Shown in pieces: positions 1-60,525 of a stretch of 60,525 nt of DNA (position 1 is its first letter; every line of letters begins with the position of its first letter). The position numbers were made by a program, and so were the translations under genes. Under the pieces are notes generated by a model, which saw only the letters and a list, made by a program, of their open reading frames with translations, searched no databases and was not told the origin of the DNA. Origin of the DNA: Chthoniobacterales bacterium (GTDB taxonomy: Bacteria > Verrucomicrobiota > Verrucomicrobiia > Chthoniobacterales > JACTMZ01); assembly GCA_014879535.1 (NCBI GenBank), contig JACSRX010000022.1:1-60525 (forward strand). Direction: 5' to 3'.

Positions 1-2822
1 AGCCATTGCAGGAAGACGCCCCCCGTGAGGGCGAATGGCACGGCGAGGATGACATGTGACGCCTCCAGCGCGCTGCGGAAGGTGACATAGAGCATGAGAA
101 AGATGATGAGGAGCACGGCCGGAATGACGGCTTCGAGGGTCTTGCGTGCCCGCAGCTGGTTCTCATACTGCCCGCTCCACACGATGGTGACGCCCGGTTC
201 CGGCGGCACCTCGGCGGCAATGCGCCTCTGGGCCTCGGCGACGAAGCTGCCGAGGTCACGGCCCTGAACGTTCGCCTGCACGAACAGCTTGAGAAGTCCG
301 TCCTCGCTCTGGATTTCACTCGGACCGATGTTGCGGCGGATGGTCGCCAACTGGCCGAGCGGCACATAGGCGCCATCCCGGCCGGCCACGAGGATTCGGC
401 TGAGGCTGTCGATCTCGTCGCGCTCGCCGCGCTCCAGGCGGACCTGCACTGGGAAACGCTCGCGGCCCTCGATTGTCGTGGTGACGTTCACCCCGCCGAT
501 GCCCGCCTCGACATAATCGAGCACGTCGCGCAGGGAGAGTCCGTGGCGCGCGAGGAGCACGCGGTCGGGGATGATCTCAAGATACGGTTTGGCTTGGACC
601 CTCGAGGGGGCCACGCCGACGGCACCGCGCACGGTGCGGAGGACCTTCTCGATCTCGTAAACCTTCCTTTGCAGCACGGAGAGATCGTTGCCGAGGACCT
701 TCACGCCCACCTGGGCGCGGATGCCCGTGCTGAGCATGAGGATGCGGTTCTCGATGGGCTGGAGGAATCCGGGCACGTAACCGGGAACTTTGGAGAGCTT
801 TTCGGTCAGCTCGGCAACGAGCTTTTCCCTGGTCATCCCGGCACGCCATTGATCCGGCGGCTTGAGCATGATCGTGGTCTCGATCATCTCCACGGGCGCG
901 GGGTCGGTGGGGCTCTCGGCCCGGCCGAGCTTGCCCGCAGCCGACTCGACCTCGGGAACCTGGAGCATCACGCGGTCCTGCCAAGCCATGATGCGTTTGA
1001 CTTCGGTGAGCGAGGTGCTCGGGAGGAGGACCGGCATGAAGAGCAGGCTGCCTTCGTTGAGCGGCGGCATGAACTCGGAGCCCATCCCGCCCGCGAGGCG
1101 GGCCAACCCGGGCAGGTTTTGCCTGTGCAGCCAATCCCCCACGGGCCGGGGGAGTCCGAGGGCGAGGAAGAGTGCGCCCGTCAGCAGCAGCACGGCAACC
1201 CCCAGAATGATGCGGCCGTGTGCGAGCGACCAGTCGAGCGCCGGGCGGTAGAGCCCGAGCAGAGGCCGCATGATCCAGTTCTCGCCTTCCGGCCGGAACG
1301 GCCCGCGCACGAGCCAGGAGCAGAGAACAGGAACGATGGTGACGGCGAGGAGCGTGGCGGCGACCATGGCGAAGGTCTTGGTGTAGGCCAGCGGATGGAA
1401 CAGCTTCCCTTCCTGGCCGGTCAGGGCGAACACCGGGAGGAAGGCCAGGATGATGATCGCCATGGCGAAGAAAACCGGGCGGCCTACCTGTGTCGAGGCT
1501 TCCCCCGTGATGCGCAGCGTCTCCGCCGCGGTGAGGGGCGAACCTTTCTTCTCCGTGGCCTGTTCGCAATGGCGGATCACGTTTTCCGTGATGACAATCG
1601 CGGCGTCCACCAGCACGCCGATGGCGATGGCGATGCCGGCCAGCGACATGATGTTCGAGGTGATGCCGAACTGTTGCATCAGGATGAACGAGATGAGGAT
1701 GGAGGCCGGCAGGGGGATCGTGACGATGAGCACGCTGCGGAAGTGCCAGAGGAACAAAATGTGGGCGAGGGTGACGAGGATGACCTCCTCGATGAGTGCG
1801 CCGCGCAGGGTGTCGATCGTGCGTTCGATCAGTCCGCTCCGGTCATAAAAGGGCTTGATTGTCACTCCGGCCGGAAGACTGGGCTGGAGCGCGGCGATCT
1901 TGTCCTTGATCCCGCGGATCACGGCCATCGCATTCTCCCCCGTGCGCATGATCACGATCCCGCCCACCACCTCGCGCCCGTCCACGTCGAGCGCCCCGCG
2001 GCGGAACTCGCCGCCGATGCTGACACGCGCCAGGTCGCGCAGATAGACGGGCACGCCGTCCACGGTCTTGACGACCACGCTTTCAAGATCGCCGACCGAG
2101 GCGACGAGACCGATGCCGCGCACGACGAACTCCTGGCCGTTTTCCTCGATGACCTTGCCGCCGACATTGAGGTTGGAGTCCGCGAGCGCCGCCATCACCT
2201 CCTGGAGTGAGACCTGCGCGGCGCGCATTTTGTCCGAGGACACCGCCACTTGGTATTGCCGCACGAAGCCGCCGATGCTGGCGACCTCGGCCACGCCGGG
2301 CACGGAGGAGAGCTGGTAGCGGATGAAGTAGTCCTGGATCGAGCGCAGCTTCCCGAGATCGATGTCCCCGCCGTCGTGGTCGGCGGTGTCGAGATAGTAT
2401 TGGTAAACCCAGCCGAGGCCTGTGGCATCAGGGCCGAGGCGGGGGATGACGCCGGCGGGCAGCGTGTCCCCGAGGAAGTTCAACCGCTCCAGCACGCGGG
2501 TGCGCGCGAAGTAGTTGTCGAGCGAGTCCTCGAAGATCACCGTGAGCAGCGAGAAGCCGAACATCGAGATGCCGCGGACCTCGCGGACGCCGGCCAATCC
2601 TTGGAGGTTGGTCGAGAGGGGATAGGTCACCTGATCCTCGATCTCTTGAGGGCTTCGTCCGGGCCAATCGGCGAAGACGATGACTTGGTTCTCGCTCAGG
2701 TCCGGAATGGCGTCCACCGGCGCCTGGCGCAGGGCGATGATGCCGTAGGCGACGGTGAGCAGAAAGGCGCAAGCCACGAGGAAGCGGTTGCGCAGCGACC
2801 ATGCGATGAGCCCGGCGATCAC
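1..2822 (-). CDS. cusA: Heavy-metal efflux RND pump, inner-membrane subunit (CusA/CzcA family), C-terminus cut by window edge
   Basis: About 940 residues are present; the family is usually about 1040, so roughly the last 100 lie beyond base 1. The start is a GTG at 2820-2822 that overlaps the cusB stop as GTGA, so the two are translationally coupled. Seen: an N-terminal membrane helix, DRSGLIERTIDTL near residue 325, and VDAAIVITEN in membrane helix 4 near residue 405, where the family's proton-relay Asp sits. NRILMLSTGIRAQVGVKV resembles the Met-containing segment of Cu/Ag-type CusA more than zinc-type CzcA. Known role of the family: proton-driven export of metal ions from periplasm or cytoplasm through a tripartite complex. 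The Cu(I)/Ag(I) preference is inferred. The outer-membrane partner is not in the window. Confidence 0.93.
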   Translation of the reverse strand, partial: MIAGLIAWSLRNRFLVACAFLLTVAYGIIALRQAPVDAIPDLSENQVIVFADWPGRSPQEIEDQVTYPLSTNLQGLAGVREVRGISMFGFSLLTVIFEDSLDNYFARTRVLERLNFLGDTLPAGVIPRLGPDATGLGWVYQYYLDTADHDGGDIDLGKLRSIQDYFIRYQLSSVPGVAEVASIGGFVRQYQVAVSSDKMRAAQVSLQEVMAALADSNLNVGGKVIEENGQEFVVRGIGLVASVGDLESVVVKTVDGVPVYLRDLARVSIGGEFRRGALDVDGREVVGGIVIMRTGENAMAVIRGIKDKIAALQPSLPAGVTIKPFYDRSGLIERTIDTLRGALIEEVILVTLAHILFLWHFRSVLIVTIPLPASILISFILMQQFGITSNIMSLAGIAIAIGVLVDAAIVITENVIRHCEQATEKKGSPLTAAETLRITGEASTQVGRPVFFAMAIIILAFLPVFALTGQEGKLFHPLAYTKTFAMVAATLLAVTIVPVLCSWLVRGPFRPEGENWIMRPLLGLYRPALDWSLAHGRIILGVAVLLLTGALFLALGLPRPVGDWLHRQNLPGLARLAGGMGSEFMPPLNEGSLLFMPVLLPSTSLTEVKRIMAWQDRVMLQVPEVESAAGKLGRAESPTDPAPVEMIETTIMLKPPDQWRAGMTREKLVAELTEKLSKVPGYVPGFLQPIENRILMLSTGIRAQVGVKVLGNDLSVLQRKVYEIEKVLRTVRGAVGVAPSRVQAKPYLEIIPDRVLLARHGLSLRDVLDYVEAGIGGVNVTTTIEGRERFPVQVRLERGERDEIDSLSRILVAGRDGAYVPLGQLATIRRNIGPSEIQSEDGLLKLFVQANVQGRDLGSFVAEAQRRIAAEVPPEPGVTIVWSGQYENQLRARKTLEAVIPAVLLIIFLMLYVTFRSALEASHVILAVPFALTGGVFLQW

Positions 2823-4360
2823 GGCTTCACCTCCTGCCCGCATTCGGCCATGGCCGGTCCGAACCACGGATTGCGCAACGGCCCGCTGAGCTGGATCCAG
2901 CGGGCCTTGTCGGGTGCACCGGGGAACGCCCCGGCCGTCATCGGACATTCGTAAACCTTGACGTCGCCGGGGTGGTGCAGGGCGTCCTCGAGGGCCGGGG
3001 TCACGGCTGCGAACAGAAGTTGTCGCGCCTCCGCGAGCGAGCCGACCGGTTGCGGGGACATCCCGGTGCGGTTGAATGCTGTCAGGTCATCCTGTGAAAG
3101 TGCGGCTGCCGCCTCGCTGAGAACGGACCAGTTTCGTCTCGTGGTCTCGTCCGCAGCGGGTGACGGCGCGGTTTCCGGTGGCGCGCCGAGTGTCCCGGGT
3201 TGGGCCATCTGCGCCTCGGCATCCATCATCAGATTGCCTTGGCTGACCACTTTCTCTCCGACGACCAGACCGGAGAGGATTTCCACCGCGTGGTCCCCGC
3301 GGCGTCCCACCCGGATGTCCCGCCGTTCGTAGGCGCCGCCGCCGCGATCCACGAAGGCCACGGCGCGCACGCCGGTGTCGAGCACCGCAGTGGCGGGCAC
3401 GAGGAGGGCCTCCCCCCGACCCGAGGCAAGCGAGGCCTCGCCGTAGGCGCGATGGGGAAGGAGGCGTCCCAACCCGTGGGCCGATTCCACCTTGGGATTC
3501 GGGACCTCGATGCGCACCCTTGTGCTCCGGGTCACGGGATTGAAGCTCGGGTCGATCAAGGTCACCGTGCCGGTGAACTCGTGTCCGGGTGCGGCGGGCG
3601 TCGTCACGGTCGCCTTGGCCCCGACGGCGATCCATGGCAGATCCTGTTCGTAGACCTCGGCATGGAACCACATGACATCGAAGTCGGCGATCTCGAAGAG
3701 GGTTTCGCCGGCTTTGACGTATTTGCCCGGATAGACATCGCGGGTCACAACGGTGCCGTTGACGGGTGAGCGGAGGTTGAGTCCGAAGGACTCCCGCGAG
3801 GCGGAGGCGAGCTCATTCACCTGGGCCGGGGTGAGCCCGAACTGCACGAGGCGCTGCTGGGCCACGGTCGCCTGCGGATCATCGCGGCCTCGCCGGATGG
3901 AAGTTTGAAACTCCCGCACGACGTAGAGGAGTTCCGGGCTGTAGATTTGCGCGAGGGGTTGTTCCCGCGTGACCTCCTCGCCCACGTGGTCCACGAAGAC
4001 CCGGTCTATGCGGCCGTCGAAGAATGCCGAGACGACGGTGTGTTTCGTGTCGTCGTCTTCAATCACCCCCGACAGGCGGATGGTTTTGTCGAGCGTGCCG
4101 CGTTCGACGGGCGCGGTGGCCACCCCGAGGATGCGGGCTGTCTCCGGCATCAAAGTGACCGTATCGGGATCGGTGGCGAGGCCGTCCTCGCCCTCGTGAA
4201 CCGGCACAAGGTCCATGCCGCAGATGGTGCATTGCCCGGGCTGGTCCGAGGTGATCCACGGATGCATGGGGCTCTGGTAGAATTTGACGGTGCGGGTTGC
4301 GTCGCCATCGGGGCGCGAACAGGCCGCCAGGAGAAGCAGGCAAAGAAGAAGATATTTCAT
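2819..4360 (-). CDS. cusB: RND efflux periplasmic adaptor lipoprotein with heavy-metal-binding domain (CusB-like)
   Basis: 513 aa. The N-terminus is a lipoprotein signal with lipobox LLAAC (Cys14), so the adaptor is probably lipid-anchored. Residues about 28-52 form a heavy-metal-binding domain with the pattern MHPW...CTICGMDLVPV. A barrel-sandwich/beta-barrel adaptor core follows (SPVNGTVVTRDVYPGKYVKAG near residues 196-216). The last ~80 residues form an extra domain containing YECPMTAG, which resembles a second small metal-binding module. It links the inner-membrane pump to an outer-membrane channel and may hand metal to the pump. Its stop overlaps the cusA GTG start. The presence of the metal-binding domain favours copper/silver over a drug substrate. 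Confidence 0.93.
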   Translation of the reverse strand: MKYLLLCLLLLAACSRPDGDATRTVKFYQSPMHPWITSDQPGQCTICGMDLVPVHEGEDGLATDPDTVTLMPETARILGVATAPVERGTLDKTIRLSGVIEDDDTKHTVVSAFFDGRIDRVFVDHVGEEVTREQPLAQIYSPELLYVVREFQTSIRRGRDDPQATVAQQRLVQFGLTPAQVNELASASRESFGLNLRSPVNGTVVTRDVYPGKYVKAGETLFEIADFDVMWFHAEVYEQDLPWIAVGAKATVTTPAAPGHEFTGTVTLIDPSFNPVTRSTRVRIEVPNPKVESAHGLGRLLPHRAYGEASLASGRGEALLVPATAVLDTGVRAVAFVDRGGGAYERRDIRVGRRGDHAVEILSGLVVGEKVVSQGNLMMDAEAQMAQPGTLGAPPETAPSPAADETTRRNWSVLSEAAAALSQDDLTAFNRTGMSPQPVGSLAEARQLLFAAVTPALEDALHHPGDVKVYECPMTAGAFPGAPDKARWIQLSGPLRNPWFGPAMAECGQEVKP

Positions 4361-4452
4361 TGGTTTGAGATTCGGTTGGGCCCGCGAACGGGCGGAATGG
4401 AACAGAAAACGACCACGCGGCGAAAACCGGTGGTCCCGTCAGTCCCCGAATC

Positions 4453-4815
4453 TCAGATCAACCAGACTTGGAGGGCGCGCTGCTTTTCCCGAGGTGGCGG
4501 CGCATGCGCCGTAGCCCGGGCCGGTTGCGCGTGGGAGCGCCACGGGATTGTGAAATCCATCCCCCGGGCAAGGACATGGAGTGGTGCCGCGCTTCCTGCA
4601 GTGACCGTGACGGGCGCGGACTTGGCCTCGGCCAGAATCCGGCTGCCGCAGTCGCAACTGCCATGGTCGTGTGACGGCTTGGCTTTGTCGGAGGCGCAGC
4701 AGGAATGTCCGGTGCGCGGTGCCTCGGTCGCCGCCAAACTCCAGCAGCAGCATGCGCCCGTGGCCAGCATTGCGACAACCAGCAGGCCAACGGCACGCAT
4801 GAACGGGCTCGTCAT
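4453..4815 (-). CDS. Small secreted Cys/His-rich protein upstream of cusBA
   Basis: 120 aa from the ATG at 4815 (MTSPFMRAVGLL). An upstream in-frame ATG at 4905 would add 30 residues of low-complexity sequence before the signal peptide and looks less likely. The hydrophobic stretch ending in ATGACCCW reads as a signal peptide or membrane anchor. It is followed by a cluster of potential metal ligands: HSCCAS, HDHGSCDCGS. No family was recognised. It lies 92 bases upstream of cusB on the same strand, so a periplasmic copper-binding or copper-sensing role is a reasonable inference but unproven. The C-terminal third (HAPPPREKQRAL) shows no clear fold. Confidence 0.6.
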   Translation of the reverse strand: MTSPFMRAVGLLVVAMLATGACCCWSLAATEAPRTGHSCCASDKAKPSHDHGSCDCGSRILAEAKSAPVTVTAGSAAPLHVLARGMDFTIPWRSHAQPARATAHAPPPREKQRALQVWLI

Positions 4816-4914
4816 ACAGCCAACAGACTCCTGAAGCCCTCCGCTGTCAAATGAATCCCTCCACCCGCAGCCCCGCTCGGTTCCTGAGGGACGGAAGCCG
4901 GACAACTGGGTTCC

Positions 4915-6264
4915 TTATGGCGCCTTTGCGGCCTCAAAGAGCGCCCGCCAGTGGGCGAGGCGCTCCGCGATCCGTGTTTCCTCGCCGCGGTCCGACGGCG
5001 TGTAGAAGACGCGGCCCTCGGGAAGGTAGGCCTGCGGGACGTAGGCGTCGGGGAAGTTGTGGGAGTATTTGTAGCGCGGTCCGGTGTCCTGCACGCCTGC
5101 GGTTTTCGGATGCTTGTCGCGCAGGTGCTCGGGCACGGCGAGGGTGCGGCCCTTCTGGAGGTCGGACTGCGCGGCGAGCAGCCCCATGTAGGCCGTGTTG
5201 CTCTTGGGTGCGGTGGCCAGATAGACGGTGGCATGGGCGAGGGGGATCTGCGCCTCGGGGAGCCCCACGAATTCGCAGGCCTGCTGGGCGGCAATCGCCA
5301 CGAGCAGTCCGCGGGAGTCGGCGAGACCGATGTCCTCACTGGCGGCAATGACGAGCCGGCGTGCGATGAAGCGGATGTCCTCGCCCGCGTGCAGCATCTT
5401 GGCCAGCCAGTAGAGCGCGGCGTCGGGATCGCCGCCACGGATGCTCTTGATGAAGGCGCTGATCGTGTCGTAGTGCGCGTCGTCCTTCGCGTCGTAAACG
5501 ACCGCCTTGCGCTGGATGCTCTCCTCGATGACGGCGCGGGTGAGATGGACGGCGCCGTCGGCGCCGGGTTCGGTGGTGAGGGCGGCCAGTTCGAGGGCAT
5601 TGAGGCACCGCCGGGCGTCGCCGTCGCAAATCTCCGCAAGATGGGCTGCGGCGTCGTCGTCGAGCCGGATCGCCCGGTCACCGAGCCCGCGTTCCGCATC
5701 CGCGAGGGCGCGGTCCATCAAGGTCCGGAGCGCGTTCGCAGGCAGCGGACGGAGTTCGAAGACGAGCGAGCGCGAGACGAGCGGGCTGTTGACGTAGAAA
5801 AACGGATTCATCGTCGTCGCGCCGATGAGGCGGACGGTGCCGCGCTCGACATCCGGCAGGAGCACGTCCTGCTGCGCCTTGTTGAAGCGGTGGATTTCGT
5901 CGATGAAAAGCACGGTGCGTGTGCCGTCGCGGGCCAGCCGCACGGCGGCCGCGGCCATCACCTTGCGCAGGTCGGCCACGGTGCTCTCCACACCGCTGAG
6001 GCGTTCGAAGCGTGCGTTGGTCGTGCGGGCGATGATTTCGGCGAGGCTGGTCTTGCCCGTGCCGGGCGGCCCATAGAGGACGATCGAGGAAAAACGGTCC
6101 GCCTCGATGGCCCGGCGCAGAAGTTTTCCCGGTCCGAGGATGTGGTCCTGTCCGGCATACTCCCCGAGCGAGCGCGGCCGCATGCGGCTGGCCAGCGGGG
6201 CATGGGCGGCGGGGGGTGATGCGGTCCCGGTGTCGGGTTCCCCGAAGAGGTCGTCGGACGGCAT
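4915..6264 (-). CDS. rarA: Replication-associated recombination ATPase RarA (MgsA)
   Basis: 449 aa AAA+ ATPase of the clamp-loader-like RarA/WRNIP1 family, which acts at stalled replication forks. Seen: Walker A LYGPPGTGKTSLAE near residue 60, Walker B VLFIDEIHRFNKAQQD near 118, sensor-1 GATTMNPFF, and the family-specific C-terminal block HYDTISAFIKSIRGGDPDAA followed by LAKMLHAGEDIRFIARRLV. Length matches the family. Two adjacent ATGs (6267 and 6264) follow a GAGG ribosome-binding site; the second has the better 6-base spacing. A longer open frame to 6336 lacks a plausible N-terminus. It is divergent from proA across only 56 bases. Confidence 0.95.
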   Translation of the reverse strand: MPSDDLFGEPDTGTASPPAAHAPLASRMRPRSLGEYAGQDHILGPGKLLRRAIEADRFSSIVLYGPPGTGKTSLAEIIARTTNARFERLSGVESTVADLRKVMAAAAVRLARDGTRTVLFIDEIHRFNKAQQDVLLPDVERGTVRLIGATTMNPFFYVNSPLVSRSLVFELRPLPANALRTLMDRALADAERGLGDRAIRLDDDAAAHLAEICDGDARRCLNALELAALTTEPGADGAVHLTRAVIEESIQRKAVVYDAKDDAHYDTISAFIKSIRGGDPDAALYWLAKMLHAGEDIRFIARRLVIAASEDIGLADSRGLLVAIAAQQACEFVGLPEAQIPLAHATVYLATAPKSNTAYMGLLAAQSDLQKGRTLAVPEHLRDKHPKTAGVQDTGPRYKYSHNFPDAYVPQAYLPEGRVFYTPSDRGEETRIAERLAHWRALFEAAKAP

Positions 6265-6320
6265 CATGCGCCTCAATTTAGCTTGGACGCCCGGCGGTGC
6301 GAGGCGGATATTGCGGGGCG

Positions 6321-7589
6321 ATGGGCACGGAATCATTGGCGGAACAGATCGAGGGAATGGGCAGGCGCGCCCGGGCGGCGGCGCGTGCCTTGGCGCTGTG
6401 TTCCGCGGATGCCAAGAATGCCGCGCTGCAGGCCATGGCCGATGCCTTGGAGGCTTCCACGGACGGGATTCTGGCGGAGAACGCGAAGGATGTCTCGGCG
6501 GCGGCAGTTCATGGACTCAATGCCGCGGCGATCGACCGGCTGCGATTGACGCCCGAGCGCATCACCGCGATGGCCAAGGGCGTGCGCGAGGTGGCGGACC
6601 TTCCCGATCCGACGGGCGGTGTGATCCGCGAATGGACGCGGCCCAACGGGATGAAGATTTCCAAGATCCGCGTGCCGATCGGCGTGGTGGGCATCATTTA
6701 CGAATCGCGCCCGAATGTGACGGCGGATGCGGCCGTGCTTTGTCTCAAGTCCGGCAATGCCTGCATCCTGCGCGGCGGCAAGGAGTCGATCCACTCCAAC
6801 GTGGCCATCGCGCAGGCGCTGTCCGAGGGCGCCAAGAATGCCGGGCTTTCGGTTGATGTGATCCAGCTCGTGCCTTTCACCGACCGGGAAGGTGTGCGTC
6901 TGCTGGCGCAGATGGACCGTTATCTCGACATGATCGTGCCGCGCGGGGGGCACGCGCTGATCGAGGCGGTGGTCGAGCATGCCCGCATGCCCGTCATCAA
7001 GCATTACCACGGCGTGTGCCATGTCTATGTGGACCGCGGGGCGGACCTCGCCATGGCCGAACGGATCGCGGTCAACGCGAAGTGCCAGCGCCCGGGGGTC
7101 TGCAACACGATGGAAACGCTTCTCGTCCACCGCGACGTGGCGGAGACATTCCTGCCCGCCGTGGCGGCGGCCCTGTGGGAGCGGGGTGTCGAGCTGCGCG
7201 GGGATGTGCGCACGCGCGAGGTGCTCGGCGCGAAGGTCGCCGAGGCGGTAGAGGCCGATTGGACGGCCGAGTATCTTGATCTGATTTTGTCCATCCGCGT
7301 GGTCGATTCGCTGGAGGAGGCCATCGACCACATCGAGCACTACGGGTCGCACCACAGCGACGCGATCGTGACCGGGGACGAGGCTTCCGCGCGGCGGTTT
7401 CTCGCGGCGGTCGATTCGGCCGCCGTGTTCTGGAACGTGTCCACGAGGTTCAGCGACGGCGGTGAGTTCGGCTTCGGCGCGGAGATCGGCATCAGCACGG
7501 ACAAGCTGCACGCCCGGGGGCCGATGGGCCTCGAGGAGCTGACCACCTACAAATACCTCGTGACCGGCGACGGCCAGGTGCGCGGGTGA
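6321..7589 (+). CDS. proA: Gamma-glutamyl phosphate reductase
   Basis: 422 aa, normal family length. It reduces gamma-glutamyl phosphate to glutamate 5-semialdehyde with NADPH, the second step of proline synthesis, in the cytosol. Seen: the aldehyde-dehydrogenase-fold motif VPIGVVGIIYESRPNVTADA, LRGGKESIHSN, and the catalytic Cys near residue 260 in QRPGVCNTMETLL. The start is placed at ATG 6321 (MGTESLAEQ); an in-frame ATG at 6297 adds 8 residues without a ribosome-binding site. proB is not adjacent, so the first proline-pathway enzyme must be encoded elsewhere. acyP follows after 3 bases. Confidence 0.96.
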   Translation: MGTESLAEQIEGMGRRARAAARALALCSADAKNAALQAMADALEASTDGILAENAKDVSAAAVHGLNAAAIDRLRLTPERITAMAKGVREVADLPDPTGGVIREWTRPNGMKISKIRVPIGVVGIIYESRPNVTADAAVLCLKSGNACILRGGKESIHSNVAIAQALSEGAKNAGLSVDVIQLVPFTDREGVRLLAQMDRYLDMIVPRGGHALIEAVVEHARMPVIKHYHGVCHVYVDRGADLAMAERIAVNAKCQRPGVCNTMETLLVHRDVAETFLPAVAAALWERGVELRGDVRTREVLGAKVAEAVEADWTAEYLDLILSIRVVDSLEEAIDHIEHYGSHHSDAIVTGDEASARRFLAAVDSAAVFWNVSTRFSDGGEFGFGAEIGISTDKLHARGPMGLEELTTYKYLVTGDGQVRG

Positions 7590-7592
7590 ACC

Positions 7593-7868
7593 ATGGGCAA
7601 AACCATGCAGGTCTTCTACGAGGGGCGGGTTCAGGGTGTGGGCTTCCGCTACAGCGCACGCCGGGTCGCCGCGGGGTTCGATGTGGCCGGTTATGTGCAG
7701 AATCTGCCCGACGGGCGGGTCGAGCTTGTGGCTTCCGGGGCGTGCGGGGAGGTGGATGATTTTTTGCAGGCCTTGCGTGAGAGCGAGTTGGCAGGGCACA
7801 TTGCGGGGGAGTCGGCGGCGGAAATCACGACGCCTGCCGGCTTGCGAGGTTTTGAAATCCGCCCATGA
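7593..7868 (+). CDS. acyP: Acylphosphatase
   Basis: 91 aa, typical length. It hydrolyses acyl-phosphate bonds such as carbamoyl or glyceroyl phosphates. Both catalytic residues are in place: Arg19 in GRVQGVGFRYS and Asn37 in GYVQNLPDGRVE. It is sandwiched in an operon: 3 bases after proA, and its stop overlaps the next start as ATGA. A link to proA through its acyl-phosphate substrate is possible but only an inference from position. Confidence 0.95.
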   Translation: MGKTMQVFYEGRVQGVGFRYSARRVAAGFDVAGYVQNLPDGRVELVASGACGEVDDFLQALRESELAGHIAGESAAEITTPAGLRGFEIRP

Positions 7869-8746
7869 GCAAAATTCCCGTTGAAATCGAGCATCTGACC
7901 AAGGTCTTCCGCGTGCCGATGCGGCGCGAGCGGGTGGTGGCCGTGCGTGATTTGTCGCTGCGCGTGGAAGCCGGCGAGGTTTACGGGTTGCTCGGTCCGA
8001 ACGGCTCGGGCAAGAGCACGACGCTCAAGGTCGTGCTCGGGCTTGTCCCGGCGACACGCGGGAAGACGCGCGTCTTCGGCGAGGACAGCCGGTTGGTGCG
8101 CAGCCGCAAGGACGTGGGATTCCTGCCGGAGAACCCGTATTTTTACAAATTCCTCACCGGGGCGGAGACCGTGCGCTTTTTCGGAAAGCTGAGCGGTCTC
8201 GGCGGGGGACAGCTTGAGGCCCGGGTCAAGGAACTGCTCGAACTCGTCGGCCTGGAGGACGCCGCCGGGCGCCGTGTGGGATCGTATTCCAAGGGCATGC
8301 TGCAGCGCATCGGGCTCGCCCAGGCGCTGGTGCAGGACCCGGGGTTGCTGGTGCTCGACGAACCCACGGCCGGGGTGGATCCCATCGGTTCACGCGAAAT
8401 CCGCGACCTCATCCTCGAGCTCAAAGCGCGCGGCAAGACGATCCTGCTCTGCTCGCATCTGCTTTCGCAGGTGCAGGAAATCTGCGACCGTGTGGGCATC
8501 CTCGCCCGCGGGACGCTGGTGCGCGAGGGGCGTGTCGAGGAACTGCTCTCGGTGCGCGACCAGACCGAGATGGTGTTCGACAAGGTTTCCCCGGAAAAGC
8601 TGGCCGCCTTGCGCGAGGCCGCGGAAAAGCTGGGTTTGAACCTCGTCTCGTCCGGCCGTCCGCAGACGACGCTTGAGCATCTGTTCCTCGAGGCGGTTGA
8701 TCCCGGCCACTCGGCCGATGCCGGTTCCGGGCGGAAGCAGGCGTGA
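7865..8746 (+). CDS. ABC transporter ATP-binding protein, no adjacent permease
   Basis: 293 aa nucleotide-binding subunit. Walker A GPNGSGKST at residues 44-52, a signature region SYSKGMLQRIGLAQAL near 139 (YSKGM in place of LSGGQ, typical of the ABC-2/CcmA-like group), and Walker B LLVLDEPTAGVDP near 160. The ~60-residue C-terminal extension after the H-loop is common in this group. It overlaps acyP and the following glycosyltransferase by 4 bases each. No permease lies beside it, so its membrane partner must be encoded elsewhere. An envelope-lipid or polysaccharide export role is inferred only from the coupled glycosyltransferase. Confidence 0.88.
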   Translation: MSKIPVEIEHLTKVFRVPMRRERVVAVRDLSLRVEAGEVYGLLGPNGSGKSTTLKVVLGLVPATRGKTRVFGEDSRLVRSRKDVGFLPENPYFYKFLTGAETVRFFGKLSGLGGGQLEARVKELLELVGLEDAAGRRVGSYSKGMLQRIGLAQALVQDPGLLVLDEPTAGVDPIGSREIRDLILELKARGKTILLCSHLLSQVQEICDRVGILARGTLVREGRVEELLSVRDQTEMVFDKVSPEKLAALREAAEKLGLNLVSSGRPQTTLEHLFLEAVDPGHSADAGSGRKQA

Positions 8747-9792
8747 AGATCGTCGTGCTCAAGCCCGATGCGATCGGGGATTTCCTCATCGCCTGCGGGG
8801 CGATCCGCCTGCTGGCGGATGCGGTCGGCGAGGAAAACCTGGTGCTTTCCGTGCGCACCGAGGTGGAGCCCTTGGCCCGACGGGAATTTCCGGGCGCGGC
8901 TTTCATCCCGCTCCCACTCCAGCGACGCCGGCGCGGACGGAACATCACCGCGGTGAACATCTACCACTGCTTTCCGGCTTGGCTGAAGCTGTGCAGGCTG
9001 CGGGCGGACACCATGGTCTGCCTGCGGAGCATGCGGAACTTCCTGACGACCGCGTTCTTCATCAGTCCGAGGGTCCGCCGCCGCGTTGCGCCCGAGAACG
9101 TCCTGCTCCGCGCGAAGCGCGTGCGCCGCCATGCGGTCGAGAAGTGGATGCGGCGGATTTTCCGTCCCGAACTCGTGCCGTATCCGGCGCCCCGGGCCGG
9201 GATGCCGTCGGATCTCGAATCCCACCGCCTCGTGGTGGCCGAGGTGCTGGGGCGCGGGGTCTCCGACGCCGAGATCATGCCGATCCTCCGCAGTGCGACA
9301 TGGAGAGGCGGAAACCACTGGCTGCTTTGCCCGTTCAGTTCCAACAAGCAGAAGGACTACAGCCCGGAGAATTGGATCGCGTCCCTCCGTGAGGTGGCCT
9401 CGCTGGTGCCCGCGGGAGGCCTCCGGCTGGCCGGCGCAGGCAACCAGCGGGACAGGCTGGAGGAATTCGCCTCTGCCATGCGCGAAGCCGGTCTCCCGTT
9501 CCCCGTGGCAGTGGACGAGGCCGTGGATCTCTCCGTGTTTCCCGAGACCGTTTCCAAAGCGGCTCTCGTGCTCACCGTGGACACGGCGACCGCGCACTTT
9601 GCCTGCGCGATGCGCGCGCCGGCCGTGATCGTGGCCTGCGGGATCAATCCCGACGTTTACGGTCCCTACAGCCCGGATGGCCGCCAGCACTGGCTGGTCG
9701 GCGAGTGGGACCGTGTCGGCCGCAGCCGCTGGCAGGAAACGGTGCTTCCGGCGGATGTCGCCTCTGCCATCCGGCGCGCGGCGTCCGCGTGA
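8743..9792 (+). CDS. Glycosyltransferase family 9 (heptosyltransferase-like)
   Basis: 349 aa, GTG start at 8743 overlapping the ABC ATPase stop (GTGA). The N-terminus VVLKPDAIGDFLIACGAIRLL is the family 9 signature. The C-terminal half has CPFSSNKQKDYSPENW and the acceptor/donor-site block VLTVDTATAHFACAMRAPAV, matching heptosyltransferases that extend the LPS inner core from ADP-heptose at the cytoplasmic face. Exact sugar specificity cannot be read from the sequence. Its 3' end faces tpiA with only 6 bases between stops. Confidence 0.85.
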   Translation: MKIVVLKPDAIGDFLIACGAIRLLADAVGEENLVLSVRTEVEPLARREFPGAAFIPLPLQRRRRGRNITAVNIYHCFPAWLKLCRLRADTMVCLRSMRNFLTTAFFISPRVRRRVAPENVLLRAKRVRRHAVEKWMRRIFRPELVPYPAPRAGMPSDLESHRLVVAEVLGRGVSDAEIMPILRSATWRGGNHWLLCPFSSNKQKDYSPENWIASLREVASLVPAGGLRLAGAGNQRDRLEEFASAMREAGLPFPVAVDEAVDLSVFPETVSKAALVLTVDTATAHFACAMRAPAVIVACGINPDVYGPYSPDGRQHWLVGEWDRVGRSRWQETVLPADVASAIRRAASA

Positions 9793-9798
9793 GGCTTG

Positions 9799-10563
9799 TC
9801 AGCCGCGTGCGCCGGCCTTGACGATCTTGGCGAAGCTGCGCGGGTCGAGGCTGGCGCCTCCGACAAGGGCGCCGTCGATGTCCTTCTGATGGAGCAACTC
9901 CTTGGCGTTGTCGGGTTTGACGCTTCCGCCGTATTGGATGCGGACCTTGGCTGCGGTCCCGGCATCGAAGATTTCGGCGAGGGTCTTGCGGATGAACTCG
10001 TGGGCTTCCTGCGCCTGGGCCGGGGTGGCGGTGCGTCCGGTTCCGATGGCCCAGACCGGCTCGTAGGCGATGACCGTGTCGAGCATCTGTTCCTTGTCCA
10101 AGCCTGCGAGGCTGCCCTTGAGCTGTTTGGAGAGCACGGCGTGGTGCGTGCCGGCGTCGCGCTCGGCGAGGGTTTCGCCGACGCAGAGGATCGGGCGGAG
10201 GTTGGCGGCGTGGGCGGCCTTGACCTTCTTGTTCACCAGCTCGTCGGTCTCGTTGAAAATCGTGCGGCGTTCGCTGTGTCCGAGCACCACGTAGCGCGTG
10301 AAAAATTCGCGGAGCATGGCGGCGCTGACCTCGCCGGTGAAAGCGCCGGAGGCCTCGTGCCACATGTTCTGGGCACCGAGGGTGACACCGGGGGTTTCCG
10401 AGACGAGTTCGGAGACGCGGGGGAGGGCGGTGAACGGCGGAATGATGACGATTTCGACGCCGTCGAAATTTTTCAGCTCCAGCTCGAGGTCCTCCATGAA
10501 GGAGACGGATTCGGCCGCTGTCATGTTCATTTTCCAGTTCGCGGCGATGATTTTCTTGCGCAT
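9799..10563 (-). CDS. tpiA: Triosephosphate isomerase
   Basis: 254 aa, standard length. It interconverts dihydroxyacetone phosphate and glyceraldehyde 3-phosphate in glycolysis. Catalytic residues are visible: Lys11 in AANWKMN, His96 in VLGHSERR, Glu168 in IAYEPVWAIGTG, and the phosphate-binding YGGSVKPDN near the C-terminus. It is the last gene of a minus-strand group (metF, zwf, opcA, tpiA), 49 bases after opcA. That gap contains a short GCCGG/CCGGC hairpin and no strong ribosome-binding site. Confidence 0.98.
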   Translation of the reverse strand: MRKKIIAANWKMNMTAAESVSFMEDLELELKNFDGVEIVIIPPFTALPRVSELVSETPGVTLGAQNMWHEASGAFTGEVSAAMLREFFTRYVVLGHSERRTIFNETDELVNKKVKAAHAANLRPILCVGETLAERDAGTHHAVLSKQLKGSLAGLDKEQMLDTVIAYEPVWAIGTGRTATPAQAQEAHEFIRKTLAEIFDAGTAAKVRIQYGGSVKPDNAKELLHQKDIDGALVGGASLDPRSFAKIVKAGARG

Positions 10564-10612
10564 AAAAGAGGGTCATTTTGCCGGTTCGCAGGCCGGCTGA
10601 CAAGAAAGGTCG

Positions 10613-11668
10613 CTACAAAAGGGGCTCGATGGCCCGAATGGACGGCCAAAAGAGGGGATGACGGCTGCTGCGGCTCAATTCCGACAACAGAATATCGGCC
10701 GTTTTCTCCCGTCCGGCAGGTGCCATCTGGGAAAACGGGGGAAGTCCGTCCACGTGGAAATCGACCGCGTAAAACTCCCCGCCGCGTTCGCGTTTCACGC
10801 TGGCGGTGGCGTCGCGGAAACCGAGTTCCACGGCGAGGCAGGACGCGGCATCCTCCTGCTCGTTCAGGCGGAAGCGCGTGGTCTCCCCGTCGGGACGGCG
10901 GAAAACGGGCTCACCGCGCGATCCCAGCTCCAAGGTCCAGCGAAGACGGCTGGCCAGCCACCCGAGAAGCTCGAGCGCGGTGATCCGGTGGCCGGGGGCG
11001 TGGTGGATCCCGACATTCTCCAACTGCAGGAGCCGTTCGCGCGCGGCCGGAAGGTCGAAAATCTGGGCCAAGGCGTAGCGGAGGTGGAACAGCCGGGTCC
11101 ACGTGAGGTCGCAGACCGCGCAGCGTCCGCGTCCGATGGCCTCGATCTCGTGGAGCAACCGGAACTGGCGCGCCGGATCGCTCCAAGTCTTGCTGTCCAC
11201 GATGAGGCGGTCCACCCAGGTCCAGAACCCCGGGTCCGGATCCCCGTGCAGGGCGCCCTGCCACCAGAGGTAGAGCGGCAGGTCGGTGTCGAGGTGGGAA
11301 AAGACGATGCTCGGCAGCCGCCCGGCGGCGGGGCCGTCGAGCTGGAATGTGACCTGTTCCGAGCAGATCTCCTTCTGGCCGGCCTCGCGGAGGTGGCAGT
11401 GGGCGGTGATCCATGCCCGCACCGCCGAGGTCTCCGCCGCCGGATTGCCCTGCACGAGGAGGGCGCGGAAGGCATGGTCCGCGGCGATTGCGGCGAGCAG
11501 GGGGGTGTTGGCGGCGATGGCGTCGGGCGCCTCGCTGTAGATGACGAGGTTGACGAGCGACGCACGCACCTTGCCGGCGTCGGATTGCTCCCAGAGCAGT
11601 CCGAGCTGCTTCTCGATTTCGCCGACTTCGACGGGAAGGCCGGGAGAAATGGTCGCCGGGGCGGTCAT
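10613..11668 (-). CDS. opcA: Glucose-6-phosphate dehydrogenase assembly protein OpcA-like
   Basis: 351 aa. The sequence fits the OpcA family: an N-terminal helical region with LVNLVIYSE, a middle segment ICSEQVTFQLDG, then LDTDLPLYLWWQG and VDRLIVDSKTW, and a Cys-containing CAVCDLTWTRL. In cyanobacteria OpcA allosterically activates glucose-6-phosphate dehydrogenase. Here it sits 6 bases downstream of zwf on the same strand, which supports the same partnership. It has no catalytic motif of its own. Confidence 0.85.
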   Translation of the reverse strand: MTAPATISPGLPVEVGEIEKQLGLLWEQSDAGKVRASLVNLVIYSEAPDAIAANTPLLAAIAADHAFRALLVQGNPAAETSAVRAWITAHCHLREAGQKEICSEQVTFQLDGPAAGRLPSIVFSHLDTDLPLYLWWQGALHGDPDPGFWTWVDRLIVDSKTWSDPARQFRLLHEIEAIGRGRCAVCDLTWTRLFHLRYALAQIFDLPAARERLLQLENVGIHHAPGHRITALELLGWLASRLRWTLELGSRGEPVFRRPDGETTRFRLNEQEDAASCLAVELGFRDATASVKRERGGEFYAVDFHVDGLPPFSQMAPAGREKTADILLSELSRSSRHPLFWPSIRAIEPLL

Positions 11669-11674
11669 CGCCTT

Positions 11675-13210
11675 TTACAAACGCCGCCAGACCGCGCCGT
11701 CCTGCGCGAGCAGTTCATCCGCCTCGCGCGGCCCCCACGATCCCGCGGGATAAAAGTCGAGCCGCGGCGCCTCGCCGTCCTGCCATGCGGCGCGGATGCC
11801 GTCCACGAACTTCCACGCATGCTCGACCTCGTCCCGCCGGGCGAAAAGCGTGGCGTCGCCGCTCATGGCGTCGAGGAGCAGGCGCTCGTAGGCCTCGGGG
11901 GTGGCTTTGCCGAAAGAGGTTCCGTAGTGGAAGTCCATCTTGACCGGCTCGATCTGGAGGACGGCGCCGGGCATCTTGGCCGCCATGCGGAAGGAGATGC
12001 CCTCGTCGGGCTGGATGCGGATGACGAGGACGTTCGGGTCCTGGAGCTGGCTCTGACGGTTGAAAAGCACGGGGGGCGTGCCCCGGAACTGGATGGCGAT
12101 CTCGGTGCCGGATTTCGGCAGCCGCTTGCCGACGCGCACGAAGAACGGGACGCCGGCCCAGCGCCAGTTGTCGATGTGCAGGCGGAGGGCGACGTAGGTT
12201 TCCGTGACCGAGTCCGGCGCGACGCCGGGTTCCTCCCGGTAGCTTGGCACGTCGCGGCCGTTGATGAACCCCGCGGTGTATTGGGCGCGGATGACGTTGT
12301 CCGCAACGCCTGTCCCGGTGAGCGGGCGCAGGGCGCGCAGGACCTTCACCTTCTCGTCGCGGACGGCGTCGGCCCCGAGGTCGGCGGGTGGTTCCATCGC
12401 GGTGAGGCACAGGAGCTGGAGGAGGTGGTTCTGCACCATGTCGCGCAGGGCGCCGGAAGTTTCGTAGTAGCCGGCGCGCGTTTCGACACCGAGCGGCTCG
12501 CTGGCGGTGATCTGGACGTTTTCCACGTAGCGGTGGTTCCACAGCGCCTCGAACACGGTGTTCGCGAAGCGCAGCACCATGAGGTTCTGCGCCGTCTCCT
12601 TGCCGAGGTAGTGGTCGATGCGGAAAGTGTCCTTCTCGGGGAACGCCGCCGCGACCGCCTCGTTGAGCCGGGTGGCGCTGGGCAGGTCGGTGCCGAAGGG
12701 CTTCTCCACGATCAGACGCGACCATGCGCCGGCCTTGGCGCGGCTGAGCCCGCTGGCGCGGAGGTTTTCCAGGATGGCGTCGAACTCGGTCGGCGACGAA
12801 GCCATGTAGAAAAGGCGGTTGCCGCCGGTGCCGAGGCGCTCGTCGATCCCGTCGAGTTCGCGGCCGAGCGATTCGTAGCCGGCCGCGTCGTGGAAGTTGC
12901 TCTGGTGGTAGAAAATGTTGGCGGCGAAGCGGCGCCAGAGCTCGTCGTTGACCGGACGGCGGGAGTATTTGCGCGCGGCCTCGCCGAGTTCCTCGCGGAA
13001 CCCCTCGCTGGTCTTGTCGCGGCGGGCGAAGCACACCACCGCCAGCGAGCTGGGCACGTTGCCGTCCGCGGCGAGGTTGTAGAGCGCGGGGATCAGCTTG
13101 CGCCGCGTGAGGTCCCCCGTCGCCCCGAAGATGACGAGCACGCAGGGATCGGGCACCGCACGGTTGACAAGGTCGGTGCGCAGCGGGTTGGACTCGGTCG
13201 GGGTGGACAT
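11675..13210 (-). CDS. zwf: Glucose-6-phosphate 1-dehydrogenase
   Basis: 511 aa, full length. It oxidises glucose 6-phosphate to 6-phosphogluconolactone, feeding the oxidative pentose-phosphate pathway and NAD(P)H supply. The nucleotide-binding motif FGATGDLTRRK is at residues 28-38 and the substrate/catalytic motif RIDHYLGKE near 197-205. It is 10 bases downstream of metF and 6 bases upstream of opcA on the minus strand. The grouping with metF may reflect shared demand for reducing power in one-carbon reduction; that is inference. Confidence 0.98.
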   Translation of the reverse strand: MSTPTESNPLRTDLVNRAVPDPCVLVIFGATGDLTRRKLIPALYNLAADGNVPSSLAVVCFARRDKTSEGFREELGEAARKYSRRPVNDELWRRFAANIFYHQSNFHDAAGYESLGRELDGIDERLGTGGNRLFYMASSPTEFDAILENLRASGLSRAKAGAWSRLIVEKPFGTDLPSATRLNEAVAAAFPEKDTFRIDHYLGKETAQNLMVLRFANTVFEALWNHRYVENVQITASEPLGVETRAGYYETSGALRDMVQNHLLQLLCLTAMEPPADLGADAVRDEKVKVLRALRPLTGTGVADNVIRAQYTAGFINGRDVPSYREEPGVAPDSVTETYVALRLHIDNWRWAGVPFFVRVGKRLPKSGTEIAIQFRGTPPVLFNRQSQLQDPNVLVIRIQPDEGISFRMAAKMPGAVLQIEPVKMDFHYGTSFGKATPEAYERLLLDAMSGDATLFARRDEVEHAWKFVDGIRAAWQDGEAPRLDFYPAGSWGPREADELLAQDGAVWRRL

Positions 13211-13220
13211 GGCGGTCGGA

Positions 13221-14108
13221 TCAGGAAGGCTCCCGCTCCAGCGAGCGGGCGAGGGTGACGGCGGACGCGGAGCGGTTCAAAATGTAAAGATGGACGCCGG
13301 GTGCGCCGTGACGCAGCAGCTCGTGGATCTGATGGTAGGCCCAGGTCACGCCGACAGCCTCGGAGGCGCGGGCATCGTCTTCCACAACCTGAAGTTGCTC
13401 GACAAGCGCGCGGGGCAAGGACGAGCCGCACATCGGGCCGAAGCGGCGCACTTGTGCGAGGGAGAGCGCGGGCAGCAGCCCCGGCAGCACGGGCAGGGTG
13501 ATTCCACGGGCCCGGCAGGCGTCGAGGAATTTGAAGTAATGCTCGTTGTCGAAAAACAGCTGTGTGGTGAGGAAGGACGCCCCGGCATCGGCCTTGATCT
13601 TGAGGTGATCGAGGTCTTCTTCCATGGATGCCGCTTCCGGGTGCTTCTCGGGATACGCCCCGGCGCCGAGGCACATGTCGGGGAAGTTTTCCCGGATCAG
13701 GGCGATCAGGTTGCTGGCGTAGCGCAGTCCGTCCGGGCATGGCACGAACTCCGTCTGCCCCTTGGGCGGATCGCCGCGCAGGGCCATGATGTTGCGGATG
13801 CCGTCCGCATGGTAGGAGGCGACGATGTCGAGCAATTCCGCGCGGGTCGAGCCGACGCAGGTGAGGTGGGGCATGACGAGCCATCCGAAATCGTCGCGGA
13901 GGATCTTCGCATAGCGGAACGTCCGCTCCCGCGTGGTGCCTCCGGCGCCGTAGGTGATGGACACGAAGTCCGGCCGGTAGGGACGCAGGGCTTCCGCGGT
14001 GCGCAGAAGCTGCTCGCCGCCCTCTTCGTTCTTCGGCGGAAAGAACTCCACGGAAAGGAGGCGGCGTCCGGAGGAGAGGAGTTCGGTGATGGGCCGGTCG
14101 GGATTCAT
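13221..14108 (-). CDS. metF: Methylenetetrahydrofolate reductase
   Basis: 295 aa from the ATG at 14108 (MNPDRPITELL). An open frame extends 21 codons upstream but does not resemble the family. It reduces 5,10-methylene-THF to 5-methyl-THF for methionine synthesis, using FAD. Seen: SVEFFPPKNEEG with the family's catalytic Glu, VSITYGAGG, the HLTCVGSTRAEL block, LRGDPPKGQ, and the QLFFDNEHYFKFLD region. It is the first gene of a minus-strand set with zwf, opcA and tpiA. No SAM riboswitch fits in the short leader before it. Confidence 0.96.
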   Translation of the reverse strand: MNPDRPITELLSSGRRLLSVEFFPPKNEEGGEQLLRTAEALRPYRPDFVSITYGAGGTTRERTFRYAKILRDDFGWLVMPHLTCVGSTRAELLDIVASYHADGIRNIMALRGDPPKGQTEFVPCPDGLRYASNLIALIRENFPDMCLGAGAYPEKHPEAASMEEDLDHLKIKADAGASFLTTQLFFDNEHYFKFLDACRARGITLPVLPGLLPALSLAQVRRFGPMCGSSLPRALVEQLQVVEDDARASEAVGVTWAYHQIHELLRHGAPGVHLYILNRSASAVTLARSLEREPS

Positions 14109-14170
14109 GGACAAAGGCCGGCTATGCTGCACCCGCAGGGTGGTCGGCCCCAAGTAAATTTGCGTTGCCA

Positions 14171-14383
14171 ATGCGCGGAGTCCCGCCGGATGCTTGCCCG
14201 GTGGAACGCGACAATGCTGCGGAGAATGTCGGGGTGTGGCCCGGTCGCGGCGTGCTTTTGCTCTGTGCGGCCATCTTGGTGGCCGGCTATGGTTTCGCCC
14301 TTCTGCGCGGTCCCGCCCCGGTTGGCGGTGTCCAGGTGATCATGGCCCCGGTGCCGGAGGCAGTGGCCCCCTCAGCGCCCTGA
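14171..14383 (+). CDS. Small single-pass membrane protein coupled to ABC exporter genes
   Basis: 70 aa from ATG 14171 (a TTG at 14165 would add two residues). It has one hydrophobic helix, GRGVLLLCAAILVAGYGFAL, then a short Pro/Ala/Val-rich tail. The stop overlaps the ABC ATPase start as TGATG, which argues that it is translated. No ribosome-binding site is obvious. No family was recognised. It may be an accessory subunit of the exporter encoded next, or only a leader ORF that enables re-initiation. Confidence 0.5.
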   Translation: MRGVPPDACPVERDNAAENVGVWPGRGVLLLCAAILVAGYGFALLRGPAPVGGVQVIMAPVPEAVAPSAP

Positions 14384-15312
14384 TGAACGAAGTCGAAACC
14401 GAGGGGGTGCGCCGTGTGTTCGGAGCGCGGGTGGCGCTCGACGGCGTGTCGCTGTCGGTCCGGAAGGGGGAGATTTTCGGGTTGCTCGGGCCCAATGGGG
14501 GTGGCAAGACGACGCTTTTCCGGGTGCTTTCGACGTTGCTTGCCCCCTCCGGCGGCATCGCCCGTGTGTGCGGTCACGATGTGCAGAGCGAGGCGCCGGC
14601 GGTCCGGAGATGCCTGGGCGTCGTCTTCCAGTCGCCGAGCCTGGACCCGCATCTCACGGTCGAGGAGAACCTGCGCTACGGCGGGAATCTTTACGGCCTG
14701 CGCGGGCACGATCTGGAGAAGCGCCTGCGCGAGGCGGCCGATTCGCTGCAGGTGGGCGATCGCCTGCCGGATCTCGTGAAGACCCTTTCCGGCGGACTCC
14801 AGCGGCGCGTCGAGGTGGCCAAGAGCCTGCTGCCGCGCCCGCGCGTGCTGCTGCTCGACGAGCCGTCCACCGGACTCGACCCGGCGGCGCGTGTGGATTT
14901 GTGGGAGAGCCTGCGGCAGCTCCGGGAGGAATCCGGGATGACGGTGGTCCTCACCACGCACCTGATGGATGAGGCCGAGCAGTGCGACCGTGTCGCGATC
15001 CTGCACCGGGGGAAACTCGTGGCGTGTGACACCCCGGATTCCCTGCGTGCAACGGTCGGTGTCGATGTGCTGAAGCTGGCGGTCCGCGGACCGGACGCCG
15101 TGGCCGGACGGTTGCGGGAGGCATTCGGCTGGAGTGTGACTGTGCAGGAGGGTGTGGTGAGGGTGGAACTTCCGCGCGCGCACGAGCAGGTGGCACGGAT
15201 CGTCGAGGCGTTTCCGGGGGAAATCTCGTCCGTGACCGCCGGGCGTCCGACGTTGGAGGATGTCTTCATGCGGATGACCGGGGCGCGTCTGGGTGCAGGG
15301 GAGGAGGCATGA
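14383..15312 (+). CDS. ABC-2 type exporter, ATP-binding subunit
   Basis: 309 aa. Walker A GPNGGGKTT near residue 40, signature TLSGGLQRRVEVAKSLL near 132, Walker B VLLLDEPSTGLDP, and the H-loop in VVLTTHLMDEAEQCD. The C-terminal ~75 residues after the ATPase core (GVDVLKLAVRGPDAV) are the extension seen in DrrA/NodI-like exporters. It overlaps the small membrane ORF upstream and the permease downstream by 1 and 4 bases. Substrate unknown; the group includes exporters of drugs, lipids and polysaccharides. Confidence 0.92.
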   Translation: MNEVETEGVRRVFGARVALDGVSLSVRKGEIFGLLGPNGGGKTTLFRVLSTLLAPSGGIARVCGHDVQSEAPAVRRCLGVVFQSPSLDPHLTVEENLRYGGNLYGLRGHDLEKRLREAADSLQVGDRLPDLVKTLSGGLQRRVEVAKSLLPRPRVLLLDEPSTGLDPAARVDLWESLRQLREESGMTVVLTTHLMDEAEQCDRVAILHRGKLVACDTPDSLRATVGVDVLKLAVRGPDAVAGRLREAFGWSVTVQEGVVRVELPRAHEQVARIVEAFPGEISSVTAGRPTLEDVFMRMTGARLGAGEEA

Positions 15313-16100
15313 GCGGGACCCGCACCGGACTTTTGCTCCCTGCGGTCGCGCTCTGGAGGCGCGAGATGACGCGTTTCTTGCGGCAGAAAAACCGCATCGT
15401 GGGTGCGCTCGCCACACCGCTGGTGTTCTGGCTCCTCATCGGCTCCGGCGTGGGGAGCACCTTCCAGCCACCGGGCGCCGAAACGGACTATCTCGGGTAT
15501 TTTTTCCCGGGCACGGTGGTCTTGATCCTCCTGTTCACCGCGATTTTCTCGACGGTTTCGATCATCGAGGACCGGCGCGAGGGCTTTTTGCAGGGCGTGC
15601 TGGTGGCGCCGGTGGCACCGGCGGCCATCGTGCTGGGCAAGTGCCTCGGAGGCATGACTCTGGCGGCGGCGCAGGCGGCTCTGTTTTGCGCGGTGGCCCC
15701 GCTGGCCGGGCTTCCCATGGACGGGATGGTGGTGGCGAGGCTGGTTCCGGCCCTTCTGGTGGGGGGCTTTGCGCTCACGGCATTGGGATTTGTTGTTGCG
15801 TGGCCGCTGGAATCTGCGCAGGGATTTCATGCGCTCATGAACATCCTCCTGGTCCCGCTCTGGCTTTTGTCGGGCGCGCTGTTTCCGGCGCGTCCGGATT
15901 CCTGGATGGCGCTGGTGGTGTCCGTCAACCCGGTGGCTTATGTCACGGCCTCGGTGCGCAGGGCATTCTACGGCGATGCGGCCGCGCTCGGTCTGGTGCC
16001 GTCGTATGCCACGGCCATGGCGGTCTGCGCGGTGTTCGCCGCCGTGATGCTGATGGTTTGCCTGCGCTTGGTGGGACGCGGGAGGGGGGGCTCGCAATGA
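15309..16100 (+). CDS. ABC-2 type exporter, permease subunit
   Basis: 263 aa, about six predicted membrane helices. Features of the ABC-2 permease family are visible: the N-terminal WRREMTRFLRQKNRIVG, then FSTVSIIEDRREGFLQGVLVAP between membrane segments, and the last loop with LSGALFPARPDSW and NPVAYVTASVRRAFYG. It forms the membrane half of the exporter whose ATPase gene overlaps it by 4 bases, and its own stop overlaps the next gene by 4 bases. Confidence 0.9.
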   Translation: MSGTRTGLLLPAVALWRREMTRFLRQKNRIVGALATPLVFWLLIGSGVGSTFQPPGAETDYLGYFFPGTVVLILLFTAIFSTVSIIEDRREGFLQGVLVAPVAPAAIVLGKCLGGMTLAAAQAALFCAVAPLAGLPMDGMVVARLVPALLVGGFALTALGFVVAWPLESAQGFHALMNILLVPLWLLSGALFPARPDSWMALVVSVNPVAYVTASVRRAFYGDAAALGLVPSYATAMAVCAVFAAVMLMVCLRLVGRGRGGSQ

Positions 16101-16837
16101 AAAGCGCGGCGAAGGCGACGTTCGTCCAAGTGCTGGTGGCCGTGGCGCTCATTGCGGCCATCGCATGGCTCGCGCGGTCGGCGCCTTTCCTCGGCGCGGT
16201 CGAGAGCACGGAGGACGTGGTGCGGGAGTGGGGGACCACGAGCATCGTGATCTACCCCCTGCTCGTGATGGTGGCGACGGTCCTCTTTCTTCCGGGGGGG
16301 ATCCTGAGCCTCGGCGGGGGATTTTTCTTCGGCTTGTGGTGGGGCACGCTGCTTGTGCTGGTCGGCAATCTTCTGGGGGCGGCGGTGGCCTTTTACGTGG
16401 GGCGCAAGCTGGGGCGGAAATTCGTGCGCAAGCGCATCCTTCGCGATCCGCGCTGGGCGGCCCTCGATGGCGCGATCGGCAAGCGCGGACCGCGCATCAT
16501 TTTCTTCAGCCAGCTCAACCCGCTCTTTCCGACCAGCCTTTTCAATTACCTCTACGGGATCACCAATGTCGGGTTCTGGGACTGCCTCAAGTGGGTGGCG
16601 TTGGGGCGCCTCCCGGGAGTTTTCCTCTATTGCTACCTCGGGACGCTCGGCCAGCTCGGGATCCGCATCATGCGCGGCGAGTCGGTGCCCGGGCCGACGG
16701 ACTATTTTGTCTGGGGCTTGGGCCTCGTGATCACCGTCGTGGTGGCCGCTGTCTTGGGACACACGGCCACCAAGGTGATCGAGGACTACCGGAAGGTGTC
16801 CCCCCCGGACGAAGAGGACGAGGAAGACGGGGATTGA
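16097..16837 (+). CDS. TVP38/TMEM64 (VTT-domain) family membrane protein
   Basis: 246 aa from ATG 16097. Several membrane helices with the VTT-domain landmarks: LSLGGGFFFGLWWGTLLVLV, the AFYVGRKLGR segment, and NPLFPTSLFNYLYGITNV, the re-entrant region with a conserved N-Y and G. The tail is strongly acidic (PPDEEDEEDGD). DedA/TVP38 relatives have been linked to undecaprenyl-phosphate or phospholipid flipping. The overlap with the exporter genes supports an envelope role, but the substrate is unknown. Confidence 0.85.
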   Translation: MKSAAKATFVQVLVAVALIAAIAWLARSAPFLGAVESTEDVVREWGTTSIVIYPLLVMVATVLFLPGGILSLGGGFFFGLWWGTLLVLVGNLLGAAVAFYVGRKLGRKFVRKRILRDPRWAALDGAIGKRGPRIIFFSQLNPLFPTSLFNYLYGITNVGFWDCLKWVALGRLPGVFLYCYLGTLGQLGIRIMRGESVPGPTDYFVWGLGLVITVVVAAVLGHTATKVIEDYRKVSPPDEEDEEDGD

Positions 16838-16881
16838 CGGGGGTTGTTGCACGGTCCGTCTTGGGGTAGTCTCCCGCGCCC

Positions 16882-17499
16882 ATGATCCGCCTGATTGCCT
16901 TGGTTTCCTCCTTTGCCGCGGCGGCTTCCGCCTTGGCAGGAGGCAAGGCTTTGTCCGCAGAGGTCGAACTCACCCCCGCTCCCCGCAAGACCTGGGAGAT
17001 TTCGGTCGAGACGGTCCAGACGGTCGGTGTGGACAATGCGACCGACAATTACTTTTCCACCCAGTTCGTGTCTTTCGGCATCGAACCTTTCCGGCCGCTG
17101 GTGCTCGGCCCCGTGAAGATGCGCACGCAGCTCCTCAATTCCTTCGTCGTCTCGGCGATCCTCGACGGGCCGGACAACTATTACGTCGGGTGGGCCCCGC
17201 AGTTGCGGATGATTTTTCCGCTCGGGGATTCGCGTTGGTCGCTCTACAGCACGTTCGGAGCCGGGATGGGGGTGGCCGATGCGAAGAAGGATCATCCTTA
17301 CGACGGGGGCTTGGGGCAGCCCTTCACGTTTTTGCTGACAGCCAATGCCGGCCTGCGCTACGCCCTCTCGGATTCGTGGTCCGTGTGGGCCGGGGGCGCC
17401 TGGGTGCATTTTTCCAACGGGGAGCAATCCGAGCCGGAGAAGGAGAACATCGGGATCGATTCATTCGGCGCCATGCTCGGAGTGGGTTGGGCATTTTGA
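16882..17499 (+). CDS. PagL-like outer-membrane barrel (lipid A deacylase / acyloxyacyl hydrolase-like)
   Basis: 205 aa. An N-terminal signal peptide ends near residue 26 (ALSA). The rest alternates in a way consistent with an 8-strand beta-barrel and ends in an aromatic residue (GVGWAF), as outer-membrane barrels do. Residues 174-180, WVHFSNG, match the His-x-Ser-Asn catalytic motif of PagL, followed about ten residues later by a Glu/Asn pair (KENIG) that could supply the acidic member. PagL removes a 3-O-acyl chain from lipid A in the outer membrane. Overall identity cannot be judged by eye, so the call rests on motif, length and topology. Its stop overlaps the next gene's TTG start. Confidence 0.6.
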   Translation: MIRLIALVSSFAAAASALAGGKALSAEVELTPAPRKTWEISVETVQTVGVDNATDNYFSTQFVSFGIEPFRPLVLGPVKMRTQLLNSFVVSAILDGPDNYYVGWAPQLRMIFPLGDSRWSLYSTFGAGMGVADAKKDHPYDGGLGQPFTFLLTANAGLRYALSDSWSVWAGGAWVHFSNGEQSEPEKENIGIDSFGAMLGVGWAF

Positions 17500-18986
17500 A
17501 GCCGGGGAGTCCATGCCTGCCGGCGTTCGCGGCGCCGTGCCTTCGCGGCCTCGCGGTCTTCCTGTTTGTGGTCGTCTTTTTTCCCGCGGATGCGTGGGCG
17601 GCGTGGAATATCCAGCGGTTGGGCGGTCGTGATTACCTGCCGCTCTCGCAGGTGGCGGCGTTCTACCAGATGCGGATGGTTCCGCGCGGCGATCGGGGTG
17701 TATCGCTGGTCTCGGAGGGGCGGCGCATGGATTTCGCCCGCGGGGCGCGCGAGGCCCGGATCGACGGGGTGAAGCACTGGCTGTCCTTTCCCGTGATGTA
17801 TTTCGCCGGTCAGTTTTACGTGTCGCGCATGGATCTTTCCAAGTCGATCGATCCGGTGGTGCGTCCGCACCGCATCCCGGTGCTGCAGCCGCTGCGCACG
17901 GTGGTGCTCGATCCGGGGCACGGGGGGCACGACCGCGGGGCGGTCAACCGCTATGGGTTCGAAAAAAATTACAGCCTCGATCTCAGCCGCCGCATCCGGC
18001 CTTACCTCCAGGAGGCGGGCTACCGCGTGGTGATCACCCGCAGCCGCGACCAGTTCATTCCGCTGGAGGGGCGCCCCGCGATCGCAAGCCGGCTCGGCGA
18101 GGGGACCATCTTCGTCAGCATCCATTTCAACTCCTCGGGGCAGCCGGGCTCGCGCGCCACGGGGTTCGAGATCTTCACCCTCACGCCCCGCGGGGCGCCG
18201 AACAGCCACGACTCATTCCTGACGCGCCGGAGTTTTTCCGCCGAGACGGGACATCGCATGGACCATGCCAGCCAGGCGCTGGCCACGTCCATATATCATG
18301 CCATGCTGGGGCGCGTGCCGATGTTCGACCGCGGAGTCAAGAGGGCGCGCTTCGCCGTGTTGCGGCGCGCGACGACACCGGCCGTGCTGGTGGAGAACGG
18401 TTTCATGAGCAATCCCCTCGAGGCGCGCAAGATCCACTCGGCGGCATGGCGCGAGCGCGTGGCCGAATCGATCGCGCTCGGGATCATCGAGTTCGGAGGG
18501 CTGACGAAGACGCGGAAGATGCCCAAGCTCATCGCGCAATACCGGCGGGACGGCGAGCCGCTGCCTGCCGGGACGGAGTTTGAATACCGCCCGCTGGCCG
18601 GGATCGGCGCGGCGGTCCACTCGGGGCTTCCGCAGGCACGCGGCTGGCGCGGGCTGCTCCCGGTGCCGCTGCGCGAGGAGATGCCGCCGTTCCGCCTGGA
18701 ATTCGAGCCGCCCGGCTGGGTGCAGTTGGAGACTTGGGCCGCCACGGCCGAGGATGCGCGTTCGATGATGGTCAACGAGCAGGTCACGATCATGAAGCAG
18801 GGGGAGTGGCCCGAGCCCGTGCCTCCGTTCCCCGGCTTGCAAGGTTGGCGTTCACTGCTTCCCCCGCGCGGTCTCGACCGCGGGTTCATCCTTTTCCCGC
18901 CGTCCGGCGGACCGCTTGCCGAGGGCGTGGCCAACGGTGATGCGGAGCCTGCAGCCATCGTTGAAATTTCGGGAGGGGCGTTGTGA
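17496..18986 (+). CDS. N-acetylmuramoyl-L-alanine amidase (Amidase_3), secreted
   Basis: 496 aa from a TTG at 17496 that overlaps the previous stop (TTGA). No ATG exists before the mature domain, and the TTG gives a good signal peptide (LAVFLFVVVFFPADAWAA). Next comes a copper-amine-oxidase-like/AMIN-type N-terminal region, YLPLSQVAAFYQMRMVPRG. The zinc amidase domain follows: LDPGHGGHDRGAVN near residue 140, Glu in EKNYSLDLSRRI, VSIHFNSSG, and AVLVENGFMSNPLEA with the catalytic Glu. A ~140-residue C-terminal extension with GWRGLLPVPL and GWRSLLPPR repeats is unusual and unassigned. It cleaves the amide between MurNAc and L-Ala in peptidoglycan. Confidence 0.9.
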   Translation: MKPGSPCLPAFAAPCLRGLAVFLFVVVFFPADAWAAWNIQRLGGRDYLPLSQVAAFYQMRMVPRGDRGVSLVSEGRRMDFARGAREARIDGVKHWLSFPVMYFAGQFYVSRMDLSKSIDPVVRPHRIPVLQPLRTVVLDPGHGGHDRGAVNRYGFEKNYSLDLSRRIRPYLQEAGYRVVITRSRDQFIPLEGRPAIASRLGEGTIFVSIHFNSSGQPGSRATGFEIFTLTPRGAPNSHDSFLTRRSFSAETGHRMDHASQALATSIYHAMLGRVPMFDRGVKRARFAVLRRATTPAVLVENGFMSNPLEARKIHSAAWRERVAESIALGIIEFGGLTKTRKMPKLIAQYRRDGEPLPAGTEFEYRPLAGIGAAVHSGLPQARGWRGLLPVPLREEMPPFRLEFEPPGWVQLETWAATAEDARSMMVNEQVTIMKQGEWPEPVPPFPGLQGWRSLLPPRGLDRGFILFPPSGGPLAEGVANGDAEPAAIVEISGGAL

Positions 18987-20071
18987 GTCGGAAACCGATC
19001 GCCATCGTGCGGCGTGGATATTCGCCGACGGGCGGCGCGGAAAAATTCCTCGCGCGGTTTGCCGTGGCAGCAAGGCGGTCCGGACGCGAGGTTCTCCTGG
19101 TCAACGACCGTCCGTGGCCGGAGGAGGCGCTTGCAGGCGTGCCGCAGCAGACGCTGGAAGCCCGCGGACCGTGGGCGTTTGCGCGTGCGGTGGAGCATTG
19201 GCGCGGCGGATGGAAGAACGGGGTGGTCTTCAGCTTCGAGCGTCTTCTTTCCGCGGATTGCTACCGCGCGGGCGACGGCGTGCATGCCGCGTGGCTGCGC
19301 CGGCGCGCGGTTTACGATCCACGGTGGGAGGTCTGGATGCGGCGAATGCTGCCCAAGCAGAGGCAATTGCTGCAATTGGAGACGCGCTGTTTCTCCGCGC
19401 GGGACACGGGGGCTGTCATCGTCAATTCGCGGATGGTCGGGAACGAGATCGGAGAATTGTTCCGCTATCCTTCCGACCGTGTCCACCTGGTGCGCAACGG
19501 GCTCCCGGAGGATTTTGCCTCCGCGCTGCCCGACCGGCTGTCGGCGCGGCGCGCCCTCGGGTTGGACGAACGGGTGTTTCTTGCGGCATTCGCAGGCACG
19601 GGATGGAAGCGCAAGGGGTTGAGGTTCGCCTCCGCGGCCTTGGGTGCCTCCGGACTGCCGCAGGCCGTGCTCGCCGTGGCGGGCCGCGGCAATGAAAGCC
19701 GCCACCGTGCCCCCGGGGTTGTGTTTCTCGGGCCGCAGGGTGATGTGCGTCCGTTGCTGGCGGCCGCGGATGTTTTCATCCTGCCGACGGTTTACGATCC
19801 GTTCAGCAACGCATGCCTGGAGGCGTTGGCGGCCGGGCGCCCGGTCATCACGACGCGGGCCAACGGTTGCGCCGAGGTGCTGGAGGAGGGGGTCACCGGT
19901 TCGGTGGTGGGGGAACCGCACGACGTGGCAGGTCTCGCTGCGGCTTTGCGCCATTGGGCCGGGCATTCCGGGGATGCCACGGCGGCCTGCCGTGCGGCGG
20001 CGGCTTCCTGTTCCCTCGCGGAAAACGTGAGCCGGACACTTGCGATCCTCGACGGGTTGGAAGCCCGCTGA
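18983..20071 (+). CDS. Glycosyltransferase family 4 (WaaG-like)
   Basis: 362 aa, GTG start at 18983 overlapping the amidase stop. GT-B fold: an N-terminal Gly-rich motif RRGYSPTGGAEKFL, a linker region with VIVNSRMVGNEI and HLVRNGLPEDF, then the donor-binding half with FAGTGWKRKGLRFA and the E-x7-E-type block YDPFSNACLEALAAGRPVI. This resembles LPS-core glucosyltransferase WaaG, but the sugar donor cannot be determined by eye. It ends 6 bases from the convergent pta stop. Confidence 0.87.
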   Translation: MSRKPIAIVRRGYSPTGGAEKFLARFAVAARRSGREVLLVNDRPWPEEALAGVPQQTLEARGPWAFARAVEHWRGGWKNGVVFSFERLLSADCYRAGDGVHAAWLRRRAVYDPRWEVWMRRMLPKQRQLLQLETRCFSARDTGAVIVNSRMVGNEIGELFRYPSDRVHLVRNGLPEDFASALPDRLSARRALGLDERVFLAAFAGTGWKRKGLRFASAALGASGLPQAVLAVAGRGNESRHRAPGVVFLGPQGDVRPLLAAADVFILPTVYDPFSNACLEALAAGRPVITTRANGCAEVLEEGVTGSVVGEPHDVAGLAAALRHWAGHSGDATAACRAAAASCSLAENVSRTLAILDGLEAR

Positions 20072-20077
20072 GGCGGC

Positions 20078-21148
20078 TTACACCTGCGCCGGTTTCCGCT
20101 TCTTCTTCGCCTTGGCCTCGTCGGCCATCTCCTGCAGCCGCCGCATCTCGATGGCTTCAAGGCCGACGATGGCGGCGACGGCGGTGATGGTCTCCACGTC
20201 GTCGGCGCGAGAGACATCCGCCGAGGGTTTGGTCAGGCCGGTGAGGATCTGGCCGTAGGCGCGCCCCCCGAAGATGCGGATCAACTGCCCCGCGATGTGC
20301 CCGCTGTTGAGGTCCGGAAAAATGAGGACGTTTGCGCGCCCGGCCACGGCACTTTGCACGCCCTTGTCGCGCGCGGCCGACGGAAGCAGAGCGGCATCCG
20401 CCTGCAGTTCGCCGTCCACCTCGACCTCGAGATGGCGGGCCTGTGCCTGCTGGCGCGCCAAGGCGGCGGCGGCGGCGACTTTCTCCGTGTCCGGTGTCAC
20501 GGCGCTGCCTTTGGTGGAGAAACTCAGCATGGCCACCCGCGGTGTGTCGCCGGTGAGTTGGCGGCAGAGGTGCGCCGCCTGCAGCGCGATCGTGGCGAGC
20601 TGGTCCACCTCGGGGGACGGAATCACACCGCAGTCGGCCAGCACGAGAAGGCCATTGTGCCCGATGTCGGGGCGTCCGGTGTCGGCGACCACGCAACTGC
20701 TGACGAGATGCTGTGCGCCGGATGGCTTGACGAGGCGCAGCAACGGACGGAGCAATGCGCTGGTGGGGGCGTCGATGCCCCCGACCACGCCGTCGGCGCG
20801 GCCGTATTGCACCATCATCGCCGCGTAATAGTTCGGATTGAGAAGTGTCTCCCGGGCATCGGCGAGGCCGAGGTTTTTATAGCGGTCGAGGGTCTCGAGG
20901 AACCGGCAGAAATCAGGCAGGTCGGCGGATGTTTCCGGATTGATCACGCCGAAGTGGTCGAAAGGGATCCTCTCGCGGCGCGCGGTTTCCTCGATGACGG
21001 CGCGGCGCCCCAGAAGGATGGGAACACCCAGGCCGAGTTCGTAAAAGCGGCGCCCCGCCTGGATGGCCCGCAGGTTTTCCCCTTGGGGAAAAACGATGCG
21101 CTTAGGGTGCCGCCGCAGACGGCTGAAGACGGTTTCGATGAATGACAT
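20078..21148 (-). CDS. pta: Phosphate acetyltransferase (PTA/PTB family)
   Basis: 356 aa, the short form without the N-terminal DRTGG domain. It converts acetyl-CoA and phosphate to acetyl phosphate and CoA. Seen: KRIVFPQGENLRAIQAG at the start, NPNYYAAMMVQYGRADGVVG, SFSTKGSA, and the C-terminal FPDLNSGHIAGQLIRIFGG with LTGLTKPSADVSR. The start at ATG 21148 (MSFIETVFSRL) fits the family; the frame stays open for a further 366 codons upstream, which is only the antisense of folP. ackA is not adjacent. The tail is very basic (EAKAKKKRKPAQV). Confidence 0.88.
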   Translation of the reverse strand: MSFIETVFSRLRRHPKRIVFPQGENLRAIQAGRRFYELGLGVPILLGRRAVIEETARRERIPFDHFGVINPETSADLPDFCRFLETLDRYKNLGLADARETLLNPNYYAAMMVQYGRADGVVGGIDAPTSALLRPLLRLVKPSGAQHLVSSCVVADTGRPDIGHNGLLVLADCGVIPSPEVDQLATIALQAAHLCRQLTGDTPRVAMLSFSTKGSAVTPDTEKVAAAAALARQQAQARHLEVEVDGELQADAALLPSAARDKGVQSAVAGRANVLIFPDLNSGHIAGQLIRIFGGRAYGQILTGLTKPSADVSRADDVETITAVAAIVGLEAIEMRRLQEMADEAKAKKKRKPAQV

Positions 21149-21248
21149 GGCCAACGCCCGGTTGCGAGGGTGGCGGACTTTGCCGCGCGGCTCAAGCAGA
21201 GAAGCCGCAACGCTTGCCCGCCGCCGGGACGTGCCGCACCATTCCCCC

Positions 21249-22121
21249 GTGCGATTGGTGATCAAAGACCGCGGGTTGGATTTTCCGCGGCGTCCCCTCG
21301 TCATGGGAATCATCAACCTCAACGACGACTCCTTCAGCGGCGACGGCACGCTGCAGGTGGAGGAGGCCCTGGGCCTCGCGCGCCGGATGGTCGCGGACGG
21401 AGCCGACATCGTCGATGTCGGCGGGGAAAGCGCGCGCACGAATCGCGCGGCGATCACCCCGGGGGAGGAAGTCCGGCGCGTGGAGCCGTTTGTCCGCGAA
21501 TTTCTGGCCGCGCGGCACGGGTGGATGCCGCGGGACGAGACGCAGGTGTGGCCGCCCGTGTTGTCTGTCAACACCTGGCGTCCCGAGGTGGTGCGTCCTT
21601 TGCTGGAGGCGGGAGCGGAACTCTGCAACGACATGGGGGCCCTTCCGACGGATGAAAACGCGCGCATTGCGGCGGATTGCGGCGCGGCGCTGCTCCTCAT
21701 GCATTCGGTCGGCGAGCCCAAGGTGCCCCACACCGCCACAATGTGGGACGATGTTGTGGGGGAGCAGATGGCGTTTTTCCGGGCAAGGATGGATCTGGCC
21801 GCAGGGGCGGGGCTGCCGCATGAAGCGATCATTCTCGATCCGGGGCTGGATTTTGCCAAACAGCGCGACGACAACCTCCGTCTTTTGCGGGAGACGGACA
21901 AGATCGCGGCGCTCGGGCGTCCCGTCCTCATGCCGGTGTCCCGCAAGACCGTGATCGGCGATGTCCTCGGGTTGCCCGATCCGCGCACGCGGGACGCCGG
22001 AACTTGGGCATGCATCGTGGCTGGCATCCGGCGCGGTGTCTCCATCTTCCGCGTCCATGCGGTCCGGGAGGCCGCCTCCGTGATCCGCGTGGTTTGGGCG
22101 ACCCGCCAGGCGAATCGCTGA
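21249..22121 (+). CDS. folP: Dihydropteroate synthase
   Basis: 290 aa from a GTG at 21249. No ATG lies near the family N-terminus, and upstream in-frame ATGs run back through the pta promoter region. It condenses p-aminobenzoate with hydroxymethyl-dihydropterin diphosphate in folate synthesis. Motifs: MGIINLNDDSFSGDG (the usual N-x-T-PDSFSDGG loop in altered form, Asn-Asp for Pro), VDVGGESARTNR, a LDPGLDFAKQRDDN loop, and the SRKTVIG segment. It is divergent from pta across 100 bases and 108 bases upstream of the GTG at which the mraZ frame opens. Confidence 0.9.
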   Translation: MRLVIKDRGLDFPRRPLVMGIINLNDDSFSGDGTLQVEEALGLARRMVADGADIVDVGGESARTNRAAITPGEEVRRVEPFVREFLAARHGWMPRDETQVWPPVLSVNTWRPEVVRPLLEAGAELCNDMGALPTDENARIAADCGAALLLMHSVGEPKVPHTATMWDDVVGEQMAFFRARMDLAAGAGLPHEAIILDPGLDFAKQRDDNLRLLRETDKIAALGRPVLMPVSRKTVIGDVLGLPDPRTRDAGTWACIVAGIRRGVSIFRVHAVREAASVIRVVWATRQANR

Positions 22122-22189
22122 GTCTCAATTTGTGTGGATTCCGCCTGCGGAGCCCGTGGAAGTTTTTTCTGGTTTCTTTCTTTAGGGGG

Positions 22190-22219
22190 TTGACGTGCCG
22201 GATCGTTTGGTGGTTTAAA
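22190..22219 (+). promoter_or_regulatory. Sigma-70-type promoter for the dcw cluster
   Basis: TTGACG at 22190-22195 and TTTAAA at 22214-22219 are separated by 18 bases. It is the only strong promoter-like pair seen before the 18.6-kb run of cell-wall and division genes. Transcription would start near 22227, leaving a leader of about 30 bases to the mraZ ATG at 22260. A T-rich run (TTTTTTCTGGTTTCTTTCTTT) directly upstream could act as an UP-like element. Assigned by eye only. Confidence 0.6.
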
Positions 22220-22243
22220 GTGGGGCAAAGTGGTGAAAAATGT
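22207..22243 (+). promoter_or_regulatory. MraZ-box-like array of 10-bp-spaced repeats
   Basis: Four seven-base units start every 10 bases: TTGGTGG (22207), AAAGTGG (22217), AAAGTGG (22227), AAAATGT (22237). The two central ones are identical and the outer ones are degenerate. Known MraZ regulators bind direct repeats with this helical spacing just upstream of mraZ (TGGG-type in E. coli, AAAGTG-type in mollicutes). Here the array covers the -10 element and the start of transcription, the right place for autorepression. Confidence 0.6.
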
Positions 22244-22259
22244 CACCCACTCCCTGAAA

Positions 22260-22718
22260 ATGTCCAGATCCGCACCAGAGGCAACAATCTACGCCGGCGA
22301 GTTTCGTCATGCCGTGGATGCGAAGCATCGCGTGACGATCCCCTCGCGTTGGCGTGCAGACCGGGAGGAAGAGGAGTTTTTCGCCGTTCCGGACCCGGGC
22401 GGGAGTTTTCTGATGATCATGCCTCCCGCGGAGTTCGACCGGGTGAAGTCCGACGTGGAATCGAACACCTCGGTTTCCCCGGCGGACCGCCGCAAGTTCA
22501 TCCGCCGGTTCTATGCGTTGGCCCAGCTTGTCTCGGTGGACAAGCAGGGGCGCGTGCTGCTGCCCGAGGAGTATTGCCGCCGTCTGGGCCTGGAAGGGGA
22601 AGTGGTGCTCATCGGAAGCCACAGCAGGATGGAAATTTGGAATACAGAGCGCTGGGCGGCCGCGACGGCCGAGGAGGACGAGGTCTTCCGCCGGGTGGCG
22701 GGAGAAGTCGGCCTGTAG
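22260..22718 (+). CDS. mraZ: MraZ, transcriptional regulator of the dcw cluster
   Basis: 152 aa from ATG 22260. An in-frame GTG at 22230 lies inside the repeat array and would leave almost no leader. Two SpoVT/AbrB-type DNA-binding units are visible: AGEFRHAVDAKHRVTIPSRW at residues 11-30, and a second with VSVDKQGRVLLPEEYCRRLG near 90-109. MraZ forms ring oligomers that bind repeats upstream of its own gene. First gene of the dcw cluster. No clear Shine-Dalgarno precedes the start. Confidence 0.92.
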   Translation: MSRSAPEATIYAGEFRHAVDAKHRVTIPSRWRADREEEEFFAVPDPGGSFLMIMPPAEFDRVKSDVESNTSVSPADRRKFIRRFYALAQLVSVDKQGRVLLPEEYCRRLGLEGEVVLIGSHSRMEIWNTERWAAATAEEDEVFRRVAGEVGL

Positions 22719-22765
22719 CGGACGCCCGACCCTCTGCAGACCCCTGCGAACAACAACAAACCTTG

Positions 22766-22918
22766 ATGGCAAAAACCGGCCGCAAATTCGTCTTCGGCTT
22801 TTCCGCGAAAAAGGACGCGGGAGGTCGGGCGGAGGGCGCGGCCACGATCCGCCTCCGAGTCCGCACAATCTATGAACAATTCGGTCTCCGCAAACCCGCC
22901 GCCCAGCGCAAGCACTGA
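22766..22918 (+). CDS. Possible small basic protein between mraZ and rsmH
   Basis: 50 aa, MAKTGRKFVFGFSAKKDAG at the start and a basic end (LRKPAAQRKH). It lies in the 153-base gap after mraZ and runs 47 bases into rsmH in another frame. Residue composition looks protein-like, but there is no ribosome-binding site and no family was recognised. The alternative is an untranslated spacer with a chance reading frame. Confidence 0.3.
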   Translation: MAKTGRKFVFGFSAKKDAGGRAEGAATIRLRVRTIYEQFGLRKPAAQRKH

Positions 22919-23861
22919 GACTGCCGACTGGCATGTGCCGGTGTTGTGCACCGAGGCGGTCGGGCTGCTGCGTCCGGCGCCGGGCCGTGTCTTTTTCGAC
23001 GGCACCCTCGGGGGCGGGGGTCACAGCCGTGCTTTGCTCGAGGCCGGGGCCCGCGTGGTCGGGCTCGACCGCGACCGGGAGTCGCTGGAGCGCGCGGCCG
23101 GATTGCTGGGATCCTTCGGCGACCGCTTCTGCGCCGTGCAGGGAAATTTTGCCGAGGCGGCCGGGCTGCCTGCCGTGCGTGCGGCGGCCCCCTACGACGG
23201 TGCGCTTCTCGACCTCGGGGTCTCCTCGCACCAGCTGGACACCGCGTCCCGCGGGTTCAGCTTCCGCCACGACGGCCCCCTCGACATGCGGATGGACCCT
23301 TCCTCCGGGAGCCCGGCGTCGGATTTGGTCAACACCGGGGACGAGGCCGGGTTGGTTCGCATTTTCCGCGAATACGGCGAGGAACCGCAGGCGCGCCGCG
23401 TGGCCCGCGCCATCGTGGCCGAGCGAGAGCGCCTGCCGTTCATGCGCACCGGCCAGTTGGCCGCCCTGATCGAGAAGGTCCTCGGGCGCCGCGGCCGCAT
23501 TCATCCCGCCACGAGGGTGTTCCAAGCCCTGCGCATTGCGGTGAACGACGAGCTCGGCGCCCTCCGGCAGGCGCTGGCGACGCTGCCTGCGCTGCTTCGC
23601 ACCGGCGCACGCCTTGTGGTCATCACCTTCCACTCTCTCGAGGATCGCATGGTGAAGTCCTTTTTCCGTCTGGACAGCGAACAATGGCTCGACCGCCCGG
23701 AATGGCCCGCGCCGCGGTTGAACCCCGACTGGAGGTTCCTTGATCTCACGCGGAAACCGGTGGAGGCCGGTCAGGCCGAGACCGCCCGCAATCCCCGCGC
23801 CCGATCCGCACGCCTGCGGGCGGTTGAAATCCTCGGTGCGCACCAGGAGGCCGCCGCATGA
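22872..23861 (+). CDS. rsmH: 16S rRNA (cytosine(1402)-N(4))-methyltransferase
   Basis: 329 aa, typical length. It methylates N4 of C1402 in the 16S rRNA decoding centre with SAM. Seen: HVPVLCTEAVGLL near the N-terminus, the SAM-binding loop FFDGTLGGGGHSRALL, GLDRDRESLERA, LDLGVSSHQLDTASRGFSF, and the C-terminal ITFHSLEDRMVKSFFR. The ATG at 22872 is the only start that keeps the family N-terminus. Standard second gene of dcw clusters; its stop overlaps the next start. Confidence 0.96.
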   Translation: MNNSVSANPPPSASTETADWHVPVLCTEAVGLLRPAPGRVFFDGTLGGGGHSRALLEAGARVVGLDRDRESLERAAGLLGSFGDRFCAVQGNFAEAAGLPAVRAAAPYDGALLDLGVSSHQLDTASRGFSFRHDGPLDMRMDPSSGSPASDLVNTGDEAGLVRIFREYGEEPQARRVARAIVAERERLPFMRTGQLAALIEKVLGRRGRIHPATRVFQALRIAVNDELGALRQALATLPALLRTGARLVVITFHSLEDRMVKSFFRLDSEQWLDRPEWPAPRLNPDWRFLDLTRKPVEAGQAETARNPRARSARLRAVEILGAHQEAAA

Positions 23862-24214
23862 AAAGTGCCACCTACGACAACACGCTTCCTGTCGGCTCCC
23901 TCATCCGCTGGGCCCTCATCGTCGGTTTCCTGGGGTTCCTCGGGCTCTGCTACGTGCACATGAAGCACAAGCTCAAGATGGACGGGGACCGCTGCCGCGA
24001 GCTGGAGATGGCGATTTCCGACCTGGACGAAAAACTGAAGGTGGCCTCCAACGATGTGATGAGGCTGACCTCGCGTCCGGCTTTGGAGCGCCGCCGGCAG
24101 GAGGGTTTCATCCAGATGGTGCATGTGCAGGACAGCCGTCTCGTCCGCCTGCGAGTCCAGACATCAGCGGCCGCCGCGCTGCCGGTTGAACCACGGGAGG
24201 AACAGCGTCCATGA
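23858..24214 (+). CDS. ftsL: FtsL-like septal membrane protein
   Basis: 118 aa bitopic protein. A short cytoplasmic head, one membrane helix at about residues 15-34 (LIRWALIVGFLGFLGLCYVH), then a heptad-rich periplasmic coiled coil (about 40-70). Sequence identity in FtsL is always low, so the call rests on topology, size and position between rsmH and ftsI, with 4-base overlaps on both sides. FtsL works with FtsB and FtsQ to activate FtsW-FtsI. Confidence 0.75.
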   Translation: MKSATYDNTLPVGSLIRWALIVGFLGFLGLCYVHMKHKLKMDGDRCRELEMAISDLDEKLKVASNDVMRLTSRPALERRRQEGFIQMVHVQDSRLVRLRVQTSAAAALPVEPREEQRP

Positions 24215-25968
24215 ACGGGACCACCCACCGCCGCGCCGGGTTGGTCTGCATCGCCCTGGCCCTGCTGCTGAGCATCTACTCCGGACGGCTCATCCACCTG
24301 CAGGTGGGAAAACATGAGGAGTATTCGAGGTTGGCGGCCGACAAGACGGCCAAGAAGAAGGTGGTGCGGGCCGAACGCGGCACGATCACCGACATGAACG
24401 GCGAGGTGCTCGCCGACAACGTGCCGATCTACGCCGTGGTGGCCGACGGAACCCTGATCACCGACCGGCCGAAACTGGCCGGCATTCTTGCCCGTCACCT
24501 CGGACTGCCGGAGAAACAGGTGGCGGAGCGCATCGAATCCACGCGTCCCTACATCGTGGTGCAGCGCAAGGTCGCCGCGGAGACGGTGGCCGCGCTCAAG
24601 GAGGAGCTCGCCGCCGAACGTCTGCGCGGCGTCCTCTACGAGAGGGAGCCGAAGCGCAACTATCCGAACGAGGGCATGCTCGCGCATGTCCTCGGGTTCC
24701 TCGACAGCGAGGGACGCGGCATCCAGGGCGTGGAAATGATGATGGAGCCCTACCTGCGCGGGGAGGATGGTTTCATCTACACCGAGCGTGACCGGACCGG
24801 TCGCGAGATCGTGGCTTACCGCGGACTGGAACGGCCCGCACGCAACGGCATGACGGTGAAGCTGACGGTGGACATGGGCCTGCAGGCCATCGTCGAGCGC
24901 GAACTCGACGAATCCGCCCAGCGCCTCAATGCCAACATGATCACCGCCGTCTTCGTGCGTCCGCGCACCGGGGAGATTCTCGCCATGGCCACGCGCCCGT
25001 CCTTCAACCTCAACGAGGTGGCAACGGCTCCGGTCGAGACGACGAAAAACCGCGCCCTCATCGAGATGTTCGAGCCCGGCTCGACGTTCAAGGTCGTGGT
25101 GATTTCCGCCGCACTCAACGAGGGGGTGGTCACCCCCGAGAGCCTCTTCAACTGCGAAGGCGGGCGCTTCGCCTACGCGGGCAAGACGCTGAAGGACGTC
25201 CACGGCTACGGGGTGATGAGCGTTCACAACATCCTCGTCAAATCCTCGAACATCGGCTGCGCCAAGATCGCCATGCACCTCGGGGGGGACACCTTCCACG
25301 AATACATCCGGCGGTTCGGCTTCGGCGAGCGCACCGGTCTCGGCCTCCCCGGCGAGATCCCCGGCATCGTGCATCCGCGGCACCGCTGGACCGCGCTTTC
25401 CATCACGCGTGTCCCGATGGGCCACGAGGTGTCGGTGACGCCCCTGCAGAGCGCGATGTGCATGTCTGTCATCGCCAACGGCGGCAACATGATGCTGCCT
25501 CAGATCGTGCGCTCGGTTGTCGACGGATCCGGCCGCGAAGTCGTGTCTTTCCGGCCGCAAATCGTGCGGCGCGTGATCTCCGAGGAGACCGCGGCCAAGG
25601 TGAACGCGGCCTTGTCGGATGTCGTCGGCGACCAGGGCACCGCCCGCCTCGCGAGGATTCCCGGCTACCGTGTGGCCGGCAAGACGGGCACGGCGCAGCG
25701 CGTGGATCCCAAGGGCGGCTACACGCCGGGAAAATACGTGGTGTCCTTTGCCGGCTATTTTCCCGCCAACAACCCCGAAGTGGCCGGCATCGTGCTTGTG
25801 GACGACGCACGCACCCCCGGGACCAGCAACTACGGCGGCACGGTGGCCGCCCCGATTTTCGCCCGCATCGGCGAGGCCATGGCCCGCCAACTCAACCTCG
25901 TCCCCGAGACCGAGGAATCCGACGGCACAACCATCGCCCTCGTCCCGTTCGGGCCGGGCATGAATTGA
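24211..25968 (+). CDS. ftsI: Septal penicillin-binding protein (transpeptidase) FtsI/PBP2-class
   Basis: 585 aa class B PBP that crosslinks septal peptidoglycan. One N-terminal membrane helix (residues ~9-28), a dimerisation domain beginning RAERGTITDMNGEVLADN, and a transpeptidase domain with nucleophile Ser291 in EPGSTFK, SSN near 343-345, and KTG near 491-493 (VAGKTGTAQR). No C-terminal PASTA domains. It overlaps ftsL by 4 bases; murE follows within 5 bases. Confidence 0.96.
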   Translation: MNGTTHRRAGLVCIALALLLSIYSGRLIHLQVGKHEEYSRLAADKTAKKKVVRAERGTITDMNGEVLADNVPIYAVVADGTLITDRPKLAGILARHLGLPEKQVAERIESTRPYIVVQRKVAAETVAALKEELAAERLRGVLYEREPKRNYPNEGMLAHVLGFLDSEGRGIQGVEMMMEPYLRGEDGFIYTERDRTGREIVAYRGLERPARNGMTVKLTVDMGLQAIVERELDESAQRLNANMITAVFVRPRTGEILAMATRPSFNLNEVATAPVETTKNRALIEMFEPGSTFKVVVISAALNEGVVTPESLFNCEGGRFAYAGKTLKDVHGYGVMSVHNILVKSSNIGCAKIAMHLGGDTFHEYIRRFGFGERTGLGLPGEIPGIVHPRHRWTALSITRVPMGHEVSVTPLQSAMCMSVIANGGNMMLPQIVRSVVDGSGREVVSFRPQIVRRVISEETAAKVNAALSDVVGDQGTARLARIPGYRVAGKTGTAQRVDPKGGYTPGKYVVSFAGYFPANNPEVAGIVLVDDARTPGTSNYGGTVAAPIFARIGEAMARQLNLVPETEESDGTTIALVPFGPGMN

Positions 25969-25973
25969 ACGGC

Positions 25974-27473
25974 ATGCTGCTGACAAAGATCCTGTCCGCA
26001 TTGCAGCCGGAGCCTGTCAAGGTCGCCGGGCCCGCCGACCGCGAGGTGACGGCACTGACCCACGATTCCAGGCAGGTCTCCGCGGGGGCGCTGTTCGTGG
26101 CCCTCCCGAGCGTCACCCCGGGCCGTTCCGGTGCGGCCGCGGGAGGCGGATCGCGGTTCGTTCTCGAGGCGGTGGAAAAAGGGGCGGTCGCCGTCATCAC
26201 CTCGGAGATCATCGAGGTTCCGCGCGCCACCGTGATCCGCGTGAACGACGCGCGTGCGGCTCTGGCCGATGCTGCCGCGGTGTTCTACGGCCATCCGTCG
26301 CTCCAGCTCCAGACCGCCGGGGTCACCGGCACGAACGGCAAGACGACCACGACATTCCTGCTCAAGCATCTTCTTGATGTCGCCGAGCGCCCGTGCGGGC
26401 TGATCGGCACGGTGCGATACATGGTCGGCCCGCGCGAACTGCCGGCGGCGCGCACCACGCCCGAGGCGTCCGATGTCCAGCGCCTCCTCCGCGAAATGAG
26501 GGACGTGAACTGCCGGGCCGCGGTCATGGAGGTGTCCAGCCACGCCTTGGAACAGGACCGTGTGCGGGGCATGGAATTCGACACCGCCATCTTCACGAAC
26601 CTCTCGCAGGACCATCTCGACTACCACGGGACGATGGAGTCGTATTTCGCGGCGAAGCAGAAACTGTTCGAGCACATCGCCGCGCAGCCGCACAAGCGCG
26701 GGACCGCGGTGCTCAACATCGACGACCGGCACGGACGGCGCATTTTCGACCGGTTCGGCCACGAGGTGACCACGATCACCTTCGGCCAGTCGTCCAACGC
26801 GATGTTCCGTGCGGCCGACCTGCGCACCGACCTGCACGGGACGCAGTATTCCCTGCATGCGGGCGGCAAGAGCTACCTCGTGAGGTTGCCGCTGTTCGGG
26901 TCCTTCAATGTCTACAACTCGCTGGCGGCCCTCGCCGCGATGCATGCGCTCGGCCACGATGTGCGCAAATCCGTGGCCGCGTTGAAGGACGCCCCGCAGG
27001 TGCCGGGCCGGCTCGAGATGGTGCCGGGAACGAAAAGCTTCCGCGTGTTCGTGGATTACGCGCACACGCCGGACGCCCTCGAGAACGTCCTGCGCACGGT
27101 GCGCTCGCTCGATCCGGAGAGGGTTCTCACCGTGTTCGGGTGCGGCGGGGACCGTGACCGCGCCAAGCGCGGGCCGATGGGACGTGCGGCCGAGGATCTT
27201 TCGGATTGGTGCATCGTCACCTCTGACAACCCGCGCAGCGAGGATCCCGGGGAAATATGCGGTGAGATCACCTCGGCGATGCGGCGCAACAACCACGAGG
27301 TCATGCTCGACCGCCGCGCGGCCATCCGCCGCGCCGTGACCATCGCCGCCCCGGGGGACATCGTCCTCATCGCCGGAAAGGGCCATGAGGCCGTCCAGGA
27401 ATTTTCGGACCGCAAGGTGCCCTTCGACGACGTGGCGGAGGCGGCGGCGGCCATCCGGGGGAGGGCGGCCTGA
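25974..27473 (+). CDS. murE: UDP-MurNAc-tripeptide synthetase, meso-DAP-adding
   Basis: 499 aa from ATG 25974; an in-frame TTG at 25965 would give a 4-base overlap with ftsI and is a less likely alternative. It adds the third stem amino acid. Mur-ligase motifs: ATP loop GTNGKTTTTF near residue 120, MEVSSHAL, FTNLSQDHLDYHG, and the DNPR motif at 418-421 (SDNPRSEDP), known to select meso-diaminopimelate over lysine. So the peptidoglycan is predicted to be of the DAP type. Confidence 0.97.
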   Translation: MLLTKILSALQPEPVKVAGPADREVTALTHDSRQVSAGALFVALPSVTPGRSGAAAGGGSRFVLEAVEKGAVAVITSEIIEVPRATVIRVNDARAALADAAAVFYGHPSLQLQTAGVTGTNGKTTTTFLLKHLLDVAERPCGLIGTVRYMVGPRELPAARTTPEASDVQRLLREMRDVNCRAAVMEVSSHALEQDRVRGMEFDTAIFTNLSQDHLDYHGTMESYFAAKQKLFEHIAAQPHKRGTAVLNIDDRHGRRIFDRFGHEVTTITFGQSSNAMFRAADLRTDLHGTQYSLHAGGKSYLVRLPLFGSFNVYNSLAALAAMHALGHDVRKSVAALKDAPQVPGRLEMVPGTKSFRVFVDYAHTPDALENVLRTVRSLDPERVLTVFGCGGDRDRAKRGPMGRAAEDLSDWCIVTSDNPRSEDPGEICGEITSAMRRNNHEVMLDRRAAIRRAVTIAAPGDIVLIAGKGHEAVQEFSDRKVPFDDVAEAAAAIRGRAA

Positions 27474-27475
27474 CC

Positions 27476-28831
27476 ATGGATGCGACGACACTCCAGGCCT
27501 TGGCCGCGGCTTGCGGGGGCGTGCTGCTCTGCGGCGACCCCGGCGCCACGGTGGCCAACATCTCCAAGGATACGCGCACGATCCGTCCGGGGGATGTTTA
27601 CTGGGCGCTCCAGGGCGAGAATTTCGACGGCCACCACTTCGTTTCCGCCGCCGCGGCGTCCGGGGCGTCCGCCGCCGTGGTGTCGCGTGACCTGCGGGAG
27701 ATGCCCTCGGGCCTGGCTGTGATCCGTGTCGGTGACACGCAGGAGGCCCTGCACCGGCTCGCATCATGGCACCGCGACCGCCTGCGGGGGAAGGTCGTCT
27801 GCCTCACCGGGAGCAACGGGAAGACGAGCACCAAGGATTTCACCGCCGCGATTGCGGGCGTCCGCTTCCGGGTCAACAAGACTGAGGGCAATTTCAACAA
27901 CCACATCGGTCTTCCCCTGACGATCCTCTCGGCTTCGGCCGCCGACGAGGTGGCCGTGTGGGAGATCGGGATGAACCGTCCGGGGGAGATCGGCGAACTG
28001 GCGCGGCTGGCGCGCCCGGACATCGGCATCATCACCAACATCGGTGTGGCGCACATCGAGTTCCTCGGCTCACGCGAGGCGATCGCCCGTGAAAAGGGGA
28101 TGCTTGGCGAGGCTCTGAGGAACGATGGAGCGCTCATTCTCCCGGCGGAGGATGGGTTCAGCGCGCACCTGGCATCCCGGACCCCGGCGCGCGTGGTGCT
28201 CGTGGGGGGGGGCGAGTCCCTGCGTGCGGAGCGGTTGCGTCCGTCCACCCACGGTTTGGATTTCGAGCTTGTTTGCGGCGGGGAGCGTGTGGCGGCGCAA
28301 ATTTCCGTGGCCGGCGAGCACATGGTGCGCAACGCGCTGCTGGCCGTGGCTGCGGGCAGGGAACTCGGACTGTCCCTGCGCGAGTGCGCCTCGGGTCTGG
28401 CATCCGCGAAGCTTTCGCGTGGCCGGCTGGCGTGCCTCGATGTGCGCGGGGTGACCGTGCTTGACGACACCTACAACGCGAACCCCGATTCGATGGAGGC
28501 GGCCCTGCATGCTTTGCGCGGGCTGCCCGGCGGGGGGCGGCGTTTCGCCGTGCTCGGGCGCATGGGGGAACTGGGGGATTATGCGAACGAGGGCTACCGC
28601 CGCGTCGGCCGGGCTGCCGCGGGAACGATGGATGTGCTCATTGCCGTGGGGCCGGAGACGGCGCCGATGGCGGACGAAGCCGTCGCGTCGGGCGCCCGGG
28701 AGGTGCGGCGTGCGGCGGACACGGCGGAGGCCGCCACGCTGCTCCGTGAGTTGTCCCGTCCGGGAGACGCCGTGGTCATCAAGGGCAGCCGGACCGCCCG
28801 CATGGAACGTGTGCTGGAGGATTTTGCCTGA
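27476..28831 (+). CDS. murF: UDP-MurNAc-tripeptide--D-Ala-D-Ala ligase
   Basis: 451 aa. It adds D-Ala-D-Ala to complete the UDP-MurNAc-pentapeptide. Seen: the substrate domain motif VANISKDTRTIRPGDVYWAL, ATP loop LTGSNGKTSTKDF near residue 110, NFNNHIGLPLTIL, NIGVAHIEFLG, and VLDDTYNANPDSMEAAL with C-terminal VIKGSRTARMERV. It starts 2 bases after murE; its stop shares a base with the mraY start (TGATG). Confidence 0.97.
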   Translation: MDATTLQALAAACGGVLLCGDPGATVANISKDTRTIRPGDVYWALQGENFDGHHFVSAAAASGASAAVVSRDLREMPSGLAVIRVGDTQEALHRLASWHRDRLRGKVVCLTGSNGKTSTKDFTAAIAGVRFRVNKTEGNFNNHIGLPLTILSASAADEVAVWEIGMNRPGEIGELARLARPDIGIITNIGVAHIEFLGSREAIAREKGMLGEALRNDGALILPAEDGFSAHLASRTPARVVLVGGGESLRAERLRPSTHGLDFELVCGGERVAAQISVAGEHMVRNALLAVAAGRELGLSLRECASGLASAKLSRGRLACLDVRGVTVLDDTYNANPDSMEAALHALRGLPGGGRRFAVLGRMGELGDYANEGYRRVGRAAAGTMDVLIAVGPETAPMADEAVASGAREVRRAADTAEAATLLRELSRPGDAVVIKGSRTARMERVLEDFA

Positions 28832-29955
28832 TGCTTTACTACCTCCATCTGCTCGGTGATTACGGCAAGGGGCTCGATTCCGAGGTCCTCAAGGGGTTCA
28901 ACGTTTTCCAATACATCACCTTCCGTTCGCTGGCGGCGGGGGTGACGGCATTCCTGCTCAGCCTCCTTTTCGGCAACTGGGTGATCCGCCATCTCATTTC
29001 ACTCAAGCTCGGACAGCCGATCCGTTCACAGGAGGAAGTGCACCGCCTGCACGAGTTGCACGGGGCCAAGGCAGGCACGCCGACGATGGGCGGGGTGCTC
29101 CTGCTCGGCGCCGTGCTGGTGTCCACCCTGCTCTGGGCGCGGCCGAGCAACCCGCTCGTGTGGGTTGCCATGTTCTCGGTGGTGTATCTCGGGGCGCTGG
29201 GCTTCATCGACGACTACCTCAAGGTCACGAAGAAATCCTCGGATGGCATCAGCAGCCGCGTGAAATTCGCCCTGCAGTGCGTGCTCGCGGCGGTCATCAC
29301 CGTGCTGCTCACCTACGTTCCCGCGCTCTCGACGCACGCGGCGGAACTTTACGTGCCGTTTTCGAAGGAGCCGATCCTACGGAACATGGGTGTTTTCACC
29401 TTCCTGCTCTACCTCTTCGTCATTGTCGGTGCGTCCAACGCGGTCAACCTCACCGACGGCCTCGACGGCCTCGCGGCCGGCTGCACCGCCACGGCGGCCT
29501 TCGCATTCGCGGTCCTGACCTACGCTGCGGGGAACATCAAGATCGCCACGTATCTGCAGATCCCCTTCGTGCAGTTCTCGGCTGAACTCACCGTGGTGTG
29601 CATGGCGCTGGTCGGTGCGGCCCTCGGCTTCCTCTGGTGGAACTGTCATCCGGCGCGCGTGTTCATGGGGGACACGGGTTCGCTGGCGATCGGCGGCCTG
29701 CTGGGCGTCATCGCGATCTCGGCCAAGCAGGAACTGCTGCTCGCCCTCATCGGCGGCGTGTTCGTCCTCGAAGCCGGCTCGGTGATCCTGCAGGTGGCGA
29801 GCTTCAAGCTGACCGGGCGGCGCATCTTCAAGATGTCGCCGCTGCACCATCATTTCGAGCTGAGCGGCTGGAAGGAGAGCACCGTCATCGTGCGCTTCTG
29901 GATCCTCTCCCTCATCTTCGCCTTCCTCGGGCTGGCAACCTTGAAACTTCGGTGA
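28831..29955 (+). CDS. mraY: Phospho-MurNAc-pentapeptide transferase
   Basis: 374 aa, about ten membrane helices. It transfers phospho-MurNAc-pentapeptide to undecaprenyl phosphate, making lipid I at the inner membrane. Hallmarks: KAGTPTMGGVLLL, the Asp pair in ALGFIDDYLKVTKK near residue 127, NAVNLTDGLDGLAAG near 205, FMGDTGSLAIGG, and the His-rich loop MSPLHHHFELSGWKE near 340. Confidence 0.98.
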   Translation: MLYYLHLLGDYGKGLDSEVLKGFNVFQYITFRSLAAGVTAFLLSLLFGNWVIRHLISLKLGQPIRSQEEVHRLHELHGAKAGTPTMGGVLLLGAVLVSTLLWARPSNPLVWVAMFSVVYLGALGFIDDYLKVTKKSSDGISSRVKFALQCVLAAVITVLLTYVPALSTHAAELYVPFSKEPILRNMGVFTFLLYLFVIVGASNAVNLTDGLDGLAAGCTATAAFAFAVLTYAAGNIKIATYLQIPFVQFSAELTVVCMALVGAALGFLWWNCHPARVFMGDTGSLAIGGLLGVIAISAKQELLLALIGGVFVLEAGSVILQVASFKLTGRRIFKMSPLHHHFELSGWKESTVIVRFWILSLIFAFLGLATLKLR

Positions 29956-29960
29956 TCGCC

Positions 29961-31307
29961 ATGGACTACACCGGAAAACATGTCGCGGTGCTCGGGCTCG
30001 GCCGGAGCGGCGAGGCCGCGACGCGCCTGCTGCTCGACGGCGGGGCGGATGTCACCGTCCTGGATTCCGGCGATCCCGCGCCGCGCCTCGGCGCGGCCGA
30101 ACTGCTTTCCTCGCGTGGCGCACGCGTCGTCTTGGGGAACGACGCGCTGCGCTGCGTGCAGGATTTCGACTTCGCGGTGCTGAGCCCCGGCATCGACCCG
30201 TTGGTGCCGCTCGCCCGGAGGCCGGTCGAGGCCGGCGTGCCCCTCCTCGGGGAGATCGAACTGGCATTCCGGAGCTGCCGCTGCCCCGTGGTGGCGATCA
30301 CGGGGACGAACGGCAAGACCACCACCACCGGGCTGGCAGCCTCCCTCCTGAATGCCGCCGGGCTTCGCGCGGAAGCGTGCGGCAACATCGGGCTGCCGTT
30401 CAGCGACGTGGCAGCCCGCAGCGCGGCGCTCGATGCGGCTGTCGTCGAGATCAGCTCCTTCCAGTTGGAAACCACGGACACCTTTCGCCCCCGGGTGGCG
30501 GTCTGGACCAACTTCAGCGCAAACCATCTGGACCGCTACCCGGACGTGGGCGCCTACCGCGCCGCAAAGCTGCGGATCTTCGGGCGTCAGACCGCGGAGG
30601 ATTTCGCCGTCGTCAACGCACAATCGGAGCTTCCGGCGCTGCGCGCGAAGCGCATCACGTTTTCCTCCGTCTCCGGCATGAAGGCCGATTTCCACATGGG
30701 TCGCGGTGACACGATCATGCACGGAGGCACCCCGCTGATCGCACTCTCGGAGACGCGTTTGCGCGGGCCGCACAACGCGGAGAATCTGATGGCGGCGCTG
30801 GCGGTCGGCCATTGTCTCGGGGCGGATCCGGCCCGCATGATCCCCGCGGCGAGGGACTATGCGCCGCCGCCCCACCGGTGCGAATTCGTGCGCGAGGTGG
30901 GCGGCGTGACTTGGATCAACGATTCCAAGTCCACGACCCTCGACTCCTTGGAGCAGGCCCTTCGCGGATGCCGGGGCGGCGTTGTGCTCATTGCCGGCGG
31001 CAAGAACAAGGGCTTCGACTTCGCCCCCGTGGCTCCGGTGGTGAAGGTGCACGCCCGCGCCGCGGTGCTCATCGGCGAGATGCGTTCCTCGATCGCGCGG
31101 GACTGGGCGGAAGCCGCCTCCTGCCACCCCGTGGACACGCTCGCCGCAGCCGTGGCCAAGGCGCATGAGCTGGCACAGCCGGGCGACACCGTCCTGTTTT
31201 CACCCGGCACGTCGTCGTTCGACATGTTCCGCAGCTACGAGGAGCGCGGGGACTTTTTCAAGCAACTCACCCACCACATCCAACCACACACCACAACAAC
31301 ACCATGA
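29961..31307 (+). CDS. murD: UDP-MurNAc-L-alanine--D-glutamate ligase
   Basis: 448 aa from ATG 29961; an in-frame GTG at 29952 overlaps the mraY stop and is an alternative start. It adds D-Glu to UDP-MurNAc-L-Ala. Seen: GLGRSGEAATRLLL, LSPGIDPLVPL, the ATP loop ITGTNGKTTTTGL near residue 115, VEISSFQLETT, FSANHLDRYP and the C-terminal FSPGTSSFDMFRSYEERGDF. Its stop overlaps the LysM gene. Confidence 0.96.
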   Translation: MDYTGKHVAVLGLGRSGEAATRLLLDGGADVTVLDSGDPAPRLGAAELLSSRGARVVLGNDALRCVQDFDFAVLSPGIDPLVPLARRPVEAGVPLLGEIELAFRSCRCPVVAITGTNGKTTTTGLAASLLNAAGLRAEACGNIGLPFSDVAARSAALDAAVVEISSFQLETTDTFRPRVAVWTNFSANHLDRYPDVGAYRAAKLRIFGRQTAEDFAVVNAQSELPALRAKRITFSSVSGMKADFHMGRGDTIMHGGTPLIALSETRLRGPHNAENLMAALAVGHCLGADPARMIPAARDYAPPPHRCEFVREVGGVTWINDSKSTTLDSLEQALRGCRGGVVLIAGGKNKGFDFAPVAPVVKVHARAAVLIGEMRSSIARDWAEAASCHPVDTLAAAVAKAHELAQPGDTVLFSPGTSSFDMFRSYEERGDFFKQLTHHIQPHTTTTP

Positions 31308-31966
31308 AAATCCCACTGTTCACCAAACTGACGGCCAAAGCCCGCGGCCGCAAGGTGGTGCGGGCTTCGGCCCGCGCCCTGCGCGGGGGCGAGGACGACT
31401 ACTACGAGGCGGAACCCAACATGAAGCTGTCGCATGCCTTCATGGTGGTGCTCATCCTTCACGTTGTCGCGGTCGGGGGCATCTACGCCTTCAACCAGGT
31501 CAATGCGAAGAAGAACGCCAACCTGCTCGCCAACATCTCCGGCCGCATCGCGCAGGCGACAGGGACAGGCGCCGCAGCTGCTGTCCCGGCCCCCGCCGTG
31601 ACCGCGCCCGCGGCAGCCGAGCCCGTTGCGCCGCCCAAGCGGCTGCCGGGAGATGCGGATGAGCCGCTGCCTGCGGTGGTGTCCGACACGGCAACCGGCG
31701 GGACCGCGGTGGCCCGCACGGTGGCTCCTCCCGCAGTCAAAGTCCCCGAGGCCCCGGCCCCGAAGGTTGTGACAACGGGCACCCCGGCCCCCGCCAAGCA
31801 GGGCGCCATTCCTGCAACCTATGCCGTGGCCAAGGGGGACAATCCCTACACCATCGCGAAGAAATTCGGCGTGAGCTACCAGGAGATGCTCAAGCTGAAC
31901 AAGATCGAGGACCCGACCAAACTGCAGATCGGGCAGGTTCTCAAACTCCCCGGCAAGGCGAACTGA
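31304..31966 (+). CDS. LysM-domain membrane protein inside the dcw cluster
   Basis: 220 aa. A basic, Ala-rich cytoplasmic head (residues 1-43), one membrane helix at 45-63 (AFMVVLILHVVAVGGIYAF), then a long Ala/Pro/Val-rich linker (about 85-170) and a C-terminal LysM domain (about 172-217: YAVAKGDNPYTIAKKFGV, then LKLNKIEDPTKLQIGQVLKL). LysM binds GlcNAc-containing glycans, so the protein would reach peptidoglycan from the inner membrane. The 4-base overlap with murD and 10-base gap to ftsW mean it is expressed with the divisome. It is not one of the standard dcw genes; a septal role is inferred. Confidence 0.85.
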   Translation: MKIPLFTKLTAKARGRKVVRASARALRGGEDDYYEAEPNMKLSHAFMVVLILHVVAVGGIYAFNQVNAKKNANLLANISGRIAQATGTGAAAAVPAPAVTAPAAAEPVAPPKRLPGDADEPLPAVVSDTATGGTAVARTVAPPAVKVPEAPAPKVVTTGTPAPAKQGAIPATYAVAKGDNPYTIAKKFGVSYQEMLKLNKIEDPTKLQIGQVLKLPGKAN

Positions 31967-31976
31967 CCGGAGCTCG

Positions 31977-33119
31977 ATGCAACGCCGCACGGCATACATC
32001 CTGATACTTTCGATGATGAGCCTGCTCGTCATCGGGATCGTCATGCTGCAAAGCACGGGTGCCTTCGCCCGGGACAGCCACGGCGACATGTATTTCTTCG
32101 TCAAGCGGCAGGGGATGTGGCTGATGATCGGAACCGCGGCACTGGTGGGCGCCGCGTTGGTGGACTACCGCTGGTGGGCGAAGTTGTGGCCCTGGATTTA
32201 CGGGTTGGCGGTGGTCCTGCTCATCCTCTGCTTCGTGCCCCCGGTCGGCATGAAGATCAACGGGGCGTGGCGGTGGATCAATCTCGGCTTCGCGAGCTTC
32301 CAGCCGAGCGAACTCGGGAAGGTGGCGGTGCTGCTTTTCCTCGCATGGTGGTATCACCGCTATGAGGCGGAATCGCGGCAGTTCTGGCTCGGGTTCGCGT
32401 GCCCCCTGGCGGTGGCGGGCTTGATCATGGCCCTCATCGTGGTCGAGGTGGATCTCGGGGCGACATCGCTCATCGGTGTGACGACGCTGGCCGTCATGTT
32501 TGTCGCCGGCGCGGGCTTGCGCTGGCTGATGCTGCCGCTCGGCCTCGGTCTGGCCGGCTTGGTGTTCGCCGTGCTCAACATCGAGGAGCGCACGGGGCGC
32601 CTGATGGCGTTTCTCGACCCCGAAAAATACAAGCTTCACGAGGGGCTGCAGCAATGGCAGGCGCTGCTGGCGTTCGGCGCCGGCGGTGTCGAGGGACTCG
32701 GCCTCGGCGAGGGGCGCCAGAAGATGCTTTATCTGCCCTACGCCCACACGGATTTCATCTTCCCCATGATCGGGGAGGAACTCGGGCTTCGCTTCACGCT
32801 GCTGACCGTGTTCTGTTTCCTCCTCATCCTGATGTCCGGCGTGCTGATCGCGATGAATGCGCGCGACCGCTTCGGGATGCTGCTCGGCTTCGGCATCACC
32901 ATCATCATCACCGTGCAGGCGGCCATCAACATCGGCGTCACCACGTCGCTCCTGCCCAACAAGGGGATGCCGCTGCCATTCATCAGCTACGGCGGGAGCA
33001 ACCTTGCCGTGTCCATGGCGTTCATCGGGATCCTCCTCAACATCCACCGGCTGGGACGCCGCGTGCCTGCGGCACGGACGCGGGCGATTCCCTCCACAAG
33101 CATGGCGGTGCGCCTCTGA
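31977..33119 (+). CDS. ftsW: Lipid II polymerase FtsW (SEDS family)
   Basis: 380 aa, about ten membrane helices. Septal peptidoglycan glycosyltransferase that partners with FtsI. SEDS landmarks: GIVMLQSTGAFA, VKRQGMWLMIG, GAWRWINLGFASFQPSELGK, the large extracytoplasmic loop with YQ-like LQQWQALLAFGAGGVEGLG, HTDFIFPMIGEELG and the C-terminal PFISYGGSNLAVSMAFIGIL. The position between murD and murG fits FtsW rather than RodA. Confidence 0.95.
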   Translation: MQRRTAYILILSMMSLLVIGIVMLQSTGAFARDSHGDMYFFVKRQGMWLMIGTAALVGAALVDYRWWAKLWPWIYGLAVVLLILCFVPPVGMKINGAWRWINLGFASFQPSELGKVAVLLFLAWWYHRYEAESRQFWLGFACPLAVAGLIMALIVVEVDLGATSLIGVTTLAVMFVAGAGLRWLMLPLGLGLAGLVFAVLNIEERTGRLMAFLDPEKYKLHEGLQQWQALLAFGAGGVEGLGLGEGRQKMLYLPYAHTDFIFPMIGEELGLRFTLLTVFCFLLILMSGVLIAMNARDRFGMLLGFGITIIITVQAAINIGVTTSLLPNKGMPLPFISYGGSNLAVSMAFIGILLNIHRLGRRVPAARTRAIPSTSMAVRL

Positions 33120-33123
33120 TCCC

Positions 33124-34212
33124 ATGAAATTCGCGATCGCATGCGGGGGAACGGGCGGGCATTTGTTCCCGGGACTGGCCGTGGCCGAGGTGCTGCGCGC
33201 ACGGGGCCACGAAGTCCTTCTTTTCATTTCCGAGAAGGAGGTGGATTCACGTGCGTTGCAGAATCATCCGGATCTCCCGAGGCAGAAACTACCGTCCATC
33301 GGCCTGCCCGCCGTCTTTTCCCCGGCCCTCATTGCATTCCTGGGGCGGCTGCGCGCAAGTCTGAAGAAATGCGGCCAGATCTACCGGGACGGACGTCCCG
33401 ATGCCGTGCTGGGCATGGGAGGTTTCACCAGCATCGCGCCGCTCATCGCGGCGTGGCGTCGCGGCATTCCGGCGTTCCTGCACGAGTCGAATGCCATTCC
33501 CGGGAAGGCCAACCGCCTTGCCGCACGCTTCTGCCGCACGGTCCTCCTCGGCTTCGGGGAATGCGCCCGTCATTTTCCGAAATGTCCGACGCTTGTCACC
33601 GGAACTCCCATCCGCCGCGAGCTCACGGAAGATGTTCCGGGGGTTCGGGAGGCCCGCCGCAAGCTCGGACTCGACGCGGATCGACCGACATTGCTGGTCA
33701 TGGGCGGAAGCCAGGGGGCGGCGGGGATCAATGTGCTGATGACCCGGGCGGCCCCGCGCCTCGCGGCGCGGGAGTTGCAGGTCATCCACCTTGCCGGCGC
33801 GCGCGATGAGGACGTGGTGCGTTCGGCTTATGAGGCCGCCGGCGTTCCGGCGGCGGTGCTGCCCTTTTGCGACCGGATGCAGGATGTGTATCCTGCCGCG
33901 GATTTCGCGCTCTCGCGTTCCGGCGCCGCCAGCCTCGGCGAGTTGTCGTGGTTCGGGCTCCCCTCGGTGCTCGTGCCGTATCCCCACGCCGCGGAGGATC
34001 ACCAAACGCTGAACGCGCAAATTTTCGTCCGGGCCGGTGCTGCCCGCGTGCTGCCCGAGAAGGGGGCCACCGGCGAGGGTCTTGCCCGGGCGCTTGCCGA
34101 ACTGTTGGATTCCCCGGCCACGCTCGCGGAGATGTCGGCCGCCGCATCCGTGCTGATCCCGCGCGATGCCGCGGCCCGCGTGGCGGATGCGTTGATGGAG
34201 GTGCGGCGATGA
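33124..34212 (+). CDS. murG: UDP-GlcNAc transferase MurG (lipid II synthase)
   Basis: 362 aa from ATG 33124. Adds GlcNAc to lipid I on the inner leaflet. GT-B motifs: ACGGTGGHLFPGLAVAE near residue 7, GMGGFTSIAPLIA, FLHESNAIPGKANR, VMGGSQGAAGINVLM, and the UDP-GlcNAc site SRSGAASLGELSWFGLPSV with PYPHAAEDHQTLNA. The stop overlaps the next gene by 4 bases. Confidence 0.97.
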   Translation: MKFAIACGGTGGHLFPGLAVAEVLRARGHEVLLFISEKEVDSRALQNHPDLPRQKLPSIGLPAVFSPALIAFLGRLRASLKKCGQIYRDGRPDAVLGMGGFTSIAPLIAAWRRGIPAFLHESNAIPGKANRLAARFCRTVLLGFGECARHFPKCPTLVTGTPIRRELTEDVPGVREARRKLGLDADRPTLLVMGGSQGAAGINVLMTRAAPRLAARELQVIHLAGARDEDVVRSAYEAAGVPAAVLPFCDRMQDVYPAADFALSRSGAASLGELSWFGLPSVLVPYPHAAEDHQTLNAQIFVRAGAARVLPEKGATGEGLARALAELLDSPATLAEMSAAASVLIPRDAAARVADALMEVRR

Positions 34213-36497
34213 CGCCCGAGCAACTCGCCGCAGAACTGCATGGTCCACCGCGGAGAATCCATCTCATCGGCGTGGCCGGCTCGGGGATGAGCGGGATCGC
34301 CGCGTTGTTGCTGACCTTGGGGCATCAGGTCAGCGGATCGGACAAGGTGGACACCGTCGAGGTGAAGCGCCTCCAGTCGCTCGGTCTCGATTTCCACACC
34401 CCGCAGCGGGCCGAGGACGTGGTCGCGGCGCAACTGGTGGTCTATTCCTCCGCCATCCGCGAGGGGAATCCCGCTTACGATGCCGCAAAGCGCCTCGGCA
34501 AGCCCATGGTGCGCCGTGCGGAGGCGCTCGCAGCGCTCATGGCCGGCAAGAAGGGGATCCTGGTCTGCGGGATGCACGGCAAGACGACGGTGTCCTCCAT
34601 GGCGGCCCACGTGCTCCGTGCGGCGGGGGTGCATCCCTCGCATTATGTGGGTGCGGAAATTCCGATCCTCGGCACGAATGCCCGATGGGATGCCGGTGGC
34701 GAATATTTCGTGGCCGAGGGGGATGAGAGCGACGGCTCCATCGTGTGCTACCACCCCGAGCACACCATCGTTCTCAATATCGAACCCGAACACCTTGATC
34801 ACTACGCGGACCTGGCCGCCATCGACGCCGCCTTCGCGCGATTGCTTTCACAGACCACGGGGAAGATTTTCTTCTGCGCCGACGACGAGGGTGCGACCCG
34901 GGTCTGTGCCGGACGTCCGGGTGCGGTGTCCTACGGCAAGACCGGCACTTACTCCTGCGCGGACTTCCGGTCGGCCGACTTCACGTCTTCATTCTCCTTC
35001 CGCCGCGACGGAGCCGAGTTGGCGGCGGTCGTGTTGAATGTGCCGGGAGAGCACAATGCGATCAATGCGACCGCCGTGCTGGCCGTTGCCGCGGAGATGG
35101 GGCTGGATCTGCCCAAATGCGCGGCGGCGCTGGAGAGCTTCCGTGGTGCGCGGCGGCGTTTCGAGGTTGTCCATGCTTCCGGGGATTTCCTCCTCGTGGA
35201 CGACTACGGCCATCATCCCACGGAGATCGCCGCGGTCATACGCGCCGCGCGTGATGCGGGACGCGACCGCGTGCTGCTTCTTTTCCAGCCCCACCGATAC
35301 ACGCGCACCGCAGCCCTCAAGGACGATTTCGGGCGAGCCTTGGCGCAGGCCGATGCGGTGGTGGTGACAGATGTCTATCCGGCGAGCGAACCGCCGCTGC
35401 CGGGTGTGACCGGTCAACTGGTCGCGGATGCCGCGGTCGCCGCCGGGTGCCCGCATGCGGTTTACGCGGCTTCGCGCCTGCAGGCCGGCATCGAGGCGGG
35501 GCGCTTGCTGCGTCCGGGCGATCTTCTTGTCACACTCGGGGCCGGAAACATCCACGAGCAGGGAACGGCGTTGGCCCAGGATTTGAAGACGATCGAGATT
35601 TTGAAGTCGGCGATGGGTCCCGGGGTGGCACGGCTTTACGAGCCGATGTCCAAGCACACGACGATGCGCGTGGGAGGACCGGCCCAGTTCTGGCTCGAGC
35701 CGGAAACCGAGGAGGGTTTCTGCGAACTGGTGCGGACCGCGCACGCAGCGGGGCTGCCCTTCATGGTCATCGGGCGCGGCTCGAACCTCATCGTGCGGGA
35801 CGGCGGCCTGCGCGGGGTCGTGGTGCGCCTGCGCCGCGGGGTATTCGGTGAATTCGAGGTCATGGGCGAAAAAATCCGGGCCGGGGTGGGCGTGCGCTTG
35901 AAGGCACTCAGCGGCGCCGCCATCGCCGCCGGGCTTTCCGGCTTCGAATGGATGGAGGGCATTCCCGGGGACGTGGGGGGCTGCCTGCGGATGAATGCCG
36001 GCGCCATGGGAGTGGAGGCGTTCGATCAGGTCGAGTCGCTGCGTTATGCCGACAATGAAGGAAACACGTTGGAAAAATCTCCGCGTGATCTCGAAATCCA
36101 CTACCGCAGCGTGCCGCTCCTGCGGTCGAACTATGCGCTGTCCGCCTTGTTCCGCGGTTCCCCCTCGACACCCGGGGAGGTGGAGCGCCGGACACGGGAT
36201 TACTCCGCCACGCGCAGGGCCTCCCAGCCCGCGGGTGCCAGCGCGGGGTGCATCTTCCGCAACCCGGAGGGAGGAAGGGCCGGGCAGTTGATCGACTCGG
36301 CCGGGCTGAAAAACCTGAGGGTCGGTGCGGCGCGGGTGTCCGACATCCATGCGAATTTCATCCTCAATGAGGGCGGGGCCACCGCCTCCGAGGTGCTCGC
36401 CCTGCTTGAACGTGTGCGGGCGGATGTGCTCAAGCAACACGGGGTGAGGCTGGAGACCGAAGTGCAGATCATCGGCGAGGAGGCGTCCGTGGCATGA
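34209..36497 (+). CDS. murC/murB: Fused UDP-MurNAc-L-alanine ligase / UDP-MurNAc dehydrogenase (MurC-MurB)
   Basis: 762 aa, two enzymes in one frame. Residues 1-~460 are MurC: IHLIGVAGSGMSGIAALLL, ATP loop CGMHGKTTVSSMAA near 120, EGDESDGSIV, DDYGHHPTEIAAV, QPHRYTRT. Residues ~470-762 are MurB: LYEPMSKHTTMRVGGPAQFW, FAD loop GRGSNLIVRDGG near 522, EGIPGDVGGCLRMNAGAMG, SAGCIFRNPEGG near 678, and the final Glu in TEVQIIGEEA. In the SAGCIFRNP motif the proton-donor Ser of many MurBs is Cys, a variant I believe occurs in part of the family. Together they make UDP-MurNAc from the enolpyruvyl precursor and add L-Ala, consecutive reactions. Confidence 0.95.
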   Translation: MTPEQLAAELHGPPRRIHLIGVAGSGMSGIAALLLTLGHQVSGSDKVDTVEVKRLQSLGLDFHTPQRAEDVVAAQLVVYSSAIREGNPAYDAAKRLGKPMVRRAEALAALMAGKKGILVCGMHGKTTVSSMAAHVLRAAGVHPSHYVGAEIPILGTNARWDAGGEYFVAEGDESDGSIVCYHPEHTIVLNIEPEHLDHYADLAAIDAAFARLLSQTTGKIFFCADDEGATRVCAGRPGAVSYGKTGTYSCADFRSADFTSSFSFRRDGAELAAVVLNVPGEHNAINATAVLAVAAEMGLDLPKCAAALESFRGARRRFEVVHASGDFLLVDDYGHHPTEIAAVIRAARDAGRDRVLLLFQPHRYTRTAALKDDFGRALAQADAVVVTDVYPASEPPLPGVTGQLVADAAVAAGCPHAVYAASRLQAGIEAGRLLRPGDLLVTLGAGNIHEQGTALAQDLKTIEILKSAMGPGVARLYEPMSKHTTMRVGGPAQFWLEPETEEGFCELVRTAHAAGLPFMVIGRGSNLIVRDGGLRGVVVRLRRGVFGEFEVMGEKIRAGVGVRLKALSGAAIAAGLSGFEWMEGIPGDVGGCLRMNAGAMGVEAFDQVESLRYADNEGNTLEKSPRDLEIHYRSVPLLRSNYALSALFRGSPSTPGEVERRTRDYSATRRASQPAGASAGCIFRNPEGGRAGQLIDSAGLKNLRVGAARVSDIHANFILNEGGATASEVLALLERVRADVLKQHGVRLETEVQIIGEEASVA

Positions 36498-37408
36498 ATC
36501 TGTCCGGCCTGCACATGGTGGTTCTGATGGGAGGTCCGGGCTCGGAACGCGAAGTGTCGCTGCGCTCCGGCGCAGCCGTGGCCGGGGCGTTGCGGCGGGG
36601 CGGATACCGTGTCACGGAGGTTGAGGTGAAGGACACGGAACTCGATCTCCCGGCTGACACCGGTCTGTGCGTGAACATGATCCACGGAACCTTCGGCGAG
36701 GACGGCCAATTGCAGGGGATCCTTGACGCCCGAAAGATCCCCTACACCGGGGAAGGCGAGGCGGGCAGCCGCCTGGCGTTCGACAAGAAGGAAAGCAAGC
36801 GCCGCTTCGAGAAGGCGGGGGTTCCGACCCCGCGGTGGGAGATGATCGCCGCCGGCGAGCGTCCCTCGTTGCCTCTGCCGCTTGTGGTGAAGGCCCCGAG
36901 GGAGGGATCGAGCGTCGGCGTGCACATCATCCGCCACCAGGAGGAACTCGATGCGGCGCTCCGCGACTGCGCCTCCCTTGACCGTGAAATCCTCATCGAG
37001 GAATTCGTCGAGGGCCGCGAGTTGACCGTCGGTGTCGTTGGTGACCGCGCCATGGCCGTGGTTGAAATCCGCCCGCACGAGGGGTTCTACGACTACGCGC
37101 ACAAATACACCAAGGGCGCGTCGGATTACTTCTGCCCGGCGCCGCTGGACGCGGAAACCACGCGGCATGTCCAGGACACCGCCCTGGCGGCGCACCGTTC
37201 GCTCGGGCTCGAAGTCTATTCGCGCGTGGACATCCTGCTCGCGGCCGGAGGCATCCCGTTTGTGCTCGAGACCAACACGATTCCCGGGATGACCGAAACA
37301 AGCCTGTTGCCGAAGGCGGCGGCCGAGGCGGGCATGACTTTTCTGGAGCTGTGCGAGGAAATCGCGCAACTCTCGCTGCTACGATCCTCTTCGCATCCGT
37401 CACCATGA
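36494..37408 (+). CDS. ddl: D-alanine--D-alanine ligase
   Basis: 304 aa. Makes the D-Ala-D-Ala dipeptide used by MurF. ATP-grasp features: VVLMGGPGSEREVSLRSG, HGTFGEDGQLQGILD, PYTGEGEAGSRLAFDKKESK, VVKAPREGSSVGVHI, EEFVEGRELTVGVVG, YKYTKG-type loop HKYTKGASDYFCP, and VLETNTIPGMTETSLLP. It overlaps murC-murB and ftsQ by 4 bases each, a classic dcw arrangement. Confidence 0.97.
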   Translation: MNLSGLHMVVLMGGPGSEREVSLRSGAAVAGALRRGGYRVTEVEVKDTELDLPADTGLCVNMIHGTFGEDGQLQGILDARKIPYTGEGEAGSRLAFDKKESKRRFEKAGVPTPRWEMIAAGERPSLPLPLVVKAPREGSSVGVHIIRHQEELDAALRDCASLDREILIEEFVEGRELTVGVVGDRAMAVVEIRPHEGFYDYAHKYTKGASDYFCPAPLDAETTRHVQDTALAAHRSLGLEVYSRVDILLAAGGIPFVLETNTIPGMTETSLLPKAAAEAGMTFLELCEEIAQLSLLRSSSHPSP

Positions 37409-38346
37409 GTTTGTTCCGTTCCAAAAAATCGCGCGGGCGGCGTCCGGCACGCCGTCGTCGCAACCAGCACCTTCTCGAAGTGACCGCCACGGCGGAGACT
37501 GAGCGCCGTCGCCGCAACCAGAAGATATTCCTCTTTGCGGGCGAGGCCGTTGTCGTGGCCGGACTGCTTGCGTTCGCATGGCTCGGCATCCGCGCGCTGG
37601 TCAACGCCCAGATTTTCGAGAACAGCCAATACGATGTGCGCGTGGTCGAGGTGAACACTGACGGCGTGATGACGCGCGAGGAGGCCATGGCCAAGTCGGG
37701 CATCCGCGAGGGGATCAACATTTTCTCCCTGAATCTGGAGTCGGCGCAGGCCGCACTGGCCTCGATCGCCGAGGTCAAGTCCGCCAGGGTCGAACGCATC
37801 CTCCCGGATACCGTCAGCATCCATCTGGAGGCCCGCCGTCCCATGGCTTGGGTGGCACCGCGGGACACCGGGGTTGATCCTTCCACGATGGAGGGCGCTT
37901 ACCTTGTCGATGCGGAGGGCATCATCATGAAACCGCAGCGGCTGGAGCCGGCGCACGCGCTGCTTCCCGTTGTCTTCGGCGTGCCGACGGAGCAGTGGCG
38001 CCCCGGTGACCGCATTGATCTTCCCGAGTTGCACGCGGCTCTGGAGCTCTTCTCCCTGGCGGCGGAGCGGACCGAGCCGGAGATCCTGCTGCGCGCGGCG
38101 GACATCACCAAGGGCTGGTGTGTGGTTGCGTGGAACGATCCGCAGGCGAGGTTCACGTTCGGTCTGGACAACCTCCCGGCCCAGTTGGACCGCCTTCAGC
38201 TGATCATGCTCCATGTGGGCCAGACGTCGCGCAAGATCGCCGGTGCCAATCTCATTCCCGAAAGAAACACACCCGTCACCTTCCAGGGCGAACCGGCGCC
38301 GGTTGAGCCGGTTCCCGAGAAGGTGGCGAAAAAACCGAGGTCCTGA
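37405..38346 (+). CDS. ftsQ: Cell division protein FtsQ-like (POTRA domain)
   Basis: 313 aa from ATG 37405. A very basic cytoplasmic head (KKSRGRRPARRRRNQ), one membrane helix at about residues 45-65, then a POTRA-type region (residues ~73-145: VVEVNTDGVMTREEAMAKSG, ASIAEVKSARVERILPDTVS) with the typical I-x2-RxP-like ending IHLEARRPMAWV. Links FtsL/FtsB to the divisome. Position between ddl and ftsA supports the assignment; FtsQ sequences are poorly conserved. Confidence 0.88.
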   Translation: MSLFRSKKSRGRRPARRRRNQHLLEVTATAETERRRRNQKIFLFAGEAVVVAGLLAFAWLGIRALVNAQIFENSQYDVRVVEVNTDGVMTREEAMAKSGIREGINIFSLNLESAQAALASIAEVKSARVERILPDTVSIHLEARRPMAWVAPRDTGVDPSTMEGAYLVDAEGIIMKPQRLEPAHALLPVVFGVPTEQWRPGDRIDLPELHAALELFSLAAERTEPEILLRAADITKGWCVVAWNDPQARFTFGLDNLPAQLDRLQLIMLHVGQTSRKIAGANLIPERNTPVTFQGEPAPVEPVPEKVAKKPRS

Positions 38347-38350
38347 TCCT

Positions 38351-39565
38351 ATGTCCCGTCCCTACATTCATGTCGGTTTGGAAATCGGCACGACGAAAGT
38401 CGCTGCGGTCATCGCGGAGACGCGCAGTGACGGCCTGCTGCGCATCATCGGCATGGGAGAGGCGCCGTCCCGCGGAGTCCGCAAGGGGGAGGTCGTCGAC
38501 ATCGGAAAAATCACGCTCTGCCTCAACGATGCCGTCTCCGAGGCGGAGGAAAAGGCAGACCGGGAAATCACCGAGGTCGTGGCCGCGGTCACCGGGGCGC
38601 ATCTTGAAAGCCTGAACAACCGCGGCGGGATCAACATTCCCGAGGACCGGGAAGAGATCGAGGAGGAGGACGTCATGGAGGTCGAGCAGAGCGCGCGGGA
38701 TGTCAACATCCCGGCGGGCAATGTGTTCCTGCACGCGATCAACCGGCACTACTACGTGGATGGCCAGGAGGGTGTGGCGAGTCCCGTCGGCATGATCGGG
38801 CGGCAGCTCGAGGCGGAATACCACATCGTCCACGGGACGCGGACGCGCATCCAGAACAACCTCCGCTGCATCCGCGAGGCCAACCTGAAGGTGAACAATG
38901 TCGTGATGAGCAGCGTGGCCTCCGCCCACGCGGTGCTCGATCAGGCCGAGAAGGAGCTGGGCGCCTTGGTCATCGACATCGGCGGGGGAACGACAGACTA
39001 CATCCTGTTCCGGGAGGGCACCGTCCGTGACAGCGGGGTGCTCGCAGTCGGAGGTGACCACATCACCAACGACATTTCCATCGGCCTGCGCGTCCCGACG
39101 AAATGGGCGGAGAAAATCAAGATCGAGGAGGCTGATGTCGCCCCGGGTGCCGTCTCGGCACGCGGAAGCCTCGAGGTCGAGGATCCCACATTCGCGGGCG
39201 GCCGCATCGAGCGGCGCATCCTGAACACCGTCACCGAGGCCCGCGTGCGGGAGTTGCTGTCCCTCGTCAAGCGCCGGCTGCAATTCGAGCGGCACAGCCA
39301 GTTTGTCGGCAGCGGCATCTTCCTCACGGGCGGCACTGCGGAACTGCGCGGGATCGCGGCCCTCGCCTCCGATGTCTTCGGGTTGCCCGCCAAGGTGGTG
39401 AATCCCCGTCCCCTGCTCGGACCGAGCGCTCTCTTCGAAAGTCCGCGCTTCAGCACGGCGGTCGGCCTCGTGCTCTATGCGCAGGCCGTGCAGGAGGCTT
39501 TGGATGACATTTCGGTTTTTGACCGCCTGCGTCGCAGGCTCGGCAGATTCATTCCCGGCTTATGA
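38351..39565 (+). CDS. ftsA: Cell division protein FtsA (actin-like)
   Basis: 404 aa from ATG 38351. Anchors FtsZ to the membrane. Actin-fold motifs: phosphate-1 HVGLEIGTTKVAAVIAE, the SHS2/1C insertion region (about 80-165), phosphate-2 VIDIGGGTTDYILF and adenosine motif GIFLTGGTAELRG. The C-terminal VFDRLRRRLGRFIPGL is a basic amphipathic helix, the usual membrane-targeting sequence. The ftsZ start overlaps its stop by 4 bases. Confidence 0.95.
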   Translation: MSRPYIHVGLEIGTTKVAAVIAETRSDGLLRIIGMGEAPSRGVRKGEVVDIGKITLCLNDAVSEAEEKADREITEVVAAVTGAHLESLNNRGGINIPEDREEIEEEDVMEVEQSARDVNIPAGNVFLHAINRHYYVDGQEGVASPVGMIGRQLEAEYHIVHGTRTRIQNNLRCIREANLKVNNVVMSSVASAHAVLDQAEKELGALVIDIGGGTTDYILFREGTVRDSGVLAVGGDHITNDISIGLRVPTKWAEKIKIEEADVAPGAVSARGSLEVEDPTFAGGRIERRILNTVTEARVRELLSLVKRRLQFERHSQFVGSGIFLTGGTAELRGIAALASDVFGLPAKVVNPRPLLGPSALFESPRFSTAVGLVLYAQAVQEALDDISVFDRLRRRLGRFIPGL

Positions 39566-40824
39566 TAACTTTAGGCACCAACAACCAATTGGCCGACCCG
39601 GTCACCACCGCGATCCCCGTGAAGATCGTCGGCGTGGGCGGTGCGGGGCTGGCCCTCCTGGAACCCCTTGCGCGCGGGCAAACCGGACCGTTCGAGTGCG
39701 TCGCCATGCACACGGATGCGCAGGCACTGCTCGCGTCGTCCGCCATCCAAAAAGTGCAGCTCGGCCGGGACGTGGCCAAGGGTCTCGGTGCCGGCGGTGA
39801 TCCGCTGATCGGCCATGCCGCGGCCCGCGAGAGCATGGACGAGATCCGTGCCGCCTGCGGGACGCCGCTGGTCATCGTCTGCGCCGGGTTGGGGGGCGGA
39901 ACGGGATCCGGCGCGGCGCCCGTGGTGGCGCAGGAAGCCTCGCAGGCCGGTGCCTTGGTGGTCGGCATCGTGACGCTTCCCTTCTCCGCCGAGGGCGGCA
40001 AGCGCCGCGAGCAGGCGCGTGTGGCATTGGCCCGCTTGGGGCGCCACTGCGTGGCCGTGTTGTGCTTTGAAAACGACCGGATGGCGGAGGTGGCGCTGCC
40101 GGACGGTCCGGTCAACACATCGTTCGACGCGGTTTCGAGGGTCATCGGCGGAGCGGTCTGGTCCATCGTCCGGATGGTCGGGCTCCCGTCTGTGCTGCGT
40201 GTCGGACTCGACGAATTGGTGCATCTTTTCCGGGGAACCGATGCGAGGTGCCAGTTCGGCTGCGGTTCGGCGTCCGGTCCCGACCGCGCCCGGGAGGCGG
40301 TCGAGAAGGCCCTGCGCTGTCCGTTGCTGGACAGCGGCAAGATTCTCACGACAGCCGGCAACGTGCTGGTCCACGTCACGGGCGACGCCTCCCTCAGCCT
40401 CATGGAGGTCCAGTCGGTCCTGCGGCAATTGTCCCTGCATGTGGAGGATTCCTCCCAGATCATGCTGGGTGTGGCCACCGATGACACATCCGAGGCTCTT
40501 GGTGTGACGATCTTTGTGGGGACGCGGGCGGAAGACATGCCGGAGGTCGGAGAAGAAGATGCGTTGCCCGCGGAAGCGGGGAACAATGCGGGGGATACCG
40601 CCTCGGTGGCCGATCTCCCCGGGCTCAACGGGAATCCGGCGAAGGGTGGGTCGAAGCGCGCGGGGAAAACCACGGAGAAGAAGGCGGCTCTGCAACAGAC
40701 GCAGGACGAGTTGCCGCTCGATCAGGCCATGCGCGGCCGATTCAAGGATCTCTCCCCGACCATGGTGGACGGCCAGGACCTCGACATCCCCGCATTTATT
40801 CGGCTGCGGATCCGGCTCAAGTAG
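39562..40824 (+). CDS. ftsZ: Divergent FtsZ (tubulin-like division GTPase)
   Basis: 420 aa. The tubulin signature LGGGTGSGAAPVVAQEA is intact near residues 110-125, as are TLPFSAEGGKRREQA and the C-terminal FtsA-binding peptide DLDIPAFIRLR (from ~406). Two normally invariant parts are not: the first nucleotide loop reads VGVGGAGLALLEPL (24-36) instead of the usual GGAGGNAVN type, and the T7 loop reads VGLDELVHLF (from ~214) where FtsZ normally has NxDFADV with two catalytic Asp. By eye these become Gly and Glu. Position after ftsA leaves no doubt about orthology. It may have altered GTP turnover or need a partner. Confidence 0.92.
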   Translation: MITLGTNNQLADPVTTAIPVKIVGVGGAGLALLEPLARGQTGPFECVAMHTDAQALLASSAIQKVQLGRDVAKGLGAGGDPLIGHAAARESMDEIRAACGTPLVIVCAGLGGGTGSGAAPVVAQEASQAGALVVGIVTLPFSAEGGKRREQARVALARLGRHCVAVLCFENDRMAEVALPDGPVNTSFDAVSRVIGGAVWSIVRMVGLPSVLRVGLDELVHLFRGTDARCQFGCGSASGPDRAREAVEKALRCPLLDSGKILTTAGNVLVHVTGDASLSLMEVQSVLRQLSLHVEDSSQIMLGVATDDTSEALGVTIFVGTRAEDMPEVGEEDALPAEAGNNAGDTASVADLPGLNGNPAKGGSKRAGKTTEKKAALQQTQDELPLDQAMRGRFKDLSPTMVDGQDLDIPAFIRLRIRLK

Positions 40825-40842
40825 TGGTATGATGCGGGTCCC

Positions 40843-43416
<2,574 letters not shown>

Positions 43417-43425
43417 ACGGAACGG

Positions 43426-43908
43426 TCATTCAGATTCTTCGAATGCTGCCCGCATGGCATCGACATGCGAGATCGGAAGCCCCCGTTCCGTAGCGCCTTC
43501 GAGCAACGCCGCGCGGTAGGCCTCCGAGGGGGTGACGTGGCCGCGCGGGTTGTGCGCGAAGTAGCACCAGACATCACGGTGGAGGATACCATCCACCGTT
43601 GTGACGTCGATGCATCGGCGGTCGTAGGCGTTCTGCTCCGGTGTTCCCTCCGGGTCGAAACCCTCGTAGGCATCCAAGGCGGCGAGGTCTTCCATGGTGA
43701 TGCGGTAGAGTGCTCCCCAGACTTCACGTCCAGTGGCCGGGACGAGGTCGGCGACACCGCCGGCCCATTCCTCGTCGGGCAGCGTGAACGCCAGCCGGTG
43801 GCCGTCCAGTCGCGCCGGGGCGACGAAGATATGCCCGGGGCACAACCGCCGCATCTGCGCGGACCGCAGGTTCGAGCCGTAGGCGAAATAGAGGAGGGGC
43901 GCGTCCAC
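43426..43908 (-). CDS. Gamma-glutamylcyclotransferase-like (GGCT/AIG2 fold) protein
   Basis: 160 aa. The N-terminal LLYFAYGSNLRSAQMRRLCP is the YGSN signature of the fold, followed by VWGALYRITMEDLAALDAYEG with the region holding the family's catalytic Glu. Family members release 5-oxoproline from gamma-glutamyl peptides or amines; the true substrate here is unknown. Convergent with clpB with 9 bases between stops, without an obvious terminator. Confidence 0.85.
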   Translation of the reverse strand: MDAPLLYFAYGSNLRSAQMRRLCPGHIFVAPARLDGHRLAFTLPDEEWAGGVADLVPATGREVWGALYRITMEDLAALDAYEGFDPEGTPEQNAYDRRCIDVTTVDGILHRDVWCYFAHNPRGHVTPSEAYRAALLEGATERGLPISHVDAMRAAFEESE

Positions 43909-43929
43909 TATTCCCGGCCAACGCAGGTT

Positions 43930-43959
43930 CCCGGCGCGCCGGGGACGTCGCGCCCTACC
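43930..43959. repeat. GC-palindromic intergenic repeat ending in CCCTACC
   Basis: In the 94-base gap between the GGCT-like gene and pyc. A perfect palindrome CCCGGCGCGCCGGG (43930-43943) is followed by GACGTCGCGCCCTACC. The CCCTACC end is the same as the terminus of the double-hairpin repeat at 58043-58123, suggesting related short interspersed elements. It lies just past the pyc stop and could also help end transcription. Confidence 0.45.
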
Positions 43960-44002
43960 CGGTTAGGGATGGGCCTCCGGACCAGCCGCGAGCAATTCCT
44001 GC

Positions 44003-47000
44003 TCATTCCCGCATCCGCACGAGCAGGTCGCCGGAGTCCACGGCGTCGCCCGCGGAGACCAGGAGTTGTTCGATCGAGCCGTCGCAGGGGGCGTAGAGCG
44101 TGGTCTGCATCTTCATGGCTTCGAGGACGAGAAGCTTGTCGCCCTTCGCCACGCGCGCGCCGGTCCCCGGTCCGACGCTGGTGACCATGCCCGGGATCGG
44201 CGCGCCGATTTCCAGCGGCTTGGACGGATCGGCCTTGGCGCGTGATTTCGTCTCCGACTTCAGCGATTTGTCCGTGATCGTGACCTCGCGGGGCATCCCG
44301 TTGAGTTCGAAGAAGACAATGCGATGGCCGTCCTTGTCGGAGGGCCCGAGGTTCACGAGTTTGATGAAGAGCGTCTTGCCCTGCTCAATCTCGACGGCGA
44401 CTTCCTCGCCGGGGCGCAGTCCGTAGAAAAATGCCGGTGTCGGCAGCACGCTGACATCGCCATATTCGCGCTCGAACTTCTTGAAGGCCGCGAAGACGTC
44501 CGGATACATCAGGTGGCTGTAGAGGTCGTCCTCGTCGGGCGTGTGCTTGAGTTTCACCGCAAGTTCCTTCCGCACGGCCGGGAGGCTCACCTTCGGGGCG
44601 CGGGCCGCCTTGCGCGCGGATTTTCCGAGCACGGCGGCGACGACTTTGGGCGGCCATCCGCCGACGGGCTGGCCGAGTCCGCCGGCGAGCATGTCCTTGA
44701 CCGATTCGGGGAAGGGCGTTCCCGGCGGGAGATTCGGCACGTCGGCCGGCTTGATCCCGCGGGTGAACAGGAAGAGTGCCATGTCCCCGACCACCTTGCT
44801 CGACGGCGTGACCTTGACGATGTCGCCGAGGAGTCGGTTGACCTCCGCGTAGCAGCGGGCGATCTCCGGCCAGCGGTTGGCGAGTCCCATCGAGGCGGCC
44901 TGTTCCTTGAGGTTGGTGAACTGCCCCCCCGGCATCTCGTGCAGGTAAACCTCGGCGCTCCCCGTGCGCGGGGCCGTGTCGAACGGTGCGTAGAACGTGC
45001 GCACGTGCTCCCAGTAGTCGGCGAATTCGTTGAGCGCCTCGAGATCGAGCCCTGAATCATGCGGCGTGTGCTGCAGGGCGGCGACGAGGCTGTTGAGGTT
45101 CGGCTGCGAGGTCGAGCCCGACATCGAGGAGACCGCAGCATCCACCACGTCGGCGCCCGCTTCGACGGCGGCCAGGACCGACGCGGCATTCACGCCGCTC
45201 GTATCGTGGGTGTGGAAATGGATCGGCAGCCCCGTCTCGGCGCGCAAGGCCTTGACGAGGGCCTTGGCCGCGAACGGGCGGCAGAGTCCCGCCATGTCCT
45301 TGATGGCGAGGAAATGTGCGCCCATCTTCTCCAGCTCGCGGGCGAGGCGGATGTAGTATTTGAGCGAATATTTCGTCCGGGCCGGATCGAGGATGTCGCC
45401 CGTGTAGCAGATGGTGCCCTCGCAGATCGCATCCGTCTGGCGCACCGCCTCCATCGCGGCTCGCATGTTGGCGAGGTCGTTGAGCGAGTCGAAGACGCGG
45501 AAGATATCCATCCCGCTTTCCGCCGCGTGGCGGATGAAGCCTTCGACGACATTGGGCGGGTAGTTCGAGTAGCCGACGGCATTCGAGCCGCGCAGCAGCA
45601 TCTGGAAGCAGATGTTCGGCACGCGGGCACGCAGGGCGCGGAGCCTTTCCCACGGGTCCTCGCGCAGGAAGCGCATCGCCGAGTCGAAAGTCGCGCCGCC
45701 CCACATCTCGAGGCTGAAAAGCTGCGGCGTGCGGCGGGCCACGGCGTCGGCGACCAGCAGCATGTCGTGGGTGCGGACGCGCGTGGCGAGCAGCGACTGG
45801 TGGGCGTCGCGGAATGTCGTGTCGGTGAACAGAGCCCGCTTCTGTTTGCGCGTCCACTCCGCGAATTTCTCCGGCCCGAGTTCGAGAAGCCGCTGGCGCG
45901 TGCCTGAAGGCGGGATGACGCGCCGGTCGAGGGCCGGGAGCGGGGGCGCCTCGAAGGACGCCGAAGGCTTGTAGCCCTTGGCCTCCGCGTTGCCGTTGAC
46001 CGTCACGTCGGCGAGGAAATGCATCAGTTTCGTGGCGCGGTCGCGGCGCGGCTTGAACTCGAACAGGCCCGGCGTCGTGTCGATGAAGGTGGTCGTGGCT
46101 CCGCCCGAGCGGAACACGGGGTGCGTGACCACGTTCTCGAGGAACGGCATGTTCGTCTTCACGCCGCGGATGCGGAACTCGCGCAGTGCGCGGTGCATGC
46201 GCTGGAGGGCGATCGGGAAGGTCTGGCCCGACGTGGTGATCTTCACGAGCAGCGAGTCGTAGAACGGCGTGATCGTGCTCCCGGTGGTTCCCATGCCGGA
46301 ATCCAGCCGCACGCCGAATCCGGCGGCGCTGCGGTAGGTGATGATCTTGCCGTAGTTCGGCATGAACTTGTTCGCCGGGTCCTCGGTCGTGACGCGGCAT
46401 TGCACCGCGAACCCGTTGCGGGGGATGTCCGTCTGCGCGGGAAGGTCGAGGCCCGGGCCGTGGAGGCGGCCTCCCGCGGCCACGAGGATCTGCGAGCGCA
46501 CGAGGTCGATGCCGGTGATCTGCTCGGTGACGGTGTGCTCGACCTGGATGCGCGGGTTCATCTCGATGAAGAACCACTCGTGGCGGTCGGCATCGTAGAG
46601 GAACTCGACGGTGCCCGCGTTGTTGTAGCCGATGCGCCTGGCGATCTCGACCGCGGCATCGCAGAGGTCGGTCCGGACGGCGTCGGGAAGTCCGATGGAC
46701 GGTGCAACCTCGACGACCTTCTGGTGGCGGCGCTGCACGGAACAGTCGCGCTCGTGGAGGTGGAGCACGCCGCCGTGCGAGTCGCCGAGGATCTGCACCT
46801 CGATGTGCTTCGCGCGCGGGATGTATTTTTCAAGGAAAACGGCGGGGTTGCCGAAGGCGCGTCCGGCCTCGTTGCGAGCCTCGTCGAGGAGCGGGGCCAG
46901 CTCGCTTTCCTTCCGCACGACGCGCATGCCCCGGCCGCCGCCGCCGAAGGCCGCCTTGATGATGAGGGGGAATCCGATCTGCCGCGCCACGCGCAGGGCC

Positions 47001-47482
47001 TCCGCCCGGTCGGAAACCGGCTCCTCGGTGCCGGGCAGCACGGGCACGCCGGCCTTGATGGCCAAGGCCCGCGCGGCGGTCTTGTCGCCCATCATTTCAA
47101 GCAATTCCGGTCGCGGCCCGACAAACGTGATTCCGGCGTCCTCGCAGGCGCGTGCGAACCCCGCATTTTCCGAGAGGAACCCGTAACCGGGGTGGATCAT
47201 CTCGACCCCGCGGTCGCGGGCCAGCCCGACGATGCCCCCGATGTCGAGGTAGGCGCCAACCGGACCCTTGCCGCGTCCGATCACATACGCCTCGTCGGCC
47301 TTGAAACGGTGGATGGAAAAGCGGTCCTCGTCGGCGTAGATCGCGATCGTGCGCATGCCGAGCTCGTTGGCCGCACGGAAGACGCGGATGGCGATTTCGC
47401 TGCGGTTGGCGACAAGGAGGGTGCGGCCGGCGACGTTGATCGGCCCTTCGTTCCGTTTTTTGTTTCGCGGCATTTTCGGCAT
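44003..47482 (-). CDS. pyc: Pyruvate carboxylase
   Basis: 1159 aa from ATG 47482, preceded by AAAGG at good spacing (an ATG at 47515 gives 11 more residues). Single-chain biotin enzyme making oxaloacetate from pyruvate, bicarbonate and ATP. Domains: biotin carboxylase (residues ~15-480; FGGGGRGMRVV, HERDCSVQRRHQKVVEVAP, EMNPRIQVEHTVTEQ), carboxyltransferase (~540-860; TTFRDAHQSLLATRVRT, EMWGGATFDSAMRFL, HTHDTSG), and C-terminal carrier domain with biotinyl Lys in VLEAMKMQ near 1120. It lies 67 bases downstream of the GH81 fusion gene on the same strand. Confidence 0.97.
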   Translation of the reverse strand: MPKMPRNKKRNEGPINVAGRTLLVANRSEIAIRVFRAANELGMRTIAIYADEDRFSIHRFKADEAYVIGRGKGPVGAYLDIGGIVGLARDRGVEMIHPGYGFLSENAGFARACEDAGITFVGPRPELLEMMGDKTAARALAIKAGVPVLPGTEEPVSDRAEALRVARQIGFPLIIKAAFGGGGRGMRVVRKESELAPLLDEARNEAGRAFGNPAVFLEKYIPRAKHIEVQILGDSHGGVLHLHERDCSVQRRHQKVVEVAPSIGLPDAVRTDLCDAAVEIARRIGYNNAGTVEFLYDADRHEWFFIEMNPRIQVEHTVTEQITGIDLVRSQILVAAGGRLHGPGLDLPAQTDIPRNGFAVQCRVTTEDPANKFMPNYGKIITYRSAAGFGVRLDSGMGTTGSTITPFYDSLLVKITTSGQTFPIALQRMHRALREFRIRGVKTNMPFLENVVTHPVFRSGGATTTFIDTTPGLFEFKPRRDRATKLMHFLADVTVNGNAEAKGYKPSASFEAPPLPALDRRVIPPSGTRQRLLELGPEKFAEWTRKQKRALFTDTTFRDAHQSLLATRVRTHDMLLVADAVARRTPQLFSLEMWGGATFDSAMRFLREDPWERLRALRARVPNICFQMLLRGSNAVGYSNYPPNVVEGFIRHAAESGMDIFRVFDSLNDLANMRAAMEAVRQTDAICEGTICYTGDILDPARTKYSLKYYIRLARELEKMGAHFLAIKDMAGLCRPFAAKALVKALRAETGLPIHFHTHDTSGVNAASVLAAVEAGADVVDAAVSSMSGSTSQPNLNSLVAALQHTPHDSGLDLEALNEFADYWEHVRTFYAPFDTAPRTGSAEVYLHEMPGGQFTNLKEQAASMGLANRWPEIARCYAEVNRLLGDIVKVTPSSKVVGDMALFLFTRGIKPADVPNLPPGTPFPESVKDMLAGGLGQPVGGWPPKVVAAVLGKSARKAARAPKVSLPAVRKELAVKLKHTPDEDDLYSHLMYPDVFAAFKKFEREYGDVSVLPTPAFFYGLRPGEEVAVEIEQGKTLFIKLVNLGPSDKDGHRIVFFELNGMPREVTITDKSLKSETKSRAKADPSKPLEIGAPIPGMVTSVGPGTGARVAKGDKLLVLEAMKMQTTLYAPCDGSIEQLLVSAGDAVDSGDLLVRMRE

Positions 47483-47549
47483 GGCGCGGCCTTTGTAGGA
47501 AATCACTCCCGTCATGGCAATGGCGGGAGCGCAACAATTCCCGGGCGGA

Positions 47550-50500
47550 TCACTCCACGTTGAACACCACCTTGTGGGTCACCATGCGTTTCGGCGGCAC
47601 GGTGAGCGGCTCGGCGCCGCTGACAGGCTGGGTTCCGCGGGTTCCGTCGGGATTGAGGCGGTAGAAGGCCGCGTGGCGGGTTTCCCATCCGGGATTGAAG
47701 GCGACGAACGTCGTTTCGATGCTGGTGGGCCCGAGCCGTTTGGTGAACGCGGCGGTGAGGACGATGGAGGAGTTGTCATCGGCCCCCGTGGAGTCCGTCG
47801 CACGGGCGACATACGTCCAATCCGGGGTGCCGTGGTCGCGGAGCGACGACAGGTAGGTGAGCACGGAGGTTGCGAGCACCGAGGGATTGCGCGCGGCATT
47901 GGCGCCGGGAGCTGTGCTCGTGGTCACCCAACTCGACCAGATGCGGTCGATGTAGTGGCCGACGGCGGGCGAGTTCGGCGTTGTTCCTGTCATGGGGTAG
48001 GGTTGGTCGCCGGGCTGGTAGGGCACTCCGGCAAGCGCCGCCGTCATGCTCATGGACAGCCATTCCGCCGGTTGGTAGAGCGCGGACTCGCGGGCGAGTT
48101 TCCACTCCTCGCGCATCATGGTTCCCGCCCACCGGCGCATGTAGGTGCTGTTGCGCGCCATGCCGAGGGTCCAGGCCGTCGGCGGGTAGGCTTGGATGAA
48201 CCGCGAGCCGGTCGGGTAGGCGTAGAAGAAGTTGTTGAGCGTGGACTCGGCTTTCTTCGTCAGGGACTGTCCCGCACTGGCCTTGCCTCCGAACGCCTCC
48301 GGGGCCTCGTAGAAGGCCTCGGGGTTGGAGTCCACGTAACTGGTGTTCGCCGGCCAGCCCGTGTTGTTCCCGTTGTTGATGACCTCGGCCGAGTCGATCG
48401 TGGTCACCGGGACCCACGAGAACTGGTTCAACGGCGAGTTGGCCATGTTGTAGTTCTTGTCGAGGAAGTAGGCCTCCCCGGCCGCGAGGTTCGCGCTGTA
48501 GAGGTAGATGCCGAGATCCAGCACGGCCTTGCGGTCGGTCGCGGCACCCCAGAGGATCGTGGCGGACCACGCCTGGATGCCCTCGAAGACGGAGTTCTCG
48601 TTCTCGCCGTTGTATTTGTCGCTCAGCGTGCCGTAGGCACCCCAGAAACCGAGGGGGTTTGTCGTGTCGAGGACCGCGGTGGTGCTTCCGGGCGAGGCGC
48701 CGCTCGCCCACGGATGGCCGTTGAACTGGTCGAAGAAAGCCAGCTTCTGGTAGCCGAGCGGCGGATGGGAATACAGGCTCGAGACGAGTGCGGCGTTGTC
48801 CGGATCGTAGGCGAGCGTCATCACCAGCTGGTCGATCGCGGTGCCCATCTGTCCCGGGGAAGCCCAGAGGTCCGTCGGCTTGCCCGTGATGGTTTCGGAC
48901 CAGGCGCGGTCGAAGATGCCGGCCAGCGCCGCCGAGCTGATGTAATAGCCGTAGAAGTAGTGCTGGTCGTTCCATTGGTCGGACACGCCGAAGCCGCTCC
49001 AGAGCATGCCGCGCTCCCATTTGGAGAGTCCTGTCTTCGTCGCGTTCTCGGCGGCGGAGACTTCCGCGGGGTTCTGCACCGAACTGACCACGCCCCACGC
49101 GGGCTGCGTCGCGGTGGGGTTGATGACGATGCGGCCGACGCCGTCATCGTATTGCGCGTAGTAGGACTCGTTCCAGAGATTCGCGAGCGACTCGGGGGCG
49201 GGGGAGTTCTGCGACGGCGGGCTCTGGAAGAGCAACGTGAGCGCGCGCTGCATTCCCTGCACCGAGCTCCGGAGCGAATCGGTCATGCTGCCGAAGGGGT
49301 TGTTCTGTGCGAAGACGGGGAACTCGTAGGACGCGGTCGGCGACTTCGCCGAGTCGAGCGCGTAGGGGGCGATGGACACGTCGGGGTAGTCGGCGCCGCT
49401 TGCGGCGAGGGATTGCTGGAGGTTGAAGACGTCGCCGAGGAAGTTCGCGGCGCTGCCGAGCTGGTTGCCGAGGCCGTAGCCGTCGGGCGCGGACGACCCG
49501 AGGAACGTCCCGTTGAAGGGGGCGAGACCGTTGCCCGTGAGCTTGGTGTATTGGTCGATGATCGAGTTGTAGATCACCTGGTCGACCTGGGTCGCCGGCG
49601 GGGCGACCCTTCCGCGGAAGAAGAAAGCCGGCGAGGTGACGCGCGCGAACGGGACGCCGGATGAGCACCAGAGCAGCGCGGGTGGACTGGCCTTGGTGGC
49701 GGTGCCCTCGCTGCCGGGGATGTATTTCGCCATCGTGATGCTGGGCGGAGGGAGGGACTGGTTGAAGCCGGTGACGGCACCGCCGGTCAGCACCGCCGTG
49801 AAAAGTGCCGGGTAGCCCTTTGGGTTGTCCATCACCGTCGGGTCGGGGTTGCCGGAGCCGTTCCATGTGCCCGCCACCGGCATGATGGAGAGGCTGCCGT
49901 TGTAGCCTGTTCCGGGATTGGTCACATTGACGGCGGTGATTTTTCCGTCCTGCACGACGACATCCGCTTGGGCGGGGGTGCCGGTGTGGCCGCCTTGGTT
50001 GAACCAGATCTTCAAATTCGGGAGATAGTTGCTGCCCGGGTGGAGGATCCGCACGGCTTTCACCCCGCCGCTTTCGTTGAGGACGGCTTGGAAGGCGGCA
50101 TCAAAGCCCATCCCGCCGAAGACCTGGTAGTTCACCGGGTCGTAAGTCAGACCGGCGCCGCCATCGACGATGGTGAGATTGGCGGCTTTGATCTCGCCGT
50201 CCTCGGGGATCGTGAAGGTGATCTCCGGCGCCTTCACGGACGGAACCGCGGGGTCGTTGAGGTCCTCCGCGAGGAAGCTCACTTGGACGTCCGATGTGTA
50301 ACCGTCCACCAAGCTGCCCGTGATTGAGGCGGAGTTCACGGAATACGTCGGGTAAACGCGGGCCACCGCCGGCGTCGCGGGGTTCCCACCGGCGAAATCG
50401 ACGTCCTTCGGCGAGTTCAACACCCACCCTTCCGGAAGATTCGGCCCGAGGGCGAGTCCGAGGAGTTTCCCGCCGCCCATGATGGGGTGGAGCGGCACCG

Positions 50501-53500
50501 TCTTGGGCGGAGCCGAGTCGTCGCTGAACGACGCCGTGAGCGCCCCGGCGTCCGCGTAGTCGCCCTGCGTGATGATGGCCGGTTGCCATCCGCCCGGGAT
50601 CTTGGACATTTGCGCGCTGGCGGTCTGTGCGGTTCCGTTCGTGATCGCCGGCTCGATGGCGACGGTCACAACCGGGGCGTTGCTGTTGATGGACGGATAC
50701 GATCCTGCGCTGCCGGCGCCGCCGAGGGGGGGATCGATCTGGATGAGGTTGCCGGGTCGGATGATCTGGAACTGCGCTCCCGTGCCCGTGCCGAACAAGT
50801 CCACATGGATCGTGCTGAGAGGCTGGGTGAAATCGAATCCCGCCCCCTCCTCCACGACATTGACCAGACCGGGAAGCATCGCTCCGGTGACAGGGTCGAA
50901 TCTGGGCACGATGATCGGCGGATCGGTTGTCTGGCCGTCCTGCCGAACGGTGATGACCGAGGAGTAGCCCGCGCCCTTGTCGAGCATGAAGATGGCGAGC
51001 ACCTTGCCCCCGCCGACCTGCGCGTAAGCCGTGGCTTGGCGTCCATTCGGCGACGTGGGGGGGCTGATCGTCACGCTGACGGTCTCCGGCGGCATCCCGT
51101 CGGGGTAACCCTGGCCGCCGCTGACCACGTCGATCTGCTGGATTTCCCCGCGGTAGGCATCGACGAGGGCTTTGGCCGCCGCCCCCGAGCCGCTGCCGGA
51201 GCTGTTGCTGATCGTCACGGTCGGCGCGTCCGTGATCTTGTGGTAGCCGGTGCCCACGTCGGTGATGAGGATGCCGGGGATGCCGGTCTGCTGGATCTGG
51301 CGCGCGTAGTCGGGGGCGGGCAGCGCGGGCAGGAAATTCTGGAACGGATAGGCGACGGTGAACGCGTCGGTGATGACCGGCTTGAGGTTGCCCCGCAGGC
51401 TCCAATAGCCCCAGCGCGAGGGGGAGGCCGGCGTGGTGCGGTTGGCATTGGGCGGCGCACTGGTGGGAACCGGGAAATCCTTGCCGTGGGCGCGCAACGG
51501 CTGCCACGTGACTTCGGGCTGTGCGGCCTTCGTCAGATCCGGCCCGAGTTTGATCGGCTGGTATTGGTGGGGGTTGAGGGCGATGACGGTGTCCTTGGGA
51601 TTGGCCGTCATGCTGGCCGCCCCGGATGCGCCGGCCGCCACATAGGGGTTCTTGAGGTCCACCGAGAACGTGCTGAGGGACTCCGACATGTTCTCGACCG
51701 TGTAGGCGACCTTCGTGGAGGTGGGGAAATTGAAGGCGTATTGCCCGAGCGTGGAGGCCCAGTCGCGCGCGGCCTGGTCGAGAACGCTGCGGCGGTCCGG
51801 CGTGATGCCGGTGTGGTAGTAGCGCATGGGCGGAACGTTCGCCACGACGAACCAGTTTTTGTCGGGCTTGACGAATTCGAGGTAGAAGAACGGGTTGCCC
51901 TGCGCGTCGAGGCCGTTGTTGAATCCCGGGGTGCCCGGTTGCGGGGTCAGCGTGACCGGCCGCGCCGAATCCGTGCGGTAGAAGACCGCCGTGTAGGTGT
52001 GGTTGTGCTGGCCCGGCGCGTTGGTCGTTCCTCCGCCCTTGGTCTTGTAGTCGCCGGCCGGCGGGTTGAATCCGCCGGGCTGTTTCGAGGGGGCGTCGAA
52101 ATACCAAGGCGGGACCTCCTGATACCACTGGTTCGGGTTCACGTGGTCGCCGTAGAGCAGGACGAACTTCACCCCGCTCACGCCCGGCACATCCCACGGG
52201 CCGCCCTGGACGACGCCCGCGCCCGTGCCGGCGTTGTTGTTGATGCGGCCGCTCGTGTTCTCCCGGATGAGGTTGTAGAAGGTGACGTAGCGGTTGTTGT
52301 GCGTCTCGCACCACGCGAAGGGCATGCCCTGTCCGACGGTCATCTTGAGGTAGTTGCCCTTGCCGGGTTCCGCGAAACCGGTGCGCTGGTAGCGGTTCGC
52401 CTCGTAATAGGCGGGGAAGAGCGGATTCACCGCCTCGTAGATGATGTCCGCGTCGAAGTCACCCACGCGGTCCACCTTCAATGCGAAGGGCGTCTGCTCC
52501 TCGGCGGCCTTGTTCTTGTCCCACACCGGATAGGGGAAGGGGTCGTTCGATCCGCCGGGCCGGGAGTTCCAGACGCCGGGTTGGAGAACCTCCTCCGGGC
52601 GGAGGTTGCCCGGAACGACCACGGTGGTTTCGAGCGGGCGCATGGCGAGGTAGAGCCAGGCCTGGTGCCACTGCGCGGGCACGCTCGAGGCGGTGAGCTT
52701 GTCGCCGTATTGGTAGAAAAACGGGTTCACCGTCGAGAGGTTGACCCCGCGCACGATGGTCTTGTCCTGCCAGTAATGGGCGTTGTTCGGGAAATTCTTC
52801 ATCGGCTTCGATTCGTAGCCGAACGGCCCCGGCGCCCAGTTGTAGTTCACGACGAAGGGATTCAGGAACAGCGGTTGCTGGTCCACGCGCACCGGATTCC
52901 ATGTCCCGTTCGAGCGTCCGCCATCGGGGGCGCTGTCGTTCTTCGGCCATTGGTAGTTGAAGTAATCCCATCCCGCCCCGGTGTAGGTGCCGTAGTCGCC
53001 GGGGGCGTGGATCCCCGCTTTGATGCCCGGCGGCGGCGCGCCATCGCCCCACAGGAACCACCCCATCCACGACCGCAGCGGTGGCCTCAGCCCTCGGGTC
53101 TGGTAGTCCTGCAGCAGATTCGCCGTGAAATTGCCCCGCCCCGCGCCGGCCGCGCTCGGATATTTCGAGGTGTCGGGCGTCGGGTCGGTGGCGCTCACCG
53201 GAGCCGCCTGGGTGAGGACACTGACGTTGGGCAGAGGAGGAAGTCCCTCCCAGGCGCTCCCGGCATTCGCCCCGATGTGGATCACCAGATCCAACGGTTC
53301 ATCGAGGGTTTGCGGGGTGTTTGAAAGGCCTCCGGGGATGCGCACCTCCAGCGTGTAAAAGCGCGTGCCCGCGGCCTGCACCGGATGACCGAACACTTTG
53401 AAACCTTCATGCTCCTCGAGGACCACCGGTTCGCCTTCCGCGGGCTCCCAGTTGCCGAGGCCGTCGGATGTCATCACGCGCACCACGGTGCTTTCCATGC

Positions 53501-56006
53501 TGTCGTCGCTGCGGCGGTAAACGAAATACGCCTGATCCGGATCGTCCGTGTCGAGGACGGGCGCAAGATCCGCCGGCGCGTCCGGTGTCAAAGGATCCGA
53601 TCCGAACACAAACTCGACCGCGTTCATGAAGCCGTCGCCGTCGGGATCGACGGTGGCGCCTGCCTCCTGTTCGGGAAGTGTTCCGGCGGCCCATGCCTCG
53701 AAGTTCACCGGGGCTTCGGCCTGCGCCGGTCCCGCGGCGGTGTGGATGGCGGCGGCGAGCACGAGTGCGGAACCCGCGCGGCGGAATCTGCGCACCGCCC
53801 ACGCGGCGATCCCGAAGCCCAGCAGCATCAGCGGCAGCGTGCGCGGTTCGGGGACCACCGAGGCGGCGAACACCGCGTGCCCCTCGTTGTCCAGTGGCAC
53901 GCCGATGCCCGCGATGTAGTTCGCGAGGTTGGCCGCGGTCACGTCCGTGAGGCTGCTGAATTGCGCGGTGCCGATGTAGGCCCCGAGGTCGAAGCCGCCG
54001 ACCTCCGGAAGCCACGCGAACGCGCGGTTGCCCACGGCCGTGTCGCCGTCGAACAGCGTGTAATACCCGGCGGCGAGCCCCGATTCGGTGAGCACCTCGA
54101 TCTTCGTGTAGGCTTCGCCGGAGAGGGCCGTGGAAAACACGATCTCCTCGGTCAGGTCCAGCACCGGCAGGTAAATCCACCCCGAGGTGCCGATCTGCGC
54201 CGCCCCCCCGTCGAAGCGCTCGGACGATCCGGCCACGTATCCCGCCTCCGTCACGAGGGAAATGACCGACATCTGGTAGCCGTCATACTTCGTGTGCATG
54301 CCGTCATACAGGCCGATCTTCGTCGTCGCCCCGTTCGTGCCGGCCGTCCACGAGGCCTCGCCGAGCCACTCATTCCCGCCGTTGTAGCGCTCGGCATAGC
54401 CGAGGATCCGGCCGCCCGCTGTCAGATACTCCGCCGAGTTGTATTGGAAGCCGTCCGCGCTGGTGAACTCCGCGCCGGTGAGTCCCACGCGCGTGGTCAC
54501 GCCCTGCGGACTGGCGACCCACGCCGACTGGCCGGCATACGCCGATCCGCTGTAGCGCAGCGAGTAGCCGGCGGCCCGTCCGGATTCGCCGAGCAGCTCG
54601 GCCACGCTTTCCTGCCGTCCCGAGGAGGACGTGTGCTCGGCATCCACGAGGCCGACGCGCATCGTGTCGTGCGAGCCGCCGGAGGGCGCCGCGAGCCATG
54701 CGGCTTCGCCGTCGGGGTTCTCGCCCGAGAACCGTTGCGACCCGCCGATCGCGAATCCCGATTCCGCGAGGCGGCGCAGGTAGCTGACCTCGCGGCCGGA
54801 TGCGGATTGGAATTCCCCGCCCGTGAGCCCCACCCGTGTGGTCTCCGCGTTGCTGATGACCGCCACCCAGGCCGATTGTCCCGCCACCGGCGCGACGTAG
54901 CTTGTGGAGACGCCGCCGGCCAACCCGGAGTCGGTGATGCCCGTCACGTCGCTCCAGCGGTAGCCGTCGGTCCGCGTGTGATCCGCATCGACCAGTCCGA
55001 CGCGCCGTGTCTCGGCCCCCTCCGGGGCGGAAACCCACGCCGTGCGGCCTGCATCCATGCCCGAGTCGAACCGTTCGGAATACCCCGCGCCTTCGCCCGC
55101 ATCGTTGAGCCATTGCAGCCGGCTGAACTGGTAGCCGTCGGTGTCCGTGTGCTCCGCGTCGTAGAAACCCACGAGGTCCGTCACGCCGCCGCCCGCGGTC
55201 CAGTGCGCGACCCAGGCGTGTTCGCCGAGGAAGAGGCCGGTTCCCGTCTCGTATCGCCACGAGAATCCCCCGGCGATGCCGGATTCCACCGCCCGGTTGA
55301 TCACGCTGAATTCGTAGCCGTCGTGGCGCGTGTATTCCCCGCCGGTGAATCCCACGCGGTGGGTCACGCCCACTCCCAACATGGCCCTGGCCAGCCAGGC
55401 GCTCTGGCCCAGCGCATCGCCGGAGGAGTCGCCGTAGCGGTTCGAGTAGCCCCCGACCAGCCCGTCGGATGTGAGGAACGTCGCCTCGGAAAATTGGTAA
55501 AGTCCGCCCGTGTGTTCCGCATCGGTCAATCCCACCCGCATGGTGGTTGCCGCGGCCGCATCCGCCAGCCATGCGGCCACGCCATCGCTGGCCATTCCCC
55601 CTGCAAACCGCTGTGCACTGCCGCGCAACCACCCGCCTTCCGTCAGCTCCGACGCGGCGTTGGCCTGGAAGCCGTCCGCGCGTGTGAACTCGCTCCCGGT
55701 GAGCCCGATCTGGCGGCTGCCCGCCACCGCCTCGAACACCCACGGGATGTGCCCGAGGAAATCCGCCCCCTGGTATCGGTCCGAAAATCCGAACACCTGC
55801 CCGGCCTCGTTCATCCCGCTGAGCGAACTCGACTGGAATCCGTCGTTGCGCGTGAAGTTCGCGTCAAAAAACCCGAGCCGCTCGAGATCCTGCAGGCCTT
55901 GGGCCCCGGCATTCCCCGGGATTCCGGCGGTCAGGAGGGTTGCCATTCCGAGGATCGCAAGCGGCTTCCGGATGGGTGGACGGCATGGGGTTCTTTGATT
56001 CTTCAT
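47550..56006 (-). CDS. Giant secreted fusion: repeat/PEP-CTERM protein joined in frame to GH81-like endo-beta-1,3-glucanase
   Basis: 2818 aa from ATG 56006 (AAGGAG 8 bases upstream; an ATG at 56060 lacks this). Order: signal peptide (1-~35); about eleven degenerate ~55-residue repeats (~40-690); a PEP-CTERM sorting signal at 717-745 (VVPEP, a hydrophobic helix, RRFRR); a second signal-like stretch (LVLAAAIHTAAGPAQA, 747-762); a Ca-loop-like DPDGDGFMNAVEFVFGSDP near 785; GH81-like N-terminal domain (~910-1570); Gly-rich GxGY repeats (~1575-2060); GH81-like catalytic half (~2060-2818) with DQWNDQHYFYGYY and ENSVFEGIQAWSATILWG. PEP-CTERM normally ends a protein, so this looks like two former genes joined by stop loss. 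A GTG at 53795 could start the glucanase alone (2081 aa). Beta-1,3-glucan as substrate is inferred from GH81 similarity. Confidence 0.8.
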   Translation of the reverse strand: MKNQRTPCRPPIRKPLAILGMATLLTAGIPGNAGAQGLQDLERLGFFDANFTRNDGFQSSSLSGMNEAGQVFGFSDRYQGADFLGHIPWVFEAVAGSRQIGLTGSEFTRADGFQANAASELTEGGWLRGSAQRFAGGMASDGVAAWLADAAAATTMRVGLTDAEHTGGLYQFSEATFLTSDGLVGGYSNRYGDSSGDALGQSAWLARAMLGVGVTHRVGFTGGEYTRHDGYEFSVINRAVESGIAGGFSWRYETGTGLFLGEHAWVAHWTAGGGVTDLVGFYDAEHTDTDGYQFSRLQWLNDAGEGAGYSERFDSGMDAGRTAWVSAPEGAETRRVGLVDADHTRTDGYRWSDVTGITDSGLAGGVSTSYVAPVAGQSAWVAVISNAETTRVGLTGGEFQSASGREVSYLRRLAESGFAIGGSQRFSGENPDGEAAWLAAPSGGSHDTMRVGLVDAEHTSSSGRQESVAELLGESGRAAGYSLRYSGSAYAGQSAWVASPQGVTTRVGLTGAEFTSADGFQYNSAEYLTAGGRILGYAERYNGGNEWLGEASWTAGTNGATTKIGLYDGMHTKYDGYQMSVISLVTEAGYVAGSSERFDGGAAQIGTSGWIYLPVLDLTEEIVFSTALSGEAYTKIEVLTESGLAAGYYTLFDGDTAVGNRAFAWLPEVGGFDLGAYIGTAQFSSLTDVTAANLANYIAGIGVPLDNEGHAVFAASVVPEPRTLPLMLLGFGIAAWAVRRFRRAGSALVLAAAIHTAAGPAQAEAPVNFEAWAAGTLPEQEAGATVDPDGDGFMNAVEFVFGSDPLTPDAPADLAPVLDTDDPDQAYFVYRRSDDSMESTVVRVMTSDGLGNWEPAEGEPVVLEEHEGFKVFGHPVQAAGTRFYTLEVRIPGGLSNTPQTLDEPLDLVIHIGANAGSAWEGLPPLPNVSVLTQAAPVSATDPTPDTSKYPSAAGAGRGNFTANLLQDYQTRGLRPPLRSWMGWFLWGDGAPPPGIKAGIHAPGDYGTYTGAGWDYFNYQWPKNDSAPDGGRSNGTWNPVRVDQQPLFLNPFVVNYNWAPGPFGYESKPMKNFPNNAHYWQDKTIVRGVNLSTVNPFFYQYGDKLTASSVPAQWHQAWLYLAMRPLETTVVVPGNLRPEEVLQPGVWNSRPGGSNDPFPYPVWDKNKAAEEQTPFALKVDRVGDFDADIIYEAVNPLFPAYYEANRYQRTGFAEPGKGNYLKMTVGQGMPFAWCETHNNRYVTFYNLIRENTSGRINNNAGTGAGVVQGGPWDVPGVSGVKFVLLYGDHVNPNQWYQEVPPWYFDAPSKQPGGFNPPAGDYKTKGGGTTNAPGQHNHTYTAVFYRTDSARPVTLTPQPGTPGFNNGLDAQGNPFFYLEFVKPDKNWFVVANVPPMRYYHTGITPDRRSVLDQAARDWASTLGQYAFNFPTSTKVAYTVENMSESLSTFSVDLKNPYVAAGASGAASMTANPKDTVIALNPHQYQPIKLGPDLTKAAQPEVTWQPLRAHGKDFPVPTSAPPNANRTTPASPSRWGYWSLRGNLKPVITDAFTVAYPFQNFLPALPAPDYARQIQQTGIPGILITDVGTGYHKITDAPTVTISNSSGSGSGAAAKALVDAYRGEIQQIDVVSGGQGYPDGMPPETVSVTISPPTSPNGRQATAYAQVGGGKVLAIFMLDKGAGYSSVITVRQDGQTTDPPIIVPRFDPVTGAMLPGLVNVVEEGAGFDFTQPLSTIHVDLFGTGTGAQFQIIRPGNLIQIDPPLGGAGSAGSYPSINSNAPVVTVAIEPAITNGTAQTASAQMSKIPGGWQPAIITQGDYADAGALTASFSDDSAPPKTVPLHPIMGGGKLLGLALGPNLPEGWVLNSPKDVDFAGGNPATPAVARVYPTYSVNSASITGSLVDGYTSDVQVSFLAEDLNDPAVPSVKAPEITFTIPEDGEIKAANLTIVDGGAGLTYDPVNYQVFGGMGFDAAFQAVLNESGGVKAVRILHPGSNYLPNLKIWFNQGGHTGTPAQADVVVQDGKITAVNVTNPGTGYNGSLSIMPVAGTWNGSGNPDPTVMDNPKGYPALFTAVLTGGAVTGFNQSLPPPSITMAKYIPGSEGTATKASPPALLWCSSGVPFARVTSPAFFFRGRVAPPATQVDQVIYNSIIDQYTKLTGNGLAPFNGTFLGSSAPDGYGLGNQLGSAANFLGDVFNLQQSLAASGADYPDVSIAPYALDSAKSPTASYEFPVFAQNNPFGSMTDSLRSSVQGMQRALTLLFQSPPSQNSPAPESLANLWNESYYAQYDDGVGRIVINPTATQPAWGVVSSVQNPAEVSAAENATKTGLSKWERGMLWSGFGVSDQWNDQHYFYGYYISSAALAGIFDRAWSETITGKPTDLWASPGQMGTAIDQLVMTLAYDPDNAALVSSLYSHPPLGYQKLAFFDQFNGHPWASGASPGSTTAVLDTTNPLGFWGAYGTLSDKYNGENENSVFEGIQAWSATILWGAATDRKAVLDLGIYLYSANLAAGEAYFLDKNYNMANSPLNQFSWVPVTTIDSAEVINNGNNTGWPANTSYVDSNPEAFYEAPEAFGGKASAGQSLTKKAESTLNNFFYAYPTGSRFIQAYPPTAWTLGMARNSTYMRRWAGTMMREEWKLARESALYQPAEWLSMSMTAALAGVPYQPGDQPYPMTGTTPNSPAVGHYIDRIWSSWVTTSTAPGANAARNPSVLATSVLTYLSSLRDHGTPDWTYVARATDSTGADDNSSIVLTAAFTKRLGPTSIETTFVAFNPGWETRHAAFYRLNPDGTRGTQPVSGAEPLTVPPKRMVTHKVVFNVE
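53772..53858 (-). other. PEP-CTERM sorting signal located inside the large fusion gene
   Basis: Codons for VVPEP at 53858-53844, then a hydrophobic helix LPLMLLGFGIAAWAV and the basic cluster RRFRR ending near 53781. This is the standard tripartite exosortase signal. It should sit within the last ~30 residues of a protein, but here about 2070 residues follow without a stop. The helix is directly followed by a second hydrophobic segment ending in AQA, which looks like a type I signal peptide of a downstream protein. Confidence 0.85.
53937..55889 (-). repeat. About eleven ~55-residue repeats in the N-terminal part of the fusion protein
   Basis: Each unit opens with a pattern like RVGLTGAEFTSADGFQ, continues with a turn such as LTESGLAAGYSERF and closes with GQSAWVA. 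Units begin roughly every 165-180 bases. Eight to nine are clear; the first and last are degenerate. Such blade-like repeats suggest a beta-propeller or stacked beta structure. DNA identity between units is low, so these are old protein repeats, not recent tandem copies. Confidence 0.75.
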
Positions 56007-56196
56007 GGTGGTCAGCTCCTTGGAGTCGGGGGGCATCGGATGCGGGGGTAACGGTGGCATCGGAGCAGGGCATCACCAAACAAAATCTCCCCCCGGATGT
56101 TGAACGCGGGGGATCGCCGGATTTTCCGCCCCGTGCCGCCCGCCGACCCCGGGCTGCAGCTTGTTTTGCCGCACCCGCGGGTGTAAGGGTTGCCGC

Positions 56197-56904
56197 ATGT
56201 CGGGCAGGATCACGGTGATGGCCGTTGTTGCCCTCGCCGCCGCGGGGGCGGCGGCTTGGTGGCATCTCCGCGGGGATGCCCCGGCGCCGGCCCCGACGGC
56301 CTCGGTCGAGGGGCGCGTCGCCCTGCGTGCGCTCGACGGCGGCGTCCTGGTTCCGGAACACGTGGCCGTGCAGGTTTACACGCGCGAGATGATGGAGGAC
56401 CACCTGCGCGCATGGCTGAAACGCTTCGAGCAGTCGGCGGCGGCAAACGAGATGTCCATCGAGTCCGCGCGCCAGGTCTGGCGGGAGAGGAATGCCGCGC
56501 GCCTCGAGGCCGCACGCGTCGTGCAGGTCGCCGAGAAGTCCAACGCGGCCGACCTCGGATTGTGCCGTGCGCGTCTCCGCCAGGCCGAGGAGTCGGCGCA
56601 GGAATCCTTCGCCCGCCTCGAGCAGTTGTCCGCGGATGGCGAGCGCACCGCGGACCCGGCGTCCATCCTGGGAAGCCTGCCCCCGTCGAGGATGCTCGTG
56701 CATGCCGACCCCGAGGGGAACTTCGCGCTGGAGCTGCAGCCCGGCGACCGCCTCGTGCTGGTTCTTGCCGCCGGGGAGGACAAGGACCGCGCGGTCTGGC
56801 TCCATTCCCTCGAGGTGCCGTCCGGGGAGGGGGAGCCCTTGGAATTCTCCGCCGGCTCGCTCCTCACCATCCATCACCTCAGGGCGCTGCTCTCCTCGAA
56901 GTGA
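56197..56904 (+). CDS. Membrane-anchored protein with coiled coil
   Basis: 235 aa from ATG 56197. An N-terminal membrane helix (residues ~4-23, TVMAVVALAAAGAAAWW), a beta-rich segment ASVEGRVALRALDGGVLV, a charged coiled coil (~60-150, with EMMEDHLRAWLKRFEQSA), then a second beta-rich part (MLVHADPEGNFALEL to EFSAGSLL). The two beta parts read like halves of one carboxypeptidase-regulatory-like fold interrupted by the helical hairpin. No enzyme motif. Divergent from the giant fusion gene across 190 bases. Function unknown. Confidence 0.65.
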   Translation: MSGRITVMAVVALAAAGAAAWWHLRGDAPAPAPTASVEGRVALRALDGGVLVPEHVAVQVYTREMMEDHLRAWLKRFEQSAAANEMSIESARQVWRERNAARLEAARVVQVAEKSNAADLGLCRARLRQAEESAQESFARLEQLSADGERTADPASILGSLPPSRMLVHADPEGNFALELQPGDRLVLVLAAGEDKDRAVWLHSLEVPSGEGEPLEFSAGSLLTIHHLRALLSSK

Positions 56905-56955
56905 ACTGCGGACATCCCGCACGCGGCGGCGCGCCCCGGCCGGACGATGGCCGCC

Positions 56956-56986
56956 GCAGGGCGGGGCGTGAGGGGCCCCGCCCTGC
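56956..56986. terminator. 12-bp perfect GC hairpin between convergent genes
   Basis: GCAGGGCGGGGC (56956-56967) and its exact complement (56975-56986) around a 7-base loop, in the 90-base gap between the coiled-coil gene and the small heat-shock genes that converge on it. There is no T-run on either side, so it is a terminator-like or mRNA-end-protecting hairpin, not a textbook intrinsic terminator. Confidence 0.5.
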
Positions 56987-56994
56987 GCCCGGTG

Positions 56995-57378
56995 TCATTC
57001 GGTCACGCTGATGCGCCGCGGCTTCTTGTCCTGGGCCTTGGGCAGACGCAGGGTCAGGATGCCCTGGTCCATCCGCGCGGTGACATGGTTGGTGTCCACC
57101 GACGGATCCAGGTCGAAGACGCGCCGGTAATCGGCGTCGGCCACCTCGCCGTAGAGGCGCGTGCCGGCCGCCTTCGCGGCCCTCGTGCCGGTGAAGGCGA
57201 GTTCGCCGTTCTCGACGGTGACATGCACGCCGTCCTTGGCCACGCCGGGCATTTCCGCCTCGATCGTGTAACCGTCGGCATCCTCGTAGATGGCCACCGC
57301 GGGGGTGACATGGCGGATGCGCGAGGGCTGCTGCGCGGCCGCGGGTTGCGTGGTTGTTTCGGTTGCTGTGGTGCTCAT
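56995..57378 (-). CDS. Small heat-shock protein, Hsp20/alpha-crystallin family (second gene)
   Basis: 127 aa. An ATP-independent holdase. The alpha-crystallin domain runs from about residue 28 (PAVAIYEDADGYTIEAEMPG) to the end, with the A-x-x-x-n-G-v-L-type motif seen as ARMDQGILTLRLPKA and the terminal basic RRISVTE. The N-terminal arm is short and Thr/Gln/Ala-rich. AGGAG lies 8 bases before the start. It is 14 bases downstream of the other Hsp20 gene, so they form an operon. Confidence 0.92.
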   Translation of the reverse strand: MSTTATETTTQPAAAQQPSRIRHVTPAVAIYEDADGYTIEAEMPGVAKDGVHVTVENGELAFTGTRAAKAAGTRLYGEVADADYRRVFDLDPSVDTNHVTARMDQGILTLRLPKAQDKKPRRISVTE

Positions 57379-57392
57379 GGTTGTTCTCCTGG

Positions 57393-57848
57393 TTATTTCA
57401 CGCTGACTTCGATCTGCTTCGGCTTCGCCTCCTCCGCCTTCGGCAGGGTGACGGTCAGCACGCCGTTCTTGTAGGTGGCGCCGATGGCGTCCGCCTTCAC
57501 CCCGGCGGGCAGTGCCACCGAGCGGGCGAAACGTCCGAAGAACCTCTCCCGGCGGAAGTAGGTCTTGTCCTTGGACTCCTTCTCCTCCCGCCGCTCGCCG
57601 GCGATGCTCAGCGCGCCGTCGTGGTAGGAGATCTCGAAGTCCTCCTTCTTCAGCCCCGGGGCTTCCAAGGTCACCGTGAAGGCGTCCTTGTCATCGTGCA
57701 CGTCGAGGGCCGGAGACCATGTGTTCATTCCCGCCTTTTCCTTCGGGAAAAACGGGAAGTGCAGGTTCATGAAATCGCGAAGCAAGTCGCCCGGAGCCAG
57801 CTCCGAGGAGGTGTTCGCTTTCGTGGGTTGGAATCGAATGAGTGTCAT
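57393..57848 (-). CDS. Small heat-shock protein, Hsp20/alpha-crystallin family (first gene)
   Basis: 151 aa. N-terminal arm with LLRDFMNLHFPFFP, then an alpha-crystallin domain (from ~residue 45: PALDVHDDKDAFTVTLEAPG, GERREEKESKDKTYFRRE, and the motif ATYKNGVLTVTLPKAEEAKP). AAAGGA precedes the ATG. The domain is closer to the canonical IbpA/Hsp17 pattern than that of the downstream gene. Two unlike Hsp20s in one operon suggest hetero-oligomers, as with IbpA/IbpB; this is inference. Confidence 0.94.
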   Translation of the reverse strand: MTLIRFQPTKANTSSELAPGDLLRDFMNLHFPFFPKEKAGMNTWSPALDVHDDKDAFTVTLEAPGLKKEDFEISYHDGALSIAGERREEKESKDKTYFRRERFFGRFARSVALPAGVKADAIGATYKNGVLTVTLPKAEEAKPKQIEVSVK

Positions 57849-57878
57849 GATTGGTGTTTCCTTTCACTCATTCCTTAC

Positions 57879-57895
57879 AGCGCCAAACGTGCCAA
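57879..57895 (-). promoter_or_regulatory. Candidate sigma-54 promoter for the hsp20 operon
   Basis: On the minus strand the sequence reads TTGGCACG-TTTG-GCGCT. The -24 box is a perfect match to YTGGCACG, and the GG and GC doublets are 10 bases apart as required. The -12 box has GC where TT is usual (TTGCW). Transcription would start about 12 bases on, leaving a leader that still holds the AAAGGA ribosome-binding site. Not confirmed by any enhancer-binding regulator in the window. Confidence 0.35.
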
Positions 57896-58042
57896 GCCCC
57901 AACGGTAAAGCGCAATCAACTAATGATCAAAAACATACACAAATATTTCGCAAAATCTTGGCGAGAAATACCATGCCATAATGTCTCATTTTGTCACGGT
58001 TCCCACGGACCGATGTGTGCAATAATGGCGCACTTTATCCTC
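57896..58042. other. AT-rich upstream region of the hsp20 operon with imperfect inverted repeat
   Basis: This part of the 456-base gene-free stretch (57849-58304) is far richer in A and T than anything around it. It contains an imperfect inverted repeat, ATTTCGC (57945-57951) and GCGAGAAAT (57961-57969). No reading frame with a believable start was seen. It could be an activator-binding or bent-DNA region for the heat-shock promoter. The rest of the stretch holds a double-hairpin repeat and the rpsT terminator. Confidence 0.4.
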
Positions 58043-58123
58043 GGTAGGGCTGGCTGGCCCAGCCGGCCTCCGCCTTGGCTTGCGATGTCAACTCCCGGTC
58101 CGCTGAGGCCAGCGGACCCTACC
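58043..58123. repeat. Double-hairpin interspersed repeat, copy 1
   Basis: Bounded by GGTAGGG and its inverse CCCTACC. It holds two hairpins: GGCTGGCCCAGCC near the left end and GGTCCGCTGAGGCCAGCGGACC near the right. The same layout recurs at 59988-60072 with high similarity in both hairpins but a diverged spacer, which is the pattern of REP/BIME-like or MITE-like elements. No coding capacity. Confidence 0.75.
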
Positions 58124-58249
58124 CTAAGATGTCGCGACAACCCTTATTCCGCAAAGTAGGGCGGGATCCCGCGCCTGCGGGAGCCGGCCGTGTGCCTGAA
58201 CAAGCACACGAAAGCGTGGGCGCGGTCGAGGGGCGGGGAGGGGGAGACA

Positions 58250-58281
58250 GAAAAATCCCCGGCCGCTGCACGCGGCCGGGG
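58250..58281 (-). terminator. Intrinsic terminator of rpsT
   Basis: A 10-bp perfect stem (58257-58266 with 58272-58281) around TGCAC. Read on the minus strand it is followed by ATTTTTC. It begins 24 bases after the rpsT stop, so it is a classical rho-independent terminator for the rpsT transcript. Confidence 0.9.
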
Positions 58282-58304
58282 AGCGCTAAAAAGCGGAAGA
58301 AAAA

Positions 58305-58565
58305 TCAGAGCGCGGCCAGCTTGCGGGCGAGGGAGCTCTTGCGGCGGGCGGCGGTGTTGCGGTGGATCGTGCCGCGCTTCACGGCGCGGTCGAGGGCCGA
58401 GCTCAGCAACTTGGCCTCCGCGGCGGCGGCGGCCTTGTCCTTGCCGGCCAGCGCGCTGCCCGTCTTTTTCGAGAGCGTCTTGAGGTTGTGGAGGGTGCTG
58501 CGGTTGCGGGCCGTGCGCACCTTGGTTTGGCGCGCGCGTTTGGCGGCGGATTTGATGTTGGCCAT
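58305..58565 (-). CDS. rpsT: 30S ribosomal protein S20
   Basis: 86 aa, highly basic. Begins ANIKSAAKRARQTKVRTARN after Met and has the family's NRSTLHNLKTLSKK and GTIHRNTAARRKSSLARKL. Binds 16S rRNA. It lies 21 bases downstream of a tRNA-Met gene on the same strand and is followed by a strong terminator, so tRNA and rpsT may share a transcript. rpsT often has an ATG or UUG start with autoregulation; here it is ATG. Confidence 0.98.
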   Translation of the reverse strand: MANIKSAAKRARQTKVRTARNRSTLHNLKTLSKKTGSALAGKDKAAAAAEAKLLSSALDRAVKRGTIHRNTAARRKSSLARKLAAL

Positions 58566-58586
58566 GGTGGAAGTGGTTTTGGATCG

Positions 58587-58658
58587 TGCCAGGGGGGAGA
58601 ATCGAACTCCCGACCAAGGGCTTATGAGTCCCCTGCTCTACCGCTGAGCTACCCTGGC
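58587..58658 (-). tRNA. tRNA-Met (anticodon CAU)
   Basis: 72 bases, no encoded CCA. Acceptor GCCAGGG pairs with CCCTGGC, D-arm GCTC/GAGC, anticodon loop CTCATAA giving CAU, T-arm GGGAG-TTCGATT-CTCCC. The anticodon stem GGGGA/GCCCT has a weak A-G pair at its base next to the loop. The perfectly paired first acceptor base pair argues for elongator Met over initiator, although tRNA-Ile2 (CAU before lysidine modification) cannot be fully excluded by eye. Confidence 0.9.
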
Positions 58659-58703
58659 GATGACAGCGGCGGTCCCGCGGTGGCGTGACCGGAAAAGCCC
58701 GCC

Positions 58704-58732
58704 AATGTGCGCCCTTCACTGCAACCGTGCAA
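58704..58732 (-). promoter_or_regulatory. Candidate promoter for tRNA-Met / rpsT
   Basis: On the minus strand TTGCAC (58732-58727) and CACATT (58709-58704) are separated by 17 bases, about 45 bases upstream of the tRNA. The -35 is good, the -10 only fair. The rest of the 205-base gap up to menE (58659-58863) shows nothing else beyond short purine-rich repeats such as AAAAGCGGAA. Confidence 0.4.
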
Positions 58733-58863
58733 GAAAAAAGGGGGGCTTCGAAAAGCGGAAAGCCAAAAGCGGAACGCGGATAACCGCCACCCCATGAACG
58801 AAGAACATGGAGCCGATCCGTTTCAACTTTCAGCATTCCACATTCTTCCTCCACACTTCCCCG

Positions 58864-59970
58864 ATGCCCACGGGACAATCCCTCCTGCGCGAGCCGCCCG
58901 AGGCGTGGCCCGTCCGGGGCGCGTTCCTCCTGCTCAATCCGCGCCTGGACGCCGGTCTTCGCCGTCGCGTGCTGGCCGCGGAGTTTCCCGACCTGCCGGA
59001 CCATGCATGGCTCGCCACCTCGGGCACCGGCGGACGCCTGAAGATCGTCGCCCTTTCGCGCGCCGCCCTCGAGGCGGGCGCCGCGGCCGTCAATGCGCAC
59101 CTCGCCGCGACCGCGCGCGACGTGTGGATCAATCCGCTGCCGCTCTTCCACGCGGGCGGACTCGGCATCGTCGTGCGCTCGGCCTTGTCCGGCGCGCGTT
59201 GGATTGGAAGCGCGCCGTGGAACCCCGCATCCTTCGTGCGGGACGCGGAGGATGCCGGTGCGACGCTCGCCTCCCTTGTGCCCGCGCAGGTCCATGATCT
59301 CGTGTCCTCGCGGGCCATGTCACCGCCGTCGCTGCGCGCCATCGTCGTGGGCGGCGGGGCGCTCGATGAAACGCTGCGCGCGTGCGCCGCGGATCTCGGC
59401 TGGCCGCTGCTGCCGAGTTACGGACTCACCGAGACCGCCTCGCAGGTTGCCACCGCGTTGATCGGCGCAATCGGTTTTTCCGCGCTGCCGCTGCTCCCGC
59501 ATGTCGGGGCGCGCATTGACGAATCCGGCGTGCTGTCCCTGCGCGGACCCTCCCTGCTCACCGGATGGATCCTCCTCGGCGAGGATGGCGCCGCGCGCTG
59601 GGAGGATCCGAAGTCCGACGGCTGGTTGCGCACCGGCGACCGCGCCGAATTGACCGGCCGCAACCTGCGCGTCCTCGGTCGCGTCGATGACCTCGTGAAA
59701 ATCCGCGGCGAACTCGTGGACGTCGCCGCCCTCGAGCGCGCCTTGCAGGCGCGCGTCGGGTCCGACCGCGTGGGCGTGCTCGCCGCCGACGACGAGCGCA
59801 ACGGCGGCGCGCTCCATGTGGTGGCGTCCGATGCGGACGCCGCCGAGGCGGCGCGCGCCGCGCTCGATGTCTTCCCGCCCTTCGCGCGCCCGGAATCCGT
59901 CACCATCGGCGGCATCCCCCGCACCGCCCTCGGCAAAATCATCCGCCGCGGCGGGGGAACACTTGGGTAG
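58864..59970 (+). CDS. menE: AMP-binding acyl-CoA ligase, MenE-like (o-succinylbenzoate--CoA ligase)
   Basis: 368 aa from ATG 58864; the frame opens 19 codons earlier with an implausible start. It is shorter than most AMP-binding enzymes because the N-terminal region is reduced, as in many MenE proteins. Seen: P-loop ATSGTGGRLKIVALS, NPLPLFHAGGLGIVVRSAL, LPSYGLTETASQVAT, DGWLRTGDRAEL, LGRVDDLVKIRGELVD, and the catalytic Lys in PRTALGKIIRR. It activates a carboxylic acid as an acyl-adenylate. A menaquinone role is supported by length, motif style and the thioesterase next door; other acyl ligases remain possible. Confidence 0.75.
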   Translation: MPTGQSLLREPPEAWPVRGAFLLLNPRLDAGLRRRVLAAEFPDLPDHAWLATSGTGGRLKIVALSRAALEAGAAAVNAHLAATARDVWINPLPLFHAGGLGIVVRSALSGARWIGSAPWNPASFVRDAEDAGATLASLVPAQVHDLVSSRAMSPPSLRAIVVGGGALDETLRACAADLGWPLLPSYGLTETASQVATALIGAIGFSALPLLPHVGARIDESGVLSLRGPSLLTGWILLGEDGAARWEDPKSDGWLRTGDRAELTGRNLRVLGRVDDLVKIRGELVDVAALERALQARVGSDRVGVLAADDERNGGALHVVASDADAAEAARAALDVFPPFARPESVTIGGIPRTALGKIIRRGGGTLG

Positions 59971-59987
59971 GCTTGGATCCTTCCCCC

Positions 59988-60072
59988 GGTAGGGCCGGCT
60001 GGCCTCAGCCGGCCTTCGTGCCATCCGTTGATTCGGGCCAAGCGCCGGTCCGCTGGGGCCAGCGGACCCTGC
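59988..60072. repeat. Double-hairpin interspersed repeat, copy 2
   Basis: Starts GGTAGGG like copy 1 and holds GGCCGGCTGGCCTCAGCCGGCC and, at the right end, a perfect stem GGTCCGCTGG/CCAGCGGACC. The right terminus is CCCTGC instead of CCCTACC, so the outer inverted repeat is broken. It fills most of the 123-base gap between the convergent menE and thioesterase genes. Confidence 0.75.
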
Positions 60073-60093
60073 TGGAAGAACCGCGGGGCAGCT

Positions 60094-60495
60094 TCACCCC
60101 CACGCCGCGCGGATTTCGCCGGTGAGGGGAACCGGACGTCCGCTGGCCTTGTCCACGAGCACATGCACCGTGCGGATCTGCGCCGCAAGGGCGCCGGTCC
60201 TGTCCAGGAACCTCACAAGGAACGTCACCGAGGTCCCGCCGAGCCTCTCCACCCGCGCCTGCGCGGTGAATTCCATCCCCGGGCGCATCGGCAGCATGAA
60301 ATCCGCCTCCGCATGCCGCAGCGGCGCCCCGTGCACCGGCGAGGCGAACCACGCCTCCCATCCCAGCGGCGAGCGCCGGATCATTTCCTCCACCACCGCA
60401 TGCGCCAGCGCGATCGCGCGCGGATAAAAAATCACCCCCGCAGGGTCGGCGTCCTCGAAACGGATGGTCACGGTCTGTTCGTGGGGGGGCATCAA
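60094..60495 (-). CDS. Hotdog-fold acyl-CoA thioesterase (YbgC/4HBT family), possible DHNA-CoA hydrolase
   Basis: 133 aa, normal for the family (ATG at 60495 or 60492). The active-site motif is FEDADPAGVIFYPR near residues 13-26, with Asp as in 4-hydroxybenzoyl-CoA thioesterase relatives. Later blocks HAEADFMLPMRPGMEF and VTFLVRFLDRTG fit the fold. Hydrolyses small acyl-CoA thioesters. It converges on the MenE-like gene, so a role as 1,4-dihydroxy-2-naphthoyl-CoA hydrolase in menaquinone synthesis is plausible but inferred. Confidence 0.8.
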   Translation of the reverse strand: MMPPHEQTVTIRFEDADPAGVIFYPRAIALAHAVVEEMIRRSPLGWEAWFASPVHGAPLRHAEADFMLPMRPGMEFTAQARVERLGGTSVTFLVRFLDRTGALAAQIRTVHVLVDKASGRPVPLTGEIRAAWG

Positions 60496-60525
60496 GAGTT
60501 GAGAGTTGAGGGATGAGGGTTGAGA

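Follow-up and report, generated by a model that had tools for sequence, protein, structure and literature searches.

The 60,525-nucleotide stretch of DNA analysed here (the window), which derives from a member of the Chthoniobacterales, contains a forward-strand dcw cluster with the gene order ftsW-murG-murC/B-ddl-(ftsQ)-ftsA-ftsZ, followed by clpB. The ftsW, murG and ddl genes and a murC-murB fusion occupy positions 31977-37408. The gene between ddl and ftsA (37351-38346, forward strand) is probably ftsQ, as inferred from the dcw order; it has no NCBIfam match at E 1e-10, and its product looks like a strongly diverged FtsQ. The adjacent ftsA gene (38351-39565, forward strand) is canonical, scoring 357.6 bits against TIGR01174 (cut-off 175.85), and represents the sole SHS2_FTSA gene. 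Its end overlaps by 4 nt with the start of ftsZ (39562-40824, forward strand), an uninterrupted reading frame of 420 amino acids that contains neither stops nor frameshifts.

FtsZ is the builder of the bacterial division ring. The protein encoded at 39562-40824 is an FtsZ ortholog by its domains, fold and tubulin signature, its place after ftsA in the dcw cluster and its C-terminal peptide. It matches PF00091 with 115.6 bits (cut-off 33), PF12327 with 57.3 bits (cut-off 27) and, over residues 17-325, the ftsZ model TIGR00065 with 233.2 bits, a value below the equivalog cut-off of 295.2 bits, which serves as a naming threshold. The core of its AlphaFold model, mostly predicted with a pLDDT of >85, aligns with FtsZ crystal structures at Z-scores of about 38-40 over about 300 residues, including that of S. 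mutans FtsZ (Z 39.9, 307 residues, rmsd 2.3). Since R213 and G215 take the place of Asn207 and Asp209 of E. coli FtsZ, we classify the protein as a T7-variant FtsZ rather than a canonical one.

The GGGTGSG signature of the T4 loop (residues 111-117; 39892-39912) and a C-terminal conserved peptide of the FtsA-binding type (DLDIPAFIR, residues 406-414; 40777-40803) are both preserved, as pointed out in the first-pass annotation of this DNA, and in our alignment the peptide is also conserved across the clade described below. At 40735-40824 and in relatives from the same order, it lies inside a longer conserved block, RGRF(E/K)..PTxV(D/E)GxDLDxPxFxR, which is followed by a basic tail and exceeds the usual FtsA/ZipA-binding peptide in length. 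The T3 loop (GLGAGGDP; 39781-39804) is canonical, and its G78 corresponds to S. aureus G72 (E. coli G71), which is in contact with the catalytic water (PMC8936486). Also kept is the arginine-finger-like residue R148 (40003-40005; E. coli R142, S. aureus R143). The T2 loop (HTDAQAL; 39709-39729) carries H50 in place of E. coli N43 and retains D45 and Q47 as D52 and Q54. As for the T1 loop (GGAGLALLEP; 39637-39666), its initial description as degenerate is accurate insofar as E. coli N24 is replaced by A31, but the glycine core GGAG is intact, and variation at N24 is common in the phylum. This asparagine is absent from 34 of 135 sequences without D209, compared with 13 of 24 sequences with the fully canonical acid pair. 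Given that it is replaced even where both aspartates are present, the T1 change is not tied to that in T7 and represents ordinary variation within the phylum.

The T7 segment, SVLRVGLDELVHLF, starts at residue 210. Its core, R213-V-G215-L-D217-E218 (40198-40215, forward strand), corresponds to N207-V-D209-F-A211-D212 of E. coli FtsZ, so that R213 (cgt, 40198) aligns with N207, G215 (gga, 40204) with D209, D217 (gac, 40210) with A211 and E218 (gaa, 40213) with D212. This register was obtained concordantly by four routes, namely HMMER pairwise alignment with PDB chains, MAFFT alignment with references, a profile of 22 sequences compared with FtsZ from B. subtilis, S. aureus and M. jannaschii, and the helix boundaries of the AlphaFold model. 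Over residues 138-212, the numbering is offset from that of E. coli by +6 throughout. In E. coli FtsZ, helix H7 spans residues 178-201 and T7 residues 202-209 (PMC8456036); in the model, H7 comprises residues 184-207 and H8 starts at residue 216, which equals the E. coli boundaries (178-201 and 210) plus 6. A use of Asp217/Glu218 shifted in register, as considered in the first-pass annotation, was rejected, because the alignments place E218 exactly on D212 and the H7/H8 boundaries agree with this assignment. The alignments and the model thus show that one catalytic aspartate (D209) is gone, whereas the second acidic position (D212) is retained, unshifted, as the conservative substitute Glu218, which, at the level of both alignment and fold, occupies the catalytic position. 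Asp217 is an added acid at the position of A211. Accordingly, the original statement that the loop lacks the usual aspartates holds for D209 but not for D212.

A glutamate in the position of D212 is also present in alpha-tubulin (E254), which, unlike the source FtsZ, keeps the N and D of the NxD motif. In alpha-tubulin, Glu254 acts as the catalytic residue of T7, and beta-tubulin, with Lys254 at T7, does not support hydrolysis (PMC13394414). In filament structures of S. aureus FtsZ, a swing of D210 (E. coli D209) brings the catalytic water into position, whereas D213 (E. coli D212) does not move, N208 (E. coli N207) contributes to K+ coordination and R143 plays an arginine-finger-like role; each of the exchanges D210N, D213N and N208L abolishes assembly, and both R143K and Q48A lower the GTPase activity (PMC8936486). 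The missing residue is thus the one that positions the catalytic water, in line with the earlier suggestion that the composite GTPase site is altered and, by the yardstick of the S. aureus mutants, a loop combining G215 with R213 should not work.

The distribution of this loop was analysed in FtsZ sequences from 38 Chthoniobacterales genomes (11 of them from the genus of the source), a phylum-wide sample and 80 named public loci; once duplicates and Prosthecobacter tubulins had been removed, the set comprised 214 sequences and two references. IQ-TREE was used to calculate a tree of 114 rows, leaving out the T7 columns and with SH-aLRT values as the only support measure, and residues in the Chthoniobacterales (n=38) were counted without any filter on the acid at 212. 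In this order, position 209 (E. coli numbering, as hereafter) is never acidic (0/38; G 26, T 7, S 4, A 1), and position 212 is acidic in 37 of 38 sequences (D 21, E 16, H 1), a regularity beyond what chance would produce. Around it, the GTP site is conserved, with N165 present in 38/38 and G71, D45 and R/K142 each in 37/38 cases. All 11 members of the genus show the combination G209, D211 and E212. On the tree, the sequences fall into a clade of 51 rows with 100% SH-aLRT support, all of which (51/51) lack an acid at 209 and have D or E at 212. This clade comprises the Chthoniobacterales, named Verrucomicrobiales and Akkermansiaceae records and Prosthecobacter-like ftsZ, and includes the cultured species Haloferula luteola (L144). 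While verrucomicrobial FtsZ proteins had previously been counted among the most divergent ones (PMC9871819), the clade-wide extent of the D209 loss is new here, the first-pass annotation having missed both this clade and its mirror image. The loss of D209 is clade-wide and ancient, and a single-acid T7 loop is the normal state of FtsZ in a large lineage.

A second clade of the same class (23 rows, 96% support), which probably represents the Opitutales and relatives, shows the opposite pattern, with D209 kept and position 212 changed to T, A, S or similar. The corresponding T7 type, LINLDFATL, was seen in L043-L058, L147, L148, L162-L164, L216 and relatives. These proteins are likewise single-copy FtsZ homologs with a single-acid T7 loop but differ from the source FtsZ in that they retain N207 and D209 and have T, A or S instead of D212, which makes them nearer in kind to beta-tubulin. 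Because beta-tubulin lacks an acid at the same place and gives no support to hydrolysis, the loss in this second clade may be even more surprising than that of D209. Among the sampled members of other classes, about half have both acids and most have at least one, and single losses of the acid at 209 or 212 are scattered elsewhere in the phylum. Both acids are lost in only five of 216 sequences (all of them very divergent, three being FtsZ proteins from one genus), and we infer from this comparison that at least one T7 acid is likely required. A group of very divergent FtsZ proteins (L229, L231-L234) comes from genomes of 2.2-2.5 Mb (G077, G089, G106, G185, G297) that belong to one family, perhaps the Methylacidiphilaceae; three of them lack both T7 acids (SINFPSL), the tubulin signature is degraded to LGGAMGSA, and the group could represent an FtsZ that is in decay or has been put to another use. 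In a 98%-complete genome of 1.3 Mb from the same class (G179), searches with PF00091 and the clade alignment gave no FtsZ match, possibly reflecting either a loss of FtsZ or an assembly gap.

Several further positions vary together with, or in the surroundings of, the altered loop. Aspartate at position 211 is found in 104 of 140 sequences without an acid at 209 and in none of the 74 sequences that have one, the pattern expected if Asp211 compensated for the loss. However, only two changes are needed to explain 211D on the clade tree, so that it may reflect one inherited compensation, and in several D209-less subclades the position is occupied by A, P, N or G, including the Verrucomicrobium-like type RMGIADL. 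In the Chthoniobacterales, position 207 is usually occupied by Arg, His or Pro, and N43, part of the Mg2+ shell, is replaced by His in 10 of the 11 members of the genus. In five of these members (L023, L031-L034), the exchanges P207, K47, K142, H43 and E212 are stacked in and around the GTPase site. Within the D209-less group, N207 is accompanied by R/K47 in 14 of 15 cases, a suggestive raw count, but on the tree a charge swap between the two positions is not significant (1-2 independent pairs that are informative; p of at least 0.5). The idea that a basic residue at position 207 in T7 or at position 47 in the facing helix H2 could replace the K+ ion is attractive, although the few events in this pair test lend it no support.

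The possibility that the protein acts with another tubulin-like partner, also raised in the first-pass annotation, receives no support from the gene content. PF00091 identifies ftsZ as the sole gene of its kind in the source genome (3.17 Mb, 96% complete) and a single gene in each of 37 relatives from the order. Tubulin_2 (PF13809) gave no match above the cut-off in the source genome, and two relatives showed sub-threshold matches on their ftsZ alone. Moreover, no BtubA/BtubB-type gene as in Prosthecobacter was detected with PF00091 in the source genome; the presumed Btub genes of other genomes (G220/G223/G232/G267) score 177-199 bits with this profile and are separate from the respective ftsZ. 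A second FtsZ, Btub or Tubulin_2 partner was therefore rejected, as the PF00091 and PF13809 searches found none.

One of the closest known systems is that of Verrucomicrobium spinosum. Its FtsZ is essential, and its cells undergo symmetric binary fission (PMC12283558). The protein, known to be divergent, was called canonical, and eight unusual positions as well as a long extension at the C-terminus were noted; the catalytic T7 change finds no mention in the text consulted of the two papers concerned (PMC1845146, PMC12283558). The published V. spinosum ftsZ sequencing primers (PMC1845146) match one of our sequences, L202, with 1 and 3 mismatches, suggesting that it probably stems from a close relative of V. 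spinosum. The T7 loop of L202 reads RMGIADL, with G at 209, Ala at 211 and Asp at 212. By this proxy, V. spinosum FtsZ, a member of the same clade, probably shares the G209, D212 state, and its essentiality makes a loss of function unlikely. The literature searched contained no biochemical work on an FtsZ from the D209-less clade. Compared with the canonical proteins of S. aureus, E. coli and M. jannaschii (NxDFADV), the source FtsZ is alike in its fold, the T3 and T4 loops, R142, its dcw location and the C-terminal peptide, but it differs by its T7 exchanges (N207 to R213, D209 to G215, A211 to D217 and D212 to E218) and its sub-cut-off TIGR00065 score. Another FtsZ without the conserved NVDFAD motif in T7 is that of Nitrosopumilus, which also lacks the GTP-binding signature and does not polymerize, in an organism that divides with Cdv (PMC3684127). 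In contrast, the source FtsZ has an intact signature, and no other tubulin-like gene was found alongside it.

We consider it probable that the protein is a working division GTPase, the only FtsZ of the cell, whose single-acid T7 loop was remodelled once in the ancestor of the Chthoniobacterales and Verrucomicrobiales. The comparisons show that D209 was replaced by Gly and the acid at 212 retained, either as D or, as in the source FtsZ, as E, the equivalent of alpha-tubulin E254. An extra Asp was gained next to it, at 211, and the K+-binding Asn207 was freed to vary, often to Arg (R213 in the source), with the rest of the nucleotide site (the T3 glycines, the T4 signature, D45, R142 and N165) remaining under strong constraint. 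Polymerization with GTP would persist, and the water could be positioned by Glu218 alone, together with Arg148 from the adjoining lower subunit and possibly Asp217. Since residue 211 lies one residue before 212 on H8 and would face elsewhere, such a compensating role of Asp217 is a guess. Hydrolysis might thus be slowed or tuned differently and yet suffice for treadmilling and binary fission. The essentiality of V. spinosum FtsZ and the constraint on the GTP-site residues favour such a working single-acid GTPase over a dead one.

Alternatively, FtsZ could bind GTP and polymerize with negligible hydrolysis, forming a stable or slowly exchanging scaffold, with constriction being driven by septal wall synthesis. 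This scenario is favoured by the loss of both the swinging Asp and the K+-site Asn, whose S. aureus counterparts are needed for assembly, as judged from D210N and N208L (PMC8936486), and by the R142-to-Lys exchange in five members of the genus, which is equivalent to one that lowers S. aureus GTPase; in addition, a naturally low-GTPase FtsZ exists in Ca. Thiosymbion oneisti (PMC8953583). However, the retention of the 212 acid, R/K142, the T3 glycines and D45 in nearly all of the order is hard to explain if hydrolysis is dispensable, and we therefore regard it as unlikely. Less likely still is that the N-terminus of H8 has rearranged locally such that Asp217, instead of Glu218, positions the water in place of D209. 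The restriction of Asp211 to sequences without the 209 acid would fit this notion, but residues 209 and 212 are in an i/i+3 relationship on the helix, with 211 off that face, and the start of H8 is canonical in the AlphaFold model; moreover, the D209-less subclades with other residues at 211 show that Asp211 is not required, and with two changes on the tree its link with the D209 loss could simply be inherited. An alignment or sequencing artefact, in which a canonical loop was misread, has nothing in its favour and can be regarded as refuted, given that the same loop recurs in 10/10 independent genomes from the genus and, with Haloferula luteola, throughout the 51-row clade, in an unbroken frame whose offset is constant across H7, T7 and H8.

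Returning to the reading as a working single-acid GTPase, it is tempting to go one step further and speculate that two neighbouring branches have independently cut the aspartate pair to opposite residues, one depending on 212 alone, with no swinging D209 and often with Arg207, and the other either depending on D209 alone or being hydrolysis-poor like beta-tubulin. We offer this idea only tentatively, as the odds are rather against it. If true, a single bacterial class would drive the same essential cytomotive filament by two different GTPase mechanisms. Both T7 aspartates have been held to be indispensable, and yet a whole branch, including the Akkermansiaceae and Verrucomicrobium, lives without one of them, and a neighbouring branch without the other. 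A rule thought to be universal is thus broken lineage-wide, with a mirror-image break next door. The question of which residue does the chemistry can now be addressed directly with natural, essential proteins instead of crippled mutants, and the strict need for GTP hydrolysis and treadmilling in cell division becomes testable with natural FtsZ.
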